Positions 1 through 64,000 of a stretch of DNA of 64,000 nt are shown one piece after another; within the stretch, counting starts at the first letter, position 1, and the number at the start of each line of letters is the position of its first letter. The notes under the pieces were generated by a model. It had not been told where the DNA came from. It saw only the letters and a list, made by a program, of their open reading frames with translations, and ran no database searches. The stretch is from Synechococcus sp. CBW1004. GTDB taxonomy: Bacteria > Cyanobacteriota > Cyanobacteriia > PCC-6307 > Cyanobiaceae. A program made the translations under genes and the position numbers. The stretch covers positions 2,376,686 through 2,440,685 of the forward strand of contig NZ_CP060397.1 of assembly GCF_015840715.1 (NCBI RefSeq), in the 5' to 3' direction.

Positions 1-27
1 GGCTGGCCAGCCAGCTGAAGGCCTCGC

Positions 28-1545
28 TCAGCCCTTGAGCTTGCTGCTGAGGATCTGGTTGGCCAGCTTGGGATCGGCCTTGCCGCCGGTCTGCTTCATC
101 AGCTGACCGACAAAGAAGCCCTGCAGCTTGGTCTTGCCGCCGCGGAAAGCCTCCACCTCTTCGGGGTGGGCCGCCAGCAGGGCATCGACGATCGCTTCGA
201 TCGCCTTTGGATCGCTGATCATGCCCAGCCCGCGCTCCTCGACGATCGCCTTCGCGGAACCACCCTTCTCCAGCAGTTCCGGGAGGATCTCCTTGGCGAT
301 CTTGCCGCTGATCACCCCCTTCTCGATCAGCTGCACCATCTCGGCCAGCTGCTCGGGCCGGAGCGGCAGCGTGTCGTAGCTGAGGCGATTGGCGTTCACA
401 TGGGCGGCGATGTCGCCGCTGAGCCAGTTGGCCGCCGCCTTGGCATCGGCGCCGGCTGCGACGGTGGCCTCGAAATAGTCAGCCATGGAGCGCTCTTCGG
501 TGAGCACGCGGGCGTCGTATTGCGACAGGCCCAGCTGCTCGGCGTAGCGATGGCGGCGTTCGGCCGGCAGTTCAGGCATCTCGGAGCGCCAGGCTTCACG
601 CTGCTCGGCGTTCACCTCGATCGGCCCCAGATCGGGGTCAGGGAAATAGCGGTAATCGCTGGCCCCCTCCTTGGAGCGCATGCTCTTGGTGATCTGCTTG
701 GCCTCATCCCACAGGCGCGTCTCCTGCACCACGGGTTCACCGGCCTCATAGGCCTTGATCTGACGCTGAATCTCGTACTCACACGCCCGCTGAATGGCGT
801 TGAAGGAGTTCATGTTCTTGATCTCCACCTTCGTGCCGAAGGGCGCATCGGGCCCACGGCGCACGGAGATGTTGACGTCGCAGCGCAGCGATCCCTCCTG
901 CATGTTGCCGTCGCTCACGCCCAGATAGCGCATGATGCGCCGGATTTCGGAGGCGTATTCCGCCGCCTCGCGGCCGGTGCGCAGATCCGGCTTGCTGACG
1001 ATCTCGGCCAGGGCCACGCCGGCGCGGTTGTAATCCACCAGCGAATGGGTGGAACCGGCCAGGCGGTCACTGCCGGCATGCACGAGCTTGCCGGCATCTT
1101 CCTCCATGTGGAGACGCTCGATGCCGATGGTCTTGAGATAGGTCTCCTTGCCCTTCTCGGCCACCTCCACCTCGATCCAGCCATCCTCGGCGATCGGTTC
1201 GTCGTACTGGGAGATCTGGTAGTTCTTGGGCAGGTCGGGATAGAAGTACTGCTTGCGGTCGAACTTGCAGTGCTCGGCAATCTTCAGGTTCAGCGCCATC
1301 GCCGCCTTCACCGCATATTCGAGCACCTTCTGATTGAGCACCGGCAGGGTGCCCGGCAGGCCGCACACCACCGGATCGATGTGGGTGTTGGGGTCGTCGC
1401 CGAAGCTGGTGGAGGCGTTGGTGAAGATCTTGCTGGCGGTGCCCAGCTGCACGTGGGTCTCCAGGCCGATCACCGCCTCCCAGGCCGCGCCGTCGCCAGC
1501 GGTGCTGGCACCGGTGGAGGGGGCTGTCTGCGTCGCCGCTGCCAT
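28..1545 (-). CDS. gatB: Aspartyl/glutamyl-tRNA amidotransferase subunit B
   Basis: GatB of the GatCAB complex, which amidates Glu-tRNA(Gln) (and often Asp-tRNA(Asn)) in the cytoplasm of bacteria lacking glutaminyl-tRNA synthetase. The 505-residue product has the expected GatB length and carries the family hallmarks WEAVIGLETHVQL near the N-terminus, QYFYPDLPKNYQISQYD, and the DYRYFPDPDL block; the C-terminal GatB/YqeY helical domain ends in NQILSSKLKG. An in-frame start exists upstream at 1659, but the ATG at 1545 has an AGAGGA-type ribosome site just before it and removes a basic low-complexity leader; another ATG lies at 1560. It is divergent from thiO, leaving about 120 bases for both promoters. 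The identification is secure; only the exact start is uncertain. Confidence 0.96.
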   Translation of the reverse strand: MAAATQTAPSTGASTAGDGAAWEAVIGLETHVQLGTASKIFTNASTSFGDDPNTHIDPVVCGLPGTLPVLNQKVLEYAVKAAMALNLKIAEHCKFDRKQYFYPDLPKNYQISQYDEPIAEDGWIEVEVAEKGKETYLKTIGIERLHMEEDAGKLVHAGSDRLAGSTHSLVDYNRAGVALAEIVSKPDLRTGREAAEYASEIRRIMRYLGVSDGNMQEGSLRCDVNISVRRGPDAPFGTKVEIKNMNSFNAIQRACEYEIQRQIKAYEAGEPVVQETRLWDEAKQITKSMRSKEGASDYRYFPDPDLGPIEVNAEQREAWRSEMPELPAERRHRYAEQLGLSQYDARVLTEERSMADYFEATVAAGADAKAAANWLSGDIAAHVNANRLSYDTLPLRPEQLAEMVQLIEKGVISGKIAKEILPELLEKGGSAKAIVEERGLGMISDPKAIEAIVDALLAAHPEEVEAFRGGKTKLQGFFVGQLMKQTGGKADPKLANQILSSKLKG

Positions 1546-1667
1546 GGAGATCCTCTGCATCGCTCGTGGGGGCGATCCTATGGGGACGGACCCGAGCTGC
1601 CGTGGCGCAGCCACCGCGGCCGGACCCCGGCGAGACAGGATCATCGGGCGAGCATCCAACAGCGGGC

Positions 1668-2792
1668 ATGGCGGAGCGAGTGCTGATCCTGGGCGGCGGC
1701 CTGATGGGCCTGGCGATCGCCCACCAGCTGGCCCGCCGCGGCCGGGCCGTGCAGGTGCTCAGCCGCCGCCGCAGCGAGGCGGCCGGCTTTGTGGCGGCCG
1801 GGATGCTGGCGCCCCATGCCGAGGGGCTGGCCGGCGATCTGCTGCGGCTGGGTCAGGCCGGCCTGGAGCGGGTGCCGGCCTGGGTGGCGGCGGTGGAGGG
1901 CGACAGCGGCCTGGGCTGCGGCCTGCGCCAGTGCGGCATCGTCGTGCCGTTCGCCTCGGCGGCCGAGCGCGACGGGTTCGCCACCGGCCCATACGGGCAG
2001 CCCCTCGATCGCGCTGGCCTGGAGCGGGAACTGCCGGGCATCGGTCCCCGCTGGCAGGCGGGGTGGCTCTTCCCCCAGGACGGCCAGATCGACAACCGCC
2101 GCCGGCTGATGCGGGCCCTCGAGCGGGCCTGTGTGGCGCTGGGCGTGCACTTTCAGGAGGGCACGGAGGTGGAGGGCCTCGAGCGCGATGGATCGGGCAG
2201 CCTGCGGGCCGTCAGGCTGCGCACCGCGGAGGGGGAGCGGCGCACGCTGGAGGCCACCCAGGCGGTTCTGGCCTGCGGCGCCTGGAGTGCCCGGCTGCTG
2301 CCGGAGCTGCCGGTGTTCCCGGTGAAGGGGCAGATGCTGTCGCTGCAGGCTCCCCGCGGTGCCCTGAGCCGGGTGATCTTCGGCCCGGGCACCTATCTGG
2401 TGCCGCGACAGGACGGCCTGGTGGTGGTGGGCGCCACCAGCGAACCGGAAGCGGGCTTCTGCGAAGGACTGACACCGGCGGGCCAGCGCCAGCTGCAGAG
2501 CGGCATCGAGGCGCTGCTGCCCGAGGCCGCCGGCTGGCCACCGATGGAGCGCTGGTGGGGCTTCCGCCCCTGCACCCCCGACGAGGGCCCCCTGCTGGGC
2601 GCGAGCCCGATCCCGGGGCTGTGGCTGGCGACAGGCCATCACCGCAACGGCGTGCTGCTGGCGGCGATCACGGCCGAGCTGGTCGCAGGGGTGATCGGGG
2701 GGACGCTGGCGCAGGAGGAACAGGATCTGGTGGAGGCGTTCCGCTGGAATCGCGACGCGACCAGGACACCCACGCATCGGGAACCGGCCTGA
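1668..2792 (+). CDS. thiO: FAD-dependent glycine oxidase of thiamine synthesis
   Basis: ThiO oxidises glycine to iminoglycine (dehydroglycine), the glycine-derived precursor used by ThiG for the thiazole ring of thiamine. The 374-residue protein opens with a Rossmann FAD loop (VLILGGGLMGLAIAHQL), followed by the ThiO/DAO-typical GFVAAGMLAPHAE stretch, and ends with the flavin-contact motif ATGHHRNGVLLA. In several cyanobacteria ThiO is fused to ThiG; here it stands alone. The ATG at 1668 places the FAD loop within ten residues of the N-terminus, so an upstream in-frame ATG at 1566 is unlikely to be used. A broader D-amino-acid oxidase activity cannot be excluded from sequence alone. Confidence 0.88.
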   Translation: MAERVLILGGGLMGLAIAHQLARRGRAVQVLSRRRSEAAGFVAAGMLAPHAEGLAGDLLRLGQAGLERVPAWVAAVEGDSGLGCGLRQCGIVVPFASAAERDGFATGPYGQPLDRAGLERELPGIGPRWQAGWLFPQDGQIDNRRRLMRALERACVALGVHFQEGTEVEGLERDGSGSLRAVRLRTAEGERRTLEATQAVLACGAWSARLLPELPVFPVKGQMLSLQAPRGALSRVIFGPGTYLVPRQDGLVVVGATSEPEAGFCEGLTPAGQRQLQSGIEALLPEAAGWPPMERWWGFRPCTPDEGPLLGASPIPGLWLATGHHRNGVLLAAITAELVAGVIGGTLAQEEQDLVEAFRWNRDATRTPTHREPA

Positions 2793-2923
2793 ACCGGAGG
2801 GCCTGAGGCAACGGGCGGAATCAACGCCCCCAACCCCCCGGAAGCTGTTCGGCGACACAGACGCTCTGAGACTTCTGAGAGCAGAGTGTCACCGTCCCGC
2901 AGGACCACTCCCTGGAGCGCAGC

Positions 2924-4339
2924 ATGACCAGCCTCGGCGGCAAGATCATCGTCGGCAGCGAGGAATGGTGCAGCTTCCCGGAGATCGGTCTGCCGGCGAT
3001 CAAGGCCCGGGTCGATTCGGGTGCGGCGACATCCGCCCTGCATGCGATCAACATCCACCCCTTCGAGCGGGACAGCCGCACCTGGGTGAGCTTCGAGGTG
3101 CATCCCCTGCAGGGCGATCGGTCGGTGCTGGTCCGGCACGAGGCCCCGGTTGTGGCCATCCGGGAGGTGAAGAGCACCAGCGGCAGCGTCGAGAGCCGCT
3201 ATGTGATCCGTGAGCGGCTGGTGCTCGGCGAACAGAGCTGGCCCGTGGAGCTCACGCTCGCCAACCGCGATGCGATGGGGTATCGGATGCTGCTCGGACG
3301 CGAAGCGATGGTGGACAGGATCCTGGTGGACCCGGCCGGCAGCCACCACCTCAGGGAGATCAGCCCCGAGGAGCTGCGCTCCCTCTATGCGCACACCCAG
3401 CAACGCCGCAGTGGCCTGCGCATCGTGCTGCTGGCGAACAATCCTGATCTGTACAGCAACCGGCGCCTGATCGAGGCCGGAGAGGAACGTGGCCATTCGA
3501 TGCAGTTCCTCAACATCCGGCAGTGCTATATCCGGCTCGATCCCAGCAATCCCGAAGTCCACTACCGCGGCGGCGAAGTTCTCGGCCCCGTGGATGCGGT
3601 GATCCCTCGGATCCGCCCGAGCGTGACCTTCTTCGGCTGTGCCGTGACCCGCCAGTTCGAATCGATGGGGGTGGAGGTGCTCAACAGTTCCAAGGCGATC
3701 GCTGCCTCCCGCGACAAGCTGTTCGCCTCCCAGGAGTTCGTGCGCTGTGGGCTCAACACCCCGATCACCGGCTTCGCCGATTCCCCGCTCGACACCGTCG
3801 ACCTGATCCGGATGGTGGGCGGCGCCCCCCTGATCGTGAAGCTGCTCGAAGGCGCCCAGGGCAAGGGGGTCGTGCTGGCGGAGACCGACAAGGCCGCCGA
3901 GAGCGTGATCAACGCCCTGCAGAGCCTCGACGCCAACCTGCTGGTGCAGGAGTTCATCAAGGAGGCGGGCGGCAGCGATCTGCGCTGCTTCGTGGTGGGC
4001 GGCAAGGTGGTGGCCGCGATCGAGCGCCGGGCTGCCGCGGGCGAGTACCGCGCCAACCTGCATCAGGGAGGCACAGCGCGGGCGGTGCAGCTCGAAGCGG
4101 CGGAGAAGCAGCTGGCGATCAAGGCCTGCAAGGCCCTCGGCCTAGATGTGGCCGGCGTGGACATCCTGCGCTCCCATCGCGGCCCGCTGCTACTGGAGGT
4201 GAATTCCAGCCCCGGACTGCAGGGGATCGAAACTGCCACCGGCAAGGATCTGGCCGGAATGATGATCCAGAAGCTGGAGCGGAAGCTGGGTTGGGAGCGG
4301 CCGGGTATGGGCGGCGCTGCGGCCGCAGCGTCGGCCTGA
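2924..4339 (+). CDS. Fusion of a RimB-like retropepsin-fold peptidase and a RimK ATP-grasp ligase
   Basis: A 471-residue two-domain protein. Residues 1-150 match the family annotated as 'ATP-dependent zinc protease' (PF05618), now regarded as retropepsin-like: ARVDSGAATSALHA carries the Asp-Ser-Gly triad at 31-33, and MGYRMLLGREAM is the second conserved block. Residues 165-460 are a RimK-type ATP-grasp ligase with KLLEGAQGKGV, the HQGGTA loop and the metal-binding end LLLEVNSSPGL. RimK adds glutamates to ribosomal protein S6, or makes poly-glutamate, in other bacteria; the partner peptidase is usually a separate protein and is thought to trim the tail. GGAG precedes the ATG. Neighbours give no further clue. 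Domain calls are firm; the in vivo substrate is inferred. Confidence 0.85.
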   Translation: MTSLGGKIIVGSEEWCSFPEIGLPAIKARVDSGAATSALHAINIHPFERDSRTWVSFEVHPLQGDRSVLVRHEAPVVAIREVKSTSGSVESRYVIRERLVLGEQSWPVELTLANRDAMGYRMLLGREAMVDRILVDPAGSHHLREISPEELRSLYAHTQQRRSGLRIVLLANNPDLYSNRRLIEAGEERGHSMQFLNIRQCYIRLDPSNPEVHYRGGEVLGPVDAVIPRIRPSVTFFGCAVTRQFESMGVEVLNSSKAIAASRDKLFASQEFVRCGLNTPITGFADSPLDTVDLIRMVGGAPLIVKLLEGAQGKGVVLAETDKAAESVINALQSLDANLLVQEFIKEAGGSDLRCFVVGGKVVAAIERRAAAGEYRANLHQGGTARAVQLEAAEKQLAIKACKALGLDVAGVDILRSHRGPLLLEVNSSPGLQGIETATGKDLAGMMIQKLERKLGWERPGMGGAAAAASA

Positions 4340-4611
4340 ACCGGTGGGCTGAGGGGGCAGCGATCAGGCGTCCCGGAGACGTCCACATCAGCGGGCCCTC
4401 GCTCTGGTCCCTCTGCCAACCCGTTCTCCATCACCGGACAACGTTCTGAGCCAGGACGCGGCACCATCGCGGGAAGGCCGAGGAGAATGGAGCGACGTGC
4501 CGCGTAGCCGAACCCACCACCCCACGGGCGAGGGCGGGCTCCCACGGCGTGCTGGGGATCATCAAGCCGGATCATGCCGGTGGACACCCCGATTCCTTTT
4601 TGCACCCGTCA

Positions 4612-5142
4612 ATGCTCCGGCCTGCGACACGGGGCGGGCCGACCAGGAGCCTGGCGCTGCTGGCCTTCCTGATTCCCCTGCCCTTCTCTCTGCCGCGGTC
4701 GACTCCCCGCACCGACCCGACGACCTGGCACCTTCTGGCCGCCGGCTTCCAGCAGCGGGGCGTGACCGTGGTGGAGAGCCACCCGCGCTGCAGCGAACGC
4801 AACCTGTACGGCCTCTACGTGCGGGGGCGCCGGGAGGTGGTGGTGTGCGCACGGGGGGACCGCAGCCTCACCCTGCGCCATGAGGGCTGGCATCTTGTGC
4901 AGAGCCTCTGCCTGATGGGAACGCCCTGGCCGCCGGCGGCGAACCCGGAGGCGCGCCTGAGCCGCACCGACCGGCGTGAGCTCCAGCTGCTGGTCAGCCC
5001 CGAGCAGCGGCAACGGGAGGCGGAGGCGCGGCTGATGGCCCAACTGGCGCCTGCCGACTACCTGCATGCGATGGATCAGGCCTGCGCCGGGCGGCTGCCA
5101 CTGGGACAACCGGGCGAACCGAGCTCGGCGCGACCCGACTAG
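4612..5142 (+). CDS. Exported hypothetical protein with HExxH motif
   Basis: I do not recognise a named family. The 176-residue product begins with a basic stretch and a hydrophobic segment (about residues 13-28) that reads as a signal peptide or anchor. The mature part has a HEGWH motif (His90, Glu91, His94), the HExxH pattern of zinc peptidases, set in RHEGWHLVQSLC, plus cysteines near 60, 79 and 100 that could form disulfides outside the cytoplasm. The ATG at 4612 was chosen because it places the hydrophobic segment at the N-terminus; an in-frame ATG at 4549 is possible. It lies alone between rimBK and a vapBC pair. Peptidase activity is only a suggestion from the motif. Confidence 0.6.
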   Translation: MLRPATRGGPTRSLALLAFLIPLPFSLPRSTPRTDPTTWHLLAAGFQQRGVTVVESHPRCSERNLYGLYVRGRREVVVCARGDRSLTLRHEGWHLVQSLCLMGTPWPPAANPEARLSRTDRRELQLLVSPEQRQREAEARLMAQLAPADYLHAMDQACAGRLPLGQPGEPSSARPD

Positions 5143-5144
5143 CC

Positions 5145-5158
5145 TGCAGAAATCTGCA
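5145..5158. promoter_or_regulatory. Short inverted repeat at the vapB start, candidate operator
   Basis: TGCAGA and TCTGCA are separated by AA and lie immediately upstream of, or overlapping, the possible ATG starts of the RHH antitoxin gene. VapB-type antitoxins bind palindromes over their own promoters, so this is a candidate autoregulatory site. With six-base arms it could also be chance. Confidence 0.3.
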
Positions 5159-5169
5159 TGACAACCGGC

Positions 5170-5427
5170 ATGCGTACGACGCTCGATCTGAATGACGACC
5201 TGCTGGCAGCCGCCAAGGCCCTGGCCGCCCGTGAGCGTCTCAGCCTCACCCGCCTGATCGAACAGGGGCTGGCCCTGCGGCTGCGACAGGGCACTGGACA
5301 GAGCAGCCCAACCGGCCGGCGCCCCCTGCCGGTGCATGACGGACGCGGCGGCCTCAGTGCCGCGGTCGCCGACCCCTGCAGCAACCGCTCGCTTCTTGAT
5401 GCGGCCGATGGCCTGCTGGAACCATGA
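5170..5427 (+). CDS. vapB: VapB-type ribbon-helix-helix antitoxin
   Basis: Antitoxin of a type II module: it should neutralise the adjacent PIN-domain toxin and repress the operon. The N-terminus MRTTLDLNDDLLAAAKALAA is a typical Arc/MetJ-like strand-helix-helix DNA-binding unit; the C-terminal part (RPLPVHDGRGGL...) would wrap the toxin. Translation may start at ATG 5170, which begins right at the ribbon strand, or at ATG 5158 with four more residues. The TGA overlaps the toxin ATG (ATGA), indicating translational coupling. It belongs to the accessory block between thiO and ndk. Confidence 0.8.
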   Translation: MRTTLDLNDDLLAAAKALAARERLSLTRLIEQGLALRLRQGTGQSSPTGRRPLPVHDGRGGLSAAVADPCSNRSLLDAADGLLEP

Positions 5428-5858
5428 CGCCGGATGTGAACGTGCTGGTGGCGGCCTCCCGCTCGGATCATCCGCACCACCTGACGGCCCTCGCCTGGCT
5501 GAACGAGGCGCTGGAGAGCTGCGCACAGGGCGAGCGCCTGCGTTTGCTGCCGATGGTGACAGCCGGGTTTCTACGCCTGGTGACCCACCCACGCGTGTTC
5601 GTCGAACCGACACCGTCGGAGGCGGCCCACGCGTTTCTCGGAGCCCTGCTGCAGGCAGAGGGAGTGGAGCTGCTGACGCTGGGGAAGGAATGGCCGCTAC
5701 TCGAACCGCTCTGCCATGAGCACCAGCTGACGGGCAACGCGATCAGCGAAGGCTGGATCGCTGCCGCTGTGCTCGCCCGCCAGGAATGCCTGGTGACCTT
5801 TGACCGCGACTTCAGGCGCCTGCTGCCAGGGAGGCAGTTGCTGCTGCTGGTGGCCTGA
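5424..5858 (+). CDS. vapC: VapC-type PIN-domain toxin ribonuclease
   Basis: Predicted Mg-dependent endoribonuclease of the type II pair. The 144 residues follow the PIN pattern: [18 protein letters not shown] at the N-terminus supplies the first acidic residue, a central conserved Thr ([10 protein letters not shown]) and Glu region follow, and the C-terminal [13 protein letters not shown] supplies the late Asp cluster. The gene is intact and overlaps vapB by four bases. Its stop codon falls inside the 5' edge of a sequence repeated at the end of ndk (see the ndk remnant), so the breakpoint of that rearrangement coincides with the end of vapC. Confidence 0.82.
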
Positions 5859-6013
5859 TCGGATGGGGTCCAGTCGTTGACCTCCGAGCCTGGAACCGCA
5901 GGCCGCGGCTCCCGAACACAGCGGTCCAGGGGCCATCGGAACCGTGGATCACGTTGCAGCCGATGTGTACGGCCAGATCAACGCGGATCTTGCCAGGCTC
6001 GACCTCCAGGACC
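5856..6013 (-). pseudogene. Decayed duplicate of the ndk 3' end
   Basis: On the minus strand this stretch translates to [20 protein letters not shown] followed by [11 protein letters not shown], aligning with [20 protein letters not shown] and [11 protein letters not shown] of the intact ndk about 1 kb away. Past that point the frame is lost by a one-base deletion, but DNA similarity continues to the shared CCTGATCGGA/TGGGGTCCAGTCG at the edge. The active-site His region remains; the N-terminal two thirds of ndk are absent. It is therefore a partial duplication rather than a gene. The methylglyoxal synthase fusion gene lies exactly between remnant and intact copy. Confidence 0.8.
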
Positions 6014-6122
6014 GTGGGGACGCCTCGCAACCCGGCTCCCCTCGGACAGGTCGCGTTCCGCTGGCAGCAGCGGTCAGCTCCCGGGAGCCTTCGCCAGCCT
6101 GGGAGGCCATCGCAGCCAGGTC

Positions 6123-6911
6123 GTGAACAACCCCGCACCCATCAACAACTGCCTCTGGCAAACGCTGCTCAGCCTGGCGGAACCCGAAGATCGCGAGCCT
6201 GGCACAACACTTCTGGAACAGGGGCAACCACCCGGTGGCGTGTTCCTTCTCGAGCAGGGCGCCCTGCAGGTGGATCTGGCCATGGGCACGTGCCTCACCC
6301 TGCCTGCGGCGACGCTGGTTGGGGAGATGTCGTTTCTCTCGGCGCAGCCGGCACGGGCCCGGGTGAGCTGCCTTGAAGCCTGCCGACTGCGGCGGATCGA
6401 CGTGAAGGACCTCTGGAGCTGGGTAGCGACCCAGCCGGAACAGGGACACCACGTGATCGAAGGCCTGGCTGGTCTGGCGATGCAGCGCCTGCAGGGACAG
6501 TTTCATCAGGACGGCTACGTGGCCCTGGTGGCCCATGACGGACGCAAGCCTGATCTGCTGCGCGTGGCGGGTGAGTGGGTGGACCTGCTGCAGAGCCGAC
6601 CTCTGCTGACCACCGCCCACACCGGGACATTGCTTGAACAACAACTGGGCCTTCGCGTCAGCAGGCGCGTCAGTTCTGGCCCGCTCGGCGGTGATCAGGA
6701 GGTGGGATCGCTGGTGGTGGCCGGCCTGGTGGCGGCCGTGCTGTTCTTCCCCGATCCCCTCAGCAGCCAGCCGCACAGTGCGGATGTCGCAGCCCTGCTG
6801 CGCGTCTGCGACGTCTGCGGCGTGCCGCTGGCCACCAATCCCGGCTCGGCCCGGCTGCTGCTGCAGGCCCTGGCGCGACCGGAGGCTCAGCCCTCGATGC
6901 GCCAGGCCTGA
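6123..6911 (+). CDS. CRP-fold cyclic-nucleotide-binding domain fused to methylglyoxal synthase
   Basis: Methylglyoxal synthase converts dihydroxyacetone phosphate to methylglyoxal and phosphate. Residues about 130-255 align with Mgs[11 protein letters not shown] (His138, Asp139, Lys142), [11 protein letters not shown] (catalytic Asp191) and [20 protein letters not shown] (His218, Asp221), ending in GVPLATN. Residues about 10-115 form a cNMP-binding beta-roll with [17 protein letters not shown] and [16 protein letters not shown]. Two oddities: the phosphate loop reads TAHTG where E. coli MgsA has TGTTG, and the arginine of the CRP phosphate-binding cassette seems shifted by one, so the ligand is uncertain. 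GTG 6123 is the preferred start because sequence before it is ndk remnant. The 3' end overlaps ndk convergently by 25 bases. The domain calls are strong; cyclic-nucleotide control is inference. Confidence 0.85.
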
Positions 6912-7345
6912 TCGGAAGGGGTCCAGTCGCTCAGCTCGGAGGGCTGGAACCACAGACCGATCTCAAAGAGGGCGGTCTCGGGGCCGTCGGAGCCGTGGAT
7001 GACGTTGCGGCCGATGTTCACGGCCAAGTCGCCGCGGATCGTGCCGGGCTCGGCCTCCAGCGGCTTGGTGGCGCCGATCATCCTGCGGGCGCTGGCGATC
7101 ACGCCATCGCCTTCCCACACCATCGCCACGACCGGGCCGCTGGTGATGAACTCCACCAGGCCAGCAAAGAAGGGGCGCTCGCGGTGCACGCAGTAGTGGC
7201 TCTCGGCCAGCTCACGGCTGGGGGTGAGCTGCTTGAGGCCCACCAGCTTGAAGCCCTTGCGCTCGAAGCGACCGAGGATCTCGCCCACCAGGCCCCGCTG
7301 CACCCCGTCGGGCTTGATGGCGATGAAGGTGCGCTCGGCGGCCAT
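6887..7345 (-). CDS. ndk: Nucleoside diphosphate kinase
   Basis: Transfers the gamma-phosphate of ATP to NDPs through a phospho-histidine. The 152 residues match the family closely: [20 protein letters not shown] at the N-terminus, [21 protein letters not shown] in the middle and the active-site [16 protein letters not shown]. The C-terminus ends [14 protein letters not shown] and its last 25 bases overlap the end of the convergent methylglyoxal synthase fusion gene. A decayed copy of the last third sits about 0.9 kb away. Confidence 0.97.
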
Positions 7346-7636
7346 GGTGTCCTTTACAAGTGGAATGGGCCATCGTCCTGGTCAGCCCTGCCGGTTGGCA
7401 AGCAAGGCCGCATCACGCTGCGGATGGACCCAGGTTGCAGCAGCGCGCCGGCCCTGGGCCCCATGGGCGCCGGCACAGCCCGCTGGCGCGTAAGCCGAGA
7501 GGAAGCCCCCCGGCGGAGAGAGGCGGAGCCGGCAGGGCAGCGGGGCCAGGCCGGGCCAGGGCACCGGAGCGCACCGACGCAGGCCAGGACCGCACCGGGC
7601 CACGGCGCGCCACGCGGGCATCGATGGCCGCGCCGA

Positions 7637-9760
7637 TCAGGGACCCGCGCCCTGGCCCATCCCCGCCGCCCCGTTCGGGGCACCGTCAGCACCTGGATCC
7701 CCAAGGGCAAACACCGCGACCGGCTCCGGCCAGCCCTTCAGCCGCTGCTCGCCCAGATCCAGCACCGGCCAGTCGGGCGGCAACAGGGCGCGCAGCTCGG
7801 CGCTGATCAGGACCGGATGCTCCGGGAAGCGGCGGGTGAGCGCCTCCAGGCGGCAGGCCAGGTTCACGGTTGCCCCGACCACAGTGAATTCCAGGCGCTG
7901 GCTGCTGCCCAGGTTGCCGGCGATCACCTCACCGACGTGCAGACCGATCCCCTGCCGCAGCGTCGGCAGGCCCTGCTGTTCCAGGTTGCCGTTGAGCACG
8001 GCCAGACGGCGCTGCATCGCCACGGCCGCGGTCGCGGCCGCCAGCGCCTCGATGGCGTCACCGCGGCTGCGGGGCACCCCGAATTCGGCCATCAGCGCAT
8101 CGCCGATGAACTTGTCCACCAGGCCCTGCTGCTCGATCACGGCCGCCGCGATCGCCTCAAAGTAGCGGTTGAGCAGGGCGAACAGCGGCGCCGGCTCCAG
8201 GCGGGCGCTCAGTTCCGTGAACCCCACCAGATCGGTGAACAGCACCACACAGCGGCAACGGCTGCCGCCCACCTGGGTCCAGATCGGGCCGGGCTGGCGC
8301 AGGATGTCCTGCAGCAGCGACGGCGAGATGCGCCGCGCCAGCAGCTGATGCAGAAAGGCCCGCTCGCGCTGTTCGCGCAGCCCCTGACCGCCGGCCCGCG
8401 TGGCCCCCGCCAGCAGCGGCGCCAGCAGCAGGGCCGAAACGGGCAGCTGACGGCGGGCCAGGCCCCAGGCGACGGCACTGAGCAGCAGGGCGCCGGCCGC
8501 CAGAGCCGACGCCAGGGCCAGCGTCTGACGGGACTGCCCGCCGCGGCGCAGCAGCACCCAGCTGAGCAGCCCCCACAGCGACAGCAGAACGATGGACCCG
8601 GCGGTGCCCAGGGGCCAGCGCCCCGATCCCGACAGCACGGAGGCCAGGGCTGCGGCCTCGATGTCGGTGCCGCTCTGGGGACCGAAGGGAGTCTCCTGCT
8701 GGTCGCCCAGCTCCGGTGCGGTGGCGCCGAGGATCACGGTGCGGCCGCGCCAGAGCGCAGCGGGCTGCTGCTCGATGCGCCAGGCGCTGACGCGGGCGAT
8801 CGTGCCGGCAGGCCCCGGGTAATCGATCAGCAGCGGTGCCTCGGGCAGCGGCGTGGTGGTGAGGGCATAGGGCAGCGGCCGGGGCCAGGGTGAGGCGAAA
8901 CCGGCGAGGTTCTCCTGCCACCAGGCGCGACCGGGGATCGCCTCGCTCAGGCCCTGGGGGCTCTGCAGCAGGGTGGTGAGGCCCAGCCGCGGCAGGCGCC
9001 CAGCGGGCCAGGCCGCCGCCGACGGGCCGAGCAGCCTGCGGCTCTCCACCCCGTCCTGCACGCTGCGCGCGAACGCCACCGCCAGCACCAGGCGGTCGCG
9101 CCAGGGGGACAGTCGCGCCACGAAGGCCCGGTCGTCGGCGGGTCCGAAACGGCTCGGCTGGCTGTGGACGATGTTGAACACCACCTGCGCGGCGCCCCGT
9201 TCCAGCACCCAGGCGGCCAGCTCCGCCTGCAGAGCCCGCGGCCAGGGCCACGGCCCCATGGCCCGCAGCAGCGGCGAGGCGGCGCGCTCTTCGGGCGAGA
9301 GCAGATCGGCCAGGGCGAGCGACTCGGCATCGATCGCCAGGATCAGCGGGTCGACAGGGGCGGGACGCACGCCGCGCAGACGGAAGGCCCAGGCGAACAG
9401 CTGACTGTCGACAGCCACCAGAACGCGACCCGGCGGCGCGCCGGCCAGCGGCGGCAGCGCCGAGACCAGCGGCAGCAGCAGGGCCAGGGTCGCCAACGCC
9501 CTCCAGCCGGGAGCCCGGCCGCCCCCCGCGGCGGTGACCGTCGAGGCACGCCGCGCCCCACGGCGCCACAGGCGCAGCCAGGGCGGCAGCTCAGCGAGGG
9601 GGCCACGACGAGCGGACGCATCGCGCTGCCACCCGAGCCGACGACCAGGGGCCCCCGCCACGGCCCGCCAGCGAGGCAGATCGCCCCTGTTGTTCTGCGG
9701 CCCTTGACGGCCGGCCCCGGCGGCTGGTCGCCAGCCCCACGGGACGCGCCGGCGGCTCAC
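7637..9760 (-). CDS. CHASE2-domain transmembrane adenylate cyclase (class III)
   Basis: A 707-residue membrane enzyme making cAMP. Layout: a first membrane helix near 86-104, an extracytoplasmic CHASE2 sensor about 110-385, three membrane helices about 388-455, and a class III cyclase domain about 500-690. Catalytic features are complete: metal Asp510 in VVLFTDLVGFTELS and Asp554 in KFIGDALMAEFG, adenine-selecting Lys550, Thr626 in the position that is Asp in mammalian enzymes (a Lys/Thr pair is known from cyanobacterial cyclases), and Asn633/Arg637 in TVNLACRLE. The start is a GTG overlapping the FecR stop (GTGA), so the two are translationally coupled. The likely role is sensing an envelope signal and raising cAMP. 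Confidence 0.88.
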   Translation of the reverse strand: MSRRRVPWGWRPAAGAGRQGPQNNRGDLPRWRAVAGAPGRRLGWQRDASARRGPLAELPPWLRLWRRGARRASTVTAAGGGRAPGWRALATLALLLPLVSALPPLAGAPPGRVLVAVDSQLFAWAFRLRGVRPAPVDPLILAIDAESLALADLLSPEERAASPLLRAMGPWPWPRALQAELAAWVLERGAAQVVFNIVHSQPSRFGPADDRAFVARLSPWRDRLVLAVAFARSVQDGVESRRLLGPSAAAWPAGRLPRLGLTTLLQSPQGLSEAIPGRAWWQENLAGFASPWPRPLPYALTTTPLPEAPLLIDYPGPAGTIARVSAWRIEQQPAALWRGRTVILGATAPELGDQQETPFGPQSGTDIEAAALASVLSGSGRWPLGTAGSIVLLSLWGLLSWVLLRRGGQSRQTLALASALAAGALLLSAVAWGLARRQLPVSALLLAPLLAGATRAGGQGLREQRERAFLHQLLARRISPSLLQDILRQPGPIWTQVGGSRCRCVVLFTDLVGFTELSARLEPAPLFALLNRYFEAIAAAVIEQQGLVDKFIGDALMAEFGVPRSRGDAIEALAAATAAVAMQRRLAVLNGNLEQQGLPTLRQGIGLHVGEVIAGNLGSSQRLEFTVVGATVNLACRLEALTRRFPEHPVLISAELRALLPPDWPVLDLGEQRLKGWPEPVAVFALGDPGADGAPNGAAGMGQGAGP

Positions 9761-10566
9761 CGGCCCGCAGCGGGCGAAGCAGCAGCGACGGGTGTCGGCG
9801 CAGACGGGGCGGCCGGAGTCGCAGCCGCCTGCGGGCCGAGGCCGAGTGTGCGGCGGATCAGCGGCAGCGTCTCCATCGGAGCCGGGAAGTCGTTGAGCAG
9901 CAGGCTGCGGGACAGACGGGTGCGCGCCTCCTCACGGCTGAGACGGCGGGGGGGCTGCCAGGTGCCGTCACGGAACAGCAGCTCCTGGCCGCCCTCGAGC
10001 ACGAAGCCCTTGCCGGTGCCGGCGCCGGTGGACACCCGCACCCGCCCCTCCCAGCTGAACACCTTCACCTCGCGCTCTCCCACCTCCAGGAACACGGTGG
10101 TGCCCTCGATCGAGGCGGTGGCGACCCGGGTGCGCACCCGCAGCGTGCCCTGCCCCTTGGAACCGGGGTTCACCCAGGCGATCAGCTGGCCCCGCTGCAG
10201 CGCCAGCGCATCGCGGTCGAGGCGCAGCAGAGCGTCGCCCCCCATGCGGAAGCTGCGGCCATCGGCCAGGCGCACCTGCAACCGCCCCGGCGTGCGGGTG
10301 CGCAGCACCGTGTCGGGAAGCAGGGACTGGCCCACCACCGCCTGCCGCTCGGCGCGACCGGGCAGCTGCACGAAGGCAGGGCGCGACGGCACCGCCACCA
10401 CCTGGGGATCGCGCCCGGCGGCAAGCGCCGTCATCCGCAGCGCCAGCGGCGCCAGGGCCAGCGCGAGCAGCAGGGTGCGGCGTGAAGGCAAGGCCACGGG
10501 ATGCTGCAGAAACAGTGGCCCCCACAGTGGCGCGGGTCCGTGGGGCCTGTCAGCCAGAGGGGCCAC
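9757..10566 (-). CDS. FecR-domain exported protein
   Basis: Residues about 25-50 form a signal peptide or anchor (RRTLLLALALAPLALRMTALA). The mature protein has the FecR pattern: ADGRSFRMGGDALLRL, LQRGQLIAWVNP, TRVATASIEGTTVFLEV and VKVFSWEGRVRV, ending in an Ala/Pro-rich tail. FecR domains bind or relay signals at the envelope and often neighbour CHASE2 cyclases, so this protein probably contributes to sensing by the co-transcribed cyclase. An internal GTG at 10497 would place the signal peptide exactly at the N-terminus and may be the true start. The sigma factor usually paired with FecR in iron signalling is absent. Confidence 0.78.
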   Translation of the reverse strand: MAPLADRPHGPAPLWGPLFLQHPVALPSRRTLLLALALAPLALRMTALAAGRDPQVVAVPSRPAFVQLPGRAERQAVVGQSLLPDTVLRTRTPGRLQVRLADGRSFRMGGDALLRLDRDALALQRGQLIAWVNPGSKGQGTLRVRTRVATASIEGTTVFLEVGEREVKVFSWEGRVRVSTGAGTGKGFVLEGGQELLFRDGTWQPPRRLSREEARTRLSRSLLLNDFPAPMETLPLIRRTLGLGPQAAATPAAPSAPTPVAAASPAAGR

Positions 10567-10662
10567 AGACGGGCAGCCCAGCGAGGTCGGTTCCAGACCA
10601 CGGCCGCAGAAGATCGTGCCCTGCTCACTCCAGAAGAGGATTGCGGATCTGCATCCCCCCGA

Positions 10663-10782
10663 TCACAGAAAGTCACGCACCAAGGGGTTCACTATGGTGT
10701 TTTCCCTGAGTGCTGCCTCCCTGGCCCTGCGGAGCAGGTCGTCATCGATGGCAAGAGTGAGGTTGGCCACGATCACGTTCAT
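10663..10782 (-). pseudogene. Truncated VapB-like antitoxin remnant
   Basis: An ATG at 10782 opens a 39-codon frame starting MNVIVANLTLAIDDDLLRRA and ending in LVRDFL-stop. This is the DNA-binding ribbon-helix-helix half of a VapB antitoxin (compare LTLAIDDDLLRRAR...VNALVREFL in intact relatives); the toxin-binding tail is missing and no PIN gene follows. Either a decaying antitoxin or a free-standing mini-repressor. Confidence 0.6.
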
Positions 10783-10869
10783 GGACAGGACTCCGGATGG
10801 CCCCATCGGAGGACCCGCCAGGTCACACCCCCGCCCCAGGGTTGGTCAGATAGCTGGTCAACGGCCTCG

Positions 10870-11103
10870 GTGCAGGCGACGGTGGCGGAAGCCAGGACCC
10901 AGCTCTCCAGCCTGCTGGATGCGGTGGAGGCCGGCGAGGCCGTGGTGAGCACCCGCCGCTGCAAACCCCTCGCCGAGCTGGTGCCCCGCTGCAACGTGCA
11001 TGACCTGCTGCCCCAGCTGGCAGCCCTCCGTGGCTCGTTGCCCGAGCAACCGACCACTGGCGTGGAGACCATGCGGGCGTTCTGGGATGAGCCCGGCGCC
11101 TGA
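10870..11103 (+). CDS. Orphan Phd/YefM-family antitoxin
   Basis: From GTG 10870 the product is about 77 residues, opening VQATVAEARTQLSSLLDAVE and AGEAVVSTRRCKPLAELVPR, the Phd N-terminal DNA-binding fold; the tail METMRAFWDEPGA resembles antitoxins that pair with PIN toxins. No toxin follows: the next gene is the convergent yoeB 14 bases away, so the partner was probably lost when this island was rearranged. No better start codon is close, so the exact N-terminus is uncertain. Confidence 0.6.
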   Translation: MQATVAEARTQLSSLLDAVEAGEAVVSTRRCKPLAELVPRCNVHDLLPQLAALRGSLPEQPTTGVETMRAFWDEPGA

Positions 11104-11117
11104 TGCTTGAACCGGGT

Positions 11118-11387
11118 TTACTCGTAGTGGCTCCAGAGGCGCAGCACCTTCACGATCCGCTCCTCCTCCAGCACCTGGTAAACGAGCCGTTGCTGGATGT
11201 TGATGCGCCGTGAGCAGGCTCCGCGCAGCTCCCCGACGAGGGCTTCATAGGGCGGTGGCTGCTGATAGGGGTCAACGGCCAGGAGATCCAGCAGGGCCTG
11301 GGCTTTCTGCTTGAGCGCCGGAGAAGCCGAGGCGAGCTTGCGGGCGTCCTTCTGGGCCTGCTTGGTGAAGAGAACCGTCCAGCTCAC
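11118..11387 (-). CDS. yoeB: YoeB/Txe-family mRNA interferase toxin
   Basis: RelE-superfamily toxin that cleaves mRNA in the ribosomal A site. The 89 residues show the Txe/YoeB signature: MSWTVLFTKQAQKDARKLAS, PPPYEALVGELRGACSRRIN, RLVYQVLEEERIVKVLRLWSHYE, including the C-terminal His-Tyr of the catalytic site. It overlaps the antitoxin gene upstream by four bases. The module appears intact. Confidence 0.9.
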   Translation of the reverse strand: MSWTVLFTKQAQKDARKLASASPALKQKAQALLDLLAVDPYQQPPPYEALVGELRGACSRRINIQQRLVYQVLEEERIVKVLRLWSHYE

Positions 11388-11626
11388 CAGCCCGGTTCGC
11401 TGCTCAGCTCGGAGGCATCGGCGGCCATGCCTTCCAGGATCGATTCGCGCATGCCTGGAATCGAGACCAGATGCAGGGTCTCCTGGATGGCGCGCCAGTC
11501 GTCTTCGGAGAGCAGGACAGCATTGCCCCGCTTGCCGGTGATCTGCACGGGCTCGTGGGACTGACCCACCTCATCGATCAGGGCGTAAAGCCGCTTGCGG
11601 GCTTCTGTGGCTGAAACAGTGGCCAT
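11384..11626 (-). CDS. yefM: YefM-family antitoxin
   Basis: The 80-residue protein has a Phd/YefM fold: MATVSATEARKRLYALIDEV, then VQITGKRGNAVLLSEDDWRAI (classic YefM stretch) and a C-terminal MRESILEGM toxin-binding helix. It should sequester YoeB and repress the operon. An inverted repeat GTACG-N6-CGTAC lies just upstream of the start and resembles the GTAC-centred operators of YefM repressors. Confidence 0.9.
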   Translation of the reverse strand: MATVSATEARKRLYALIDEVGQSHEPVQITGKRGNAVLLSEDDWRAIQETLHLVSIPGMRESILEGMAADASELSSEPGW

Positions 11627-11642
11627 GGCGTTCCTGCTGCCC

Positions 11643-11658
11643 GTACGTCAGAGCGTAC
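11643..11658. promoter_or_regulatory. Candidate YefM operator
   Basis: GTACGTCAGAGCGTAC is an inverted repeat of GTACG/CGTAC 17-32 bases before the yefM ATG. YefM repressors are known to bind palindromes with a TGTACA core, and position and GTAC content fit. No clear -10/-35 pair was identified around it. Confidence 0.4.
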
Positions 11659-11933
11659 TGCTTTTGGTCGTGGTGCGCTCCTTGCCGCCCACACATCACT
11701 GACGCAGGAGCCACCCACGCCTCAGCCATCCCCATCCCCCCGCCATCTCGCGGATGTACTCATCGTTGGAAGCTGTCTGAGGTATCCCGGCCGAAACCGC
11801 CGCAGCCAGCGCAGCTGTCGCTGGCCCTCCTACTGGTCTGGCTGATGCGCTGATCGCCGCCATGCGAGTTCCCTGTGGCCAGTGCCGTTCCCGAGGCCTG
11901 CCCATGGCCTGCTGCTCTCGCGAGCCGTCTACG
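11659..11933. other. Gene-free stretch in the toxin-antitoxin island
   Basis: No convincing gene. A 91-codon open frame on the minus strand (11696-11971) has no recognisable domain and unremarkable composition. The stretch together with the adjoining coding remnant separates yefM-yoeB from the second vapBC module. Confidence 0.4.
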
Positions 11934-12190
11934 TCATTGACACGGGTCAGCCAAGGCGAGCCGATCGGCATCGCTGTTCCGGGAGGGATCGAGCAGGGTG
12001 ATCAACCCATTGCCATCAAGCAGCGCAGCGCCCACGGCAGCACATCCCGCAGGCTGCTCACCAGGTCCAGATCGACGGGGGATGCTTCAGCTCCCAGGGG
12101 CAGCAACAGCAGATCATTGCGTCGCGATGCTGGGCCGGTGCTCTGCTGCAAGGGCTGATGCAGACCCTTGCGGGCGGATCCCCATCCTCC
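11934..12190 (-). pseudogene. Possible coding remnant of unknown family
   Basis: On the minus strand an open frame ending in a TGA at 11934-11936 reads like real protein over about 60 codons (RNDLLLLPLGAEASPVDLDL, VSSLRDVLPWALLLDGNG, LITLLDPSRNSDADRLALAD). There is no convincing start; the frame emerges from the end of vapC in a different phase. I do not recognise the family. It looks like the C-terminal piece of a gene truncated by the neighbouring insertion. Could also be chance at this GC content. Confidence 0.3.
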
Positions 12191-12192
12191 GC

Positions 12193-12636
12193 TCAGAGGT
12201 CGGTGAGATCCACGGCCATCCCAGCGGCGTGCGGATCGCGGCGCAGCCTGCTGAGCAGACGCTGATCCTGGGTGATCAGTGGGCCCATACGGGCTTCCGC
12301 CAGCGCCAGGTAGAGACAGTCATAGGCCGGATGATCCAGGCGCCGGCTCCAGCGCTGGGCGGCCGGCAACAGCGCCGCCGCGGGCACCAGCTCCGAGAAC
12401 AGGCGCGGGGCCAGCTCGGCGATGCCCTCGAACTGCTCCTCGCTGATCGCACCGGCGCGCCAGGCCTTCCAGCCGGCGTTGAGCAGCTCCACCAACACCA
12501 GCTCCGGGGCCAGCAGCCGGGCCGGGGGCCAGGACTCCAGCAGCCGCACCGCCGGCGCACTGGCGGGACTTTCCACAAACCAGCCGAATGCCACTGAGGC
12601 ATCCACCACCCAGAGGCCGGGCTCAGCGCTGCTCAC
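12193..12636 (-). CDS. vapC: VapC-type PIN-domain toxin
   Basis: Second PIN toxin of the window, of a different subfamily from the first. The 147 residues include WVVDASVAFGWFVE (first Asp), APELVLVELLNAGWKAW (conserved Glu), HPAYDCLYLALAEARMGPLI with the acidic pair, and LITQDQRLLSRL. The start is a GTG overlapping the antitoxin stop region by 14 bases, giving the usual coupled arrangement with the upstream antitoxin. Confidence 0.85.
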   Translation of the reverse strand: MSSAEPGLWVVDASVAFGWFVESPASAPAVRLLESWPPARLLAPELVLVELLNAGWKAWRAGAISEEQFEGIAELAPRLFSELVPAAALLPAAQRWSRRLDHPAYDCLYLALAEARMGPLITQDQRLLSRLRRDPHAAGMAVDLTDL

Positions 12637-12856
12637 GCCCCTCGCGGATCAGGGCCGCCACATCCAGCTGCCGCCCGGAGGCAGGGGTCTGGCGGCGCAG
12701 CTCAGCCAGGCGCCCCCTCAGGTCGTCCTGCTCGGCGGCGGCTGCCGTAAGCAGGTCGCGCAGACTCTGCTCCAGCGAGACCCCGCGGCGCTGGGCCCGG
12801 GCGCGCAGGATCTCGACCACGCGCTCCTCCAGCTGGCGAATCAGGATCTGAGCCAT
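12623..12856 (-). CDS. vapB: FitA/VapB-like ribbon-helix-helix antitoxin
   Basis: The 77-residue product MAQILIRQLEERVVEILRAR... has the FitA-type RHH N-terminus that pairs with PIN toxins; the C-terminus (LAELRRQTPASGRQLDVAAL) is the toxin-binding tail. ATG 12856 was chosen over longer frames because it opens exactly at the RHH strand. Its 5' flank abuts the beheaded HEPN gene on the opposite strand, suggesting that insertion of this vapBC pair removed the HEPN 5' half. Confidence 0.8.
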   Translation of the reverse strand: MAQILIRQLEERVVEILRARAQRRGVSLEQSLRDLLTAAAAEQDDLRGRLAELRRQTPASGRQLDVAALIREGREQR

Positions 12857-12877
12857 GTCGACTGCAGTGCTATCAGT

Positions 12878-13096
12878 TATGCTATCAAGCTGGGCCTGTT
12901 CGTCCGGCGTACTCTGCAGGCCTTTGCCAACGGGCTGCTGCAGGATGGCCAGCTCTGGATTGACATGCTGGAGCAGCGCAACCTGATGGCCCACGCCTAC
13001 GACGTGAAACGGGCCCGGCAGGCGCTGGCACTGATTCAGGACCGGTTCGCGCCGGCGCTGTTGGATCTGGCCGCCGACCTGGAGAGACAGCGATGA
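12878..13096 (+). pseudogene. 5'-truncated HEPN-domain toxin (nucleotidyltransferase-substrate-binding family)
   Basis: The frame ending at 13096 contains the C-terminal half of a HEPN protein of the HI0074 family: LQAFANGLLQDGQLWIDMLE, then QRNLMAHAYD with the catalytic R-x4-H motif, and a final helix ending DLERQR. The N-terminal helices (about 60 residues) are missing; upstream the frame has no family-like sequence and no convincing start and runs into the vapB promoter. As a HEPN ribonuclease it is probably dead, although the catalytic motif survives. Its TGA overlaps the MNT antitoxin ATG. Confidence 0.7.
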
Positions 13097-13413
13097 GCCA
13101 GATCAGCGCGCTGGGCGACCTGCCGCCCTGCACCGTGGAGCAGATCAACAGCGTGCTGCGCCGCTTCCCTGAGATCCGCTGGGTGAAGCTCTATGGCTCG
13201 CGCGCCATGGGTCGACACCGACCCGGCTCCGACATCGATCTGGCCTTCAGTGCCCCGCACGACTGCAGTGCGGCCCTGGCCGGCGCCCTTGAGGACCTTC
13301 CAACCCCGTACCTGGTTGATGTCACCCACTGGGAAAGCCTGCGGCACGAGGGTCTGCGCCGTCACATCGCCACGGTGGGCCTGCCATGGCCTGAAGCGCA
13401 CGGACACCCCTGA
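13093..13413 (+). CDS. MNT-family minimal nucleotidyltransferase antitoxin
   Basis: A 106-residue minimal nucleotidyltransferase. The catalytic signature KLYGSRAMGRHRPGSDIDLA (GS-x10-D-x-D) is intact. In HEPN/MNT modules this enzyme modifies the HEPN toxin (AMPylation is documented in some systems) and neutralises it. Here the partner has lost its N-terminal half, so the protein may be a left-over or act on another HEPN protein. It lies about 40 bases before speA in the same direction and could share its transcript. Confidence 0.82.
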   Translation: MSQISALGDLPPCTVEQINSVLRRFPEIRWVKLYGSRAMGRHRPGSDIDLAFSAPHDCSAALAGALEDLPTPYLVDVTHWESLRHEGLRRHIATVGLPWPEAHGHP

Positions 13414-13453
13414 CTAGATTCCCCCGATCGCCACTCACCGCAATCAGGGCCTG

Positions 13454-15472
13454 ATGGTGCTCGCCAACCCCACCGGCACCATGACCGCCCAGGCGGCCAA
13501 CAGCGACAGCTGGAGCACCGCCGACAGCGCCGCCCTTTACGGCATCGACCGCTGGGGCGACCCCTACTTCTCGGTCGGACCCCGCGGCCACGTGATCGTG
13601 CAGCCGCGCGGCGAGCGGGGCGGCTCGCTCGATCTGGTGGAGCTGGTGAAGGAGCTGCAGGGTCGCGATCTGAGCCTGCCGCAGCTGATCCGCTTCGACG
13701 ACATCCTCGAGGACCGGCTCGAGCGCCTGCATGCCGCCTTCGAGCGGGCGATCACCCAGTACGGCTACGCCGGCCGCTACCAGGGCGTCTTCCCGGTGAA
13801 GTGCAACCAGCAGCGCCATGTGGTGGAGCAGCTGGTGGAGAGCGGCCGCCGCTGGCATTTCGGCCTCGAAGCCGGCAGCAAGGCCGAGCTGCTGATCGCC
13901 CTCTCCTTGCTCGACGACCCCGAGGCCCTGCTGATCTGCAACGGCTACAAGGACATCCGCTACATCGAGACGGCGATCCTGGCCCGCCGTCTCGGCCGCC
14001 GGCCGGTGCTGGTGATCGAGCAGGCCGATGAGGTGGAGCGGATCATCAGCGCCAGCCGCGAGCTCGGGGCGGCGCCGTACATCGGCATCCGCGCCAGGCT
14101 CTCGACCCGCAGCACCGGCCGCTGGGGCAGCTCGGTGGGCGAACGGGCCAAGTTCGGCCTCTCGATCCCCGATCTGCTGGCCACGGTCGAGGCCCTGCGC
14201 CAGGCCGGCCTGCTTGAGGATCTGCGGCTGCTGCACTTCCACGTCGGCAGCCAGATCAACGACATCGCCGTGCTCAAGGACGCCCTGCAGGAGGCCGGGC
14301 AGATCTATGTGGAGCTCACCCGCCTGGGGGCGCCGATGGGCTACCTGGATGTGGGCGGTGGCCTGGGCATCGACTACGACGGCAGCCGCACCGCCACGGC
14401 GGCCTCCACCAACTACTCGCTGCAGAACTACGCCAACGACGTGGTGGCGACGATCCGGGAGTGCTGCGAACCGCACGGGGTGACGGTGCCGACGCTGGTG
14501 AGCGAGAGCGGCCGGGCGATCGCCAGCCACTTTTCGGTGCTGGTGTTCGACGTGCTCGGGGCCGGCGCCCTGCCCGGCGCGGTACCCGCTGCGGCGGAGC
14601 AGGAGCCGCTGATCCTGCGCAACCTGCGCGACACCCACGCCGGTCTGATGGCGCTGGCCGACGACGACGCCCAGCTGCCGGAGCGGCTGCAGGAGGCCTG
14701 GAACGACGCGCTCAAGTTCAAGGAGGACGCCCTGGCCGCCTTCCGGCTGGGCTACCTGAGCCTGCCGCAGCGGGCGGTGGCCGAGCAGCTCACCTGGGCC
14801 TGCTGCCAGGCGATCGCGGCGCGGCTGCAGCGGATGCCGACGGACACCGCCCTGCCGGAAGAGATCCAGGCACTACCAGCCGCCCTGGCCGGCACCTACT
14901 ACGCCAACCTCTCGGTGTTCCGCTCGGCGCCGGATACCTGGGCGATCGATCAGCTGTTCCCGATCCTGCCGATTCATCGACTGGGTGAGAAACCCGCAAG
15001 GCTGGGCAGCTTCGCCGACCTCACCTGCGATTCCGACGGCAAGTTCGCCCGCTTCATCGATCCGGTCGGGCGTTCCGGGCGGGGCCAGGCCAAGCCGCTG
15101 CTGGAGCTGCATGCCCTGCGGCCCGGCGAGCCCTACTGGATCGGCCTGTTTCTCGGCGGCGCCTACCAGGAGGTGATGGGCAACCTGCACAACCTGTTCG
15201 GCAGCACCAACGCCGTCCACATCCGCCTGGGCGAGTCGGGCCGCTACCGCATCGATCATGTGGTGCGCGGCGACACCAATGCCGAGGTGCTGCAGGCGAT
15301 GGAACATGACCCGCAGCTGCTGCTGGAGCGCCTGCGCCTCGCCAGTGAGGCCGCCATCGGCCGCGGCAGCCTGGCGATCGGCGACGCCCGCCGGCTGATG
15401 GCCCACCTGCGCGCCAGCCTGGAGCAGACCACCTACCTGCAGGACGGCTCGGGCGAGACGGCGGCGCTCTGA
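13454..15472 (+). CDS. speA: Biosynthetic arginine decarboxylase
   Basis: Decarboxylates arginine to agmatine, the first step of polyamine synthesis; PLP-dependent, fold III. The 672 residues span the full SpeA length. The PLP lysine lies in VFPVKCNQQRHVVEQLVESG; downstream are GSKAELLIAL, LHFHVGSQINDI, GGGLGIDYDG and SESGRAIASH. ATG 13454 is assigned; ATG 13481 is an alternative that would shorten a non-conserved N-terminus. The next gene is convergent. Confidence 0.95.
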   Translation: MVLANPTGTMTAQAANSDSWSTADSAALYGIDRWGDPYFSVGPRGHVIVQPRGERGGSLDLVELVKELQGRDLSLPQLIRFDDILEDRLERLHAAFERAITQYGYAGRYQGVFPVKCNQQRHVVEQLVESGRRWHFGLEAGSKAELLIALSLLDDPEALLICNGYKDIRYIETAILARRLGRRPVLVIEQADEVERIISASRELGAAPYIGIRARLSTRSTGRWGSSVGERAKFGLSIPDLLATVEALRQAGLLEDLRLLHFHVGSQINDIAVLKDALQEAGQIYVELTRLGAPMGYLDVGGGLGIDYDGSRTATAASTNYSLQNYANDVVATIRECCEPHGVTVPTLVSESGRAIASHFSVLVFDVLGAGALPGAVPAAAEQEPLILRNLRDTHAGLMALADDDAQLPERLQEAWNDALKFKEDALAAFRLGYLSLPQRAVAEQLTWACCQAIAARLQRMPTDTALPEEIQALPAALAGTYYANLSVFRSAPDTWAIDQLFPILPIHRLGEKPARLGSFADLTCDSDGKFARFIDPVGRSGRGQAKPLLELHALRPGEPYWIGLFLGGAYQEVMGNLHNLFGSTNAVHIRLGESGRYRIDHVVRGDTNAEVLQAMEHDPQLLLERLRLASEAAIGRGSLAIGDARRLMAHLRASLEQTTYLQDGSGETAAL

Positions 15473-15521
15473 ACGGCACGCGGCGACGCCCTTCCGGAGC
15501 CTCACCAACGGGGATCGGCCG

Positions 15522-15884
15522 TCAGCCCAGGGCGAACACCGCCAGGGCGGCCCAGAGCAGCTTGCAGAGAAGGTGCAGGCCCTGATCGACGGCCAGGTTG
15601 TAGCGGCGCCGGCATTTGCCCAGATCGATCAGGGCATGCAGCAGCCATTCACCCAGGCCCAGGAGCGGCAGCCCGGTGATCAGCACCACGAAGAAGGCAT
15701 GCACGCCGGCATGGGCGGTGAGCCACCAGCGCCAGTCGATCGTGCTGCTGCAGCCAGGACATTTCTCGCGTGCGATCCGGTCGGTCTGGAGCGGGTAATC
15801 CGCGACGCAGTGGCCCATCGCCAGGTAGGCGAAGAGGTTGCCGATCTGAATCCATGCCTCAGGTCCGTTCATCCACAGCGCCAT
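15522..15884 (-). CDS. DUF3307-like small membrane protein
   Basis: About 120 residues with two or three hydrophobic segments. NLFAYLAMGHCVADYPLQTD followed by RIAREK matches the DUF3307 opening (typically LLAHLLADFVLQTDWIA); the following WWLTAHAGVHAFFVVLITGL supplies a conserved His in a membrane helix. Function unknown. ATG 15884 is chosen; ATG 15872 is equally possible. Transcription is convergent with speA. Confidence 0.55.
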   Translation of the reverse strand: MALWMNGPEAWIQIGNLFAYLAMGHCVADYPLQTDRIAREKCPGCSSTIDWRWWLTAHAGVHAFFVVLITGLPLLGLGEWLLHALIDLGKCRRRYNLAVDQGLHLLCKLLWAALAVFALG

Positions 15885-15972
15885 CACTCGACCGTCATCC
15901 TGCATCTGCCGCCGCCGGCAGGCCAAAGGAATGCGACCGCTGCACCGGGAGACAGGGCGGCATGAAGCCAAG

Positions 15973-15998
15973 AAAAAAGCCCCGCCGAAGGCAGGGCT
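15973..15998 (-). terminator. Rho-independent terminator, minus strand
   Basis: Arms AGCCCCGCC and GGCAGGGCT (one mismatch) with a three-base loop; on the minus strand the hairpin is followed by six T. It would end transcripts coming from the DUF3747 gene, 325 bases upstream on that strand, or a small RNA encoded in between. Confidence 0.75.
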
Positions 15999-16322
15999 CT
16001 GGGCGATGGAAACAACGTTCGGGAGTCTGTCCTCGTTTCGACCCCGTCGGTTGCTTCCTCACTCCTCACACGACGGAACCTTAACGGGCACGATCCAGGT
16101 CCCGACAGGGGTCGCGGGACGGCATCCCAAGTGTCCCGCCTGCTCTGGCGCAGCGGGACGGAGGACATCGGTGGGACACCGCGGACCTGACGGGGCAGCG
16201 CAGGCCGTGCGCACGGCACGCAGAACGACAGGGGAGGGGGCCGCTTGCGAGCACGTGCACACCTCGATGATGCAGGCCGCCGATCGCGCCCGCCCGCCGA
16301 CCTTCCCTGACCTGGAGCGGAC
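15999..16322. other. Gene-free stretch, possible small RNA
   Basis: No protein gene. On the minus strand it leads into a clear terminator. Inverted repeat CCGTCG/CGACGG brackets 16044-16076. On the plus strand 16061-16071 reads ACTCCTCACAC, identical to the invariant core of the cyanobacterial small RNA Yfr1, but the terminator hairpin that should follow it is missing. Either strand could produce a small RNA; unproven. Confidence 0.35.
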
Positions 16323-17129
16323 TCAGTCCCGGAAGGGAATCACCTGCAGAGGCACCGGCCGGCCAGGGATAGCCACGGCGCCGCGATCAGCCACATCCCC
16401 GAACGAAGCACCACGAGCGTCGCGGTTGGCCCCGACGCTGCCGAGGCGGGACAGCAGCGTCGAACCGCGGCCGGCACCTGCCGTTGCGACGGGCTCGGGT
16501 GGCGGCTGCAGCCGGGCCAGCAGAGCAGGCAGGGTCTCACCGTTGGCGAAATAGACATGACTGAGGCTGCGGCCCTGATAGGTGCGCCGCTGCAGCGACC
16601 AGCCGGGTTCGAGGGTCAGCTGCACGAAGCCGTCGCGATCGCGCAGGGGGACCCGGCCCCGGCCCACCAGCAGATCGGTGGGATGGCTGACGCTGCTGGC
16701 CTGCAGGCGCAGCTCCTCACCCACCTGCACCAGCCGGAGGCGGTAACTGCTGGCCAGATCCTGTTCTCCGATCCGCAGCGAGTAGCCGTTGCTGTCGATG
16801 TAGCGGCTGCAGATCCCGGTGAAGTTGAAACGGTTGAGACTGGGGTCGACCAGTCCATCGGGGCGGGCGGTCCAGCAGCGGGGTGCGGCCGCCACCTGCT
16901 CGAGCACCAGCAGGCCCCAGTCCTCGCTGCCGATGGGGCGGCCCAGGACGGCGAAGCGGGTGTCCTCCAGGGGCTGGGCGGCGAACAGATCCTGCCCGCG
17001 CACGCCGCTCGCCGACAGCGCCGCCAGACCGGCGACGCCGGCCGCGGTCAGCAGCAGGGGCCGGAGTGGACGGATGAACGCGACGGGTCGTCGGGAAGCT
17101 GCCGGCGTCAGCGGGTAGTTTCGGGCCAT
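16323..17129 (-). CDS. DUF3747-domain exported protein
   Basis: Cyanobacteria-specific exported protein of unknown function. A signal peptide spans about residues 20-45 ([20 protein letters not shown]). The DUF3747 core follows: [34 protein letters not shown] (near-invariant in the family), [19 protein letters not shown]. The C-terminal ~60 residues are low-complexity. 268 residues. Divergent from rnhA with only 70 bases between starts. Confidence 0.82.
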
Positions 17130-17199
17130 GGTGCCGTCTCCGCGAGCCCGGCCTGGCCGGGTGGGGCGGCTTATTCAACCGGCTCCCAGAACAAAAGCA

Positions 17200-18051
17200 A
17201 TGCTTGACCAGCCCCGCCGGGTGATCGCCGCGGCCTGTGACGGTGCCTGCAGCGGCAACCCCGGCCCGGGTGGCTGGGGCGCCCTGCTGCGCTTCGAGGG
17301 TGGGGCCGTGCGGGAACTGGGGGGCAGCGATCCGGCCACCACCAACAACCGCATGGAGCTGACAGCGGCTCTGGCGCTGTACGAAGCCCTGCGGGAGCTG
17401 CCTCGCCATCCGGAGCTGGTGATCCGGACCGACAGCCGCTATCTGATCGATGGCCTGCAGAAATGGCTGCCGGGCTGGAAGCGCAAGGGCTGGCGCACCG
17501 CCTCCGGCGGCCAGGTGCTCAACCGCGATCTGTGGGAAGGGCTGGAGCGGGCCCGACTGGCGGATGTGCGCCTGGTGCATGTGCGCGGCCACAGCGGCGA
17601 TGCCGACAACGACCGCTGTGACGCCATCGCCGTGGCCTTCGCCCGCGGCCAGCGGCCCCAGCTGGCCAGCGAGACCGCCGCCGACTCGCCCCGGACAGTT
17701 GGCCGCCCGGCGGCACGGGCCGGCGGCGCCCCGGGGAGCGCAACAGGGCCTGGGCCGCAGGCGACCCCAGGGACGGGCACGGCGGAGGCAGGGGCCGGCG
17801 ACGATGCCCCCCACGACCTGGCCCCGGCCCCGCTGCAGGCCCTGCTCACCCGCCTGGAGGCGGCGGAGCGCCTGGCCCGGGGCGGCTACTCCCTGACGCT
17901 GCTGGAACTGGCCCAGCTGGTGGAGATGCCGCTGCGAACGCTGGAGACCCGCAGCGAGGCCTGGACCTGGCGCGACTGGCGGGTGCAACCCGCCGGCGAG
18001 GGGCGCTGGCGCCTGGAACGCGACGCGGGAGGATTGGAGGCCCGCGAGTGA
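17200..18051 (+). CDS. rnhA: Ribonuclease HI with C-terminal extension
   Basis: Cleaves RNA in RNA-DNA hybrids. Residues 1-150 are a type 1 RNase H with the four carboxylates: [34 protein letters not shown] and [12 protein letters not shown]. After a Pro/Ala/Gly-rich linker (about 160-205) comes a second module, [20 protein letters not shown] to [10 protein letters not shown], absent from E. coli RNase HI but, as I recall, common in cyanobacterial versions. 283 residues in total, nearly twice the usual length. The stop overlaps pyrD (GTGA). Confidence 0.92.
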
Positions 18052-19277
18052 GGCGGCCGGTGATGGAGCAGGACGATCCCGGCGGCGACGCCACGAGATC
18101 CCCCGAAGGCCCGGCGGCGCCCAGCGGCGTCACGACGTCCTTCTATCGACGCTTCGTCGGGCCGCTGCTGCTGCAGGACGAAGGCGCGGATGCCGAGCGG
18201 CTCAGCCAGCTGACCCTGGCGACCCTGGCGCAGGTGAGCCTCAGGCGCGACTGGCCGCTGGTGCGCGACACCCTGCAGGGCCTGGCGGCTGAGCTGCAGG
18301 TCCGTGACGCCCGCCTGGAGCAGACCCTGTTCGGCTGCCGCTTCAGCAACCCGCTGGGACTGGCCGCCGGCTTCGACAAGAACGGTGTGGCGGCCGGCGT
18401 GTGGGACCGCTTCGGGTTCGGGTTCGCCGAGCTGGGCACGGTGACCTGGCAGGCCCAGGCGGGCAATCCCAGGCCGCGCCTGTTCCGGCTGGCGGCGGAG
18501 CGGGCGGCGCTGAACCGGATGGGCTTCAACAACGATGGCGCCCAGGCGGTGCGACGCACCCTGGAGCGGCAGGCATTGCCACCACCGGGCCGGCGGCCGG
18601 CCGTGCTGGGCCTCAACATCGGCAAGTCGCGCAGCGCCTCCCTCGAGCTGGCCCCGGACGATTACGCCTCCTCGCTGGCCCTGCTGGCGCCGCTGGCGGA
18701 CTACGCGGTGATCAATGTCAGCTCACCCAACACCCCCGGCCTGCGCGATCTGCAGGAGGAGAGCCAGCTGCGCCGGTTGGTGGAGCGCCTGCGGCGGCTG
18801 CCCGCCTGCCCGCCACTGCTGGTGAAGATCGCCCCGGACCTGGAGGACGATGCCATCGACGCGATCGCCCGCCTCGCCTATGAGGAGGGACTGGCCGGTG
18901 TGATCGCCGTCAACACCAGCCAGCATCGGCTCGGGCTGGAAGAGCGCCGCCTGGCCGGCAGCGGCCTGACCCTGGCCGAGGAGGCCGGCGGCCTGAGCGG
19001 GCGCCCGCTGCGGCCTCGGGCACTGGAGGTGCTCAGGCGCCTGCGGGCCACGGCCGGGCCGGCTCTGCCGCTGATCGGTGTGGGCGGCATCGACTCGGCC
19101 GAGGCGGCCTGGGAGCGGATCGCCGCAGGTGCCTCACTGGTGCAGGTTTATACCGGCTGGATCTACGAAGGGCCTGCCCTGGTGCCACAGATCCTCCAAG
19201 GACTTTTACGCCAGCTGGATCATCACGGACTGCGCACGATCGGCGAGGCGGTTGGCTGCGGTCAGCCCTGGGCGTGA
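18048..19277 (+). CDS. pyrD: Dihydroorotate dehydrogenase, class 2 (quinone)
   Basis: Oxidises dihydroorotate to orotate, passing electrons to quinones; membrane-associated step of pyrimidine synthesis. FMN and substrate motifs are complete: [24 protein letters not shown], the class 2 catalytic serine in [23 protein letters not shown], and [16 protein letters not shown] with ASLVQVYTG. The N-terminal helices for membrane docking are present. The GTG at 18048 overlaps the rnhA stop; ATG 18063 is an alternative. 409 residues. Confidence 0.95.
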
Positions 19278-19312
19278 ATTGCCTGTAAGTTTTCCGGGCA
19301 TGGTCCGAAGGG

Positions 19313-20209
19313 TTGGCATTCGAAGGGGTACTTGAAGATCTGCAGGAGCGGCTGAGGCCATTGACGGCCCAGCTGTTTCCTCGACTCGTTCTGCTGGAAA
19401 TCCGTGACAGCGGTCTGCGCGGGCAGGTGCTGCACGATGACGACCAGCCCGGTCCGCTCGGCCTGCAGGCCCCCCTGCCCGCCCTCACCTGCCGGGACGG
19501 ACTGCCACTGGAGAAAGACTCCCTGGCTGATCTGGTCGGCGACCTGCTGCTGAGTGAGAGGCAGCTCGATGCGTACGTGCTGGCCGTTCTGCCGTTCGAG
19601 GCCTGCCACTGGCGTGTGCTGGTGCGTCCCTTCCCCGAACCCCCTGAGGACCCGATCGAGGCGCTGCGCCTGCTCGATCCCCCCCTGAACCTGCCGTTCA
19701 GCCTGGCCGAAGCTGTCCTCGATCTGCACCCCCTGCCCGGCCAGCCCGATGAGATGCTCCTGGTGGCCTCACCCCGGCGGCTGGTGGATGGCTGGATCGA
19801 TGTATTCCGTCTGGCTGGGGTCAAGCTGGAGCGCCTCGCACCGGCCCAGGGCTGCCTGCTGGCGGCCCTCGAGGAGCCGCTGCGCAGCTGTGAGGAGACG
19901 GATCTGATGGCGGTGCTGGTCCCCTACGAGAACGACTGCCTGCTGTGGCTGTTCCACCGCGGCATTCCGGTGTTCGAGCGCGCACTGCCCCTCGGAGGTA
20001 TCGAGCTGATCGAGGAGCTGCAGCGCTGCCTGGCCTTCTACCACCGCCAGGAGCCCGGCCTGCGTCACCTGCGGCTGCTGCTCACGGGACCCCTGAACGA
20101 CCGTGCTGAGCTGGAGGCCGCCCTGGAGGTGGAGGCCGAGGAGCTGGAGATCGCCCCGTTCGGCTCGCTGCTGCTCAAGGGCCTGGCGATCCGGGAGGGA
20201 AGGCGATGA
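19313..20209 (+). CDS. pilM: PilM-like type IV pilus assembly protein
   Basis: First gene of a four-gene pilus operon. The 298-residue protein is divergent and identified mainly by position; LDAYVLAVLPFEACHWRVL, LNLPFSLAEAVLDL, LLVASPRRLVDGWIDVFRLA and GLRHLRLLLTGPLNDRAELE fit the PilM actin-like fold (the VDSWLEAFELAGL-type stretch). PilM sits on the inner face of the membrane and recruits PilN. TTG 19313 is the only plausible start after an in-frame stop at 19286. The TGA overlaps the next ATG. Confidence 0.7.
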   Translation: MAFEGVLEDLQERLRPLTAQLFPRLVLLEIRDSGLRGQVLHDDDQPGPLGLQAPLPALTCRDGLPLEKDSLADLVGDLLLSERQLDAYVLAVLPFEACHWRVLVRPFPEPPEDPIEALRLLDPPLNLPFSLAEAVLDLHPLPGQPDEMLLVASPRRLVDGWIDVFRLAGVKLERLAPAQGCLLAALEEPLRSCEETDLMAVLVPYENDCLLWLFHRGIPVFERALPLGGIELIEELQRCLAFYHRQEPGLRHLRLLLTGPLNDRAELEAALEVEAEELEIAPFGSLLLKGLAIREGRR

Positions 20210-20994
20210 GCCCCCTGAGCCTGGAGAAACTGTCCGGTCTTGACCCGAGGAAGCGGAGCGGAACGGCCCCGGGCACGCGTGCCAACGGCGGCCCGGAGGA
20301 CTGGCCCGTGCTGGATCTGCTGCGCGAAACACGCCAGAAGATCGGCCAGCAGACGATCGCCGCGGTGCTGGCTGAACGTCGCCGCCTGCTGCTGCAGGGC
20401 ACCAGTGCCGGGGCGGTGCTGCTGGGAGTGGTGATGGGGATCTCGGCGCTGGTGTGGCTGCGCCATCAGCTGATCAAGGCGGAGATGGGCCAGCTCGATC
20501 AGGTGGAAGAGGAGGCGGCGGCGCTGCAGCAGCAGCTGACCAGCCGCAACAAGCAGCTGGCGGCGGTCACCGAAGTGAATCAGCAGCTCTCCGGGGCCTT
20601 GAGCAATGTGCGGCCCACCTCGGCGCTGATGGCGGATCTGCAGCTGCGCACGCCGGAGGGGGTGCAGCTGCTCAGCGCCGAGGCCGGCAGCGCCAACCTC
20701 AGCCTCAAGGGCCTCGCCAGCGACCCGAAGGCCTTCGAGCGCATCAACGCCCTCGAGCTGGAGCTGGGCCGTTCGCCGCTGCTGGATCCGCAGGGCATCA
20801 CTCTCAGCCGGCTGGAACGCAAACCCGAAACGGGTGACAAACCGACCGGCGGCCCCACCCCCGTGCAGTTCGAGGTGACGGCGAGATTCGCACCGCTGGA
20901 GAGCGGCCGGCTGCTGCAGGTGCTGCGCGAACTGGGCTCGGCGGGCATGGCCCGCCGTCTGGAGCTGATGCAGAAGGAGGGACTCCTGCCATGA
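20206..20994 (+). CDS. pilN: PilN-like type IV pilus assembly protein
   Basis: 262-residue bitopic protein: a cytoplasmic N-terminus of about 65 residues, one membrane helix (GAVLLGVVMGISALVWL), a coiled coil (EMGQLDQVEEEAAALQQQLT onward) and a periplasmic alpha-beta domain (PTSALMADLQLRTPEGVQLL). This is the PilN layout; it should dimerise with PilO in the alignment subcomplex. The unusually long cytoplasmic N-terminus is where PilM would bind. ATGA overlaps at both ends mark strict translational coupling. Confidence 0.78.
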   Translation: MSPLSLEKLSGLDPRKRSGTAPGTRANGGPEDWPVLDLLRETRQKIGQQTIAAVLAERRRLLLQGTSAGAVLLGVVMGISALVWLRHQLIKAEMGQLDQVEEEAAALQQQLTSRNKQLAAVTEVNQQLSGALSNVRPTSALMADLQLRTPEGVQLLSAEAGSANLSLKGLASDPKAFERINALELELGRSPLLDPQGITLSRLERKPETGDKPTGGPTPVQFEVTARFAPLESGRLLQVLRELGSAGMARRLELMQKEGLLP

Positions 20995-21950
20995 CCAATC
21001 TTCAGCAGGGTGCCTCGATCCTTTCGCCGCAGGGTCTGCGACGCCTCTGGTTCGGTGCCCCGGCCGCGGCCCTGGGGGTGTTGTCGCTGGTGTTGGCGGC
21101 CGCCGTGCTGCTGCCGCTGTGGCAGACGCTGCAGCGGGACACCCGTCGCGTGCGGGAACTGGAGGATCTGCAGGTGCAGGTGTCGCTGGTCCGCCAGCAG
21201 CTGCGCGCCCAGGACCTGCAGCAGGAGAAGGCGCTGCAGCAGCGCGACAAGCTGCTGCGGATGATCGCCGGCAGCGGTGATGTCTCGACGCTGCTGGCGG
21301 TGCTGGACCGCGAGGCGAAGGAGGCCGACGTGCGGCTGGATCTGTATGAACCTCAGACGGGCGGACCGCCTCCGCCGGCGCAGGCCGCGCCCACGCCATC
21401 GGGCGGAGGCAATCCCAATCAGCAACCCCCTCCGAACCCGCTGGAGACGGCGGGCCTGCAGCCCCAGGGGATGCTGATCTCGCTACGAGGCCGCTACCCG
21501 AACCTGCTGAACTTTCTGCGGCGGCTGGAATCGCTCAGCCTGCTGGTGATCCAGAGCGATCTGAAGCTGGAGGCCCCGCCCGCCAGCACCGACCCGAAGA
21601 GACCGGCGGCGCAGGAGGTGTCGATGAAGCTGAGCCTGCGGGTGTACGGCAAACCCGGCGGCGGCGAGGCTCAGGCCAGCCCGGCGGCAGCTGGCACCAC
21701 GCCGCCGACGGCACCTCCCGCCGCACCGGGGGCACCCGCCTCACCAGCCGGCACCACGGCCCCCGGGGCGCCGCCCCCCACCGATCCAGCCAACCCGCCC
21801 CCGCCTGCCCCAGCGGCGCAACCGGGGAGCCCCCCGGCCACACCCCCGGCCCAACCGGCCCAGGGAGGGGCGCCCCCCGCCACACCTCAGGGCTCCACGG
21901 CACCTCCAGCGGCAAACCCGCCGGCAGCACCCCGGCCAGCCGGCCGCTGA
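20991..21950 (+). CDS. pilO: PilO-like type IV pilus assembly protein with Pro-rich tail
   Basis: One membrane helix (LGVLSLVLAAAVLLPLW), then a coiled coil (RELEDLQVQVSLVRQQLRAQ), and a periplasmic PilO domain with GDVSTLLAVLDREAKEADVR and MLISLRGRYPNLLNFLRRLE. The last ~100 residues (from about 21660) are almost purely Pro/Ala/Gly/Thr, an extension that looks like a cell-wall-spanning or disordered linker and is not part of classic PilO. In other organisms PilP links PilO to the secretin; no pilP gene is present, and this tail could substitute. Confidence 0.78.
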   Translation: MTNLQQGASILSPQGLRRLWFGAPAAALGVLSLVLAAAVLLPLWQTLQRDTRRVRELEDLQVQVSLVRQQLRAQDLQQEKALQQRDKLLRMIAGSGDVSTLLAVLDREAKEADVRLDLYEPQTGGPPPPAQAAPTPSGGGNPNQQPPPNPLETAGLQPQGMLISLRGRYPNLLNFLRRLESLSLLVIQSDLKLEAPPASTDPKRPAAQEVSMKLSLRVYGKPGGGEAQASPAAAGTTPPTAPPAAPGAPASPAGTTAPGAPPPTDPANPPPPAPAAQPGSPPATPPAQPAQGGAPPATPQGSTAPPAANPPAAPRPAGR

Positions 21951-21975
21951 ACCGTGCAACCAAACAGATGCAACG

Positions 21976-24267
21976 ATGAAGACCTCCATAAACTGCGCTG
22001 AATTATTCCAAGCACGCGTGGGTAGCAGGGTTCGGCAACAGCGCAGGCGTCAGTTCCTGGCCCTGGCGGCTGCGGCGGTGCCCAGCCTGCCGCTGGGGGC
22101 CCTGCCCCAGGCCGCGGAGGCCCAGACGGTGCGTCCCTACAGCACTCCGGGCAGCGGCGGCAGCACCACGGTGGTGCCGGTGGGGGGACCGCTGCAGCTG
22201 AAGGTGCGGCGCCTGCCCGATGCGGTGGAAGTGGTGGTCGAGGGGGTGGGCGAAACACCCCAGCTGCAGCAGAGCACCCGCGGCCCGGCCTGGGAGGGCC
22301 TGCTGTTCACCGCCAGGCCCACCAGCCTGAGGTCGGGGCCGCAGCGCATCGGCCTGCCGGAGGCGGGCTTCGCCAGCATCAGCCTCGATGGCGCCGGCAG
22401 TGGCTACCGCATCCAGGTGACCCCCCTGCAGGGAGCGGCGGTGCCGCGGCCGGTGGTGAGCGCCGATGGGCGCGACCTGATTCTCAGCTTTGCGGTACCC
22501 ACCAACCCGCAGCTGCAGACCATGACCCCCAGCGTCACGACGCCGGGGCGGGTGAGCGACCCCTCCTTCGTGCCGCCGCTGCAGCCCCGGGCCGTGGCGC
22601 CGCCGGTGGGCGATATCGCCGTGGGCACGATGATGCTGGCGAATCCCAGCTATCTCAACATCAGCGGGCCTCCGGTGACGATGACCCTGCGCAATGCGCC
22701 CGCCAAGGATGCCCTGATGGCTCTGAGCCAGATGGGGGGGTATGGATTCGTCTACGTCGATGAACCGGGCAACAGTGGATCAGCATCCGCCGCCAACGCC
22801 GCGGCAGCCGTGTCCCGCCCCCTGTCGATCGCGTTCCGCAATGAGAACTACGCCCGCGCTCTGAACTCCGCCCTGCTCGCCGCCGGCCTGCAGGGCAAAC
22901 GCGAGGGCAACATGATTCTGGCGGGGCCGAATGTGCTGAGCAAGACCTTCGGCTCGACGATGTCGAAGGTGTTCCGGCTCAATCAGGTCTCGGCCGGCTC
23001 CGCCGCCGACTACCTCGCCAACCTCGGCGCCACGGTCACCAAGGTGAACACGATCACCACCGCGGTCACCGAAGGGGCCAACCAGAACAACGCCATCGCC
23101 GGCGCGCCGAATGCCGCCACCACCCAGTCGACCACCACGACGAACGTAGAGACTTACGGCGCCTCCCAGGGACCACTGCGCGGCCTGCTGGGGACCACCG
23201 ATTCCCGCCTGGAAACCATCACGCTGGTCGGCGACCCCAAAGTGGTGGCGATCGCCGAAAACTACCTGCGACAGCTTGACCTGAGGCAGCGTCAGGTGGC
23301 CCTGTCCGTGAGGATCCTGGATGTCACCCTTGATAACGACACCTCGATCGAAAACAGTTTCGCCTTCCGCTACGGCAACAACTTCATTGTCAATGATCGT
23401 GGTGAATTGCAGGGAGCCTTCGGGTCGTTGCTACCGCCGCAACCAGATGGCTCTATTTTTGATTTCAATGGCATTGCTGCCGGCCTTCCACCACTCAGAA
23501 ACCCCGGACAGGCCTATACCCGCAACAACTTCTACGACCTGATCCGCGCCTCGATTGAATCACGCAGCACCAAAGTGCTGGCCAGTCCCACTCTGATCCT
23601 CAGCGACAATCCAGCCATCCTGCGCAGTGGCAATGACCAAGGAATCATCACCCAAGGCCTCAGCAGCGGCGGATCGGACTCTTCATCCAGCAGCAGCTCT
23701 GCAGGCAGCAGTGATGCCCGCATCGGTCGCACCCGTGCCAACGAGGCCTATGTCACTGTCGGCGAACAGGTGATCACCGCCTACGAAGCCACAGCCGGGC
23801 AGAATGGCGCCCCCACCACCTGCACCCCCGAATTCAGTGTTTCCGGCCTCACCTTCGGCGCCAGGGTGAACAAGATTGACGACAATGGGTTTGTCACCTT
23901 CTCGATCTCACCCACGATTTCGGCCACCACACGCACGCAGGAGGTACCGCAGTGCGGCCCCATCGACATTCTGTCGATCCGCAGTCTTGATTCCGGCAGT
24001 GCGCGCGTGCGCGACGGTCAGACGCTGATCATGACCGGCGTGATCTCCGATCTCGACAGCCAGCTGGTCAAGAAGTGGCCGATCCTGGGCGATCTGCCGT
24101 TGGTGGGTCAGTTCTTCCGCGACACCCAGGGCCAACGCCGCAAGCGCGAGCTGGTGATTCTGGTCACCCCCCGCATCCTGCGCGACGACCAGGGCGGCGC
24201 CTTCGGCTATGGCTACCAGCCCTCCACACCGCAGACCCGCGATTTCCTGCGGCAGGCGGGAAGCTGA
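21976..24267 (+). CDS. pilQ: Type IV pilus secretin
   Basis: Outer-membrane secretin through which pili extrude; also needed for DNA uptake in competent cyanobacteria. 763 residues: signal peptide to about residue 48 (FLALAAAAVPSLPLGALPQA), an AMIN-like domain about 65-180, N-domains with LRNAPAKDALMALSQMGGYG, and the secretin ring (STKVLASPTLILSDNPAILR, VNKIDDNGFVTFSISPTISA, GQTLIMTGVISD, WPILGDLPLVGQFF, RRKRELVILVTPRIL). A Ser-rich loop at about 23670-23720 interrupts the ring domain. Fourth gene of the pil operon, 25 bases after pilO. Confidence 0.92.
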   Translation: MKTSINCAELFQARVGSRVRQQRRRQFLALAAAAVPSLPLGALPQAAEAQTVRPYSTPGSGGSTTVVPVGGPLQLKVRRLPDAVEVVVEGVGETPQLQQSTRGPAWEGLLFTARPTSLRSGPQRIGLPEAGFASISLDGAGSGYRIQVTPLQGAAVPRPVVSADGRDLILSFAVPTNPQLQTMTPSVTTPGRVSDPSFVPPLQPRAVAPPVGDIAVGTMMLANPSYLNISGPPVTMTLRNAPAKDALMALSQMGGYGFVYVDEPGNSGSASAANAAAAVSRPLSIAFRNENYARALNSALLAAGLQGKREGNMILAGPNVLSKTFGSTMSKVFRLNQVSAGSAADYLANLGATVTKVNTITTAVTEGANQNNAIAGAPNAATTQSTTTTNVETYGASQGPLRGLLGTTDSRLETITLVGDPKVVAIAENYLRQLDLRQRQVALSVRILDVTLDNDTSIENSFAFRYGNNFIVNDRGELQGAFGSLLPPQPDGSIFDFNGIAAGLPPLRNPGQAYTRNNFYDLIRASIESRSTKVLASPTLILSDNPAILRSGNDQGIITQGLSSGGSDSSSSSSSAGSSDARIGRTRANEAYVTVGEQVITAYEATAGQNGAPTTCTPEFSVSGLTFGARVNKIDDNGFVTFSISPTISATTRTQEVPQCGPIDILSIRSLDSGSARVRDGQTLIMTGVISDLDSQLVKKWPILGDLPLVGQFFRDTQGQRRKRELVILVTPRILRDDQGGAFGYGYQPSTPQTRDFLRQAGS

Positions 24268-24335
24268 AGACCCTTCACCGTGGCGGCCCTCTCGCTGCCG
24301 CCGCGAGCGGTATGCACAGGCTGCGCGATCCCAGT

Positions 24336-26507
24336 TCAGCGTGATCGGGCGGCAGCACCGCCCTTGAGCAGAATCCAGTAGTCGAACAGCTCCTGGATCC
24401 GACCCAGGGAAATCTCCCGGGTCAGCCAGCCGTTGAGGTAGCGGCGAAACGCCGCATCCCTGCCGCCGACCATCAGCACCAGCTCGGAGCTGAATTCGCG
24501 GCCAAACGGGGTGATCAGCGTGGTGCTCGGATGCAGCACCGCCAGGCCGGCGCCGGACTCCGCCGGGGTGAGCAGGCCGTCGTAGCGCCGTTGTCCCTCG
24601 GCGGTGAAGAACTCGGCACTGGAGCCGATCGGCACCAGCTTCACGCGGGCCCGCTGCCTGGCATCGCCCAGGCTCTTGGCGATCTGGGCCTCGAGGCCAT
24701 AGCTGATCAGACTCTCGTCCTCAACGGCCAGGCTGATCGGCCGTGATGGAGCGCTCCGCTCTCCTCCCTGCAGCTCACGCACCTTGGCATCGGGCACCAC
24801 CAGAGCCAGGTTGACCGTCTGGTAGCTGCGGCTGAGCTCATGGCGAATCGCCCGCTCCGGGGTGTTCTGAATGCCGCCGGCCACCACGTCGAGTCGGCCT
24901 TCGCCCAGCTGCTGTTCGAGCTGCTCGAGCGGCAACTGCAGCAGCTCCAGCCGGACCCCCAGGCTTCGGGCCATGCTCTTGAGCAGGTCGACATCGAAGC
25001 CCACCAGATCCCCCCTGGCGTTGCGGAAGGCCCAGGGCAGGGCGTCATCCTGCACCCCGGCACGCAGCACCCCCCTCGCCCGGATCGCCTGCAGCGTCAC
25101 CGGAGCCGCGGGCCAGGGCCGGCTGGCCACGCGGGGTGTCTCGCCGGAGCGGGTGCTGCTGAGCGCCAGCAGGCGTGCGTCATTGCGATAGCTTTCGCGC
25201 AGGGCCGCCGCCAGCGCGGAGCGACTGGCCAGGCCCAGCCCCAGGGTCAGCGCCGTGGCCAGGCCGAGGCTGGCGAGCAGCCGCGGCAGCCTCGGACGCC
25301 AGGCACCCACACCCTGGGCAACCACCAGAACGGCCAGGACGGCCAGACCCTCGAGGCCCAGCACCTTCTCAAAGCGGTACAACCATTCGCCGTTGACATA
25401 CACCAGCTGCAGCAGATCGATCGGCAACCCCAGATTGAGCAGCTCCTGGCGCACCACGGCCTTGACCCCGGAGACCGTCGCCGGAATCGCGCTCAGCAGC
25501 ATCCGCAGCGTGGCCAGGGGCTCGAGGGCCCGGTCCACATACCAGGCGCTGAAGGGCACGAAGATCAGGGTGGCCACCTGACCCAGAGTCGGCAGGGAAA
25601 AGCCCAGGGAGATGAGCGGCGTGATCTCCTCATGCATCTCGCGGACGCGGGGATCGTCAGGGTCGACACCCAGCGCGGCCGGCAGCTGCTCCTGCAGATT
25701 GCTCACCAGCATGGGCAGAGCGATGAGCAGATTGGCACTGCTGGCGGTGAGAGCCAGGGGCCCCTTGATCATCTGCCAGAGGCTCCTGAGCCGCAGGGGG
25801 GTGAGGCTGATCAGCACCAGCAGACACAGCAGCGACAGCACCAGAAAGCTGATCAGACAGACGGCGAAGAAACCCTGAATGCGAATCAGCTGCTCGCCGT
25901 TGATGCGCGACACATTGATGGCGATCAGCGCGAAGATCCCGAACGGAATCAGACGCACCACCAACTTGTTGAGCCGATTGAACAGACTGCGCATCACCGC
26001 CAGCGGCCTGAGCAGATGCTCACGATCATCGAGTCCCTGCAGCAGGATGCCGAGCACACAGCTGAACAGCACAACGGCAGGAAAATTATCGGTCGCCAGG
26101 GCTGTGAAGATGCTGTCAGGCAGATAGGTCGTCAGCAGATCATCGCTCTTGTGCACATCAAACAGACCCGCGTGATAGAACTCCGATGTCACCAGCGGTG
26201 GCAGGAACAGGGGCAACACGATCACCAGCAGCGATGCCGCCAGCCAGAGAGCCAGCAACACAAGGCCACCGCGCCCCACCAGCTGGCGCAGCGAACCTGG
26301 CCTGAGCCTGCCGAAGCCCACGATCAGCTCGCAGATCAGAAAGGGCATCACCACAATCTGCGAGGCCTGCAGAAAGATGGTGGCCAGGGGCTGGAGCCAG
26401 TGGGTCTGTCCGGGCAGCAGCCAGCCGAGCAGGGCACCGGCCGCCAGCATCAGCAGGCACTGATTGCCGATCTGGCGCGGCCACAGGGCCAGCAGACGCT
26501 CCATCAT
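24336..26507 (-). CDS. SDF-family symporter fused to a family 3 solute-binding domain
   Basis: A 723-residue chimera. Residues 1-430 form a dicarboxylate/amino acid:cation symporter (SDF family) with multiple membrane helices and re-entrant motifs, including IVVMPFLICELIVGFG, SSANLLIALPMLVSNL and LGFSLPTLGQVATLIF. After a last helix comes a bacterial solute-binding protein domain (SBP_bac_3, about 475-715): IRARGVLRAGVQDDALPWAF, GDLVGFDVDLLKSMA, LGEGRLDVVAGGIQNTPERA. The second domain would lie outside the membrane and deliver an amino acid or dicarboxylate to the first. ATG 26507 is preferred over a basic N-terminal extension; ATG 26504 is adjacent. The substrate is not predictable. Convergent with pilQ. 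Confidence 0.85.
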   Translation of the reverse strand: MMERLLALWPRQIGNQCLLMLAAGALLGWLLPGQTHWLQPLATIFLQASQIVVMPFLICELIVGFGRLRPGSLRQLVGRGGLVLLALWLAASLLVIVLPLFLPPLVTSEFYHAGLFDVHKSDDLLTTYLPDSIFTALATDNFPAVVLFSCVLGILLQGLDDREHLLRPLAVMRSLFNRLNKLVVRLIPFGIFALIAINVSRINGEQLIRIQGFFAVCLISFLVLSLLCLLVLISLTPLRLRSLWQMIKGPLALTASSANLLIALPMLVSNLQEQLPAALGVDPDDPRVREMHEEITPLISLGFSLPTLGQVATLIFVPFSAWYVDRALEPLATLRMLLSAIPATVSGVKAVVRQELLNLGLPIDLLQLVYVNGEWLYRFEKVLGLEGLAVLAVLVVAQGVGAWRPRLPRLLASLGLATALTLGLGLASRSALAAALRESYRNDARLLALSSTRSGETPRVASRPWPAAPVTLQAIRARGVLRAGVQDDALPWAFRNARGDLVGFDVDLLKSMARSLGVRLELLQLPLEQLEQQLGEGRLDVVAGGIQNTPERAIRHELSRSYQTVNLALVVPDAKVRELQGGERSAPSRPISLAVEDESLISYGLEAQIAKSLGDARQRARVKLVPIGSSAEFFTAEGQRRYDGLLTPAESGAGLAVLHPSTTLITPFGREFSSELVLMVGGRDAAFRRYLNGWLTREISLGRIQELFDYWILLKGGAAARSR

Positions 26508-26723
26508 GGTCTCAGGCCCGCTTGGTGTCCGTGCCCTGGCCAACGACCCTGCACCCAGGAGCCACCGGCGGCGAGCCGGCCGCGACAACCGGCCGCCCGC
26601 CTTCCCGCCGGGTTCCGGTCAGCGGGCGGGCTGACCGAACAGCTGCACACCATTGACGAAGAGGTTGGGGTAGAAGCCTGGGTTGAAGGGCTGTTGCTGC
26701 ACATTCGCATCAATCAATGCGTT

Positions 26724-26996
26724 GCTGCCGGAGCCAGCCTCAGCACCGGGGACGGCGATGTGACGCCATTCTCCTTCCAGGTCCAGGGCGGACAGCTGTT
26801 CGCGCCGGTGCTGACCGTGGCGGACACGCGGCAGACCTACTTCAGCTTTGCCGCCGCCAACGCCGATCGCATCAGCCACTTCCACGGTGTCGGCCCCAAC
26901 GCCTACGGCATTGAGGATCTGGCTGGCGGCGGCGACCGGGACTTCGACGACCAGATCCTGCGGTTCACGGTGACGGCGGAAGCGTCTCTGGGCTGA
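26724..26996 (+). pseudogene. DUF4114-domain protein fragment
   Basis: The plus-strand frame reads QTYFSFAAANADRISHFHGV, GPNAYGIEDLAGGGDRDFDD and ILRFTVTAEASLG-stop, the C-terminal half of DUF4114, usually the last domain of large secreted calcium-binding cyanobacterial proteins. There is no start or domain partner upstream; the frame simply emerges from sequence without similarity. Most likely the broken end of a once larger adhesin or exoprotein gene. GTG 26760 could in principle start a short peptide. Confidence 0.65.
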
Positions 26997-27080
26997 TCGG
27001 GCCAGGGCGCACCCGTCGGCAGCCCCCCCGAGCCTCGGCATCCGAGGGCGGCCTGGCCGCTCACCGCAGCCGTCCGACGC

Positions 27081-28013
27081 TCAGAAGGCCGTCAGGAACT
27101 TGATCGCCAGCGGCGCCAGCGCCTGGAACAGGCCGGCGGCGCCACTCATCAGGCGCATGCCCTGGCCGTTGCCGCCGGGGCCCTTCGGGGCCGGCTGCTC
27201 GAGCAGGGTCGCCGCCTCGCCCAGCTTCTTCGCCGTCTCCGCCTCACCCTGCTGGGCATAGAGGGAGGCGGCGTAGCGAAAATCGGCGGCGGCCAGGGCG
27301 GTCTTGCCCTGGTCGCTCCGGGCGATGCCGCGGGCCAGCCAGGTGAGGGCCGCCTCGGGCTGCTGGGCGATGGCCTCGCCGAACAGCCGCTCGGCCTCCG
27401 GCGGATTGCCCGCCAGAGAGGCCTCCACGCCGGCATTGTGCAGCTGGGCGTAGCTCAGGCCACCGGCGCCGATGCCACGGGCCGCCTGCCAGTGTGCGCG
27501 CGCCAGAGCGCCGGAGTCGAGCTGGGCGCCGCTGAGGTCGCTCTCACGCAGATCGGTGCCTTCCAGACGGGCGCCGCGCAGATCGGCGCCGCGCAGCGAG
27601 GCCCCCTGCAGGCTGGTGAAGCTCAGATCGGCACCCTCCAGCCGGGCGCCATCGAGCCGGGCACCGCTGAGGTTGGCACGCTGCAGCTGGGCACGGCGCA
27701 GGTCGGCATCCCGCAGATCGGCATGCACCAGATCGGCATCCTGCAGCTTGCAGCCGGGGCAGGAGCGGCGCTCCAGCAGCTTCATCAACGCGTCCGTGCT
27801 CGCCGCCCGGCCCGGAGGAACGCCCAGCGGCGTCAGGACCAGGGGAGCCAGGGCCAGAAGCACGACGGCACCCTGGCGCCACGACACCGGGCGACGTGCA
27901 ACGCGCTGCCGAAAGGACCGCGGCAGGGTCGCCCGATCGGCCGGCAGGCGGCCCAGGACCCGGTCCGTTGGAGCGACGACAGCGATGGGTCGCTCCGAGG
28001 CGGCTTCAACCAT
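27081..28013 (-). CDS. Exported pentapeptide-repeat protein with TPR-like tail
   Basis: 310 residues. A membrane helix or signal segment lies at about 48-68 (GAVVLLALAPLVLTPLGV). Residues about 80-170 are tandem A(D/N)Lxx pentapeptides (LVHADLRDADLRRAQLQRAN ... GADLRGARLEGTDLRESDLS), forming a right-handed quadrilateral beta-helix, preceded by a CPGC pair. Residues about 195-275 resemble a helical TPR pair (PEAERLFGEAIAQQPEAALT, LAAADFRYAASLYAQQGEAE). Pentapeptide repeats are abundant in cyanobacteria and many are thylakoid-lumenal or periplasmic; function unknown. Confidence 0.75.
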   Translation of the reverse strand: MVEAASERPIAVVAPTDRVLGRLPADRATLPRSFRQRVARRPVSWRQGAVVLLALAPLVLTPLGVPPGRAASTDALMKLLERRSCPGCKLQDADLVHADLRDADLRRAQLQRANLSGARLDGARLEGADLSFTSLQGASLRGADLRGARLEGTDLRESDLSGAQLDSGALARAHWQAARGIGAGGLSYAQLHNAGVEASLAGNPPEAERLFGEAIAQQPEAALTWLARGIARSDQGKTALAAADFRYAASLYAQQGEAETAKKLGEAATLLEQPAPKGPGGNGQGMRLMSGAAGLFQALAPLAIKFLTAF

Positions 28014-28040
28014 GCACCCTCCCGCAGTCGATGGGATGTT

Positions 28041-29903
28041 CTAACCCGCTTTCCCCACGGCCGCCCCACTGCTGAGCCGCCGCAGCCGGCGGCCCAGGGC
28101 CCGGCGCTGGCGACGCAGCTGCCGCAGCGACACCGCCGGCGCCCCGCCCGCGCCGACGGGCACAAATCGCTGGCATTGATAAAGCGTCGCAAAGGCCTGC
28201 AGCTCCGGAGCCAGCTGCGGCAGCCGCTCCTCCACCCGCGCCGCGAACCGTCGGAGGGTCTCGCCCGGCTCGGGCACCAGGTCATGGCGCGCCAGCAGGC
28301 CCAGCAACTGCTCGAGCTGCCGGCGGGCCGGATCGCCCTGGCTGCGGGCCTGCAGCCAGCGCATCAGGGACAGCGAGCCGGCCAGGGCGACAGCGATGGC
28401 CAGCAGCAGCACCGGTCCCAGCCAGGGCAGCAGCGGACCGAGCAGACGGCGCAGCAGCGACTGCTGGCTGTCGCGATCGAAGCCCAGCCACACGCGCGTC
28501 CAGGCGATGTCGAGACCCCACCACTGCTGCCGCAGCCAGTCGGCCAGGCCCCAGCTGCCGCGACGGGGCTGGCTCTGGCCCGGTGGCGCGATCCAGCTGC
28601 TGGGATCCACCCCGACCCAGCCCTGATCCGGCAGCCACAGCTCCGTCCAGGCGTGGGCATCGGACTGGCGCAGATCCAGGTATCCCTCCCCACCCAGGGG
28701 CATCACCCAGCGACCGCCGTGGTAGCCGCTCACCACCCGCGCCGGCACCCCCGCCGCCCGCAGCAGCGCCGCCAGGCTGCTGGCGTAATGCCCGCAGAAG
28801 CCCTCCCGCCGTTCGAACAGAAAGGCATCGAAGGGGGCGCGGTCGGGCAGTGTGCCGGGCTGCAGCGTGTAGGAGAAACCGCCGGCGGCGAACCAGTCGC
28901 GAGCCGCCTGCAGGCGTTGCTGCGGTGTCGGCAGCCGAGCCCAGCTCGCCCCGAGGGCCTCCAGCCGCGGGTTGCTGCCCAGCGGCAGGGCCAGATCGGC
29001 GCCGGAGGGAGGGCGGGTGCGCCAGAAGGAGGCCGCCTGCGGATCGGCGATGCCATAGACGCGCCGCTGATCGCTGGGAGCGCGGACCAGCAGCTCGCCC
29101 CGGGGATCGAGCAGGAGCTCCCGGCCAAGAGGCCGGCCGCCGCCGCCCCAGGGCAGCGCCTCGATCCGGGAGGGAGCCGCCACCCACAACTGAGTCGAAC
29201 CGGCGAGGGCCACCGGGGCGCCAGGCAGCTCCCGGGCATCCCCCCGCGGCAGCGGCGGCGGTGCGGAGCGGTTCCAGCGCCGTCCATCGAAGCGGTCATG
29301 CACCAGCACGCGCCAGTAGCGCTCCTGTGCCGGTGGCGGCTGGCCGGTGGCGAAGGCCACCCGCGCCGCCGGGGCATCCACGGCGGCCAGCTCGGCGATG
29401 CCGCCGGGATCGAGCTGCTCGCTCAGGCCCACCACGGCAGCCGCGCCCCGCGCCAGGGGCAGGGTGCTGAAGGGGGCCAGGCGCGGAACCAGCAGGAACA
29501 GCACCAGGGCCACCGGCAGGGCGGCGGCCACCACCTGCAGGCTGCGGCGCAGCAGCACCCGCCAGCCCAGTCCCTCGCCCAGTTCCAGCGCCAGCAGCCC
29601 CGCCAGCGCCAGCAGGGTCACCGCCAGCTGCAGCAGGCTCGCCGCCAGCTCGGGACGCTGCGCCGCCACCAGACCGATGCAGACCAGCTGCAGGAGGCTG
29701 ACCAGCCGCCGTTCCGCCAGGCTGCGGGCCTCCCAGAGCTTGAGGGCGGTGAGCACCGCCAGACCGGTCGCGATGCCGCCGTACAGGGAGGTGATCTGCA
29801 GCCCCGCCATCGCCACCAGCAACAGCAGCAGCGCCAGCCACTGCAGCGCCGCGGCGACCCCGAAGGCGGGCAGGCGCTGAGCGGCGGGACGCAGGCGGGC
29901 CAT
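28041..29903 (-). CDS. Transmembrane transglutaminase-like protein (TgpA family)
   Basis: 620 residues. The N-terminal third has several membrane helices (DUF3488/TgpA N-terminal type). The middle carries a transglutaminase-like cysteine protease fold with an intact triad: Cys in EGFCGHYASSLAALLRAAGV, His in QSDAHAWTELWL and Asp in WVGVDPSSWI. A further helix and a DUF4129-like C-terminal stretch follow (VPEPGETLRRFAARVEERL). It is third in a MoxR-DUF58-transglutaminase operon, found in many bacteria and associated with envelope protein processing; the substrate is unknown. The start ATG is two bases beyond the DUF58 stop. Confidence 0.87.
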   Translation of the reverse strand: MARLRPAAQRLPAFGVAAALQWLALLLLLVAMAGLQITSLYGGIATGLAVLTALKLWEARSLAERRLVSLLQLVCIGLVAAQRPELAASLLQLAVTLLALAGLLALELGEGLGWRVLLRRSLQVVAAALPVALVLFLLVPRLAPFSTLPLARGAAAVVGLSEQLDPGGIAELAAVDAPAARVAFATGQPPPAQERYWRVLVHDRFDGRRWNRSAPPPLPRGDARELPGAPVALAGSTQLWVAAPSRIEALPWGGGGRPLGRELLLDPRGELLVRAPSDQRRVYGIADPQAASFWRTRPPSGADLALPLGSNPRLEALGASWARLPTPQQRLQAARDWFAAGGFSYTLQPGTLPDRAPFDAFLFERREGFCGHYASSLAALLRAAGVPARVVSGYHGGRWVMPLGGEGYLDLRQSDAHAWTELWLPDQGWVGVDPSSWIAPPGQSQPRRGSWGLADWLRQQWWGLDIAWTRVWLGFDRDSQQSLLRRLLGPLLPWLGPVLLLAIAVALAGSLSLMRWLQARSQGDPARRQLEQLLGLLARHDLVPEPGETLRRFAARVEERLPQLAPELQAFATLYQCQRFVPVGAGGAPAVSLRQLRRQRRALGRRLRRLSSGAAVGKAG

Positions 29904-29904
29904 C

Positions 29905-30819
29905 TCAGCGACAGGTGGCAAGGGCCGCCAGGGCTCGCTCGCGCTGAGCCGGCCCGCGGCCGGGAGGGAGCCGCTGCTCGCCCAGCACCAGGCCGTAGGC
30001 CAGGCCCCTGGCATGCAGACGGCAGATCCGCTCGCTGAGATGCTCGAGTCCCCGCTCGAACGGCACCGCCGGATCCGGGGCCAGCAGCGGCTCCTCGTCG
30101 GAGGGATCGACGAAGCGCTTGGCATAGCGACCGCGCCCCTGGGCGAGCAGTTTCCAGGCGAGGCGACTGGCGCCGTCCTCAGGCCGGTGGGGCTGCAGAT
30201 CGCGCCAGTCGTCGCTGCCCTCCTGGCGCTCTCCGCCGCTGACCTGCAGGGGAACCGAGCGCGGACGGGCCGCCTGCAGCTGCCGCACGGGGCCGGCCAC
30301 AGGGGCCGGCCAGACCAGCTGGGGCACGGCCGGCTGCCAGCGCGTCCAGCAGACGAACAGGCCCAGCGGGGCGGTGGTCTGCAGGCGCAGGCAGCCGGGC
30401 TGCTGCAGCCCGCGGGCCTGCGGCCGCCAGGGCACCGACAGGGCGTGGTCACCGCGGTCGAACACCCGGGGAGCCGTGGTGGCGGCCGTGTCGAAGCCGA
30501 ACCGCAACCCCTCGCAGCGGCTGCGGCAGCGCAGGCGCAGGGGGTAGGCCAGCAGGGTACCGGCGAAGCCGGGCTGGGACTCACCCACCGCCAGCTCCAG
30601 TCCCTGCAGGTTGAAGTGGGTGAGATGCAGGGCCAGCAGGAACAGGCCGAGCATCAGGAAGCTGAGCAGCAGCGGCCCATTGCTCTGCAGCTGCGTGCCC
30701 ACCACCTGCAGCAGCAGCAGGCCCGCCAGCCAGAGCCAGCCGAAGCGTGTGGGCACGATGTAGAGGTTGCGCAGACCGAGGCGCAGGCTCTCCCCCTGCT
30801 GGGGCCTAACGAAGTCCAT
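29905..30819 (-). CDS. DUF58-domain membrane protein
   Basis: 304 residues with two N-terminal helices (FGWLWLAGLLLLQVVG and LLLSFLMLGLFLLALHL), a beta-rich middle, and the DUF58 region GGERQEGSDDWRDLQPHRPE leading to RLAWKLLAQGRGRYAKRF (typically DFRGLRPYQPGDDPRRIDWK). DUF58 proteins work with MoxR ATPases, possibly through a von Willebrand A-like fold. It overlaps moxR by 14 bases and abuts the transglutaminase gene. Confidence 0.83.
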   Translation of the reverse strand: MDFVRPQQGESLRLGLRNLYIVPTRFGWLWLAGLLLLQVVGTQLQSNGPLLLSFLMLGLFLLALHLTHFNLQGLELAVGESQPGFAGTLLAYPLRLRCRSRCEGLRFGFDTAATTAPRVFDRGDHALSVPWRPQARGLQQPGCLRLQTTAPLGLFVCWTRWQPAVPQLVWPAPVAGPVRQLQAARPRSVPLQVSGGERQEGSDDWRDLQPHRPEDGASRLAWKLLAQGRGRYAKRFVDPSDEEPLLAPDPAVPFERGLEHLSERICRLHARGLAYGLVLGEQRLPPGRGPAQRERALAALATCR

Positions 30820-31801
30820 CGACCTCCGCCAGCAGCTGACGGCTGAGTTCGCCGGGGACACCGGTGATCTGGCCCGCATCGAGGCGGTGCTCGCAGATCG
30901 CCGGCAGCACCGCCTGCACGTCGTCGGGCAGCACATGATCGCGGCCTTCCAGCAGGGCCCAGCCCCGCGAGGCCGCCAGCAGCGCCAGACCGGCCCGTGG
31001 CGACAGCGGCAGACCGCGCCGGCCGGCATCCCGGCTGCGGGCCAGGAGGTCGATCACGTAGGCGATCAGGCTGTCGCTGGCATGCACCGCTGCCGCCCGC
31101 TGCTGCAGCGTCAGCAGATCCGCGGGCTGCAGCCGCGACTCGAGGGCCTCCGGCCGCAGCCCCTCACCCCGCAGCAGCGCCGCCTCGGCCTGGCGGTCCG
31201 GGAAGCCGAGGCTGAGCCGCATGAGGAAGCGATCCAGCTGGGATTCGGGCAGAGGTGCCGTGCCGCCCTGGTCGAGGCCGTTCTGGGTGGCGATCACCAC
31301 GAAGGGAGTGGGCAGGGGATGGCTGACGCCGTCGACGCTGACGCGCCCCGCCGCCATCGCCTCGAGCAGGGCGCTCTGGGTGCGGGGACTGGCGCGGTTG
31401 ATCTCATCGGCCAGCAGCACCTGGCTGAACAGGGGACCGCTCTGGAACTGGAAGCCGCCGCTGGCCGGATCGAAGACGTTGATGCCGGTGAGATCGGCCG
31501 GGAGCAGATCGCTGGTGAAACTGACCCGCTTGAACTCCAGCGAGAAGCTGCGCGCCAGCGCCTCCGCCAGGGTGGTCTTGCCCACGCCGGGCAGGTCCTC
31601 GATCAGCAGATGGCCGCGCGCCAGCAGACAGGCCAGGGCCAGCCGCACCTCCCGCTCCTTGCCCAGCAGCACGCGGCTGATCGAGCGGATCACCGGATCG
31701 AGGGAGGAGGCGGACACGCGCGACGAGACACGGGGCTGGGGCAGAGGCGGTGACGAACACGCAACGCTCCGGCGCCCAGCCTGCCGGAGAACAGGGGCCA
31801 C
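30806..31801 (-). CDS. MoxR-family AAA+ ATPase
   Basis: 331 residues. Walker A in LIEDLPGVGKTTLAEALARS, Walker B in QVLLADEINRASPRTQSALL, sensor 1 in PFVVIATQNGLDQGG with the arginine-finger region LPESQLDRFLMRLSLGFPDR, and a C-terminal helical lid with LSPRAGLALLAASRGWALLE. MoxR ATPases act as chaperones for metal insertion or complex assembly; here it heads the operon with the DUF58 and transglutaminase genes. Confidence 0.92.
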   Translation of the reverse strand: MAPVLRQAGRRSVACSSPPLPQPRVSSRVSASSLDPVIRSISRVLLGKEREVRLALACLLARGHLLIEDLPGVGKTTLAEALARSFSLEFKRVSFTSDLLPADLTGINVFDPASGGFQFQSGPLFSQVLLADEINRASPRTQSALLEAMAAGRVSVDGVSHPLPTPFVVIATQNGLDQGGTAPLPESQLDRFLMRLSLGFPDRQAEAALLRGEGLRPEALESRLQPADLLTLQQRAAAVHASDSLIAYVIDLLARSRDAGRRGLPLSPRAGLALLAASRGWALLEGRDHVLPDDVQAVLPAICEHRLDAGQITGVPGELSRQLLAEVDGLR

Positions 31802-32186
31802 TGCCGCGGCGGAGCCGACGGGAGCAGCTCCCCGGCCAGGTCCACCGCACCTGCGTCGGGATGGGGAACGCTGCGAGCCCGATCAGCCCGCGCGACAGGC
31901 AGACAGGCGGAAGCGCCCCCCCACAGCGCCGGCTTCCCCGACACCTGACGCGCTGGGCGTTGCGCGGCGTGGCAGCCGCCGTCACGCGTCCGGTATCACG
32001 GCATCATAAACGCTATGGGTAGCGTGCCGCCACCAGCCCAACTCCCAGTCATGGCAGGCCCCACGGCCCGGGGCCGGGCGCAGGGACAGCCCCGTGGACC
32101 GGAGCCCCGACGGCCAGGCCGGGTCCCGTCCCGTCGCCGGGTGCGCCGCCGCGGCCGACCCCGGTCAGCCGTGTTACACAGCGCCC
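31802..32186. other. Divergent intergenic region between moxR and cobD
   Basis: 385 bases without a convincing gene; promoters of both flanking operons must lie here. The GTTACACA near 32173 and the TCATAAACGCTAT near 32004 are the only AT-richer patches and could hold -10 elements, but no paired -35 is clear. Confidence 0.3.
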
Positions 32187-33386
32187 ATGGCGCCTGTCCC
32201 TCCGCTTCCCCCGCTGCAGCCCGGCACCAGCGCCACCCCGGTGGCGGACCAGGGGGCGGCGGACCAGGGCGGGAGCCAGCCCCCGATCCATGGCGGCAAC
32301 CGCAGCGCCGAAGCCCGTCGCCTGGGTCTGCGGCCGGCTCAGCTGCTCGATGCAAGCGCCTCGCTGGTGCCCTTCGGGCCGCCCTGGCACCTGCGGGCCC
32401 AGCTGCTGCGCCAGCTGCTGCGCGGCGACAGCCTGCGCGACTATCCGGACCGCAGCTACCACCAGCTCCGTCAGGGCCTGGCGTCCCTGCATGGCCTCGA
32501 TCCGGCCCGGGTGCTGCCCGGCAACGGCGCCGCCGAACTGTTCACCTGGGCGGCCCGCGACGCCGCGGCCTGCGGCCCCAGCCTGCTGCCCACGCCCGGT
32601 TTCGCCGACTACGGCAGGGCCCTGCGCTGCTGGGACGGAGCGATCCGCAGCCTGCCCCTGCCGCTGGACTGGCGGGAGGCCGGCCCGACGGCCTGGCCGG
32701 GAGCGGCCGCCTTGCCGGTGACCGGGGCCGCGCCGGTGCTGTGGATCACCAACCCCCACAACCCCACCGGTCAGCTCTGGAGCCGCGCCTCCCTGGAGCC
32801 GCTGCTGAAGACCCACGAGCTGGTGATCGTCGATGAGGCCTTCCTGCCGCTCACGCCCGGCGGCGAGGCGCAATCGCTGATTCCTCTTCTGGAGGCCCAT
32901 CCCAACCTGGTGGTGATCCGCAGCCTCACCAAGGTTCTGGCGGTGGCCGGCCTGCGGCTGGGTTATGCCCTGGGCGATCCCCGGCGACTGGAACGCTGGG
33001 CCCACTGGCGCGACCCCTGGCCCGTCAATGGCCTGGCCGCGGCACTGCCCGCCTCGCTGCTGATGGACCGGCGCTGGCTGGAGCGGGTGCAGCGCTGGGT
33101 GACGAGGGAGGGGGCCTGGCTGCGCGGCCGGTTGGGCGAGCTGGGCGGTCTGAAGCTGATGCCCTCGGCCACCAGCTACCTGTTGCTGCGGGGCTGCCGG
33201 AGCGATGGTCGCCCCCGCTCGCTGGAGCCCCTGCGGCAGGCCCTGGCGGAGCGCCATCAGATCCTGCTGCGCGACTGCCGCTCCTTCGAGGGCCTCGATG
33301 AGAGCTGGCTGCGCCTCAGCCTGCAGAACCGGCGCGGCCACCGGCGCCTGCTGCGGGCCCTGCGGCAGGACTGGCCCGGCGCCTGA
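32187..33386 (+). CDS. cobD: CobD-type PLP-dependent L-threonine-O-3-phosphate decarboxylase
   Basis: 399-residue fold I aminotransferase-like enzyme. The start IHGGNRSAEARRLGL matches CobD (histidinol-phosphate aminotransferases lack this IHGGN), followed by LLDASASLVPFGPP, VLPGNGAAELFTW, the WITNPHNPTGQLW substrate loop, IVDEAFLPL and the PLP-lysine region VIRSLTKVLAVAGLRLGYAL. CobD makes (R)-1-amino-2-propanol phosphate for the cobalamin (or pseudocobalamin) lower linker. The exact reaction is inferred; another class II aminotransferase role is possible. Followed by convergent murG. Confidence 0.75.
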   Translation: MAPVPPLPPLQPGTSATPVADQGAADQGGSQPPIHGGNRSAEARRLGLRPAQLLDASASLVPFGPPWHLRAQLLRQLLRGDSLRDYPDRSYHQLRQGLASLHGLDPARVLPGNGAAELFTWAARDAAACGPSLLPTPGFADYGRALRCWDGAIRSLPLPLDWREAGPTAWPGAAALPVTGAAPVLWITNPHNPTGQLWSRASLEPLLKTHELVIVDEAFLPLTPGGEAQSLIPLLEAHPNLVVIRSLTKVLAVAGLRLGYALGDPRRLERWAHWRDPWPVNGLAAALPASLLMDRRWLERVQRWVTREGAWLRGRLGELGGLKLMPSATSYLLLRGCRSDGRPRSLEPLRQALAERHQILLRDCRSFEGLDESWLRLSLQNRRGHRRLLRALRQDWPGA

Positions 33387-33521
33387 CACAGACACCGCCG
33401 CGGATCGCAGGCGGCCGGCGGCAGACCATGCCGGTGATGCCCTCCCGATCGGTCGGGGTGTACGCGCGACCGATGCCGTCAGCCCACCACTCCCGGAGCA
33501 CAGGCGAGCCAGCCGCCGGGG

Positions 33522-33537
33522 GGTCGCCCCGGCGACC
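33522..33537. repeat. Perfect inverted repeat between convergent cobD and murG
   Basis: GGTCGCC-CC-GGCGACC has seven-base arms between two convergent genes. There is no T tract on either side, so if it terminates transcription it does so without the usual U-run. Confidence 0.3.
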
Positions 33538-33570
33538 TCCAGCGCAGATCAACGCCGGATGATCCCAACC

Positions 33571-34653
33571 TCAGCGCGTCGCCACCAACTGGCTGAGCCG
33601 CTCCACCAGGCGCTGCTCGGCGTCACGCACCGCCAGGCGCTCCATGCCGCGGCGCAGCTCGAGCAGCGGATCGGCCGCCGCCTCCACGCCACGCAGCCGC
33701 GGTCCCAGCAGCCGCCACACGGCCCGCTCCAGGGCTTCCTCCTCCGGCCCGTGCTGCCACACGATCACCGCCGCCCCCAGCTCGGCCGCCGCCGCCGCGT
33801 TGGCGTCCTGATGGCGGTCGGCGGCCTGCGGAAAGGGCACCAGGATCGTGGGCGTGCCGCACACCGCCAGCTCGCTGAGACTGCCGGCGCCGGCGCGGCT
33901 GATCGCCAGATCGGCGTGCTGCAGCAGGCCGGGAAGCTCATCACTGAACGGTCGCTCCACCACCCCGGGCAGCTGGAGAGCGCCGGCCTCCGGATCGTTG
34001 CTGCCGGTCAGATGCACGACGCGGCAGCCCGCCGCCGCCAGTCGCGGCAGCAGGGGACGCACCATGCGGTTGAGGCCCACCGCGCCCTGGCTGCCCCCCA
34101 TCACCAGCAGCAGCGGCCCGCTGCCGGCGGGCACCCAGTCCGGCAGGGGCGCGGGTTCCAGAAAGGCGTGGCGCACCGGTGTGCCGGTGACCAGCGGCCG
34201 GGCCTGGGGCAGCCGCTCGGCGGCCTGGGGCAGGCCCACCGCCACCTGCGAACAGAAGCGGCCGAGCAGACGGGTGACCTTGCCGGGGATGGCATTGCTC
34301 TCATGCAGCACCACCGGCACGCCGCACCACCGGGCCGCCAGGATCGCCGGGGCAGCGATGTAGCCGCCGCTGCTGAACACCGCATCGACCCGCTCACGTC
34401 GGATCAGACGGCGCACCGTCTGGCTGGCCAGCAGCAGCTGCACCAGGTTCCAGAGGCGGCGCAGCCCGCGCCCCTGCAGGCCACCGGCCCGCACGGTGTG
34501 CAGCGGATAGCGCGAGGGCACCAGGCTGGTCTCCAGCCGATCGGGCACCCCCAGCCAGCACACCCGCCAGCCGGCGGGCAGCGCATCCGCCACCGCCAGT
34601 GCCGGGAAGAGGTGGCCACCCGTGCCGCTCGCGGCGATCAGAAGCGTCGGCAT
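33571..34653 (-). CDS. murG: UDP-GlcNAc:undecaprenyl-PP-MurNAc-pentapeptide GlcNAc transferase
   Basis: Makes lipid II from lipid I at the inner face of the cytoplasmic membrane. The first glycine-rich loop [20 protein letters not shown], the second loop [46 protein letters not shown] and the UDP-GlcNAc-binding [20 protein letters not shown] with [13 protein letters not shown] are all present. ATG 34653 places the first loop at the N-terminus; a longer frame starts at 34704. 360 residues. Confidence 0.95.
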
Positions 34654-35002
34654 GGGCGGGCCGCCACAGGCGGCAGGTGGGCGCGCGCCTACCTTAAAAG
34701 TCACGTCATGCTGGCCAGCACCCGGCCTGGATGACGGCGCCCAGCGCCAGCCTCGCCGCAGGAGCAGCCAGGGCCAGGGGCGCCGCGTTCCCCTGGGCCC
34801 GGCCCAGGCGCTGGCCGGACCAGCCCGGGCCCATCAGACTCCTCCCAGCGCTCCAGCAGCGCCACACCCAAACCCCAGCCGCAGCCCGATCGACACCCCT
34901 CCGATGCGCCTGCCCCGCCGCCTCTCCCGCGCCCCGCGTGCCCCCCGGATGCCCGCAGCGGAGCAGCCATCGGCCGCAGACCTCCGCCCCGCCACCCCGG
35001 CC

Positions 35003-35752
35003 ATGGGCGCCGGCCGTGGGCTGGCCTGGGGCCTCGCCCTGAGCGCCGCCCTCAGCGCACCGCTGGCCGGCTGGGCCGCCAGCCCCAGCGCGGCCCAGCT
35101 GCAGGCCCTGGAGAGCGCCCTGAACGGCAGCGATCCCGCCACCCTCAAGGGCCTGCTGGCGGATGGGCCCGGCATCGACGCCGCCCTGCTGGAGCGACGC
35201 TGGAGCGCCCTGCGGGAGCAGTTTCCCGATGCCCGCTGGCAGCTCACGCCCGGCACCCCCACCCAGAAGGGCCAGCCGACGGTCAATCTGCGCGTGATCG
35301 GCAGCCGCGTCGAGGGGAGCGTCAGCTACCGGCTCACCGGCGATCAGGTGCTGGAGCTGCGCAGCGACGGCCAGCGCATCACCAGCCAGAACCTGCTGCG
35401 TGAGCAGACGATCCTGCGCAGCGGCGATTCCGACCTGCCGGTGAGCGTGCTGATCCCCGACGCCGTGCTCACCGGCCAGCGCTACGACGTCGATGTGATC
35501 TTCGACGATCCGCTGCAGGGTGCCCTGGTGGCCGGCGGCATCCGCGCCCTCAGCTCCCAGCAGGTGGCGGCGATGGAGAGCCCCGCCGTCGAACTGGCGG
35601 CGATGGGTGGCGGCGGACTGTTCAAAACCGTTCAGGCGCCTTACACCCCCGGCAGTCAGACCTGGGCCGTGCTGCTGGTGCATCCGCGCGGGGTGGTGAG
35701 CGCCACCAAGCGGGTGCGGGTGGTGAGCGACCGGGCCCAGCTGACGCCCTGA
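35003..35752 (+). CDS. Exported conserved hypothetical protein
   Basis: No named family recognised. With ATG 35003 the 249-residue product has a clean signal peptide (GLAWGLALSAALSAPLAGWA, cleavage near ASPSAAQ). The mature part starts with a helical ALESALNGSDPATLKGLL stretch, then PDARWQLTPGTPTQKGQPTV and beta-rich repeats suggestive of an NTF2-like fold followed by a beta domain (VLIPDAVLTGQRYDVDVIFD). An in-frame ATG at 34904 would add a basic leader. It is transcribed away from murG. Confidence 0.6.
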   Translation: MGAGRGLAWGLALSAALSAPLAGWAASPSAAQLQALESALNGSDPATLKGLLADGPGIDAALLERRWSALREQFPDARWQLTPGTPTQKGQPTVNLRVIGSRVEGSVSYRLTGDQVLELRSDGQRITSQNLLREQTILRSGDSDLPVSVLIPDAVLTGQRYDVDVIFDDPLQGALVAGGIRALSSQQVAAMESPAVELAAMGGGGLFKTVQAPYTPGSQTWAVLLVHPRGVVSATKRVRVVSDRAQLTP

Positions 35753-35855
35753 GCCTCCGTCGTCCGGAGCCTGCTGCATCACCCGGCAGCACCTGCCCTG
35801 GGGTGCCCCCAGCAGCGGCGGAGGGCGGCGCCCGCACCGGTTGCACAGCCAGGCG

Positions 35856-36119
35856 CTAACGGCTCAGGTCCTCCGGCAGCAGGTAACCCTTGCCGCCCCG
35901 GTCGAGCCGCTCGAAATGGCGCTGCAGATAGGGGTTGGAGCGCACCTCCTGACGGTCGAGGCGGCCATCACCGTTGAGATCGAGCCGGCGGAACAGCTTC
36001 TCCAGCCGCAGGTGGAAGCGGATCACCTCATCGTCGGCCCTCGCCGGACCGGCGCCGGTCGTCGCCGCGCCGAGGAGCAGCGCGGCGGCCAGAAGCAGTG
36101 GCAGAGCCCGTTGTCGCAT
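35856..36119 (-). CDS. Small exported EF-hand protein
   Basis: 87 residues: signal peptide to about residue 28 (LPLLLAAALLLGAATTGAGP ARA), then a canonical EF-hand loop DLNGDGRLDRQE and a second, degenerate one, DRGGKGYLLPED. It could bind one calcium ion in the periplasm. It lies divergently upstream of a two-component system, with about 85 bases between the starts. Confidence 0.75.
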   Translation of the reverse strand: MRQRALPLLLAAALLLGAATTGAGPARADDEVIRFHLRLEKLFRRLDLNGDGRLDRQEVRSNPYLQRHFERLDRGGKGYLLPEDLSR

Positions 36120-36204
36120 GGGCGCAGGCTATGCAGGCCGCCGCAGCCGGCGATGACAGCAGACCGGGCAAGCTGTGACCGGATCTTTCCGAACCGAGAG
36201 GACG

Positions 36205-36930
36205 ATGGCCCCGGGGCAGAGCATCTGGGTGGTCGATGACGACCCCGAACTGCGGCGCATGGTGGGCACCTATCTGATCGATCAGGGCTACGACGTGCGC
36301 TGCCTCACCGATGGCGCCCAGCTCATGGCCCGGCTGGCGGGAGCGCGTCCCGATCTGCTGGTGCTCGATCTGATGCTGCCGGGCGACAACGGCCTCACCC
36401 TGCTGCGGCGGCTGCGCGAAGCCGGCGACGACCTGCCGGTGGTGATGCTCACCGCACGCGGCGAGGCCGTGGACCGGATCATCGGCCTGGAGCAGGGAGC
36501 GGATGACTACCTGGCCAAGCCCTTCCTGCCGCGGGAGCTCAGCGCCCGCATCGAGGCCGTGCTGCGGCGGCGGGCGAGTCTACCGGCCGGCACGCCGCTG
36601 GCGGAGGGCGAGCGCGTCGCCATCGGCGATCAGGTGCTCGACCTGGCGTCTCGCACCCTGGAACAGGGCGGGAGCGTCACCCTGCTCACCTCCGGCGAGT
36701 TCGCGCTGCTCACCGCCTTCGTGCGCCACCCGCACCGGTCCCTGTCGCGGGAGCGGCTGGTGGAGCTGGCCCGCGGCCCCGACTCGCTCACCGACAGCCG
36801 CAGCATGGATGTGCAGGTGTCACGGCTGCGGCGGCTGGTGGAACCCGATCCCGGCCGCCCCCGCTACCTGCAGACGGTCTGGGGCTACGGCTATGTGTTC
36901 GTGCCCGATGGCCAGCCTCGCAGCCGCTAG
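36205..36930 (+). CDS. OmpR/PhoB-family response regulator
   Basis: 241 residues. The receiver domain has the acidic pocket DDDPE, the phospho-acceptor in LLVLDLMLPGDNGL, MLTARGEA and the Lys in DDYLAKPF. The C-terminal winged helix ends RYLQTVWGYGYVFVPDG, as in OmpR. ATG 36205 is used; an upstream in-frame GTG at 36175 is less likely. Its end overlaps the sensor kinase start by 23 bases, so the two are co-translated. Confidence 0.93.
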   Translation: MAPGQSIWVVDDDPELRRMVGTYLIDQGYDVRCLTDGAQLMARLAGARPDLLVLDLMLPGDNGLTLLRRLREAGDDLPVVMLTARGEAVDRIIGLEQGADDYLAKPFLPRELSARIEAVLRRRASLPAGTPLAEGERVAIGDQVLDLASRTLEQGGSVTLLTSGEFALLTAFVRHPHRSLSRERLVELARGPDSLTDSRSMDVQVSRLRRLVEPDPGRPRYLQTVWGYGYVFVPDGQPRSR

Positions 36931-38233
36931 AACCGCCCTCCTCTACGGCCTGGCTGGGCTGGGGGTGGCACTGCTGAGCACCGCCCAGCTGCAGTTGCTG
37001 CTGGCTGAGCGACTGGAGCGGGCCCGCATCAGCCAGCTGGGGCCGGAGGTGCTGTTCCAGGTGCGCCTCAGCGAACTGGCCCTGGGCCGCCTGCCGCCCG
37101 CCACCCTGGCCCGGCTCAGCGGCCTGCCGCTGCGGGTGGGCGAGCGGCCACCCAGCGGCCCCGGCGACCGCAGCCTGCGGGCCCAGGCAGCGCTGCTGCG
37201 CCAGGAGCTCTGCCGCTCGCTGCGGCCCTGTCCCCAGGTGCTGCCGGCGAGCGGACCACGGCGGGGGGTGTGGGTGCAGCTGCTGGCGCCGCTGGAGCCC
37301 GTCTGGCTGCTGGCGCCGATCCCACCGACTCCCGCCTGGCCGCCGGATCCCTGGCTGCTGCTGGCGGGCCTGTCCCTGGGGGGCAGTGTGGCCCTGCTGC
37401 TGTTCTTCGCGCTGGAGGTCCAGCGGCCCCTGCGCCAGCTGCAGCAGGCCCTGGCCGGGGTCGGTACGGCGTCCGGACCGCTGGCGCTCCCCGGACGGCA
37501 CGGCACCGCGACGGTGCGACAGCTGCAGGAGCGCTTCAACGCGATGGTGCAGCGGCTGGAGCGGATCGAGCAGGAGCGTTCGGTGATGCTGGCCGGGATC
37601 GCCCACGACCTCAAGAGCCCGCTCACCCGCCTGCGCTTCCGGCTCAGCCTGGCGGGGCTGTCGGAGTCCGATCTGCTGCAGGCCGAGGCGGACCTGGCGG
37701 CGCTGGAGCGGATCACCCGACAGTTCCTGCTGTTCGCCGGCGGCAGCGACGACGAGCCAGCCTGCGCGGTGCCGCTGGAGCAGCTGCTGGCCGAAACCGC
37801 GGCCGGACTGGATCAGAACAGCCTGGCCCTCGATCTGCAGCCCCTGGTGCGCGTGGTGCAGCCGGTGGCGCTGGGCCGGGCGGTGGCCAACCTGATCGAC
37901 AACGCCCGGCAGTACGGGGCACCGCCGCTGCGGCTGGAGCTGCGCGAGGCGGAGCCGCCCGGCCTGGGCTTCCGGATCATCCTCTGGGATGGCGGCACGG
38001 GCATCAGTGCCGAACAGTGGCAGCGGGCGTTGATGCCGTTCCAACGGCTGGACGCAGCCCGCGGAGGTCAGGGCCACTGCGGCCTCGGTCTGGCGATCGC
38101 CGCCAGGGTTGCCCGGGCCCATGGAGGCCTGCTCGAGCGGCTGGAACACCACCCGGCCGGCCCGGAGGCCGGGGAAGGGCGGCACTTCGGGATCGCCCTG
38201 TCGGGACGTTCGCGGTCCGGGACGGCGCACTGA
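36908..38233 (+). CDS. EnvZ-like sensor histidine kinase
   Basis: 441 residues: first membrane helix about 9-28 (ALLYGLAGLGVALLSTAQ), a sensor region of about 110 residues outside the membrane, second helix about 139-160 (LLLAGLSLGGSVALLLFFAL), HAMP, then a DHp domain with the phosphorylated His in GIAHDLKSPLTRLRFRL. The ATP domain has N box NLIDNARQYG, G1 WDGGTGIS and G2 GHCGLGLAIA. Cognate partner of the regulator upstream. The stimulus is unknown; nearby exported small proteins and the EF-hand protein are candidates for regulation or signalling. Confidence 0.9.
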   Translation: MASLAAARTALLYGLAGLGVALLSTAQLQLLLAERLERARISQLGPEVLFQVRLSELALGRLPPATLARLSGLPLRVGERPPSGPGDRSLRAQAALLRQELCRSLRPCPQVLPASGPRRGVWVQLLAPLEPVWLLAPIPPTPAWPPDPWLLLAGLSLGGSVALLLFFALEVQRPLRQLQQALAGVGTASGPLALPGRHGTATVRQLQERFNAMVQRLERIEQERSVMLAGIAHDLKSPLTRLRFRLSLAGLSESDLLQAEADLAALERITRQFLLFAGGSDDEPACAVPLEQLLAETAAGLDQNSLALDLQPLVRVVQPVALGRAVANLIDNARQYGAPPLRLELREAEPPGLGFRIILWDGGTGISAEQWQRALMPFQRLDAARGGQGHCGLGLAIAARVARAHGGLLERLEHHPAGPEAGEGRHFGIALSGRSRSGTAH

Positions 38234-38367
38234 AATCAGGAAGCACCAACGTCTCCGGTCGGATTTGGTCACAGGTCGGCGGCATCCGGGTCGCACCTCG
38301 GCTCCGGAACCGCTGGACAGTGCAGGGCAGCCGGCCCACCGCCGGCACCCCTCACCTCCATCCCGCG

Positions 38368-38754
38368 ATGACCTCCCTCCTCCACCGCCACGCTGGCCGA
38401 CTGGCGCTGCTGCTCTGCCTGCTGGGCGGCACCAGCCTGCCGGTCACGGCCGCGCTGGCCCGTCCCTCGGCTGCCGAGCCTTACTCCATCGCCGACCGCA
38501 GCAGCGACGACCGCCACCGGGACTGGCTCAAGGTCCAGCGCTCCCGAGCCCAGCAGGCTTACCAGCAGACCCAGCGTCGCCTCGATCAGCTGGAGCGCTG
38601 CCTGGACCGCAGCCGCCGGAACCAGGAGCGCGACCAGTGCCTGCGCCGCGATCTCGAAGCGCAGGAGCGCCAGATGCAGCGCGACCAACGGGACTGGCAG
38701 CTGCTGATCCGCCGACAGGGCCGGACTGCCCTGCTGTCCTGGCCACTGCGCTGA
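38368..38754 (+). CDS. Small exported coiled-coil protein with C-X12-C pair (member 1)
   Basis: 128 residues, unknown family. Signal peptide about 10-32 (RLALLLCLLGGTSLPVTAAL). The mature part is almost entirely charged helix (RSRAQQAYQQTQRRLDQLER) with two cysteines, Cys78 and Cys91, separated by exactly 12 residues, then DLEAQERQMQRDQRDWQL. The two Cys could staple a helical hairpin by a disulfide. Two further genes downstream share the C-X12-C spacing. First gene after the two-component system, 134 bases away. Confidence 0.7.
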   Translation: MTSLLHRHAGRLALLLCLLGGTSLPVTAALARPSAAEPYSIADRSSDDRHRDWLKVQRSRAQQAYQQTQRRLDQLERCLDRSRRNQERDQCLRRDLEAQERQMQRDQRDWQLLIRRQGRTALLSWPLR

Positions 38755-38808
38755 GGAGCCGCTCGATCAGACCTGCACCCAAAACGATCTCACCCGCCAC
38801 GATCCGCC

Positions 38809-39312
38809 ATGCACCGCACACCCTGGGCTCTCGCGCTGCTGGCCCTGAGCCTGCCGGCTCCGGCCCTGAGCGATCCCCTGCACCGCCAGGCCATCACCAC
38901 CGCCGCCTGGAACCAGATCGACCGCGACCCCTACCCGGTCGCTGTCGGTGCTCCCTGGCAGCGATACGGCAATCCTGAGGATGCCTTCGTCGACACCAGA
39001 CCCCGCCTCAGCTGGCGCGAGCGGGCCGCCTACGCCCTGCTCGGCCGCCCCGGCCATGGCGACGGCTACGGCGCCGCACCCCTGGGCGGCGATGGGTATG
39101 GCTACCGGCCTGGCCGCCCCTACCCGCTGGCCGTGATCCCCGCCACGCCCCAGCCCCAGCGCCGCTGTGGCCCCGGCCCCGCCCTGGTCGGCGCCGCCAT
39201 CGGCGGCGGCCTGGGCGCGGCCCTCAGCGACGGCTCACGCCAGCGCCAGTGGGCCCTGCCGATCGGAGCAACCGTCGGCGGCCTGCTTGGCGGCGTGCTG
39301 TCCGGATGCTGA
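38809..39312 (+). CDS. Exported glycine-zipper protein
   Basis: 167 residues. Signal peptide to about residue 21 (WALALLALSLPAPALS). The middle is Gly/Tyr/Pro-rich (GHGDGYGAAPLGGDGYGY). The C-terminus has a glycine-zipper segment (LVGAAIGGGLGAALSDGSRQ, IGATVGGLLGGVLSGC) with two cysteines, likely membrane-inserting or oligomerising. Lies between two C-X12-C genes, probably in the same transcription unit. Confidence 0.65.
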   Translation: MHRTPWALALLALSLPAPALSDPLHRQAITTAAWNQIDRDPYPVAVGAPWQRYGNPEDAFVDTRPRLSWRERAAYALLGRPGHGDGYGAAPLGGDGYGYRPGRPYPLAVIPATPQPQRRCGPGPALVGAAIGGGLGAALSDGSRQRQWALPIGATVGGLLGGVLSGC

Positions 39313-39416
39313 CCCCTGTCACCGATCGATGCCCTCGAAACCGCACCGGGCGGAGCGGATGGCCTTCGGGGCCCCCGACTCCGCCCAGGATGGGATCACG
39401 ACACCCCCCTGCAGCG

Positions 39417-39770
39417 ATGACACTCCGACACGCGAGGCGGCCCCTGCTGCTCGCCGCCCTGCTCGGCCTCGGCCTCTCCACCCTGCCATCGCCGGGGCAG
39501 GCGATCGAAGCCGTTCCCAACCGCACCAGGCTCACCCCCGCCCAGCAGCGGACGCTGTTCTCGGAATGGCGCCAGCTGAGCCTGAAGACGAACCAGGAGC
39601 GGATCACGATCCTGCAGCAGTACCAGGGATGCCTCTCCGCCGCCGGCTCGCTCGAGGCGATGCGGACCTGCCAGCAACGGCAGCGTCAGGCGCTGATCAA
39701 CCAGCGCCAGCAGCCGGGCGGCGGGTCGCCGCAGTCTCAGCCACAGCCCGACGGCACCCCGATGATCTGA
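39417..39770 (+). CDS. Small exported protein with C-X12-C pair (member 2)
   Basis: 117 residues. Signal peptide to about residue 29 (LLLAALLGLGLSTLPSPGQA). The mature helix LTPAQQRTLFSEWRQLSLKT leads to Cys72 and Cys85 (12 residues between), then QQRQRQALINQRQQ and a Pro/Gln tail. The order and spacing are the same as in the gene starting at 39980: LTPAQQ/LNASQR, then C-X12-C, then CQQ-rich helix. Unknown function. Confidence 0.65.
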   Translation: MTLRHARRPLLLAALLGLGLSTLPSPGQAIEAVPNRTRLTPAQQRTLFSEWRQLSLKTNQERITILQQYQGCLSAAGSLEAMRTCQQRQRQALINQRQQPGGGSPQSQPQPDGTPMI

Positions 39771-39979
39771 TCCACAGGCGGCCGCGGCCGCAGGCTCCCG
39801 AGGACTGCCGGTGTCCAAGGCAGGCCGCGGCAGCGCCGGCCACGGCAACCCCGGCCGGCCTCGCCCCCGACGGGAGCGCCGACAGGTTCAGTCAGATCCG
39901 GTCACATCTGCACTGCAGTGCAGTCGCAGTTTCGTAGCCCATCCAGCCCAGCATTGATGAGCAACCCACAGGAGAACCC

Positions 39980-40417
39980 ATGTCCCTTGCACCCATGAGC
40001 AGGCCAGTGCTGCTGATCACCGCCCTGGTGATCCTGGGCGGCATCCAGGCCAGTGAAGCAGCCCCCGGCGACAGATCCAGGCCTGGGGGCGAGCGCCGTC
40101 AGGCGATGCTGCGCCAGCAGGCCGAAGCGATCAGCCGACTGAACGCGAGCCAGCGTCAGGAGTACTTCACGGAGCTGGAACGACTGGAGCAACGCCGCTC
40201 CCGCGATCAGCTGCAGCAGCTCTCGGAGGCGCGGCGCTGCATGACCCAGGCCCGCGACGTGACCGCGATCGAGACCTGCCAGCAGGCCCAGCAGGCCCTG
40301 CGCAAACAGCAGCGACGCGAGCTGAAATCAGCGATGGCAGCACTGCGCCAGCGGTACGGCCTGCCGGGCTGGGGCGGACGCCAGCGGGACAGCCAGGGCA
40401 GCACGCGGGGGGCGTGA
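39980..40417 (+). CDS. Small exported protein with C-X12-C pair (member 3)
   Basis: 145 residues. Signal peptide to about residue 28 (VLLITALVILGGIQASEA). Helical mature region: ISRLNASQRQEYFTELERLE, then Cys87 and Cys100 with 12 residues between, CQQAQQALRKQQRRELKSAM, and a Gly-rich basic tail. Most similar to member 2 upstream (C-x12-CQQ shared). Plausible structure: antiparallel helices locked by a disulfide in the periplasm. An AGGAG ribosome site precedes the ATG. Confidence 0.65.
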   Translation: MSLAPMSRPVLLITALVILGGIQASEAAPGDRSRPGGERRQAMLRQQAEAISRLNASQRQEYFTELERLEQRRSRDQLQQLSEARRCMTQARDVTAIETCQQAQQALRKQQRRELKSAMAALRQRYGLPGWGGRQRDSQGSTRGA

Positions 40418-40518
40418 ACCCGCGACGCCGGCCTGGCTGCTTGCAGGCAGGCCAATGCGGATGGCATTCATCCTGACCAGGTGCCATCCGCAACAGGCCG
40501 CGACCGGACCGGACGCAC

Positions 40519-40545
40519 AAAAAAAATCCCCCCGGACGGGGGGAT
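40519..40545 (-). terminator. Rho-independent terminator of pgk
   Basis: ATCCCCCC and GGGGGGAT pair perfectly around a four-base loop; on the minus strand the hairpin is followed by at least seven T. It lies 51 bases after the pgk stop. Confidence 0.93.
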
Positions 40546-40595
40546 GGTGGCAGCCTGTGGAGACCGCAGCACGGACGGCAGCTGCCGGCTGGCGA

Positions 40596-41801
40596 TCAGG
40601 CCTCGTCGAGGGCGGCCACGCCGGGCAGCACCTTGCCTTCCAGCAGCTCGAGGCTGGCGCCGCCACCGGTGGAGATGTGCGACATCTTGTCGGCCACACC
40701 CACCTTCTCGACGGCGGCGACGGAGTCACCACCGCCAATGATCGTGATCGTGCCCTTGGCACTCAGCTCGGCCAGGGTGTGGGCAATGCCGTTGGTGCCG
40801 GCGGCGAACTTGTCGAACTCGAACACGCCCATGGGGCCGTTCCAGATCACGGTCTGGCAGTCGGCCAGGGCGTCCTGGAACACCTTCACCGAATCGGGGC
40901 CGATGTCGAGGCCCATCCAGCCATCGGGAATGGCCTCCACCTTGGCGATCTGGCTGTTGGCGTCGGGAGAGAAGTTGTCGGCCAGCACCACATCGGTGGG
41001 CAGCAGGAACTGCACGCCCTTGGCAGCGGCCTTGGCCTCCAGCTCACGAGCCAGCTCCAGCTTGTCCTCCTCCACCAGGCTCTTGCCGACCGACAGGCCG
41101 CGCGCCTTGTAGAAGGTGAAGATCATGCCGCCGCCGATCAGAATCTTGTCGCACTTGTCGATCAGGGCCTCGAGCACGCCGATCTTGCTGCTCACCTTCG
41201 AGCCACCCACGATCGCCGCCAGGGGGCGCTTGGGAGCGTCGATGGCGCCCTGCAGGTAGGCCAGCTCCTTCTCCATCAGGTGGCCGGCCACGTTCGGGCT
41301 CAGGAACCTGGTGACGCCCTCGGTGGAAGCGTGGGCACGGTGGGCGGCGCCGAAGGCGTCATTCACGTACACCTCGGCCAGCGAGGCCAGCTGTTTGGCG
41401 AACGCCTCTTCGTTCTTCTCCTCTTCGGCGAAGAAGCGCACGTTCTCCAGCAGCACCACACCGCCCTCCTGCAGGGCGGCCACCTTGGCCGCGGCGTCGG
41501 GACCGATGCAGCTGTCGGTCTTGGTCACGGGCACACCCAGCAGGTCGCTGAGGCGGGCCGCCACCTGGGTGAGGCGCATGCCCTCATTCACCTGGCCCTT
41601 GGGACGGCCGAAGTGGGCCGCCAGGATCACCTTGGCGCCGTTGTCGCGCAGGAAGCCGATGGTCGGGAGGGCGGCACGGATGCGGGTGTCATCGGTGATC
41701 GCGCCGCTGTCATCCAGGGGAACGTTGAAGTCGACCCGCACCAACACACGCTTGCCGCGCAGATCGGCACTGCCGAGGCTGGCCAGGGATCGCTTCGCCA
41801 T
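40596..41801 (-). CDS. pgk: Phosphoglycerate kinase
   Basis: Interconverts 1,3-bisphosphoglycerate and 3-phosphoglycerate in glycolysis and, in a cyanobacterium, in the Calvin cycle. 401 residues. Substrate-binding [14 protein letters not shown] and [41 protein letters not shown], the ATP-site [13 protein letters not shown] and the C-terminal [13 protein letters not shown] are all canonical. Monocistronic with its own terminator. Confidence 0.98.
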
Positions 41802-42026
41802 GGTGGGTACGGTGCTAAGGAAGGCGGGGGGACATTAGCCCGTCGGCTTCCGGGGAACGGGTGATCGCAATCGTCTGGCTGGACGGTCCACGCCTTCGGG
41901 AAGGGAGGCCCGGCGCACCAGCACACCACGCTCCGGCTCGGACCAGAAGGCGACCCCGGTCCTGATCCCGATGGTGCCAGCGGCGCTAGGAAGGAAGCAG
42001 AGACGCGCCCTGTCCCAACCGAGGTC

Positions 42027-42410
42027 ATGTTCGAGACCGTCCTGTTCCCCATCGACAACAGCCGCCAGGCCTCGGAGACGGCCGCCGTCGCCCTGAAGCT
42101 GGCCCAGAGCCACGGCAGCCGGCTCGTGATCCTCTCGGTGATCGAGGCGGAGGAGGGGACGATGCACGACCCACAGGCGGTGGCCGGGCTTCTGGAGCAG
42201 GCCCGCGATCGCTTCGAGCAGGCGGGGCTCCGTTGCGAGGTGATCGAGCGGGAGGGCAAGCCCGCCTTCGTGATCGGCGATGTGGCCGATGAGATCAATG
42301 CCGATGTGATCGTGATGGGAACTCGCGGCATCGCCCTCGAGGACGACAGCCAGAGCACCGCAGCGCGGGTGATCCAGCTGGCGCCCTGCCCCGTGCTGGT
42401 GGTGCCCTGA
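42027..42410 (+). CDS. Universal stress protein (UspA family)
   Basis: 127 residues with the Usp fold: MFETVLFPIDNSRQASETAA at the N-terminus, ADVIVMGTRGIALEDDSQST (the ATP-binding G-2x-G-9x-G-type loop, here partly degenerate) and APCPVLVVP at the end. The stop codon overlaps the rbgA start (TGATG). Role: stress resilience, mechanism unspecified in this family. Confidence 0.85.
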   Translation: MFETVLFPIDNSRQASETAAVALKLAQSHGSRLVILSVIEAEEGTMHDPQAVAGLLEQARDRFEQAGLRCEVIEREGKPAFVIGDVADEINADVIVMGTRGIALEDDSQSTAARVIQLAPCPVLVVP

Positions 42411-43429
42411 TGGGCCTGCCCGGCGGCAACGGAGCGACGGCGGCGGCGCACGGGGACGGGGGCAGCGACCGGACGACACCGGAACCATCCCGGCCGTTGC
42501 CTGAAAGCGCCCAGGCGGATCCTGGACGGCCGGAGCCGACCGCGGCCCTGAGCCTCAGCGCGGCGGCTCCGGCCATTCAGTGGTACCCGGGCCATATCGC
42601 CAAGGCGGAGAGGTCGCTCACCGGCCAGCTGGAAAAGGTGGATCTGGTGATCGAGGTGCGCGACGCCCGGATCCCGCTGGCCACCGGCCACCCGCGCCTG
42701 GGCCGCTGGATCAGGGGCAAGCAGCACCTGCTGGTGCTCAATCGCAGCGACATGATCCCGACCACGGCCCGCAGCGCCTGGACCGCCTGGTTCCAGCAGC
42801 GCGGTCAGAGCACCTGGTGGTGCGACGCCAAGGCGGGCACCGGCGTCAAACAGCTGCAGCAGGCGGCGATCCGCAGCGGCGAGGCGCTCAATGCCCGCCG
42901 GGTGGGCCGCGGCATGAAACCCCGTCCGGTGCGTGCGCTGATGCTCGGCTTCCCCAACGTGGGCAAGTCAGCGCTGATCAACCGACTGGTCCGCCAGAAG
43001 GTGGTGGACAGCGCCCGCCGCGCCGGCGTCACCCGAGCCCTGCGCTGGGTGCGGCTGGGGCAGGAACTGGATCTGCTCGACGCTCCGGGTGTGCTGCCGC
43101 CGCGACTGGATGACCAGGTGGCGGCATTACGTCTGGCCATCTGCGACGACATCGGCCAGGCCGCCTACGACGCCGAGGGCGTGGCCCTGGCCTTCCTGGC
43201 GCTGCTGGATCAACTGCGGCAGCGGCCCGAGGCCGGCGTGGCCGAGGCCCTGCTGCAGAACCGCTATGGCATCGCCTGGGGAGAGGGCGTGCTTGCGGCC
43301 AGCCACTGGCTCGAGCAGGCGGCGGCGCGGCACACCAGCGGCGATCCGGTGCGCATGGCCACCAGACTGCTGGATGACTACCGCTGCTCGCGGCTGGGGG
43401 CGATCGCCCTGGAGCTGCCGGATGGCTGA
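42410..43429 (+). CDS. rbgA: Ribosome biogenesis GTPase RbgA/YlqF
   Basis: Circularly permuted GTPase for late maturation of the 50S subunit. The order of motifs shows the permutation: G4 (LNRSDMI, a NKxD variant) near residue 105 before G1 (GFPNVGKSALIN) near 180 and G3 (LDAPGVLPP). The family start WYPGHIAKAERSL is present after a ~50-residue low-complexity leader. The C-terminal domain is present. 339 residues. ATG overlaps the Usp stop. Confidence 0.92.
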   Translation: MGLPGGNGATAAAHGDGGSDRTTPEPSRPLPESAQADPGRPEPTAALSLSAAAPAIQWYPGHIAKAERSLTGQLEKVDLVIEVRDARIPLATGHPRLGRWIRGKQHLLVLNRSDMIPTTARSAWTAWFQQRGQSTWWCDAKAGTGVKQLQQAAIRSGEALNARRVGRGMKPRPVRALMLGFPNVGKSALINRLVRQKVVDSARRAGVTRALRWVRLGQELDLLDAPGVLPPRLDDQVAALRLAICDDIGQAAYDAEGVALAFLALLDQLRQRPEAGVAEALLQNRYGIAWGEGVLAASHWLEQAAARHTSGDPVRMATRLLDDYRCSRLGAIALELPDG

Positions 43430-43509
43430 GTGAGGTGCCGATCGCACCGTGCTGCCTTTCCAGGCGTCGACCGTCCTGCTCTTACGGTCACAGGACGACG
43501 GATGCAGGG

Positions 43510-44481
43510 ATGGAGACGGACGGGGGCAGGGAGAACAGAAGCTTCGGCGAAGGCGAAGGCGAGCTGCTGACGCTCACCTACCCCAGGCCCCTGCCGATGC
43601 GGCTCGACCGCTGGCTGGTGAGCCAGCGCCCGGAGCAGAGCCGCGCCCGGATCCAGAAGTTCATCGACGCCGGCTATGTGCGCGTCAACGGCATCACCGG
43701 CCGCGCCAAGACGCCGCTGCGCCAGGGCGACACGGTGGAGCTGTGGATGCCCCCACCCGAGCCGCTGCCTTACCTGGTGGCCCAGGACATCCCCCTGGAT
43801 GTGCTCTATGAGGACGAGCATCTGATCGTGCTCAACAAGCCCGCCGGCCTGACGGTGCATCCAGCCCCCGGCAACAAGGACGGCACGCTGGTGAACGCGC
43901 TCCTGCACCACTGCCCCGACCTGCCCGGCATCGGCGGCGAGATGCGGCCCGGCATCGTGCATCGCCTCGACAAGGACACGACGGGCTGCATCGTCGTGGC
44001 CAAGAGCCAGGAGGCGCTGGTGAAGCTGCAGGTGCAGATCCAGAAGCGCATCGCCTCGCGCCAGTACCTGGCGGTGGTGCATGGCCAACCCGGCGCCGAT
44101 CAGGGCACCACCATCGGCGCCATCGGCCGCCATCCCGCCGATCGCAAGAAGTACGCGGTGGTGGATGACGGCAGCGGCCGCCATGCCTGCACCCACTGGC
44201 AGGTGATCGAGCGCCTCGGGGATCACGCCCTGCTGCGCTTCAAGCTGGATACGGGCCGCACCCACCAGATCCGGGTGCACTGCGCCCACATGAACCACCC
44301 GATCGTGGGCGATCCGGTGTATTCCCGCGCACGTCGATTGCCCGTGGCGCTGCCCGGTCAGGCCCTGCATGCGGTGCAGCTGGGCCTCAACCATCCGATC
44401 ACGGGTGAGCGGATCATCTGCGAGGCGCCGCTGCCGGAACCGTTCGAAAAGCTGCTGGCGACGCTGCGGCGGCGCTGTTGA
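43510..44481 (+). CDS. rluD: RluD-type 23S rRNA pseudouridine synthase
   Basis: 323 residues: an S4 RNA-binding domain (PMRLDRWLVSQRPEQSRARI ... GYVRVNG) and a RluA-family catalytic domain with the catalytic Asp in IVHRLDKDTTGCIVVAKS, VLNKPAGLTVHPAPGN and GRTHQIRVHCAHMNHPIVGD. The presence of S4 favours RluD over RluA. ATG 43510 has GCAGGG just upstream. Position after rbgA suggests a ribosome-assembly gene pair. Confidence 0.9.
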   Translation: METDGGRENRSFGEGEGELLTLTYPRPLPMRLDRWLVSQRPEQSRARIQKFIDAGYVRVNGITGRAKTPLRQGDTVELWMPPPEPLPYLVAQDIPLDVLYEDEHLIVLNKPAGLTVHPAPGNKDGTLVNALLHHCPDLPGIGGEMRPGIVHRLDKDTTGCIVVAKSQEALVKLQVQIQKRIASRQYLAVVHGQPGADQGTTIGAIGRHPADRKKYAVVDDGSGRHACTHWQVIERLGDHALLRFKLDTGRTHQIRVHCAHMNHPIVGDPVYSRARRLPVALPGQALHAVQLGLNHPITGERIICEAPLPEPFEKLLATLRRRC

Positions 44482-44615
44482 CCCCAAGGCGAACCGACCG
44501 AGGCGGCATGATCTCAGGGGATGGCAACAGCCACTGACGGGGATCCGCGCAGATGGGGAACAAGCCTGCGTTCCTACCTTTCTGGTGAGGTGCCCCTGTT
44601 CGCGCACGGTCCCCG

Positions 44616-45098
44616 ATGCCCAGACCCATGTCCATTCCGAACAGGTCGCTGGCGCTCGGCGCGGCCCTGACACTCGCTCTGGCTGCGACATCGGCGCCAT
44701 CCCGTCCCGCGGATGTCGGCGTGCTGTCAGTACAGGTGATCGGCCTGCGCAATGATCGCGGTGTTCTGCAGGTTGCCCTGTTCAACTCAGCCGCTACCTG
44801 GGATGACAACAAGAAGCGCAGCGGTGGCCACGCTCTCCACACCCTGAACGCCCCGATCGTGTCCGGCACAGCCAGATTCAGCTTCACGGCACTTCCCTAC
44901 GGGACCTATGCCCTGAAGGCGTTCCATGACGAAGATCGAAGTGGCAAGTTACGCACCGGCATCTTCGGAATTCCCAAAGTGGATCTGGCTTTTTCCAACA
45001 ATGTGTCCATCCGTCAGGGCCCACCTTCGTTCGCCAAGGCGAGTTTCCAGGTGAATCGGCCTTACACCAGCCTGGTGCTGCGCGCCCAGCGGATCTGA
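44616..45098 (+). CDS. DUF2141-domain exported protein
   Basis: 160 residues. Signal peptide to about residue 32 (SLALGAALTLALAATSAPSR). The core VQVIGLRNDRGVLQVALFNS and FTALPYGTYALKAFHDEDRS GKL, ending GIPKVDLAFSNN, is DUF2141, a periplasmic transthyretin-like beta-sandwich domain. Function unknown. Base composition is a little less GC-rich than its neighbours. Confidence 0.8.
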   Translation: MPRPMSIPNRSLALGAALTLALAATSAPSRPADVGVLSVQVIGLRNDRGVLQVALFNSAATWDDNKKRSGGHALHTLNAPIVSGTARFSFTALPYGTYALKAFHDEDRSGKLRTGIFGIPKVDLAFSNNVSIRQGPPSFAKASFQVNRPYTSLVLRAQRI

Positions 45099-45229
45099 GC
45101 GGGCCACAACCGGATGCGGACGGGCACAGCCCCTCTCACCCCCGGCTGGTTCCAACGGCGACCGCCGGGGACGTGAGGGTGGCCCACGACAACCAGCCGG
45201 GATGGCGGCCCCAGCGCAGAGCCAGCGCC

Positions 45230-45571
45230 ATGGCTCCAGCCAGACTTCCCGGGCCTGCAGCGGCCCAGCCGATGGCTGCCCCGTCCCGCCCCGGTCCCCC
45301 GTCCCCCCGGCGCCCCACCTGGCTGGTGGGCGATTTCTTCGTGGGATGGGTCTACGGCCCCTGGGTCGCTGCGGCCCTGCTGGTGCTGCTGGCACTGCGG
45401 CTGCTGATCGACGAGGACTTCGACCTCCACAGCCACGCCTGGGGGCTGTTCGGCAACGCCGCGATCTGCTTCTCGATCGGCTGTGTCTGCAAGATCTCCT
45501 GGGCGCTGGCCCGCGGCAACGCCATGCGCCAGCTCGAGAGCCGCCTGCGCCAGGAGCTGGGCCTGCGATGA
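45230..45571 (+). CDS. Small membrane protein, tandem pair member 1
   Basis: About 113 residues if starting at ATG 45230 (ATG 45272 is possible). Two membrane helices (WVAAALLVLLALRLLI and GLFGNAAICFSIGCVCK...). The second contains AAICFSIGC, repeated exactly in the next gene; the tail is a basic amphipathic helix (MRQLESRLRQELGLR). No family recognised. Its TGA overlaps the next gene's ATG. Confidence 0.6.
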   Translation: MAPARLPGPAAAQPMAAPSRPGPPSPRRPTWLVGDFFVGWVYGPWVAAALLVLLALRLLIDEDFDLHSHAWGLFGNAAICFSIGCVCKISWALARGNAMRQLESRLRQELGLR

Positions 45572-45813
45572 GCCGCCGCCAGCTCGAGCTGATCGTCACC
45601 CTGCCCTGGCTCACCGCCGCCGCCGTGATGCTGGCGCTCACCCGCATCGCCGGCGAGACCGCCGCCGTCAAGCTGGGCCTGCTGGGCAGCGCCGCCATCT
45701 GCTTCTCGATCGGCTGCCTGGCCCGCACCAGCCTCGGCCTGCATGACCTGGCGGGCCGCCCCTCCAGCAGGTCGGAGCAGACGGCCGAACCGACCGAGCG
45801 CCATGGCGACTGA
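45568..45813 (+). CDS. Small membrane protein, tandem pair member 2
   Basis: 81 residues. Two helices (LIVTLPWLTAAAVMLALTRI and LGLLGSAAICFSIGCLARTS) with the same AAICFSIGC motif as the upstream gene; the hydrophilic tail is acidic. The pair probably arose by tandem duplication and may heterodimerise. Its end overlaps the start of the TolC-like gene by 11 bases, so the two small proteins could be part of that export system. Confidence 0.65.
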   Translation: MSRRQLELIVTLPWLTAAAVMLALTRIAGETAAVKLGLLGSAAICFSIGCLARTSLGLHDLAGRPSSRSEQTAEPTERHGD

Positions 45814-47803
45814 AGAGCACCGCGGCCCTCACCGCGACCGCCACGGATCTGGCGACGCCGCCAGGCCAGGCCATCCGGAGGCGGCAGGCGCGGAAGGGGA
45901 TCGGTGCCATGACGGCGGCGATCGGGAGCATCCGGGAGCCTTGACTCCCGGCGCTGGCCGGCGGACTGCCAACAGCAGCCCCAGCACGGATCGGCTCGCC
46001 CGGAGGCCACTGGCCCGACTGCTTCGCCGCACCCTGCCTGCGGCTCTGGCCGTTCAGGCCGCTGGCGCCGCCATGGTCCAGGCAGCCTCCGTACCGGCAG
46101 GCCTGAGCCGGGATTGGGCAGCGCCGGACCGCCTGCTGTCCCAGTCCCCGCGATTGCCGGGTGAAAACCGCCGGCTGCCGCCACCCTCAGCGGGCCTGCT
46201 GCGCAGCCTCGACGCCCTGCAACGGGACCTGGTGCGGCTGGAGGACACCCTGATGCCCGCAGAAGACGCCACCGCTTCGCAGGACGAGACCCAGGTGCTG
46301 GAGGAGCTCACGGCACCGCCGGCCCTGGCGCTGCCGCAGACCGCGGCGTCGCTCACGATCCGGCGCCGGGTGCGGCTGAGCCTGCCGACGGCCCTGGCGG
46401 TGGCCCTGCGCAACGATCCGGAGCTGGCGGCGGAGGTGCGCACCACGGCCGAACGACGCGACCTGGCCAACGCGGCGCGGGGTCGCTGGTGGCCGGAGCT
46501 GGGAGTCGAGCTGGGCGGAGGTCTGACCGGTCAGCGGAGCTACAACGCCGCCTGGCAGGGCAACGCCGGCGTCTATGCCGCCGACTCCCCGTTCCTGGTC
46601 AACACCGATGGCTGGAACCTGCTGCAGACCAACACCGGCTTCGGCGCCGCTGGCCTGACCCTGCGGTGGGACCTGATCAGTCCCGAACGGGGCGCGGCGA
46701 TCGCGGAGGCGGACCAGGAACTGAAGGCGGCCGGCCAGCGCTACGGCAACCGGCTGCGCCAGCTGCAGCTCAGCACCAGCGAGGCCTACTACGGCCTGCA
46801 GCTGGCCGATCAGCTGCAGCGCATCCGCGCCGCCGTGGTGGAGCGCGACACCGCGGTTCGCGATCAGGTTTCCGCCCTCAGGAAGACCGGCCTGGTGCCG
46901 CGTCTGGATCTCCTCCGGGCGGAGGCCAACCTGCAGCAGAGCCGCTACCGGCTGTCCCAGGCCGAAGCCCTGCAGCGCAGCCGTCAGCGCCAGCTCAGCA
47001 ACCGCCTGAACGTGCCCTTCGACATCACCCTGACCGCCAGCGCGGCAGCGGTGCTGCAGCCGCCCTGGCCCCTGGATCTGGAGCAGACCCTGCTGCGCGG
47101 CCTGCAGGCCAACCCCCAGCTGCAGGCCCTGCAGGCGGCCCGTGAGGCGCTTCTGCGCCAGGCCGACCGCCGCGCCGCCCAGCTGCTGCCGACCCTGCGA
47201 CTGGTGGCCGGCGCCGGCTACGGCGAAACGGTCACCTCCAAGCCCCTGATCCAGCTGGAGGGTTGCTGCGCCGCCACCAACATCCGCCAGCTCTACAACC
47301 AGAGCGCCGACTGGGCCGCCGGACTGCAGCTGCACTGGCGTCTCTTCGATGGCGGCGTCACCGCCGCGGAGGTGGCCGCCAGCCGCTCCGCCGCAGGCCG
47401 CACCGCCGAGAGCCTGGCGCGCGAACGCAACGCCATCCGCCAGCGCCTCGAGGCCGCCTTCTTCGATCACCGTGCCGCGCTGGAGCAGATCGTGGCAGCC
47501 CGGGCCTCCTACGCCGCCGCCCGCGAGGCGTTCCGCGATGTGCGGGCCCGTTACCAGCTGGGCCTCTCCGATTACAGCGACGTGGCCGACACGATCAGCA
47601 CGCTGACCACCGCGATGGAGGGCGTGGCGGAGGCCACCACCCTGGCCAACGTCAGCTACGCCCAGCTGCTGCGCGAACTGCTGCCGGTCCCCGCTCAGCC
47701 CGGCGGGCCGGTGTCCCTGCCCCTGGTGCTGGACATGGGGAGCGCCGGCGGAACCGCAGCCACGCCGGAGAGCGCCGCGAGCACCCCACAGCCTCAGCCC
47801 TGA
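45803..47803 (+). CDS. TolC-family outer-membrane efflux protein
   Basis: 666 residues from ATG 45803. After a hydrophilic leader and a signal-like segment (LPAALAVQAAGAAMVQAASV) come the two OEP repeats: AVALRNDPELAAEVRTTAER with RWWPELGVELGGGLTGQ, LRQLQLSTSEAYYGLQLADQ, VPRLDLLRAEANLQQSRYRL, and the second half LQANPQLQALQAAREALLRQ, LGLSDYSDVADTISTLTTA. Forms the outer-membrane channel of a tripartite exporter. Its 3' end overlaps convergently the operon with the HlyD-type adaptor, the obvious partner. The ~105-residue leader before the signal segment suggests a later start. Confidence 0.87.
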   Translation: MATEEHRGPHRDRHGSGDAARPGHPEAAGAEGDRCHDGGDREHPGALTPGAGRRTANSSPSTDRLARRPLARLLRRTLPAALAVQAAGAAMVQAASVPAGLSRDWAAPDRLLSQSPRLPGENRRLPPPSAGLLRSLDALQRDLVRLEDTLMPAEDATASQDETQVLEELTAPPALALPQTAASLTIRRRVRLSLPTALAVALRNDPELAAEVRTTAERRDLANAARGRWWPELGVELGGGLTGQRSYNAAWQGNAGVYAADSPFLVNTDGWNLLQTNTGFGAAGLTLRWDLISPERGAAIAEADQELKAAGQRYGNRLRQLQLSTSEAYYGLQLADQLQRIRAAVVERDTAVRDQVSALRKTGLVPRLDLLRAEANLQQSRYRLSQAEALQRSRQRQLSNRLNVPFDITLTASAAAVLQPPWPLDLEQTLLRGLQANPQLQALQAAREALLRQADRRAAQLLPTLRLVAGAGYGETVTSKPLIQLEGCCAATNIRQLYNQSADWAAGLQLHWRLFDGGVTAAEVAASRSAAGRTAESLARERNAIRQRLEAAFFDHRAALEQIVAARASYAAAREAFRDVRARYQLGLSDYSDVADTISTLTTAMEGVAEATTLANVSYAQLLRELLPVPAQPGGPVSLPLVLDMGSAGGTAATPESAASTPQPQP

Positions 47804-48024
47804 TCCACGGCCTCGCCGGCCTCCCCGGCAGCGTCCCGCCAACGCCCTCGACAGGCCAGCGAGCGCCAGAGCAGCAGCAGCACCAGCGCCGCGAACCAGA
47901 ACCACACCTCCGGCGCGTTGGCATGCAGCAGCACCACCAGCAGCGCCACCGCCAGCACCAGCCAGGGCGATTCGCGCCGCAGCGCCGCGGGAAAGGCCGA
48001 AGCCAACGGCCGAAGGATGCTCAT
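47794..48024 (-). CDS. Small membrane protein downstream of the HlyD-like gene
   Basis: 76 residues with one or two helices (WLVLAVALLVVLLHANAPEV WFWFAALVLLLLW) and charged ends. Start ATG overlaps the adaptor gene stop by four bases, indicating co-translation. No family recognised; probably an accessory of the export complex. Confidence 0.55.
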   Translation of the reverse strand: MSILRPLASAFPAALRRESPWLVLAVALLVVLLHANAPEVWFWFAALVLLLLWRSLACRGRWRDAAGEAGEAVDQG

Positions 48025-49463
48025 GGCAGCGACCCCCGCTGACGCAGCGCGGGCTCGTCCTGGCGGCGCTGCTCCGGCAGGGTGCGGTAGGTGCCGGTGA
48101 GATCGCGCAGCACCGGCAGCAGATAGCTCACCGGCGTGCGCCACTCCACGTAGGCGTGGGCGTGCAGGGTCAGGCCCTGATGGATCGGGAACACGCTGCT
48201 GCCGCGGCTGAGCGTCCAGCGGTAGCCCTGCGCCGCACCCGCCTCCGGCCCGCTGCCCGGCAGCAGGGCGATCTCGGCGCGCATCACCGGCCCGCGCCGC
48301 ACCAGGGCCTCGGCCAGCTGGGGATTGCCCAGGGTGGTGTTCACATCCTCCTTGCTGGCGGGCAGCAGATTGACCTGCTCCACCCGGCCCTGGATCCCGC
48401 CGAAGCGTCCCCGTTCATTCCAGTCGGGCACCACCTCCACCGCCAGGCCGGGCCGCAGGCGGCGGGCATCGGCGGGGGCGAAGTAGGCGACGGCCTGCAG
48501 AGGCTGCCCATCAGGACCTCCCAGGGTGCCGAGCCGCTCGCCCGGCTTCACGGTCTGGCCGCGCACCACCTGCAGATCCAGCAGGCGGCCGTCGCGCTGG
48601 GCGGTGAGCGTGCCGTCGTAGGCCAGGCGCGCCTGGGTGACCCGCAGGTCACGGCGGGCCTCGCCGATGCGATACAGGCGTTTCTGCGCCTCGGTCTCCA
48701 CCTGGAGGCGCACCGCCTCCCAGGCCTCACGGGCCTGCTGCTCGCGGATGCGCAGCTCGGCCACCTCGGCATCCAGCTGGGTGGCGCGGTCCTCGGTGGC
48801 GACCACCTCCTGGGCCAGGGGCGCCACCACCTCACGCCGGGCCAGCAGCCGGTAATCGGCCACCTTCTGGTCGTAGGTGGCCCGCAGCCGATCAAAGCGG
48901 CGGCGGTCCTCCTCCAGCTTGGCCAGGGCGGTGTCGCGAACCCGCTCCGCCGTCTCCAGGCGGGCCCGGTCGCGGCGGTCGAGGTCGGCGTTGATGCGCA
49001 CCAGCTGGGCGAGATCGCGCTCCTGGCGGCGCAGCTGCTGCTCCAGCACCGGCAGGTAGAGCCTGACCAGGGGCTGACCGCGCCGCACAGCCTGCCCCGG
49101 AGCCAACGGCAGCTCCAGAATCTGCCCCTCGGCGCGCGAATCGATCACGGTGGCCCCCCCGGGGATGATCACCACCCCTTGCCCGACCACCTCGGTGGGC
49201 ACGGGCCACAGCAGGGCCCAGGCGGCCGTGAGAACCCAGAGCCCCCCGAGCGCCAGGGCCACGGGCCGTTCCGGATGGCCTCCTGCGCGGGTCGGCGATG
49301 CGGAGACGGTGCCGGTTCCGCCCGACGCGGGGTGCATCCCCCCCTCTCCCTGCGGAGCGTGGCTGGCATCAGCGGCACGCCCCGCCCGGCTCTCAGCGGT
49401 CTGGAGCGGTGAGGGCACGGCAGGCTGGGCCACGGCAGCTCGTGCACGGTAGGCCTGAAGCAC
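48021..49463 (-). CDS. HlyD-family membrane fusion protein (NHLM-like)
   Basis: 480 residues. After a ~65-residue cytoplasmic leader, one membrane helix (ALALGGLWVLTAAWALLW), then PTEVVGQGVVIIPGGATVID with a lipoyl half-motif (EGQILELPLAPGQAVRRGQP LV), a long coiled coil about 140-290, the second lipoyl half (DGRLLDLQVVRGQTVKPGER) and a beta-barrel. The PT-V-GQG-I-GG start resembles secretion proteins of the NHLM bacteriocin type. It would bridge an inner-membrane transporter and the TolC-like protein; no matching peptidase-ABC transporter is in the window. Confidence 0.85.
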   Translation of the reverse strand: MLQAYRARAAVAQPAVPSPLQTAESRAGRAADASHAPQGEGGMHPASGGTGTVSASPTRAGGHPERPVALALGGLWVLTAAWALLWPVPTEVVGQGVVIIPGGATVIDSRAEGQILELPLAPGQAVRRGQPLVRLYLPVLEQQLRRQERDLAQLVRINADLDRRDRARLETAERVRDTALAKLEEDRRRFDRLRATYDQKVADYRLLARREVVAPLAQEVVATEDRATQLDAEVAELRIREQQAREAWEAVRLQVETEAQKRLYRIGEARRDLRVTQARLAYDGTLTAQRDGRLLDLQVVRGQTVKPGERLGTLGGPDGQPLQAVAYFAPADARRLRPGLAVEVVPDWNERGRFGGIQGRVEQVNLLPASKEDVNTTLGNPQLAEALVRRGPVMRAEIALLPGSGPEAGAAQGYRWTLSRGSSVFPIHQGLTLHAHAYVEWRTPVSYLLPVLRDLTGTYRTLPEQRRQDEPALRQRGSLP

Positions 49464-49524
49464 CCCACAGTCAGGGCGGCTTGACCGATGTGGGGAGCCT
49501 GCCGGCGGGCGGCAGGGCGACCGC

Positions 49525-49803
49525 TCAGTCCTGATCGCTGGCGCCGAAGCAGTGCATCAGCGCATCGCCCCAGCTGTTGACCGCTTCGAGGGCGTGATCG
49601 GGAGCGGCAGCAACGGCGGCGGCGTGGGCACGCAGCAGCGTGGCCTTGCTGAAGCTGTGGCCGTGGTTCTCGGCGATCGACACGACGTCATCGAGACCGG
49701 CGGCGGCATCCAGCTTCTGACGCAGCTGCGGATCGGCTCCGACGCTGCGGGCGAAGGCTTCAAGGGCGGTCTGCGACACGGAGGCCTGGCGAATCCCTGG
49801 CAT
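49525..49803 (-). CDS. Nif11-like small protein
   Basis: 92 residues. SQTALEAFARSVGADPQLRQ and LDDVVSIAENHGHSFSKATL match the Nif11 domain, which serves as leader of many cyanobacterial ribosomal peptides (for example those matured by LanM) but also occurs in stand-alone proteins. The C-terminal part holds only one Cys and no obvious GG cleavage site, so a precursor role is not assured. It lies 61 bases upstream of the NHLM-like HlyD gene on the same strand, a context typical of bacteriocin export. Confidence 0.72.
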   Translation of the reverse strand: MPGIRQASVSQTALEAFARSVGADPQLRQKLDAAAGLDDVVSIAENHGHSFSKATLLRAHAAAVAAAPDHALEAVNSWGDALMHCFGASDQD

Positions 49804-49901
49804 CCTGGCAAAAGGGGTGGGATCCACCCAAGCGGTGCCACGGATCTCGATCTCGCACGGCCCAGGCGAGGCGGAGCGGGGCGATCCCACGCAGGCCTGC
49901 T

Positions 49902-50621
49902 TCAGATGCCGCGCCGGTGAAAGCGCCCCAGGATCAGCGCGATCAGCACCGCCACATAGAGCTGGCCCAGGATCGTGATCGCCAGGCAGCCGGTCGAGGC
50001 GAGCACCGAACCGGGCTGGCCGATGTCGGCGCCGGTTGTGGTGAGGGCACCGAAGGAGGCCATCACCATCGCCGGGAAGGCATGCAGCGGCTCCAATACC
50101 GGATTGATGCCCGGGTCCAGCTGGCTGATGGAGAAGGCGGCGGGCTGCCATATCAGCAGGGTGTGCAGCAGGAAAGCGCCGAGGTAGCCGATCAGCAGAT
50201 AACCGGAGGCGGCACCCATCACCACCGCCTGGGTGACGTAGGGCTCGAGCATCAGCGCACGCACCTTGCGCAGCAGGAACACCCCGATGAACAGCGTCCA
50301 GATCAGGAGATGGCCGATCCCCAGGTGAATGGCGAGACCCTGATGCGTCGCCATGGCGAGCAGCCAGAGCAGTTCACTCACGATCGCGGCGATCCCCAGC
50401 CCGTAGAACAGGCGTTTACGTGAACGCAGCGGTGAGTAGCGGGTGAGAAACAGCATCATCACCAGCGCCAGGGTGATCGCCCCCAGCGGATTGAGCAGGG
50501 GCCAGCGCTGGGCCACGGGCTGCAGCAGCAGCACCAGCGAGATCGTCACGAGCACGATGTTGTAGCCGCGATGGCGGCGGCGGATCCGGAGGATCTGCTC
50601 GCGGGTGACACCAGGCTGCAT
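49902..50621 (-). CDS. Six-helix P-loop ion channel-like protein
   Basis: 239 residues with six hydrophobic helices and a pore-loop region between the last two: FPAMVMASFGALTTTGADIG, followed by ILGQLYVAVLIALILGRFHR, the typical S6/TM2 of potassium channels. The selectivity filter, normally T-V/I-G-Y/F-G, reads TTTGAD here, so potassium selectivity is doubtful. A basic patch follows the third helix instead of a classic voltage sensor. Start ATG overlaps the stop of the ABC ATPase gene by one base, so the two are coupled. Confidence 0.65.
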   Translation of the reverse strand: MQPGVTREQILRIRRRHRGYNIVLVTISLVLLLQPVAQRWPLLNPLGAITLALVMMLFLTRYSPLRSRKRLFYGLGIAAIVSELLWLLAMATHQGLAIHLGIGHLLIWTLFIGVFLLRKVRALMLEPYVTQAVVMGAASGYLLIGYLGAFLLHTLLIWQPAAFSISQLDPGINPVLEPLHAFPAMVMASFGALTTTGADIGQPGSVLASTGCLAITILGQLYVAVLIALILGRFHRRGI

Positions 50622-52291
50622 CAGGCCTGCACCGAACCCGCCAGGGCCGGCAACCGCGGGCAGGCCTCCACCAGGGTGCGGGTGATCGCGGCCTGGGGAT
50701 GGGCCAGCAGCGCGGCTCCGGGCCCCTGCTCGACGATGCGGCCGCCCTCCAGCACCAGCACCCGGTGACAGAAACCGCTGGCCACGGAAAGATCGTGGGT
50801 GACGAACAGCATCCCCAGGCCCAGCCGCTGCTGCAGACCGCGCAGCAGGGCCAGCACCTCCGCCTGGATCTCGGCGTCGAGCATGCTGACGCTCTCATCG
50901 CAGAGCAGCACCTGCGGCTGCAGGATCAGGGCGCGGGCGATCGCCACCCGCTGCTGCTGACCGCCGGAGAGCTGGCGCGGCAGCCGGCCCTCGTAGCTCT
51001 CAGGAGGCTCCAGGCCCACGGCCGCCAGCTGGGCCCGCACCTGTTCACGCGCCCGGGACCGGGTGGCCAGGCCATGCAGCAGCAGCGGATCGGCCACCGC
51101 CTCGCCGACGCTCATCTGCGGGTTGAGGCAGGCCAACGGATCCTGGAACACCATCTGGATGCTGCGGCGGGCCCGGCGCAGCTCGCCACCCCGCAGCGTG
51201 CGCAGGTCCTGTCCCTGCAGCAGCACCCGGCCGCCCCGCACCGGCGCCAGACCCATCAGGGCCCGGCAGAGGCTGCTCTTGCCGCAGCCGGAGGCGCCCA
51301 CCAGGCCGATCGTCTCGCCCCGGTGCAGCTCCAGGCTGATGCCATCCACCGCCTTCAGCCAGCGGGGCCGCCAGGGAGGCGAGGGGAGCGGATGCCAGCT
51401 GCGCAGATCCTCCAGCTGCAACAGCGGCGCGCCGTCCGGGGGTGCCGCGGCGCGACCACCCTCCCGGGCCCGGGCCGCCGCCACCAGCCGCTGCCCCACG
51501 GCCGAGCGCGGATGCAGCAGCAGCTCACGGGCCGGGGCCTGCTCCACCAGCCGGCCGCCATCCAGCACGGCGATGCGCTCGCACCAGCGGCCGGCCATCG
51601 CCAGGTCGTGGGTGATCAGCAACAGGGCACTGCCGGCCTCGCTGCAGAGATCGCGCAGCTCCTGCATCACGGCCGCGGTGACCGCCACATCGAGACTGGT
51701 GGTGGGCTCATCGGCGATCACCAGCGGCGGGCTCAGGGCCAGGGCCAGGGCGATCGCCAGCCGCTGGCGCATACCGCCGCTGAACTCATGCGGGTAGCTG
51801 CCGTAGCGGGCCGGATCGATTCCCACCCGCTCGAGCAGCTCGCGGGCCCGCTCGATCACCTGACGGCGCGCCCAGGCTGGCCGGTGGGCGGCGAGGGTGT
51901 CGCTGAGGTGGCCGCCGATCGTGAGCAGCGGGTTGAGCCGCGTCATCGGGTCCTGGAAGACCAGCCCCACCGCCTCGCCACGCAGGCGCCGCAGGGCCCC
52001 CGGCGAGAGGCTGCGCGGATCGCGTCCGGCCAGGCGCAGTCCGCCGGAACACAGGCTGCCGGGGGGAAGCAGCTGCAGCACAGCCCGCGCCACCGTGCTC
52101 TTGCCACAGCCGGAAGGGCCGACGAGGGCGAGGCGATCGCCGGCGCCCAGCTGCAGATCGAGGCCGTCCAGGGTGGAGCGTCCGGCACCCGGGTAACGCA
52201 CCTGCAGACCCTCGAGCCACAGCACGGGCCCGGCCCCGCCGGAGTGGCCTGCCGCACGGGCGGGCGGAGCGGCGTTGTCAGGCTCGGTCAC
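50621..52291 (-). CDS. Fused double ATPase of an oligopeptide/dipeptide-type ABC transporter
   Basis: 556 residues from GTG 52291 (ATG 52363 is an alternative). Two complete ABC modules in DppD-DppF order. First: ALVGPSGCGKSTVARAVLQL, signature FSGGMRQRLAIALAL, Walker B LVIADEPTTSLD. Second: GLVGASGCGKSSLCRALMGL, LSGGQQQRVAIARAL, LLCDESVSMLD, where the usual Pro after DE is replaced. The linker holds part of the peptide-transporter C-terminal extension. Permease and binding-protein genes are not adjacent, so the transporter must be assembled from elsewhere. Confidence 0.9.
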   Translation of the reverse strand: MTEPDNAAPPARAAGHSGGAGPVLWLEGLQVRYPGAGRSTLDGLDLQLGAGDRLALVGPSGCGKSTVARAVLQLLPPGSLCSGGLRLAGRDPRSLSPGALRRLRGEAVGLVFQDPMTRLNPLLTIGGHLSDTLAAHRPAWARRQVIERARELLERVGIDPARYGSYPHEFSGGMRQRLAIALALALSPPLVIADEPTTSLDVAVTAAVMQELRDLCSEAGSALLLITHDLAMAGRWCERIAVLDGGRLVEQAPARELLLHPRSAVGQRLVAAARAREGGRAAAPPDGAPLLQLEDLRSWHPLPSPPWRPRWLKAVDGISLELHRGETIGLVGASGCGKSSLCRALMGLAPVRGGRVLLQGQDLRTLRGGELRRARRSIQMVFQDPLACLNPQMSVGEAVADPLLLHGLATRSRAREQVRAQLAAVGLEPPESYEGRLPRQLSGGQQQRVAIARALILQPQVLLCDESVSMLDAEIQAEVLALLRGLQQRLGLGMLFVTHDLSVASGFCHRVLVLEGGRIVEQGPGAALLAHPQAAITRTLVEACPRLPALAGSVQA

Positions 52292-52406
52292 GGCCGGGAA
52301 GCGTCCCTCGCGAAGGCTACGGGCCTGCGCCCGTCCGGGCCACCGGCAGCCGAACCCGGGCAAGGGGCCCTGCCCTCCTTACCATGGGTGAACGTCACTG
52401 GACAGG

Positions 52407-54782
<2,376 letters not shown>

Positions 54783-54787
54783 TTCAG

Positions 54788-56416
54788 TCAGCGTTCACGT
54801 TCCATGACGATGTAGTCGCTGTTTTTCAGCCCGATCTCTTTCGTTCGATTGATCCAGGCTTCTCCACTGTGCTCCAAGCAGGTCATGAGCTGATCAACGT
54901 CGGGCAAGTCCGCGCGCTCCTGACGTTCCCAGATGACAAAGCGATTCTGCTCAGCTGTGAGTTGATCGCAAGCGTCTTTGCGGTCGATGGCGATTCCCAG
55001 CAGGGTCGTCGCCCAGCTGGCAGGCATGTCATACGGACGCATTGACCAGCTCCGGTGAATGCCAATGGTTGAGCTTGGCTGTTTCAGGCGCCAATGGAAG
55101 GAGAAATCCTGAGGAGACGAGAATCCTCGCTGACCGGGTGGTTGCTGTTGGATGAAGTTGAGGATGATCTGCCTGTCAATCTGTCGCCTGGAGGGTGGAC
55201 CACCGAGGCTGCGCGCTTCCGCGACAAACACGTTCAGAACCAGAACCAGCGTGATTGCTCCGATGCTGATGAAGCTCAGGGATCGGAGAATGGCCGCTGG
55301 GCGCGAATTGCAGCTGCTTGGTATGGCTCCGATCCCACAGACAATCAGGGTTGCGGTCGGCAGGATGGTCATCATCTCATAGTGCGCCCAGTAGTGCGTG
55401 AGCTGGAATGACCATGCCAGACCGAGGAGATTGAACAGGCTCACGGCTGGCACCAGAAACTGTCTGGCTGCTCTGGGCCGTGCGTGCCACGCCATCCAGC
55501 CTTGGCATCCCAGAAGCGTGATCGGCATGATGGCCAGAGTCCAGACATGGAGGCCTGCCACCCGGTTGTTCAGGATTCTCCCCAATTCCTGGAGCAGGCT
55601 GCTGTCGCGATTCAGCGTGCCGCTGGTGTGTTGTCGCCATTCCCAGGGCAGGACCATCGCTCCAGCCCACAATCTGGTGAGGCCATCGGGTTTGTGGATG
55701 TAGGGAATTGCCATGACTCCGATCAACATCACGGCCCCGAGACCCAGTGGGAGCAGTGATCGCATGCGGCCTGGGATCCGTGCCGGCCTGCCTGTCAGCA
55801 GCACGGTGGCGATCACGCTGAGGCCGAGCGGCAGGACGAGATTGGGGCGCATGGAGACGGCTGCCATCAGCCAGAAACCACAGCCCAGCAGGCTGAGTTG
55901 ACGCCAGCGTGGCTGGCTCTTCATCCCCAGCACCGCTGCGCTGAGAGCCAGCGCCGTGAACAGGTTTGCGGTGTGATGCAGATGACCTGACAGTCCACCG
56001 ATCATTTTCTGGCTCATCAGCAGCGTCAGAGCTGCCGTCGCCGGAAGAATCGGCCATTGCAGATGGTTCGGCATCCAGCGACGTTCGCGGAGTCGGGCCA
56101 GGCTCCAGCCGAGCAGGAGCCCTGTGCAGAGATCCATGAGCAGCACCAGGATGCGGTAGGCACCGATGGACCCCAGTTGACTGATGGGAGCAAACACCAT
56201 GGCGACGAGTGGCCATTTGGCGTTGAAGCTCTCGAGATACATCAGGCCACCTTCTCGAAAGCGCCAGCCCAGATAGAAGTAGGTATCGATGTCGATGTCA
56301 TAGTCGTGCTGACTGCTGATCGCCCCGACAATCCGCAGAAGAAGGCCGATCACGATCAAAAGCCAGAGCCCACCCATCAGCAGCCAGAAGCGTCTCTGCC
56401 TGAGCTGGCTTTTCAT
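54788..56416 (-). CDS. Polytopic membrane protein, GT-C glycosyltransferase-like
   Basis: 542 residues with about ten helices. The first loop carries DYDIDIDTYFYLGWRFREGG, the acidic residues expected of GT-C lipid-dependent glycosyltransferases (ArnT/PMT/GT87-like). The C-terminal 150 residues are soluble (RRQIDRQIILNFIQQQPPGQ ...), likely outside. The gene is visibly less GC-rich than everything around it and its codon use differs, and it sits beside an IS element, so recent transfer is likely. ATG 56416 is chosen; sequence upstream is not membrane-like. It could glycosylate a surface polymer or lipid. Confidence 0.7.
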   Translation of the reverse strand: MKSQLRQRRFWLLMGGLWLLIVIGLLLRIVGAISSQHDYDIDIDTYFYLGWRFREGGLMYLESFNAKWPLVAMVFAPISQLGSIGAYRILVLLMDLCTGLLLGWSLARLRERRWMPNHLQWPILPATAALTLLMSQKMIGGLSGHLHHTANLFTALALSAAVLGMKSQPRWRQLSLLGCGFWLMAAVSMRPNLVLPLGLSVIATVLLTGRPARIPGRMRSLLPLGLGAVMLIGVMAIPYIHKPDGLTRLWAGAMVLPWEWRQHTSGTLNRDSSLLQELGRILNNRVAGLHVWTLAIMPITLLGCQGWMAWHARPRAARQFLVPAVSLFNLLGLAWSFQLTHYWAHYEMMTILPTATLIVCGIGAIPSSCNSRPAAILRSLSFISIGAITLVLVLNVFVAEARSLGGPPSRRQIDRQIILNFIQQQPPGQRGFSSPQDFSFHWRLKQPSSTIGIHRSWSMRPYDMPASWATTLLGIAIDRKDACDQLTAEQNRFVIWERQERADLPDVDQLMTCLEHSGEAWINRTKEIGLKNSDYIVMERER

Positions 56417-56600
56417 GGATCTCGCAACGCTGCCGCAGACCGTAGTGTCGCAGCACAGATGTATGCAGAGCCATGGCGGCGACGGTGCCATTCACCCGCA
56501 CACACCTGCTCGACAGCATCCGCCCCGGCATCGGCCTCATCGCGCCGCCGAAGCGACAGGCAGCAGGAGCCGGACGACGGGGAGGCCGAGGTGACGGGAC

Positions 56601-57692
56601 CTAGTGTGCCGTCCCAGAGATTTGCGCACAAAGCCGCTGGAGCTTCTCCAGGATTGAGTCAGCTGTCGCCGTCCAGTTGAACGGGGCCTTGGTCGTGTTG
56701 TAGGCGGCCACAAACTGCTCGATCCTGGCGATCAGCTCTTTGACGCTGGAGAAGCTGCCGCGCCGGATTGCCCGCTGGGTGATCAGTCCAAACCAGCGCT
56801 CCACCTGGTTGAGCCAGGAGGCGTAGGTGGGGGTGTAGTGGACGTGGAAACGGGGACGCTGGGCCAGCCAGGCACGCACCTTGGCGTGCTTGTGGGTGCA
56901 GTAGTTGTCCACGATCAAGTGCAGGTCCAGATCCTCGGGGACGGACTTCTCGATCTGCCTGAGGAACCCCAGGAACTCCTGGTGGCGGTGCCGGGGTTTG
57001 CACTGAGTGATTACCTCACCGGTCGCCACGTCCAGCGCGGCAAACAGGGTCGTGGTGCCGTGGCGGATGTAGTCATGCGTCACACCCTCCACGTAGCCCA
57101 GCCCCATGGGCAGCAGCGGTTGGGTGCGGTCGAGGGCCTGGATCTGCGTCTTCTCGTCGACGCAGAGCACCATCGCCTTGTCGGGCGGGTTCAGGTACAG
57201 GCCAACGATGTCCCGAACCTTCTCCACAAAGAACGGATCGGTGGAGAGCTTGAACGATTTCTGCCGGTGGGGCTGGAGCGAGAAGGTCTGCAGCCAGCGG
57301 TGAACCGTGGACTTGGAGATCCCTGTTTCTGCGGCCAAAGTCCGAGCGCTCCAGTGCGTGCTGCCATCGGTTGGCTTGCTCTGCAGGGCTCGGTTGATCA
57401 CCTCCGCCACCGTGTCGTCCTCATAGGTCCGCGGGCGGCCTGAACGGAGCTCGTCGTGCAGCCCCTCGATCCCCAGATCGAGGTAGCGCTGCCGCCATTT
57501 GCCCACCGTTGCGCTGCGAACGCCAAATCGCTTGGCAACTGAGGTGTTGGTGTCACCAGCTGCGCAGGCCAGGACGATCTGCGCCCGCTGAACGATCGAA
57601 TGGGGCAAGGACCTTGATCCAGCCAGGCTCTGGAGCTGGCTGGCCTCATCAGCCGACAGCTCCAGAGGAGCCATGGGGCGCCCGCTTGGCAT
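56601..57692 (-). CDS. IS630-family DDE transposase
   Basis: 363 residues. N-terminal helix-turn-helix domains (SVAKRFGVRSATVGKWRQRY; ETGISKSTVHRWLQTFSL) and a DDE catalytic core: Asp179 in VLCVDEKTQIQALDR, Asp262 in DLHLIVDNYCTHKH, Glu298 in PTYASWLNQVERWFG. Full length and uninterrupted, hence probably active. The TAG stop codon lies outside the element: TA is the target duplication and G is host DNA. An internal ATG at 57674 could also start it. Confidence 0.93.
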   Translation of the reverse strand: MPSGRPMAPLELSADEASQLQSLAGSRSLPHSIVQRAQIVLACAAGDTNTSVAKRFGVRSATVGKWRQRYLDLGIEGLHDELRSGRPRTYEDDTVAEVINRALQSKPTDGSTHWSARTLAAETGISKSTVHRWLQTFSLQPHRQKSFKLSTDPFFVEKVRDIVGLYLNPPDKAMVLCVDEKTQIQALDRTQPLLPMGLGYVEGVTHDYIRHGTTTLFAALDVATGEVITQCKPRHRHQEFLGFLRQIEKSVPEDLDLHLIVDNYCTHKHAKVRAWLAQRPRFHVHYTPTYASWLNQVERWFGLITQRAIRRGSFSSVKELIARIEQFVAAYNTTKAPFNWTATADSILEKLQRLCAQISGTAH

Positions 57693-57750
57693 GAAACGAC
57701 CCCCTCGGGAGACACTTCATATTGTAGCGGCTATTTGCGGGACGGCACAC
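56604..57750 (-). mobile_element. IS630-family insertion sequence
   Basis: 1147-base element with terminal inverted repeats GTGTGCCGTCCC, flanked by TA (56602-56603 and 57751-57752), the target duplication of the IS630/Tc1 family. Including the flanks the inverted repeat grows to 18 bases (GACCTAGTGTGCCGTCCC), because the target was itself a palindrome, GACC-TA-GGTC. Contains one complete transposase gene on the minus strand. No second copy in this window. Confidence 0.92.
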
Positions 57751-57847
57751 TAGGTCGATCGACTTAAAAAGCCGATTCGGTCAGATCGGCGACGTCAGAG
57801 GAAGCGCGGCGGGTCTTGGGTGAAGGAAGTGCCCACTTTTCACCCCG

Positions 57848-58321
57848 ATGACTGCCACCTCCCTGAAACCGACAGACCCCGGCAGCACAGGTCCATCGCC
57901 TGCGGCAACGATGCCGGCCCCCACGGCTTTCGCCGCCATTGCCCTGGCGGCCGTGTCCTGGGACGGCATGCTCTCGCGGGCCGGTTCACGGGCGCTGCGC
58001 CACGCGCTCGACTACCGCGAGCCCTATCGCCAGCTCGGGGACAACGCCATGGTCGAGCTGATGAACGACCTGCTCACCTCGCTGCGCAGCAAGGGAGCCC
58101 AGCACCTGATGGTGGAGGCCGCCGAAGCCCTGAGTCCCAGGCAGCGGGCGACGGCCTATGCAGTGGCGGCAGAAATCATGCGCTCTGATGGCCCCCTGCA
58201 GGCCGACGAGCGGAACATCCTCGCCAATCTCGCCGCCACCCTGGAGCTTGATCCAACGCTCACCACAGCGGTCGAGGAGGCGATGGATCTGCTGCATGCC
58301 GATGTGCTCAGCGAAACCTGA
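57848..58321 (+). CDS. TerB-like helical protein
   Basis: 157 residues, no signal peptide. The core AALAAVSWDGMLSRAGSRAL ... LSPRQRATAYAVAAEIMRSD, GPLQADERNILANLAATLEL has the TerB/DUF533 signature of an acidic helical bundle (xDGxxxxxExxxL). TerB proteins sit at the membrane in tellurite- and phage-response systems in other bacteria, and many stand-alone members occur in cyanobacteria. No other ter genes are present, so its role is open. Confidence 0.7.
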   Translation: MTATSLKPTDPGSTGPSPAATMPAPTAFAAIALAAVSWDGMLSRAGSRALRHALDYREPYRQLGDNAMVELMNDLLTSLRSKGAQHLMVEAAEALSPRQRATAYAVAAEIMRSDGPLQADERNILANLAATLELDPTLTTAVEEAMDLLHADVLSET

Positions 58322-58336
58322 GCCGTTCCCGCTTGG

Positions 58337-58840
58337 TCAACCGGCCGTGCGCATCCGCACCTCAGCAGGCGCACGGCGACGGCTGGCCAGTGGAACAGGG
58401 CCACGCGACTCCCGCGAGGGCTGCTGCGCCACCGGATGCGGGAAACCGAGGAGGGCGACGATTGCATTGAGGGCATAAGCCATCAGCTTCCAGACGCCAC
58501 CGAGACCAGGCAGAACCTGGGCGAACACGCGCAAGAGACCACTGGCAACCGCCAGGACGGCGATCATGGCCGCGAGGCTCATGGCGAACAATCCGAGGGC
58601 CTGAGCGAGTCCGAGCAACAACAGCCCGAGGCCGGCACCGATCTGCTTGATGCCGGTGATTATATTGAAGATCGTCTTGCTGATCACCAGCAGGCTGTCC
58701 AGCTGCACCAACCCTCCAACCGCGAACAATGCAGCAAGTACGGATCCGCCGCCCACAAGGAGCAGAATGGCCCTCGACAACGGGAAGGCATTCGCATCAG
58801 AACGACGAGGTCGCCGTTTCGCAAGCTCGTCTGTCCCCAT
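58337..58840 (-). CDS. Membrane protein of unknown function
   Basis: 167 residues from ATG 58840 (ATG 58870 possible). Three hydrophobic helices (AILLLVGGGSVLAALFAVGG; GLGLLLLGLAQALGLFAMSL AAMIAVLAVA; VWKLMAYALNAIVALLGF) with a basic N-terminus and a basic tail. No family recognised. Convergent with the TerB-like gene. Confidence 0.55.
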   Translation of the reverse strand: MGTDELAKRRPRRSDANAFPLSRAILLLVGGGSVLAALFAVGGLVQLDSLLVISKTIFNIITGIKQIGAGLGLLLLGLAQALGLFAMSLAAMIAVLAVASGLLRVFAQVLPGLGGVWKLMAYALNAIVALLGFPHPVAQQPSRESRGPVPLASRRRAPAEVRMRTAG

Positions 58841-58870
58841 TGTGATTCTGGGTTGGAGTCGCCCCACCAT

Positions 58871-59430
58871 GGGATTTCAAGAACTCGCAGGCCAGTCAAT
58901 CATGGCCAGTTCGTGCTGCGTCACGCAGCCGGCCAACATCACTGCGCACGCAAATCTGCTCTGCGCTGCGCTGCGGCACAAGTAGTGCCGATGTTACAGA
59001 AGCACGGCCTGTCGACATCAACGCCCAACGCCCCCAGGACACTCACCACACCCGCTTCGGATCGCCAACTCGCTGCAGAGTTCAAGCGCAACGCCTGAGG
59101 TCGTCACCAGGGTCGCGCCAGGCCAGGCAGCCGCGCGACGACAGTGGCAGCCAGCCAAGATTGCAACCAGGGGACAGACGGGGTCCTGCAGGTGAGCGCG
59201 CCGCGGCACCCCCTTCCGCCCTGGTTCAGCGCCGCGATCGAGGGCCCGGGACCGGTGCACTGGGACGCGGCAAGCAGCGGCAAGCCCGAAGCGGCAGAGG
59301 GACTGCCGGGCCAGGCTCTGAACAGCGACCCCGTCGTCAGCATCCACCGACAGCCCGGGCGAGCCGTGTCTGCAGCTACAGCCGGACCGGAATCACTCCC
59401 CTACACCCATCGGACCGATGCCTTGATCCG
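58871..59430. other. Intergenic stretch without recognised genes
   Basis: 560 bases. Open frames of up to ~150 codons exist on both strands but show no domain, no biased usage and no membrane or signal segment. A degenerate AT-richer patch near 58900-58990 may hold the promoter for the minus-strand gene. I see nothing else. Confidence 0.35.
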
Positions 59431-59619
59431 ATGACCTCCGAACAGGCGGCCCAGCTGATCGACAACGCCCTCGACCAGGTGCATCAGCGACTCCTGGAGC
59501 TCGAATCCCAGTCGCTGCCTAAGGAGCAGCGCGCCCTGGCGGCGGAATTCCGGGAGTGGCGCCACCCCAGCGGCGCTCACATCGACCTGATGGTGTTCCC
59601 GGGGATGGCCGAATCCTGA
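59431..59619 (+). CDS. Small conserved-looking protein
   Basis: 62 residues: QAAQLIDNALDQVHQRLLEL is an amphipathic helix, followed by FREWRHPSGAHIDLMVFPGM, a compact C-terminal motif. Codon use and composition look like a real gene. No family recognised. The next gene is convergent, nine bases away. Confidence 0.5.
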   Translation: MTSEQAAQLIDNALDQVHQRLLELESQSLPKEQRALAAEFREWRHPSGAHIDLMVFPGMAES

Positions 59620-59627
59620 GCCGGCCG

Positions 59628-60110
59628 TCAACGCCGCAGACGGCGACGCTGCAGCCACCAGCAGAGCCAGCCGCTGGGCGGGGCCACCACCAGGCCCATC
59701 AACACGGAACCCAGCAGCAATCGGACGCCGAACGACCAGCCCAGCTCCGCCAGCTGCAGCGAGGCCAGCTGATTCAGAGAGGGTGGGGACTCGGCGGGGC
59801 CCAGCAGCAGGATGCCCACCTGCAGGTTCAACCAGTAGAGCGGCAGATAGGTGAAGGGATTGCTGATCCAGGTACCCGCTGCCGCCAGCAGCGGGTGTCC
59901 TCGCATCACCCCGGCGAGGGCCACCCCCAGAACGATCTGCAGGCCGAAGAACGGCAGACAGCCACTGAAAACACCCACAGCCAGTCCCCGGGCCTGATAG
60001 CCGGGCGTTCCCTGCTGGCGTCGCAGCCATTGCAGAGCATCCTTGAGCCGACGGACCAGGCGGCGGAGGCTCCTGGCGGCAAGCGCATCGGACTGGCGAA
60101 GACGGCCCAT
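59628..60110 (-). CDS. DUF2062 membrane protein
   Basis: 160 residues. GTPGYQARGLAVGVFSGCLP FFGLQ and GTWISNPFTYLPLYWLNLQV are the hallmark stretches of DUF2062, a small integral membrane family widespread in cyanobacteria and proteobacteria. Three hydrophobic helices, basic ends. Function unknown. ATG 60110 fits the family start. It is divergent from mnmE. Confidence 0.85.
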   Translation of the reverse strand: MGRLRQSDALAARSLRRLVRRLKDALQWLRRQQGTPGYQARGLAVGVFSGCLPFFGLQIVLGVALAGVMRGHPLLAAAGTWISNPFTYLPLYWLNLQVGILLLGPAESPPSLNQLASLQLAELGWSFGVRLLLGSVLMGLVVAPPSGWLCWWLQRRRLRR

Positions 60111-60277
60111 GGCAGCGGCGCAGGGTGAGGATGCCCGCGGCGCTCTACACCCTAAGGAGAAGCCCGGGAGCCACGGCAACTCCATGCAGAGCAGTGATGT
60201 GTCCAGGCCTCCCAAACGGGCCTAGGCAGGCTGTTCAGCCCGGATGGCCCCTGACACCGGCGGCCGAGTCCGACGTC

Positions 60278-61990
60278 ATGCATCCTGAGCGCAGTCGAGC
60301 GCCTGCCTCCGTGGCCGTCAGCGATCCCAGCGGCCGAGCCCCCACCCCACCGCACGCCTCCCCAGGCGCGCAGGCGGAAGGCGACACCATCGCCGCGATC
60401 GCCACCGCCGTGGCCGCCGGGGCGGGCAGCGTGGCGATCGTGCGCCTCTCTGGGCCGGCGGCAGAGGCGATCGGACGGCGGCTGTTCCAGGCGCCGGGCA
60501 CCCAGGTGTGGGACAGCCACCGGGTGCTGTATGGCCATGTGGTGGATCCCATCAGCGGCGAGCGGGTGGATGAGGCGCTGCTGCTGGTGATGCGCGCCCC
60601 ACGCAGCTTCACCCGCGAGGACGTGGTGGAACTGCACTGCCACGGCGGCCTGGAGGCGGTGCGGCGGGTGCTGGAGCTGGTGCTGAGCGCCGGTGCCCGC
60701 CGCGCCAGGCCGGGAGAGTTCAGCCAGCGGGCCTTCCTCAACGGCCGCCTCGACCTCACCCGTGCCGAGGCCCTCGCCGCCCTGATCGACGCCCGCGGCC
60801 GCCGCGCCGCCCAGCTGGCGATGGCAGGCCTGGACGGAGGCGTGCAGCGCCGCATCAGCGCCCTGCGCGATCGCCTGCTGGATCAGCTGGCCGAGCTGGA
60901 GGCACGGGTGGACTTCGAAGAGGACCTGCCGCCGCTCGACAGCAACGCGGTGGTGGCGGAGCTCTCCGCAGTGAAGGCCGAGCTGGAGCGCCTGGTGGCG
61001 GAAGGGCAGCATGGGGAGCTGCTGCGCCAGGGCCTGCGGGTGGCGATCGTCGGCCGGCCGAACGTGGGCAAGAGCAGCCTGCTGAACCTGCTCAGCCGCC
61101 GCGACCGCGCCATCGTCACCGATCTGCCCGGCACCACCCGCGACCTGCTGGAAAGCGAGCTGGTGCTCGACGGCGTGCCGCTCACCCTGATCGACACAGC
61201 CGGCATCCGCGCCACCGACGATCCTGTCGAACGGCTGGGCATCGCGCGCAGCCACCAGGCCCTGGCCGCGGCCGATGTGGTGCTGCTGCTGTACGACCTG
61301 GCGGCGGGCTGGACCGATGCGGATGCGCAGCTGCGGGCGCTGGTGCCGGATGGGGTGCCGCTGCTGCTGGTGGGCAACAAGGCGGATCTGCTGGAGGCAG
61401 GGGGTGACGCTGGGGAGATCGCGATGCAGCCTGCAACTGGGTCCTCCACAGCCAGTGCGTCGCCGGAGAGCATCGCCGTGCCTGCGCCGGCAGCGTCAGG
61501 GCAACAGGGCGATCCACCAACCACGCTGCCTGGCAGCGACGGTCAGAGCGCCACGTTCGCCGAACCACGTCCGGGGTCCACAGGTGCACTGGAGGCCTCC
61601 ATGCGAACGACGATCAGCGATGCCGCGCTGGCCGGTCCAGGCGAGGCAGCAGCAACGGATCCAGCCAGCCCGGGCGAAGCAGCGCTGGTGCAGATCAGCG
61701 CCCTGCGCGGCGACGGACGTGAACGGCTGGCCTCAGCCCTGCTGCGGCTCTGCGGCGCCGGCGACCTCCAGGGCCTGCAGGTGGCGCTCAACACCCGCCA
61801 GCGGGATCTGGCCGCCCATGCCGCCACCGCCCTCGCCGCCAGCCAGGCGGCTGCCGCCGAGCAGCTGCCCTGGGATTTCTGGACGATCGACCTGCGTGAG
61901 GCGGTGCGGCGCCTCGGCGAGATCACCGGCGAGGAGGTGAGCGAGGCGGTGCTGGATCGCGTGTTCTCGCGCTTCTGCATCGGCAAGTGA
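60278..61990 (+). CDS. mnmE: tRNA modification GTPase MnmE with G-domain insertion
   Basis: With MnmG, installs cmnm5 groups at U34 of tRNAs. 570 residues versus about 455 in E. coli. The N-terminal folate-binding domain (DTIAAIATAVAAGAGSVAIV; RPGEFSQRAFLNGRLDLTRA), G1 GRPNVGKSSLLN (258-270), G2 DLPGTTRD, G3 DTAGI, G4 NKAD (367-370) and the essential C-terminal FCIGK are present. Between G4 and the G5 block SALRG (474-478) lies an insertion of ~90 residues rich in Ala, Ser, Pro and Thr. A further ~35-residue N-terminal leader is non-conserved. Likely functional because every catalytic motif remains. Confidence 0.95.
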   Translation: MHPERSRAPASVAVSDPSGRAPTPPHASPGAQAEGDTIAAIATAVAAGAGSVAIVRLSGPAAEAIGRRLFQAPGTQVWDSHRVLYGHVVDPISGERVDEALLLVMRAPRSFTREDVVELHCHGGLEAVRRVLELVLSAGARRARPGEFSQRAFLNGRLDLTRAEALAALIDARGRRAAQLAMAGLDGGVQRRISALRDRLLDQLAELEARVDFEEDLPPLDSNAVVAELSAVKAELERLVAEGQHGELLRQGLRVAIVGRPNVGKSSLLNLLSRRDRAIVTDLPGTTRDLLESELVLDGVPLTLIDTAGIRATDDPVERLGIARSHQALAAADVVLLLYDLAAGWTDADAQLRALVPDGVPLLLVGNKADLLEAGGDAGEIAMQPATGSSTASASPESIAVPAPAASGQQGDPPTTLPGSDGQSATFAEPRPGSTGALEASMRTTISDAALAGPGEAAATDPASPGEAALVQISALRGDGRERLASALLRLCGAGDLQGLQVALNTRQRDLAAHAATALAASQAAAAEQLPWDFWTIDLREAVRRLGEITGEEVSEAVLDRVFSRFCIGK

Positions 61991-62214
61991 GCCGGGCCGA
62001 CCACCGCTGGTCGGCACCGGAACCAGGTCCCTCGCACGACGCGTTGGATGACCGTTGACCGCGTTCTGCGCGATGGCCCTGCCTTGGCGGAACAGCCCCG
62101 GGCACGTGATTGCAGGCGACTGGGCGACGCACCATTGACCGTTCTGCCAGCTGCCGGGAGGCCGCTCTGACCATCGCCCTGCGTGGTGTCCTGGGCCTGG
62201 CGTGAGCGGCAGCG

Positions 62215-63831
62215 TCATCCCCGCCTCCTGGCCAGGCCACCCCGTCGCTCCAGCAGGCCACTGACCAGGAGGATCAGGGCCATCACCCCGTAGCCCTGAG
62301 CCCAGGGGCGCCCCGCCCCCCAGCCCAGCTGCAGCACCGTGTCGGCCGGGCTGAACTGCCAGCCGTGGATCACCCCGAACCAGGCCAGCACCGCCGCCGT
62401 GGCCGCGATCGCCGCCGCTGCCATCAGCCGGAACTCGATCACGTAGACGAGCATCGCCGCCAGCAGCATCGCGGTGATGATCACCCCCTGTTCGAGGGCG
62501 AAGGCCCCGGCGGCCCACACGTCCGCCTGCTGCAGGGGCGCCAGCATCCACGGCCCGAAGGGCTGGGCGGCGCTGCCGGCACCCGCCGCCCGCAGGCCCG
62601 CCTTGAGCATCCCCGCCCCCCAGGCCGCCAGACCGGGCAGCAGCCCCAGCACCACCGCCGGTGCCTGCCGCATCGGCGTGGCCTGGAACGCCTGGGCGGC
62701 GATCACCAGACCGATGTACAGCACGATCGCCATGCCCGCCTCGATCGGCACCAGCTGGGCGATCACGCCGAACAGCCCCAGCAGACAGGCGAGCCCCATC
62801 ACCAGACCGTCGAGCCAGGAGTAGCCGATGCGGGCGCCCATCCCCTTCCAGCCCGGATGGCCGATGTAGATGGTGGTCGGGAAGCAGGAACCCAGGGCGG
62901 CCGCGGCCACGGTGCCCAGGCCGTTGATGAGCATCGAACCGCGCACCGGATACGGATCGCCGGCGGCCTCAGCACTCTCAAGGTTCTGCAGCGTGCCCAC
63001 CACGTTGAACAGCCCCATCGGCACCGTCACCCCCAGCCAGGGCAGCAGCTGATCGCGCCCCTGCCAGAGCGCCTCGAGCTGGAGCCGGGGAACATGCAGG
63101 CCGATCTGAGCCACACCGGCCTGCCAGCGGACCGGATCGATCGTCATCTGGCCCGTACCCCAGGCCAGGGCCACCCCCAGCAGCACCGCCAGCAGACCGG
63201 CCGGCAATGGCCAGCGCACCGGGCTGAAGTAGCCGACCAGGATCACGGTGAGCACCGCCAGGCCCACCAGCGGCCGGGCATAGGTGCGCAGCAGGAAGCC
63301 GAGGGCGATGTAACCGAGAGCGATGCCGGCCAGCGTTGAGAGCAGGGCGGCCCGCGGCAGCCAGCGGCGGATCCGATCGGCCACGAACCCACCGACCGCC
63401 TCGATCAGTCCGGAGCCCAGACAGGCCAGCAGCCCGGCCTGCCAGGACAGCTGCACCGCCTGCTCCAGAGACAGCCCCCGACTCAGCGCCACCTGCTTCA
63501 CCGGCAGCATCACCAGGAAGACGTAGGCGAACAGGCTGACGGTGTTGATGCCATAAGGAAGGGCCGTGCGGTCGTCGCGGCCCTCGCGCTGCGCCAGCCG
63601 GTACGCCTGATGGGCATAGGCCAGATTCCCCACCACCAGGCTGATGCCGACGCCCGGCAGGATCGTGCCGAACACCAGCGCGTCCGGGTAGCCGAGCACC
63701 CCCTGGCAGAGCGCCACGATCAGCAGGATCTGAATCAGGTTGTCGAGCGCCAGGCCGAGGAAGCCATCCAGATCGCCCGGCACCCACCAGCGGGGCATGG
63801 AAACGGAGCTGGCCATCGACGCCCTGGGCAT
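62215..63831 (-). CDS. NCS2/AzgA-like permease
   Basis: 538 residues with 12-14 helices. [20 protein letters not shown] at the start, [20 protein letters not shown] and [19 protein letters not shown] resemble the nucleobase/sulfate-type (NCS2-SLC23/26 fold) helices 1-3; [20 protein letters not shown] and [20 protein letters not shown] are the equivalents of the substrate-binding helices 8-10. The family's usual substrates are purines or uracil; no residue set here permits a precise call. GAGG precedes ATG 63831. Convergent with mnmE. Confidence 0.75.
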
Positions 63832-64000
63832 ACCGCCTCATGCTGGGTGGTGCCTCGGTGACTGTCAGCCGGGAGCCAACGAGAGCCGGCTCACCACAAA
63901 AGCCCGGGAGCCGAAGGCAGCACTCGCCCCCGAGGGCGCGAGCCCCCCTGGGGCGAAACGGGCTGACGGCTCTCAACATGATGGAACGATCCCCAGCTGG
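63832..64000. other. Upstream region of the permease gene, window edge
   Basis: Contains several short GC-rich hairpins on the minus strand (for instance CTCGCGCCC-TCG-GGGGCGAG near 63921-63942) in what would be the leader of the permease transcript. A structured leader is possible, but I cannot match it to a known riboswitch. Confidence 0.25.

Follow-up and report, generated by a model that had tools for sequence, protein, structure and literature searches.

An OmpR/EnvZ-type signalling pair probably switches on a family of small, exported-looking proteins with a conserved pair of cysteines in small-celled cyanobacteria, and these proteins are possibly regulator-induced exported effectors that act as CpxP-like feedback partners of the kinase. 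The locus that led to this proposal (Table 1) lies in a single-contig genome of 3.67 Mb, and the window, i.e., the whole stretch of DNA analysed, comprises 64,000 nucleotides of it. The phosphoglycerate kinase (PGK) gene, which adjoins the locus, and the MurG gene of the window are presumably correctly named from inspection of their sequences.

Table 1. Features of the locus, with positions in the window.
Feature	Position	Strand	Evidence and remarks
Small exported-looking EF-hand protein (P0007)	35856..36119	-	Translation; Pfam EF-hand_6, 1.3e-9; divergent from regulator
Candidate operator GGAAAGATCCGGTCACAGCT, between EF-hand gene and regulator	36171..36190	-	26.4 bits
OmpR-type response regulator (P0005)	36205..36930	+	53% identity to E. 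coli OmpR; NCBIfam OmpR best model
EnvZ-like sensor kinase (P0006, initial Met omitted)	36908..38233	+	NCBIfam EnvZ best model; C101/C107 (P0006 numbering)
Candidate operator GGTCGGATTTGGTCACAGGT, before gene 1	38257..38276	+	26.7 bits; 1 mismatch
Gene 1, probable divergent family member (P0001), 128 aa, Cys 78/91	38368..38754	+	Translation; 16.1 bits
Exported-looking glycine-zipper protein (P0004)	38809..39312	+	PF05433, 6.8e-6, 26.3 bits (cut-off 24.2)
Gene 2, family member (P0002), 117 aa, Cys 72/85, LTPAQ	39417..39770	+	Translation; 70.7 bits; no motif upstream
Candidate operator AGTCAGATCCGGTCACATCT, before gene 3	39890..39909	+	30.2 bits, best of the window; 0 mismatches
Gene 3, family member (P0003), 145 aa, Cys 87/100, LNASQ	39980..40417	+	Translation; 76.7 bits; predicted helical hairpin
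Phosphoglycerate kinase (PGK) gene	40596-41801	opposite strand to gene 3	3' of gene 3

A family of small exported-looking proteins with a conserved cysteine pair

The initial annotation had described three exported-looking proteins with two cysteines separated by exactly 12 residues, and translation of genes 1 to 3 bears this out, each pair having the form C-X12-C; gene 1 encodes an additional Cys 17 within its presumed signal peptide. The signal peptides were judged by eye from a hydrophobic stretch and A-x-A-like ends. The features said to be shared by members 2 and 3, CQQ and an LT/LN-x-Q start, are present as well. The observation was thus right, but the glycine-zipper gene between genes 1 and 2 and the common operator had been overlooked. 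When a mature-region profile was built from 55 relatives, leaving out the window's genome and gene-1-like rows, P0003 scored 76.7 bits (maximum of 1000 shuffles, 3.0), P0002 70.7 bits (12.6), and P0001 only 16.1 bits (9.5); four relatives of P0001 reached 25 to 33 bits. Because of these scores, genes 2 and 3 are regarded as clear members of one unnamed family and gene 1 as a probable divergent member, and chance was rejected as the origin of the common C-X12-C.

Within the window's own taxonomic family, which is probably the Cyanobiaceae of GTDB to judge by the named kinase loci (Cyanobium, Synechococcus, and Vulcanococcus), P0003 has matches in 48 and P0002 in 53 of 121 genomes (E 0.01), often in the same places. 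At the same threshold P0001 matches in seven of the 121 genomes, strongly only in G106 besides itself; its close relatives come from Cyanobium usitatum, Synechococcus sp. CS-1330, and GFB01. In a sample of 244 genomes from the phylum, with at most 16 candidates scored per genome, strong matches (E below 1e-15) were found in 12 genomes, all belonging to the window's own family, and five others matched only at E 0.004 to 0.007, of which two belong to it and three do not.

The iterative profile search suggested at the outset, applied to 52 fetched loci, assembled 59 members, including the three of the window, and 49 rows from named loci brought the collection to 108 rows or 102 distinct members. 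The members of L151-L153 were left out of the 102. Also left out, from the long-flank loci, were G068:C27, G103:C212, G111, G074, G097, G120, G002, and a two-stop copy in G023; the omitted family matches were short-contig or weak ones, and G118, G022, and G087 were entered as contig pieces. A cysteine pair behind residue 34 is present in 102 of the 102 distinct members, but a Cys-less relative could have escaped, since members were found by similarity. The spacing is C-X12-C in 96 of them, two with one extra Cys, and the six others, all from kinase-adjacent loci, have X11 (L076, L078, and L170), X10 (L163), X9 (L168), or X8 (L094). An LTxxQ-like motif stands ahead of the first cysteine in 58 of the 102 members in a relaxed form (shuffles: mean 10.8, maximum 19) and in 49 in the strict form L[TS]xxQ.

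In agreement with the earlier description of a small unnamed family, none of the three window proteins exceeded a Pfam or NCBIfam cut-off. The best E values listed for the scanned members (0.0037 in Pfam and 0.00064 in NCBIfam, the latter for one member against a CRISPR model) are scattered over unrelated models. PDB sequence searches with single members and with alignments returned only weak, scattered matches, and those to PsaF (E 0.024 and worse) were taken as chance. The PF07813 family of CpxP, ZraP, and Spy was absent from the first 25 of 40 families listed for 59 members and from all 15 families listed for 48 members, both at E 0.1, and a scan of the window's genome relaxed to E 10 gave no match to it. 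One member matched the NCBIfam CpxP model at E 0.071 only, and homology to E. coli CpxP/ZraP/Spy was not supported, the hhalign alignments covering only 12 to 15 columns around LTxxQ (P 0.06 to 0.11).

A helical hairpin, as the initial annotation had it, is confidently predicted by the AlphaFold2 model of P0003, in which two helices form the hairpin and both cysteines lie near the turn; the model was built from 48 sequences (mean pLDDT 81.7; pTM 0.64; block means of pLDDT 93 to 98 over residues 41 to 130), and four of the 49 named-locus members were left out of the folding alignment for want of a good start codon. The model has helices at residues 37-52, 56-90, and 94-125, the last two forming the hairpin. 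Its turn (91-93) lies between C87 and C100, and the paired cysteines would form a disulfide there. Foldseek comparison of the model with the PDB gave a best E of 1.1, and VIA-align returned generic hairpins. ZraP (3lay; Z 8.1, 4.1 A over 77 residues) and CpxP (E 8.6 in the Foldseek list) appeared amid unrelated hairpins, and a Z of 8 is background for helical bundles. The lack of a clear fold match is no evidence of a new fold.

Association with the signalling pair and a common candidate operator

The regulator P0005 shares its 53% identity with E. coli OmpR over 236 aa, and the NCBIfam OmpR model is the best of 101 (304 bits, below the cut-off of 331), scoring above the RpaB model (185 bits, cut-off 330). 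For the kinase P0006, EnvZ is the best of 53 models (137 bits, below the cut-off of 415), and the alignment with E. coli EnvZ extends through the sensor domain. The kinase sensor contains two cysteines (C-X5-C) that E. coli EnvZ lacks in the alignment, and these are present in 134 of 134 kinase stretches covering the region, a count that excludes one further, truncated stretch and includes some genomes twice. In an AlphaFold2 model of the kinase (12 sequences, mean pLDDT 75.6), C101 lies close to the end of a helix, and a strand begins shortly after C107.

At E 1e-20, the kinase was found in 56 of the 121 genomes of the window's own family. Kinase and exported family are both present in 53 genomes and both absent from 60, with five genomes having the family only and three the kinase only (eight discordant; Fisher p 1.3e-24, shared ancestry ignored). 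The constant co-occurrence put up for checking initially holds as a strong association but not as an absolute one. Four of the family-only genomes are 77 to 88% complete and the fifth, G089, is 99% complete; the kinase-only genomes G049, G080, and G105 are 94, 98, and 86% complete, respectively. Repeat profile searches found no family gene in G049 and G105, only a stretch with four stops in G080 (E 0.019), no kinase in G002 and G089, a 112-residue kinase piece in G098 (E 3.9e-30), and only kinase matches at E 1e-17 to 1e-18 in G103 and G111. Of the 244 genomes sampled from the phylum, 11 have the kinase (E 1e-45, no more than seven candidates scored per genome), namely the 12 with strong family matches minus G089. 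The locus of G089 (L106) has retained the hairpin gene and the operator, and no kinase of the OmpR/EnvZ type was found in this genome.

The window and 51 further fetched loci make up a set of 52 family loci. In 22 of these the kinase adjoins the family gene, and 48 of the 52 are located at the kinase, at PGK, or at both according to a manual row count; a random genomic scatter of homologues was not seen. Many loci have the family gene at PGK without the signalling pair, and among 33 further kinase stretches a family gene is near in three and none is near in 30. When the best 80 of 417 kinase relatives were inspected as named loci, some of them cut by contig ends, a family gene was located behind the kinase in 43, starting 39 to 463 bp (median 126) downstream of where the kinase match ends. 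In eight of these 43 loci (L185, L201, L205, L215, L223, L226, L230, and L232), PGK is situated 1.6 to 4.4 kb further away and the family gene still stands behind the kinase. The idea that family genes merely follow PGK is weakened by these loci, because the family gene has stayed where PGK has moved away.

The window's PGK gene is itself bimodal among loci, with 93 to 96% identity in some and about 84 to 90% in others, the latter including loci of the window's own genus; the loci named in this comparison are L156, L157, L159-L161, and L207, which has two PGK stretches. The bimodal identity may reflect gene exchange. Genome G030 carries two OmpR/EnvZ-like pairs (L085/L140); no hairpin gene was detected with the pair at PGK, but the other pair, which lies elsewhere, has one.

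Two 10-bp half-sites in tandem, GTCAnATCTG-GTCACAnCT, make up a candidate operator that precedes most family genes. De novo motif discovery (ZOOPS EM) in 77 non-redundant upstream regions of up to 200 bases yielded the motif GTCAgATCtGGTCAcA with a log-likelihood of 775.9, compared to 66 to 83 in three mononucleotide shuffles run with fewer restarts. A matrix retrained on 64 upstream regions, from which the window's genome and its near kin were left out, recovered the motif in 53 of the 64, and 46 of these sites start 86 to 105 bases before the script-chosen start codon. Its three top scores in the 64 kb of the window are those listed in Table 1, and the next is 12.7 bits. The pattern GTCANATYYGGTCAYANST, which was derived from a motif search that included the window, has three sites with at most two mismatches in the whole genome, exactly those of the window, compared to one site for the reversed pattern, and the site before gene 3 is the only one genome-wide without a mismatch. 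Gene 2 is probably read together with gene 1. Short patterns were less useful. A first expression, [AG]GTCACA, matched 24 of 59 family and 24 of 51 regulator upstream regions and was superseded by the motif search, and in the window alone neither GGTCACA nor GATNYGGTCACA with one mismatch (four matches, equalled in six of 100 shuffles) was significant; it is the longer matrix that separates the three window sites.

In 983 kb of family loci (L069-L119) the matrix has 57 matches of 17 bits or more, compared to three in shuffled sequence. Forty-one of these precede family genes (in 40 of 51 loci, which are partly training data), 12 precede the regulator (in 10 of the 20 loci with a regulator), and four lie elsewhere, two of them directly behind the kinase (L069 and L113). 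Kinase loci without family genes (337 kb) contain 22 matches (shuffled, one); 21 precede the regulator, and these come from 20 of the 30 loci. At 17 bits, a third to a half of the regulators are therefore without a site (10 of the 20 regulators in family loci, and 10 of the 30 in kinase loci that have no family gene). In 30 other family genomes, 29 of them with the kinase, 108 GTCACA-type sites stand against 20 for the reversed-pattern control, and in six genomes without family and kinase the counts are five and five, all 36 genomes having been picked by hand. RpaB, an OmpR-family regulator of cyanobacteria, is presumably present in these six. The motif comparison points to tandem 10-bp half-sites of the GTnACA type, as in OmpR operators, and the half-site layout equals that of published OmpR boxes such as GTTACAACTTGTTACATAAG, given in PMC9861516. 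Together, co-occurrence, adjacency, and the common OmpR-type operator lend support to the initial suggestion that the family is controlled by the neighbouring pair.

A total of 32 operator-bearing stretches were inspected (12 and a second set of 20 picked by hand). In 11 of them, each from a different genome (L288, L293, L275, L266, L285, L286, L300-L302, L308, and L309), the operator precedes an exported-looking protein of the functionally uncharacterized family DUF2808, three identified via Pfam and the others via a common FRW[DE] stretch. P0004-like glycine-zipper proteins follow it in L069 (9126-9623), L158 (7426-7725), L160 (7408-7722), and L161 (7333-7764); no hairpin family member was found in L158, L160, and L161, where the glycine-zipper gene takes the place of the hairpin gene. 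P0004 probably belongs to the same regulon as the hairpin family. The glycine-zipper proteins behind the operator in the window and in these four loci have two cysteines, the last of them C-terminal (SGC). In L306 an EF-hand gene starts 51 bases behind the operator, in L295 the operator stands ahead of a gene resembling an efflux membrane fusion protein (by eye), and in L294 and L296 it is found before other exported-looking proteins. The genes of the last three loci suggest a regulon that could extend further in some lineages. Some of the inspected operators have no obvious gene behind them, and no porin-like gene was noted by eye among the 32 stretches.

Proposed mechanism and alternative readings

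We estimate the probability at roughly 55% that the locus represents an envelope response of the OmpR/EnvZ type that has an exported output of its own, in which the hairpins are CpxP/ZraP/Spy-like and probably feed back on the kinase. The phosphorylated regulator would bind the tandem 10-bp half-sites and activate, rather than repress, its own divergent region, including the EF-hand protein, and one to three copies of the hairpin family. The products, folded as two-helix hairpins with the cysteine pair at the turn, would be exported to the periplasm (or the thylakoid lumen), where they may act like CpxP, ZraP, or Spy by binding unfolded or stressed envelope proteins, and they would probably damp the kinase as a feedback; this chaperone and feedback role is proposed because of the analogy with CpxP. 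In favour of an envelope response with kinase feedback are the universal cysteine pair of the members, the co-occurrence with the kinase, the adjacency that persists despite a moved PGK, the operator statistics and their OmpR-box layout, the exported-looking proteins behind other sites, and the CpxP precedent. Against it stand the absence of supported homology to CpxP/Spy/ZraP, with weak PDB matches amid unrelated hairpins, the 30 of 33 kinase stretches without a near family gene, the many regulators without a 17-bit site, the family gene and operator of G089 without a kinase, and the fact that, by eye, no porin-like gene was noted among the 32 operator stretches.

It is possible, if clearly less probable, that the hairpins are an output only, protecting the envelope (wall, outer membrane, or lumen proteins) or giving it structure, without any feedback on the kinase. 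The presence of the operator before DUF2808 genes in 11 genomes and before glycine-zipper and EF-hand proteins would fit such a role, as would the retention of the operator in many genomes whose family gene is distant from the kinase. By itself, however, a pure output leaves the close co-occurrence with the kinase and the repeated adjacency unexplained.

We are doubtful about a thiol-based variant of EnvZ, in which the C-X5-C pair of the kinase and the cysteine pair of the hairpins would exchange disulfides. If it were true, the OmpR regulon would be informed, via the hairpins, of oxidative folding or the redox state in the periplasm or thylakoid lumen, and a system known for osmosensing would read redox in picocyanobacteria. 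A role in metal handling, with the hairpins as ZraP- or CnrX-like sensors or buffers whose cysteines bind Cu or Zn, is improbable: PF13801 (Metal_resist) matches two of 48 members (best E 0.004) and two of 59 (0.019), and ZraP is among the structural matches of the P0003 model, but these matches are weak, concern few members, and in the case of ZraP do not rise above the helical-bundle background, and no His or Met reaches 50% near the cysteine pair in the family consensus. Least likely of all is an operator that belongs to RpaB with the local pair as a mere neighbour, since the layout does resemble HLR1, described in PMC9241938 as a repeat of (G/T)TTACA(T/A)(T/A)-N2 with a 10-bp period, but the excess of GTCACA-type sites over controls is seen in the family genomes and not in the six without family and kinase, only three sites occur in the genome of the window, each of them at the local pair, and no HLR1 match with up to three mismatches occurs in the window, which says little because only 0.1 is expected by chance.

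Comparison with known systems

Picocyanobacteria of the Synechococcus/Cyanobium group contribute a major share of primary production and have few signalling pairs. In the literature cited here, a role is assigned to their OmpR/EnvZ pair only by mapping from its E. coli counterpart. SYNW0807/SYNW0808 of the marine strain Synechococcus WH8102, a pair annotated as EnvZ/OmpR, was computationally mapped to osmoregulation (PMC2874817), and it presumably belongs to the same orthologue group as the window pair; unlike for the latter, no linked exported family is named for it in what PMC2874817 presents on this pair, and the words "motif" and "binding site" are absent from the main text. For sponge symbionts, the presence or absence of envZ/ompR is reported (PMC6506613), and SYNW0807 did not change significantly under two DNA-damaging agents (PMC3744912). 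The open-access literature, to which our survey was confined (subscription papers lying outside its scope), yielded no publication on the exported family or its operator. The pair now has a concrete candidate operator, a short list of exported-looking targets, and a dedicated accessory family with a conserved cysteine pair, and thus offers a candidate cell-envelope response in small-celled cyanobacteria that is open to direct testing.

CpxP is a periplasmic inhibitor of CpxA and a strongly induced target of CpxR (PMC4985592). As in CpxRA-CpxP (and ZraSR-ZraP, Spy), a small, predicted all-helical and exported-looking protein is encoded beside an OmpR-family regulator and an envelope kinase and is apparently induced by that regulator; an LTxxQ-like motif ahead of the first cysteine is seen in 58 of the 102 hairpin proteins. 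Unlike CpxP, ZraP, and Spy, the hairpins are without supported homology and are not LTXXQ members by sequence, they have a cysteine pair at the predicted hairpin turn in every member found, and they occur in up to three copies per locus. The pair differs from E. coli OmpR/EnvZ in the cysteine pair of the kinase sensor, in the NCBIfam equivalog cut-offs missed by regulator and kinase, and in sites that so far precede small exported-looking proteins, and it resembles this system in the sequence of the regulator, in the alignment of the kinase sensor, and in an operator of tandem 10-bp half-sites.
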